This document shows, piece after piece, positions 1 through 6,597 of a DNA stretch of 6,597 nt. Position 1 is the stretch's first letter. Each line of letters opens with the position of its first letter. Under the pieces are notes generated by a model. It did no database searches and was not told the origin of the DNA. It saw only the letters and a list, made by a program, of their open reading frames with translations. The translations under genes and the position numbers were made by a program. The stretch comes from an uncultured Chryseolinea sp. GTDB taxonomy: Bacteria > Bacteroidota > Bacteroidia > Cytophagales > Cyclobacteriaceae. The stretch is taken from the NCBI GenBank assembly GCA_946478915.1, contig CAMLER010000290.1, forward strand, positions 1 to 6,597. Direction: 5' to 3'.

Positions 1-309
1 GTATGAGACGAGTTCAACATTCTCTTTGTTGTGGCTATCAACAGTAATAGCCAACACCTCCCGTTTGCCCGAGGTATTGGAGCGTCTTTCCTTCTCCGAT
101 ACCTTGCTGAGATCCTGTTTTACCAGGTCATCCAGGTTAACATTGAAAATTTTGATGATATCCAGCAATGATGCCAAAGGAGGTGTGGCACGCTCTTCTT
201 CGTATGCACCTATCGCAGCCTGTTTGAGACCTAATTTTTCCGCCAGCTGTTTTTGGGTCAGGCCCTGCTGGACGCGGAGATATTTCAAGTTCTTGTTTAC
301 CAATGCCAT
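1..309 (-). CDS. XRE-family HTH regulator, probable S24 (LexA/CI-like) SOS repressor; 3' part missing
   Basis: Reading leftward from ATG at 309, 103 codons stay open to the window edge, so only the N-terminal part is present. Residues about 6-61 form a classic XRE/Cro-CI helix-turn-helix; the core around residues 18-43 begins LTQKQLAEKLGLKQ and ends YEEERATP. A short charged linker follows (SKVSEKERR), then VLAITVDSHNKENVELVSY up to the cut. From family knowledge, Bacteroidota XRE proteins with this linker usually continue into an S24 self-cleaving domain, and such proteins have been described as non-canonical LexA repressors of the SOS response. The S24 cleavage site and Ser/Lys dyad would lie outside the window, so that domain is inferred. 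The gene is divergent from dinB and shares a control region with twin dyads, which fits an autoregulated repressor of the polymerase genes. The HTH call is firm; the SOS role is likely but unproven. Confidence 0.85.
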   Translation of the reverse strand, partial: MALVNKNLKYLRVQQGLTQKQLAEKLGLKQAAIGAYEEERATPPLASLLDIIKIFNVNLDDLVKQDLSKVSEKERRSNTSGKREVLAITVDSHNKENVELVSY

Positions 310-315
310 AATTAC

Positions 316-345
316 AGTTTAAAGTTTCAAGTTTAAAGTATCAAG
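316..345. repeat. 14-bp tandem direct repeat in the regulator leader
   Basis: AGTTTAAAGTTTCA (316-329) is followed directly by AGTTTAAAGTATCA (330-343), identical at 13 of 14 positions, and a third copy begins at 344 (AGTT). Each unit holds a TTTAAA core. The array lies 7-36 bp upstream of the regulator's start codon, inside its transcribed leader if the promoter at 439-468 is used. It could be a protein-binding array, a translation-initiation element, or a copy of an AT-rich intergenic repeat dispersed in the genome. Confidence 0.6.
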
Positions 346-384
346 TTCTGGAGTTGCGTTTACATTTAAAATCACCGCTGCCCT

Positions 385-408
385 CCCCTTACCGGAAAGG
401 GTAAGAGG
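385..408. repeat. GC-rich inverted repeat (hairpin) in regulator leader
   Basis: CTTACC (388-393) pairs perfectly with GGTAAG (400-405) around a 6-nt loop. One mismatch further out, CC (385-386) pairs with GG (407-408). It stands out as GC-rich in AT-rich surroundings. No T-run follows on either strand, so it does not look like an intrinsic terminator. It lies in the predicted 5' leader of the regulator mRNA, where it could affect stability or translation. Confidence 0.4.
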
Positions 409-438
409 TGGAAACGGGTCGCTATGGCATTAGCATTA

Positions 439-468
439 CAAAACTAAAAAATTTAGTTTACTTTCAAA
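439..468 (-). promoter_or_regulatory. Predicted Bacteroidota-type promoter of the regulator gene
   Basis: On the minus strand TTTG (468-465) is followed after 18 nt by TAGTTTTG (446-439). The second element matches the Bacteroidota -7 consensus TAnnTTTG fully, the first matches the -33 TTTG, and the spacing lies within the range reported for this phylum. Transcription would start near 430-435 and give a leader of about 120 nt before ATG at 309. The -7 element and spacer overlap the dyad at 442-458, so a protein bound there would block this promoter, as expected for autoregulation. Confidence 0.6.
442..458. promoter_or_regulatory. Candidate operator O1, dyad AACTAA-N5-TTAGTT
   Basis: AACTAAAAAATTTAGTT is a dyad with 6-bp half-sites 5 bp apart; pairing extends to 8-bp arms, AAACTAAA (441-448) and TTTAGTTT (452-459). 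The same 6-5-6 arrangement recurs at 475-491. It sits between divergent regulator and dinB genes and overlaps the predicted regulator promoter. The likely ligand is the adjacent XRE-type repressor; this assignment is inferred from position and symmetry. Confidence 0.65.
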
Positions 469-488
469 ACATTTAACTAATATTTTTA
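457..488 (+). promoter_or_regulatory. Weak candidate dinB promoter inside the operator region
   Basis: The best rightward match is TATTTTTA (481-488), one base off TAnnTTTG, with TTTA (457-460) 20 nt upstream in place of TTTG. Both elements touch the candidate operators. The predicted leader would be only about 7-12 nt. The match is imperfect and the true start could lie elsewhere in 430-495. Confidence 0.3.
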
Positions 489-491
489 GTT
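475..491. promoter_or_regulatory. Candidate operator O2, dyad AACTAA-N5-TTAGTT
   Basis: AACTAATATTTTTAGTT has the same half-sites and 5-bp spacing as O1, and here pairing extends outward to TTAACTAA (473-480) and TTAGTTAA (486-493). Its centre (483) is 33 bp from that of O1 (450), close to three helical turns, so two dimers could bind on the same face and cooperate. It ends 10 bp before the dinB start codon and would cover that gene's promoter or initiation region. Confidence 0.65.
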
Positions 492-501
492 AATTAGCGA
501 C

Positions 502-1695
502 ATGGATCGGAACATTATTCATCTGGATCTTGATGCTTTCTTCGTAGCAGTTGAATGCCAACGCAATCCTTTTTTAAAAGGCAAACCACTCATTGTAGGC
601 GGAAGTAGTCGGCGTGGGGTTGTAGCGGCATGCAGCTATGAAACCAGAAAGTTTGGGGTACACTCTGCGATGCCGGTGTATCTAGCCCTTCAGTTGTGTC
701 CCGATGCAATTGTGATTTCTGGCGACGTGGAAGCTTATACCGTTGCGTCCCACCTGGTCACGGAAATTATCGCGGACTCCGCTCCGCTGTTCGAGAAATC
801 ATCGATCGATGAATTTTACATTGACGCCAGCGGGATGGACCGATATTTCGGAGCTTTTAAATGGGCTGTCGAGTTGCGAAAAAAAATAGTCAAGGAAAGC
901 AATCTTCCGATATCAATGGGGATGTCTGTCAACAAGCTGGTTTCAAAAGTTGCAACCGGGGAGTTCAAACCCAATGCAGAACAACATATAGAAGCCGGTA
1001 CAGAAAAAGAATTTCTTGCGCCTTTGTCGGTGGACAAAATTCCCATGATCGGTAAACAAACCTCATCGTTCCTCTATGATATGGGTGTGCGTACAGTCGA
1101 AACGTTACGGGCAATGCCTTTGAAATTTCTCATCAGCGCTTTTGGCAAAAATGGTGTGAGTCTTTGGAACAAAGCCCATGGTATCGATGAGTCACCCGTC
1201 GTTCCTTATATGGAACAAAAGTCAATATCGACTGAATGCACATTTGATCAGGATACCATCGACGTAAAAAAACTGAAATCGATACTTATTGCAATGGTAG
1301 AGAAGGTTGCCTTCCAGATGCGGGAGCAGCGTAAGCTCGCGTCGTGCGTAACCGTTAAGATACGCTACTCGAACTTTGACACCGAAACGAAACAAGTACA
1401 AATCCCCTATACCGCTTCTGATCATGTGTTACTCCGGATAGTTAACGAGTTGTTTAACAAACTTTACAATAGGCGGATGCTAATTCGACTTGTGGGTGTA
1501 AGGCTCAGTGGACTGGTACATGGAAGTCATCAGATCAGTTTGTTTGACGATACAGCCGAATCCATTAACCTCTACCAGGCCATCGATCACATCAAACACC
1601 GACATGGTTCTGAGAAACTAACGCGGGCAACTACTCTGGGCGTTAGTAACCGGGTGCGAATGCACATGAATATGTTTAAAGGAAATTTGAAATAA
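502..1695 (+). CDS. dinB: DNA polymerase IV, Y-family translesion polymerase
   Basis: The 397-residue protein has the full Y-family layout. The palm begins with HLDLDAFFVAVE (catalytic D9, steric-gate position F14) and carries the second acidic motif SIDEFYID (D103, E104). The fingers region holds the GVVAACSYETRKFGVHSAMP stretch. MSVNKLVSKVA and a KPN motif follow at about 141-158. A thumb HhH (KIPMIGKQ, about 179-186) and a little finger (about 235-340) complete the core. QISLFD (344-349) is a near-ideal beta-clamp-binding motif. All catalytic acidic residues are present, so it should be an active, error-prone bypass polymerase, unlike the inactive ImuB of classical mutasomes. ATG 502 is the only plausible start because an in-frame stop lies at 487-489. 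The gene ends in tandem TAA TAA and is followed after 15 bp by the 2H-like gene, so the two are probably cotranscribed under the twin operators. Confidence 0.96.
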   Translation: MDRNIIHLDLDAFFVAVECQRNPFLKGKPLIVGGSSRRGVVAACSYETRKFGVHSAMPVYLALQLCPDAIVISGDVEAYTVASHLVTEIIADSAPLFEKSSIDEFYIDASGMDRYFGAFKWAVELRKKIVKESNLPISMGMSVNKLVSKVATGEFKPNAEQHIEAGTEKEFLAPLSVDKIPMIGKQTSSFLYDMGVRTVETLRAMPLKFLISAFGKNGVSLWNKAHGIDESPVVPYMEQKSISTECTFDQDTIDVKKLKSILIAMVEKVAFQMREQRKLASCVTVKIRYSNFDTETKQVQIPYTASDHVLLRIVNELFNKLYNRRMLIRLVGVRLSGLVHGSHQISLFDDTAESINLYQAIDHIKHRHGSEKLTRATTLGVSNRVRMHMNMFKGNLK

Positions 1696-1710
1696 TAAAT
1701 AAAATACGAA

Positions 1711-2247
1711 ATGACACGATTGATTAAAAACCCAGTTCAGGAATTACTTTTTCTGATATCGCCCCCACCGCACATCGCGAGCGATGTTTCCGTTTTGAAA
1801 GATGACGTGCAGTTCCTGATCGGCCACGAGTTCGAGGACCGGTATTCGAGAGCGAATATTTCGCTGTTCAAATACAGCGACAAACACATCGAAGAGATAA
1901 TTCAGCATGTAGAAGGGAAGGCAGCGCACTTTAAGCCATTTAACGTGTTTATAAAAAACCTGAATGTGTTCCGTTATGGTTCATCGCGCTCAATCTACCT
2001 CGACGTAGTCAACAAGTATCCGATCAGAGATATCTTTGAAAAGCTGGTAAAGGAGGATGTTAATTATACACCCCATATTTCGATTGCGAAAAACATCAGT
2101 CTTGAAGACTTTTTGAAGTCATGGGCTTACCTGAAAGATCTGCCGTACAGTCAACATTTTCTTTGCGACAGAATAACGGTTCTTGCACGAAATGAGAAGA
2201 AATGGGTACACTACCGTGATATCATGTTTGGAAAAATTAATTGGTAA
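1711..2247 (+). CDS. 2H phosphoesterase / 2'-5' RNA ligase-like protein with altered first catalytic motif
   Basis: The 178-residue length and two-lobed pattern fit the 2H phosphoesterase superfamily (LigT, cyclic phosphodiesterases), whose active site uses two H-x-[ST] motifs. The second is intact: TPHISIAK with H122-I-S124. At the expected place of the first stands RANISLFKY, so Asn49 replaces His (N49-I-S51). I recall the same Asn in other Bacteroidota proteins annotated as 2'-5' RNA ligase family, so it may be a subfamily trait, but I cannot verify this. With one His missing, hydrolysis or ligation of 2',3'-cyclic or 2'-5' phosphates is doubtful, and a binding role is possible. There is no signal peptide or membrane segment, so it is cytoplasmic. 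It lies 15 bp after dinB and probably shares its mRNA, which suggests a part in the DNA-damage response. Fold assignment is fairly secure; function is unknown. Confidence 0.8.
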   Translation: MTRLIKNPVQELLFLISPPPHIASDVSVLKDDVQFLIGHEFEDRYSRANISLFKYSDKHIEEIIQHVEGKAAHFKPFNVFIKNLNVFRYGSSRSIYLDVVNKYPIRDIFEKLVKEDVNYTPHISIAKNISLEDFLKSWAYLKDLPYSQHFLCDRITVLARNEKKWVHYRDIMFGKINW

Positions 2248-2688
2248 ACGAATGATGTCACCCAGTAAACGTCAATCGTAGCGGGGAAATTGATCCGAAA
2301 AAATCATCTGGTGAATATCGGAGGCAGTGCCTGCTCCATTCATTCGAAAGAAATTTCTGTCTGAGCGAAATGTTAAAAAATTAATTGCGCATTGGTGAAT
2401 CACATATGAAGTGTTCCCAATCCTTTCACTAAGACAAAGACAAATATTGCTAAGAACGGTTAAGAATCGATCTTTTGCTTTTTCCTTTTCACGAAAGGTG
2501 AAATTGAATTTGATCCATCATGTTAGCCTTCATGATGATCTGTTCGAAGCTCTTGCAGTTTTCCCACGCAAACAATACAAAAAGATGTAGGACTTGCAAG
2601 AAACAAATCTCGTGCTGTACCCTTTCTCACGCTGCGGGATTTGAATTTGCAGTCCAATGGAAACCATGAAGTATATATCGTAGGTCAA
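2248..2688. other. 441-bp stretch without a convincing gene between the 2H gene and dnaE2
   Basis: No ORF here resembles a known family. Local symmetric elements can be seen: an imperfect hairpin at 2320-2337 (GGAGGCAG against CTGCTCC, one bulge), a perfect palindrome AGAAATTTCT (2349-2358), a hairpin TTTCAC/GTGAAA (2487-2503), and CATCATG/CATGATG with an 8-nt loop (2516-2537). None is followed by a T-run. The 9-mer TTGAATTTG occurs at 2504-2512 and 2641-2649. No copy of the AACTAA-N5-TTAGTT dyad is present and no strong TAnnTTTG promoter is seen. The stretch may hold a separate dnaE2 promoter, a small RNA, or the remains of a lost gene. Confidence 0.5.
2516..2537. repeat. Inverted repeat CATCATG/CATGATG upstream of dnaE2
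   Basis: Perfect 7-bp arms (2516-2522 and 2531-2537) enclose an 8-nt loop. Flanking GATC on both sides (2512-2515 and 2537-2540) adds pairing if a base is bulged. It lies about 150 bp before the polymerase start in otherwise unexplained sequence. It could be an operator or a leader hairpin; nothing ties it to a specific protein. Confidence 0.35.
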
Positions 2689-5600
2689 ATGTATCTCAAC
2701 TGCCACACAGGTTTTAGTTTCAAGTATGGAACGCTTCCAATCGAAACCCTTTTCGACGAAGCAAAGCGATGTGGCATTCACAAACTCGCGTTGACCGAAA
2801 TTAACAACACAGCTTCCTATCTGGAAATGCTGCGGATATGCCAAAAAAATCGCTCATCCAGCAATGGTCTCACGAAATTTGGAAAGGAGCCTTATGAATT
2901 GGAGATAGCAGTGGGTGTGGAGTTTCGGAAAGACGACCAACTACTTTACACCGCTATCGCAAAGAACAACGCAGGATTTGAGACAATCAACAGATTTCTC
3001 TCCTACAAGAACAGAGAAGAAACCTCGCTTCCGAACCGGGCACCGGACTGGGAGAATGTATTTACTATTTATCCCTTTGGAAAAGTCGATCCGGAAATGC
3101 TTCGCGAAAATGAATCCATCGGGGTTGGCAGGCAAGACATCCTTCAGTACTCAATTAGCCGCGACCGTGAAACATACACCCGGAAGTACGTTGGATGGCA
3201 TCCCGTCACTTTTCTTCCGCCAGAAAAAAGAAATGGTAAATTAGTTTACAAAGATCATAACGCTCACCGTTTGCTTCGGTGCATGGCCAATAATACTCTG
3301 CTCAGCAAACTGGCTGACCACCAACAGGCGAGCCGGGAAGAATACATGTTACCAGAGGCGGAATTCATCAAAATTTTCGAATCCTGCCCTGAGCTAGTTG
3401 AAAACGCAAACAGTCTGCTGGCACAATGTTCCATTGCGTGCGAGCAACATGAAGATAAGAACAAAAAATTTTTCACCGGTAATAAGAATGATGACTCCCA
3501 ACTCCTTAGAAAAGAAACGAAGAAAGGATTTAGTCTTCGATATGGCGATGACAAAAAAATATGGGAAGAACGCGTAGAAAAAGAATTAACTATCATTGAA
3601 AACAAAAATTTTACGGCATATTACCTGATCACGTACGACCTGATCAATCATGCAAAATCAAAGGGCTTCGAGTTTGTGGGGAGAGGAAGTGGCGCCAACA
3701 GTACCGTCGCCTATTGTCTTGGTATTACCAATGTCGATCCGGTTGAGCTTGACCTGTATTTCGAGCGATTTCTGAATGAAGAACGTACTTCACCACCTGA
3801 CTTTGATATCGATTTTGCCTGGAATAATCGCGACGAAATCTATCAGTATCTATTTGAAAAATACGGACTGAACCATGTTTGCCTGTTGGGTACCCATGTA
3901 ACCTACCAAGGTCGCTCGATCTTGCGCGAGTTAGGGAAAGTCTTTGGTTTGCCAAAAAACGAAATCGATGAATTGGTAGAAAGCAGGAAAGAACGGATTG
4001 ACCGCGACGACATCTGGAAGATGATCCATGCATACGCGGAATATTTCGTTGAGAAAGAGCTCCCATCGCATATGTCCATTCATGCCGGAGGGGTATTAAT
4101 TACCGAGAAACCGATATATGCGTATACCGCGACCGATACACCACCAAAGGGCCTTCCCGTGTCTCATTTCGAAATGCACAGTGCGGAAGACTTTGGGATT
4201 TACAAATTTGACATCCTAAGTCAGCGGGGACTTGGACACATTAAAGAAACTGTACGGCTGGTAAAAAGGAACAAAGGTATTGATGTCGACATACATTGCT
4301 TTACAGAATTTAAGAAAGATGAAAAGATCAAGCAACTCATGCGCAACAGCAAAGCGATGGGGTGCTTTTATGTCGAATCACCTGCGATGCGAATGCTGCT
4401 TGGAAAGTTGCGATGTGACAATTACCTGACGCTGGTTGCGGCGAGTTCTATCATTAGACCTGGCGTTGCAAGTTCTGGAATGATGAAAGCTTACATCGAA
4501 CGATTTCATACGGTCAGGAACGGCGGGACGTACGAAGCCATTCATCCCCGAATGGATGAACTCATGAAAGAAACTTATGGCGTGATGGTTTACCAGGAGG
4601 ATGTGATCAAGGTCGCTCATTTTTTCGCCGGACTTACGTTGACAGAAGCAGATGTATTGCGACGGGCGATGTCGGGTAAATATCGGTCACGCGAAGAATT
4701 TCATCGCGTGCGCGACCGGTTTTTTCACAATTGTCGCATGAAGGGTTATGATCAGAAGGTTATCGATCGCGTCTGGTATGAAATTGAAAGTTTTTCAGGC
4801 TATTCTTTCGCCAAAGGTCACTCGGCAAGTTACGCTGTTGAAAGCTATCAAAGTCTCTATCTGAAAGCCCATTTTCCACTCGAATTCATGGTGGGCGTAA
4901 TCAACAATTTCGGAGGGTTTTATAAAACAGAATTCTATTTTCATGAGGCTCGGATGAATGGAGCACAAATTGAAGCACCGTGTGTGAATCTCAGCGAATA
5001 CAATACTACTATTTTTGGTAAAAGAATCTATATTGGTTTTATCCATTTAAAGAGTCTTGAAACAAAGGTTGCAGAGCAAATTTCGGCAGAAAGAGTCCGG
5101 GGTGGATCTTACAAAAGCCTTGACAATTTTCTGAGGAGGATAACGCTAGGCCTGGAGCAGGTTCGGATCCTCATCAGGATTGGTGCCTTCAGGTTTACGG
5201 GGAAGACCAAGCAACAACTATTATGGAATGCGATGCTATTCTTCAGCGGCGCAAAAGCACGAAACAACACAACGGTAGATCTATTCGACACAGAGCCAAA
5301 AGAATTCCCATTACCTCATTTAGAAAGGAATGCACTAGATGATGCTTTCGATGAAATGGAATTGCTAGGGTTTCCGCTGTGCAATCCTTTCGATCTCATA
5401 TCAGAAGATGCAATGAGCGAAAACCACGCAACCGATCTTTCTGCTTTAGTCGGACGGTCCGTTCGTGTATTAGGGTATAACGTTACGACTAAAGACACGA
5501 GCACGTCAAAGGGTGAGATCATGCATTTTGGTACATTTTACGATCGTCAGGGTGACGTATTTGATACTGTGCATTTCCCGGACATTGCAAAAAAATACCC

Positions 5601-5742
5601 CTTCCGGGGAAGAGGTTTTTATGACATTAAGGGAAAGGTCGTGGAAGAGTTTGGCGTTATCACCATAGAAGTTTCTTCGATGGTAAAGGTCCCCATGATT
5701 CACAAACGTCCGGAAAAAGCGCTTCTTACCATCCCTGTTTAG
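2689..5742 (+). CDS. dnaE2: DnaE2/ImuC-type DNA polymerase III alpha subunit (error-prone class)
   Basis: The 1017-residue C-family polymerase starts at ATG 2689 (MYLNCHTGFSFKYG), where family similarity begins; the frame is open further back to a TTG at 2641, but those 16 residues look unrelated. An N-terminal PHP domain (about 1-200) has lost ligands: N4 where the first His of HxH is expected, and TEINNT (36-41) in place of TDHxN. Palm: GRGSGANST (331-339), PPDFDIDF with D371 and D373, SIHAGG (463-468), and YKFDIL with the third catalytic Asp, D508. Then VYQEDVIK and FAKGHSASYA, an HhH segment ending IGAFRFTGKTKQQLLWNA (about 831-848), TVDLFD as a possible clamp motif (862-867), and an OB-fold from about 924. 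At about 1000 residues it is much shorter than usual replicative DnaE of this phylum and lacks an evident long C-terminal tau-binding region. Length and proximity to dinB indicate lesion bypass rather than bulk replication. Genome pipelines often call such genes dnaE. Confidence 0.93.
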   Translation: MYLNCHTGFSFKYGTLPIETLFDEAKRCGIHKLALTEINNTASYLEMLRICQKNRSSSNGLTKFGKEPYELEIAVGVEFRKDDQLLYTAIAKNNAGFETINRFLSYKNREETSLPNRAPDWENVFTIYPFGKVDPEMLRENESIGVGRQDILQYSISRDRETYTRKYVGWHPVTFLPPEKRNGKLVYKDHNAHRLLRCMANNTLLSKLADHQQASREEYMLPEAEFIKIFESCPELVENANSLLAQCSIACEQHEDKNKKFFTGNKNDDSQLLRKETKKGFSLRYGDDKKIWEERVEKELTIIENKNFTAYYLITYDLINHAKSKGFEFVGRGSGANSTVAYCLGITNVDPVELDLYFERFLNEERTSPPDFDIDFAWNNRDEIYQYLFEKYGLNHVCLLGTHVTYQGRSILRELGKVFGLPKNEIDELVESRKERIDRDDIWKMIHAYAEYFVEKELPSHMSIHAGGVLITEKPIYAYTATDTPPKGLPVSHFEMHSAEDFGIYKFDILSQRGLGHIKETVRLVKRNKGIDVDIHCFTEFKKDEKIKQLMRNSKAMGCFYVESPAMRMLLGKLRCDNYLTLVAASSIIRPGVASSGMMKAYIERFHTVRNGGTYEAIHPRMDELMKETYGVMVYQEDVIKVAHFFAGLTLTEADVLRRAMSGKYRSREEFHRVRDRFFHNCRMKGYDQKVIDRVWYEIESFSGYSFAKGHSASYAVESYQSLYLKAHFPLEFMVGVINNFGGFYKTEFYFHEARMNGAQIEAPCVNLSEYNTTIFGKRIYIGFIHLKSLETKVAEQISAERVRGGSYKSLDNFLRRITLGLEQVRILIRIGAFRFTGKTKQQLLWNAMLFFSGAKARNNTTVDLFDTEPKEFPLPHLERNALDDAFDEMELLGFPLCNPFDLISEDAMSENHATDLSALVGRSVRVLGYNVTTKDTSTSKGEIMHFGTFYDRQGDVFDTVHFPDIAKKYPFRGRGFYDIKGKVVEEFGVITIEVSSMVKVPMIHKRPEKALLTIPV

Positions 5743-5747
5743 CGATG

Positions 5748-6245
5748 CTAATTAGTCCCTTTGAGCAACGGAATCCGGCTCAAAGTACCATTGAAATCAC
5801 CCTCATTTATGGTGTGCACGTTTGTGATGACATGCAATTTATTTTCTTCAAGACGCGGTTGAATGGATATAGAACTTTCTTTCAGGTCAAGAGACACACC
5901 ATTAAATATCGCGGCCAACAACTGATTTTCAGTTTCTTGGCCGGGGTAGTGATAATTATTATCAATTGTTTTTTTCGTTACCAAAAGTTCCAGCGATTCC
6001 CCGTTTTCAAACTTCAGATAAATCCTATGCCGATCATCCTGGTCTGGTCGTAGGGAGCCTTCATTAACAATGTAAACCGTTTTTGGTCCGGCATTTTGTT
6101 GCTCAATTGCCCCCTGCACAAAAGCCGTGGTACTCTCTTCTGAATAATCGACGCCCCACAAAGGAGACTTTGCAATTTTTTCCTCTGTACTGCAGTGAAA
6201 AAGAATAAATGACAGACTTGCCAAAATCACAATTTTCGTTTTCAT
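5748..6245 (-). CDS. Small exported protein, putative lipoprotein, unknown function
   Basis: I do not recognise the family. The 165-residue product starts MKTKIVILASLSFILFHCSTEEK: two lysines, a hydrophobic core, then Cys18, a plausible lipoprotein signal peptide. The residues before Cys (L-F-H) depart from the usual L-[AS]-[GA]-C lipobox, so lipidation is uncertain; Bacteroidota lipoboxes are known to be loose. Acidic residues just after Cys (STEEK) recall the export tags of surface lipoproteins in this phylum, a weak hint only. The mature part is polar and looks beta-rich, with no transmembrane segment and no enzyme motif. The gene faces dnaE2 with 5 bp between stop codons and is transcribed the opposite way, so it is unlikely to belong to the polymerase cassette. 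The ATG at 6245 is chosen because the signal peptide begins there. Confidence 0.75.
   Translation of the reverse strand: MKTKIVILASLSFILFHCSTEEKIAKSPLWGVDYSEESTTAFVQGAIEQQNAGPKTVYIVNEGSLRPDQDDRHRIYLKFENGESLELLVTKKTIDNNYHYPGQETENQLLAAIFNGVSLDLKESSISIQPRLEENKLHVITNVHTINEGDFNGTLSRIPLLKGTN
5759..5785. terminator. Strong hairpin at the convergent gene junction, possible bidirectional terminator
   Basis: CTTTGAGC (5759-5766) pairs perfectly with GCTCAAAG (5778-5785). Inside, CGG (5769-5771) pairs with CCG (5775-5777), giving about 11 base pairs with a 2-nt bulge and a 3-nt loop. It begins 16 nt after the dnaE2 stop and lies within the last codons of the opposite gene. Neither strand has a U-tract after it, so it is not a textbook intrinsic terminator, but it could stop or stabilise the 3' ends of both converging transcripts. 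Confidence 0.45.
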
Positions 6246-6281
6246 AGCCGTTCAATTTATAATGTAAAGAGACGGCTTTTT
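6246..6281. repeat. Inverted repeat AGCCGT/ACGGCT abutting the lipoprotein start codon
   Basis: AGCCGT (6246-6251) and ACGGCT (6272-6277) are perfect 6-bp arms around a 20-nt AT-rich loop. On the minus strand the second arm runs directly into the ATG at 6245, so the folded leader would put a stem next to the initiation codon. On the plus strand the stem ends in a T-run (6277-6281), so it could instead end transcription reading through from dnaE2. Both readings are inferred from shape. Confidence 0.35.
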
Positions 6282-6472
6282 CATGAGGGAAAGGAGACCG
6301 TGTCGTCATACATTCATTATGATCGACGATTGGAACTCAGAAAAAAGGGCGTGACCGAATAAAAAACAGCACGTCTATTTTGAGTAAAAATATCCCCAGT
6401 TTTCAGTCACTTTATCGGGAAAAATAGGCCGATTTTTCTGAGACACCGTACCAATTTTGGAGTGTCAATGCA
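6282..6472. other. Spacer between the two leftward genes with a terminator-like dyad
   Basis: No gene is seen. GAAAAAT (6419-6425) and ATTTTTC (6432-6438) form 7-bp arms around AGGCCG; alternatively ATCGG (6414-6418) pairs with CCGAT (6429-6433) followed by TTTT. The element lies 35 bp beyond the stop of the membrane-protein gene on the minus strand, where a terminator would be expected, and its A/T flanks would allow action in both directions. The stem is AT-rich and weak. No clear TAnnTTTG promoter for the lipoprotein gene was found. Confidence 0.35.
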
Positions 6473-6597
6473 TCAAATGTCCGAACGTTTCAATTTCAGA
6501 TAACTGAAAAAATTAAAGGCAAATATCCACCCTGTGACAATCATCGCCGATCCAAGTGCGACATAATCCTGAATCTCCTGAAAAGCATATCTCGGTA
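6473..6597 (-). CDS. C-terminal end of a membrane protein, cut by the right edge
   Basis: Reading leftward from the edge, one frame gives 40 residues and a TGA at 6475-6473. The end contains a clear hydrophobic segment, YVALGSAMIVTGWIFAFNFF, followed by SYLKLKRSDI. A transmembrane helix with a short basic tail at the C-terminus is typical of an inner-membrane protein whose C-terminus is cytoplasmic. The other two minus frames hit stops without any such pattern. The N-terminal part is outside the window and the family cannot be named. It lies 227 bp upstream of the lipoprotein gene on the same strand; cotranscription is possible, but the dyad at 6414-6438 argues against it. Confidence 0.6.
   Translation of the reverse strand, partial: PRYAFQEIQDYVALGSAMIVTGWIFAFNFFSYLKLKRSDI

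Follow-up and report, generated by a model that had tools for sequence, protein, structure and literature searches.

What binds the two identical dyads that separate a divergently transcribed regulator gene from dinB, and do they form part of an SOS system? The motif AACTAA-N5-TTAGTT occurs twice in the window (i.e. the whole stretch of 6,597 nt that was analysed), between the start codons of the regulator (ATG 309, minus strand) and of dinB (ATG 502). The dyad centres (450 and 483) lie 33 bp apart; 10 bp separate the pair from the start codon of dinB, and 132 bp separate it from the regulator's (Table 1). Direct reading gave 8-bp arms in both cases, composed of the core plus one outer and one inner pair in site 1 (441-448/452-459) and of the core plus two outer pairs in site 2 (473-480/486-493). 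No third copy was found in the whole window at up to two mismatches. Sequence matching and direct reading thus bore out an earlier note on this DNA, which had described two dyads with identical half-sites, the same 5-bp spacer, a centre-to-centre distance of 33 bp, 8-bp arms and no further copy in the window.

Table 1. Positions of the features discussed (window coordinates, except for the last row)
Feature	Position	Strand	Evidence or remark
Putative SOS box 1, AACTAA-AAAAT-TTAGTT	442..458	.	Sequence match and shuffles; kept in relatives
Putative SOS box 2, AACTAA-TATTT-TTAGTT	475..491	.	Sequence match and shuffles; kept in relatives
Predicted -7 element TAGTTTTG (TAnnTTTG) of the regulator promoter	439..446	-	Overlaps box 1
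Possible -33 element TTTG of the regulator promoter	468-465	-	By eye only
CI-type HTH regulator, N-terminal 103 aa	1..309	-	HTH_3, 54.9 bits; remainder beyond the window edge
dinB, Y-family DNA polymerase IV	502..1695	+	
2'-5' RNA ligase-superfamily gene, next in the cassette after dinB	1711..2247	+	PF13563, 46.2 bits
dnaE-type polymerase gene	2641..5742	+	Listed from TTG; true start may be further in
Small-family loci L129-L144, L148 and L150	e.g. L129:1501-1866		ca. 122 aa

By tblastn, many related loci, but not all of them, have a relative of the 2'-5' RNA ligase-superfamily gene downstream of dinB. In the window, ca. 390 bp lacking an SOS box (2248-2640) lie between the ligase-like gene and dnaE. 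When plasmids were searched with DinB, five records were obtained, every one below 60% identity. A short frame ending in box 1 (ATGGCA...AACTAA) might have encoded a leader peptide, but this idea was rejected, because inspection by eye indicated that it is not preserved in several relatives.

Conservation of the box upstream of dinB

Of 75 loci encoding relatives of the window DinB, 70 were kept; L015, L061, L064, L073 and L074 were left out because the contig starts too close to the gene. An exact CTAA-N5-TTAG was present at -120 to +15 of the dinB start in 67 of the 70 (two boxes in 35 loci, one in 32), a figure that is no count of independent events, since these loci share descent. Each of nine control patterns (composition-matched dyads and other spacers) was found in 0 or 1 of the 70 loci, and beyond the dinB upstream regions the same loci contained 7 boxes in 965,367 bases. 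The exact box was absent from the upstream regions of Elizabethkingia occulta (L063), a Bacteroidales bin (L067) and the non-Bacteroidetes Thorsellia (L075); at -59, L063 carries TTACAATTTGTAA, whose arms are those published for Elizabethkingia. An intergenic alignment with four relatives showed that the boxes are kept and that most other intergenic DNA has diverged, so both comparisons of orthologous regions proposed in the earlier note came out in its favour. Since 32 of the 70 upstream regions contain a single exact box, a pair is not required everywhere. In L005, L006, L009 and L019 the regulator gene is more than 1 kb from dinB, and the twin boxes remain with dinB at 33 bp.

The core of both window dyads, including its fixed 5-bp spacer, is one of the two SOS boxes of the Bacteroidetes non-canonical LexA (Sanchez-Osuna et al. 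2021, PMC8565304). As described in the main text of that study, the Pontibacter actiniarum repressor binds CTAA-N5-TTAG in gel shifts, its binding is abolished by altering either arm or the spacer, and mitomycin C induced predicted target genes with this core; cleavage of the repressor was deduced there from conserved residues. In the literature searched, the string CTAA-N5-TTAG was found only in PMC8565304, whose main text contains neither the word Ohtaekwangia nor any word beginning with Cyclobacteri-. The window finding is real and was read correctly for the most part, although as an SOS box the motif is not new. The suggestion that the motif may define an SOS box for this lineage is supported (published core, sites before repair genes), with the qualification that the box had been described before and occurs far beyond the lineage. 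What is added here is the placement of the lineage inside this known SOS system, a predicted overlap of box 1 with the regulator promoter, a spacing rule linked to the regulator clade, a weak link to recA and a candidate new SOS gene family.

The regulator and its predicted promoter

At the window edge the regulator gene is cut off ahead of the part that would encode the S24 domain. It is 89% identical to the L002 regulator, which at full length carries Peptidase_S24. The L105 regulator, a full-length relative, contains HTH_3 (PF01381) and Peptidase_S24 (PF00717) and is no canonical LexA, scoring 20.8 bits with the model TIGR00498, against a cut-off of 110.95. The Ala-Gly pair, the G(D/E)SM serine and a downstream lysine were recognized by eye in 9/9 HTH-type relatives. 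Judged from these relatives, in which the S24 domain is present, the window regulator is predicted to be a non-canonical LexA.

Ten S24 proteins in total were found in 8 genomes of named relatives, which were also used for the regulon counts below. The dinB neighbour was the sole one found in six of the genomes, and Chryseotalea encodes two that share this HTH type, both of them close to a dinB gene. The genome of Pseudochryseolinea flava contains an extra LexA-like protein (L100:1249-1872; 156.3 bits, above the TIGR00498 cut-off); its gene stands directly before a CD-NTase (oligonucleotide cyclase) gene, which suggests that it is probably a defence-island regulator.

A leftward match to the Bacteroidetes -7 consensus TAnnTTTG, as given in PMC7366714, is present at 446-439 (TAGTTTTG), and box 1 would therefore cover the regulator promoter, leaving a leader of roughly 120 nt. 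In 22 of the 35 box-bearing loci for which a regulator was detected (the window among them), TAnnTTTG adjoins the first box and points toward the regulator; in the box-bearing loci where none was detected, it does so in 0 of 33. It depends on the distance of the regulator gene, being present in 21/25 loci at 150 bp or more and in 1/10 at 81 bp or less. No match was found on the inner flanks of pairs (0/28 and 0/28) or after the dinB-side box (0/35 and 0/33 loci), and the dinB promoter could not be placed. Inspection by eye of the window (420-434) and of relatives L001-L021 showed a conserved element, GCTATGGCA, immediately outside box 1 and close to where the regulator transcript is predicted to begin, in many loci with the regulator at least 150 bp away.

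Regulon in related genomes

A scan of the 8 genomes revealed 37 sites matching AACTAA-N5-TTAGTT, compared with 7 for the reversed pattern, and at least one site in 7/8 genomes. Recurrent targets follow 30 of these strict sites: dinB (7), ImuA-like genes (8), recA (1), PA0069-family radical SAM genes (3), UDG-linked radical SAM genes (2) and a small unnamed family (9). Four others have a weak or possible small-family member nearby (two in L112, one each in L115 and L128), and the last three (L076, L113 and L116) are outside the recurrent target groups. In L116, the site and the start of a DprA-like gene (PF02481, 192.4 bits) are 48 bp apart. The assignment of neighbours covers 36 sites, the 37th being the dinB box of L017, and with crude frame calling 4/36 fell inside an open frame. 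Target names rest on one representative apiece, of which L078 and L081 score above their NCBIfam cut-offs and L119 has ImuA as its best match, below the cut-off.

The recA gene is preceded by exact boxes in 1/8 genomes (two boxes, 31 bp apart). One-mismatch sites occur within 300 bp of recA in five of the other seven genomes (within 170 bp in three), and one of these genomes has a pair of such sites 34 bp apart; in 2/8 genomes neither an exact nor a one-mismatch site was present within 300 bp. In these related genomes, the scan proposed in the earlier note gave the expected sites at dinB and at other SOS genes (ImuA-like and two radical SAM families), but for the most part no exact box at recA.

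A profile built from the eight members of the small family found through the motif matched 23 places in 7/8 genomes. At 65 bits or more, 15/16 matches have an exact box within ca. 110 bp upstream, including 6/7 of the members not found via the motif; among weaker matches the figure is 1/7. In L117 and L123 the family gene is followed by a SRAP gene in the same orientation; in L089 the SRAP gene is on the opposite strand. Four family sequences gave no Pfam family above cut-off. The protein database contained 236 relatives, and the best 120 of the 236 are mostly annotated "hypothetical protein", with one "restriction endonuclease Mrr". An AlphaFold2 model is mainly helical and confident (pLDDT 92.8). 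The family is a candidate new DNA-damage protein.

Pair spacing and comparison with known repressors

Seven of the 8 genomes (all except G007) supplied the loci in which pairs of boxes with centres 14-60 bp apart were counted. All 28 distinct pairs, which stand before dinB, ImuA-like, radical SAM, recA and small-family genes, are spaced by 21-23 or 31-34 bp; these bins were derived from the 28 pairs themselves, many of which are orthologous. Collapsed to 14 promoter-and-spacing combinations, the pairs still show an uneven helical phase (Rayleigh, ca. 5e-5 at 10.5 bp). In the 70 dinB loci, spacings of 33 (20 cases), 32 (5), 20 (3) and 31 bp (2) were observed, with single cases at 21, 23, 24, 29 and 41 bp.

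The scan was extended to 148 genomes of the family, with the regulators compared in a separate search. Among the matches listed, 22/22 pairs of five further genomes whose regulator is at least 61% identical fell into the two bins, compared with 8/42 where the regulator is at most 57% identical or none was found; this split was set after the spacings were known, the identities themselves coming from the separate search. In the latter group 9.5/42 would be expected in the bins under uniformity, 18-20 bp is common and a distinct, weaker phasing is seen (R 0.38, p ca. 0.002), again among the matches listed. A prior prediction that spacings would be mostly 20-24 or 31-34 bp held in the close-regulator genomes and failed with distant regulators (15/42 by hand count, vs ca. 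12 under uniformity), both among the matches listed. An order-wide scan (390 genomes, 100 with a match) added two close-genome pairs, both at 33 bp, giving 24/24 in the bins, and seven distant-genome pairs outside the 42, two of them in the bins; its spacings were mixed (16-18, 20-24, 31-34 and 39-43 bp), all these counts being among the matches listed. Six of the 24 close pairs are dinB pairs, of which at least five had already been seen in the dinB-locus analysis.

The readings of the dyads differ in how well they accommodate these observations. That they are palindromes arisen by chance, or that they play a structural part in AT-rich promoter DNA, is scarcely credible: the region is indeed AT-rich and 7/200 dinucleotide-preserving shuffles contained at least two copies at up to two mismatches, but an exact copy appeared in 0/200, and spacers of 3, 4, 6 and 7 were found in 1, 0, 0 and 0 of the 70 dinB upstream regions, vs 67 for a spacer of 5. 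It is also improbable that a regulator other than the neighbour binds the sites. Many genomes of the family do encode at least two related regulators, as does one of the eight, but in six of these the only S24 protein found is the dinB neighbour. The attribution of the motif to the adjacent CI/LexA-like repressor, made in the earlier note, draws support from the boxes at 67/70 dinB loci, the relative with HTH_3 and S24 domains, the sites before repair genes and the P. actiniarum homologue; before recA, for the most part, the exact box is missing.

A reading to which we give appreciable, if minority, weight is that the boxes act independently, box 1 on the regulator and box 2 on dinB, the 33 bp reflecting back-to-back promoters and the dimers making no contact. 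The leftward TAnnTTTG adjoining box 1 in 22/35 loci, the position of box 2 beside dinB, and the single exact box found in 25 of the 33 dinB loci that have a box but no detected regulator are consistent with it. It does not predict, however, the same spacings before ImuA-like, radical SAM, recA and small-family genes, which share no divergent regulator. Two touching dimers on one face of the helix would be the simplest reading of the spacing.

Taken together, the dyads are very probably two paired SOS boxes, to which the divergent regulator, a non-canonical LexA with a CI-type HTH and an S24 peptidase domain, would bind as dimers, binding and damage induction being attributed to this box and regulator by analogy with the published homologues. 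In the undamaged cell, the repressor would occupy both boxes and silence dinB, probably together with the downstream cassette, and through box 1 it would also silence its own promoter. Upon DNA damage, RecA filaments would trigger self-cleavage at Ala-Gly, and the genes would be released. Lambda CI dimers bind adjacent operators cooperatively, and the two dimers may likewise bind cooperatively on one helix face. We consider the chances about even for a broader proposal: that the SOS repressor of the Chryseolinea-Ohtaekwangia group obeys a strict twin-box rule of two or three helical turns, such that CI-like cooperative pairs, beyond single-site affinity, set repression; that this rule follows the regulator clade and shifts in distant relatives; and that the regulon includes the small unnamed family (sometimes beside a SRAP gene), with recA largely off exact-box control. 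Should this spacing rule prove correct, the regulon could be predicted more sharply in the clade.

The window system and the regulon described in the main text of PMC8565304 share the core, the spacer and the repressor architecture, and the targets dinB/dnaE, imuA, SplB-like and COG4277-type radical SAM genes are common to that regulon and the present lineage. Multiple boxes per promoter are noted in PMC8565304 too, and no pair-spacing rule was found in its searched main text. Unlike in that regulon, recA in the present lineage mostly lacks an exact box. The Elizabethkingia site TTAC-N5-GTAA of the same study, as described there, is likewise an N5 dyad between a divergent regulator and an error-prone polymerase gene, but differs from the window boxes in its arms. 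With lambda CI acting on OR/OL, as presented in PMC3708714, the window regulator, judged from its relatives, shares the CI-type HTH and the S24-type domain, and there, too, neighbouring dyads are bound, in that case by interacting dimers. The present case differs in concerning a host SOS repressor with two spacing classes, whose cooperativity is suggested by spacing, and it bears on whether a host SOS repressor of the phage-repressor type has kept the cooperative pairing of phage repressors.
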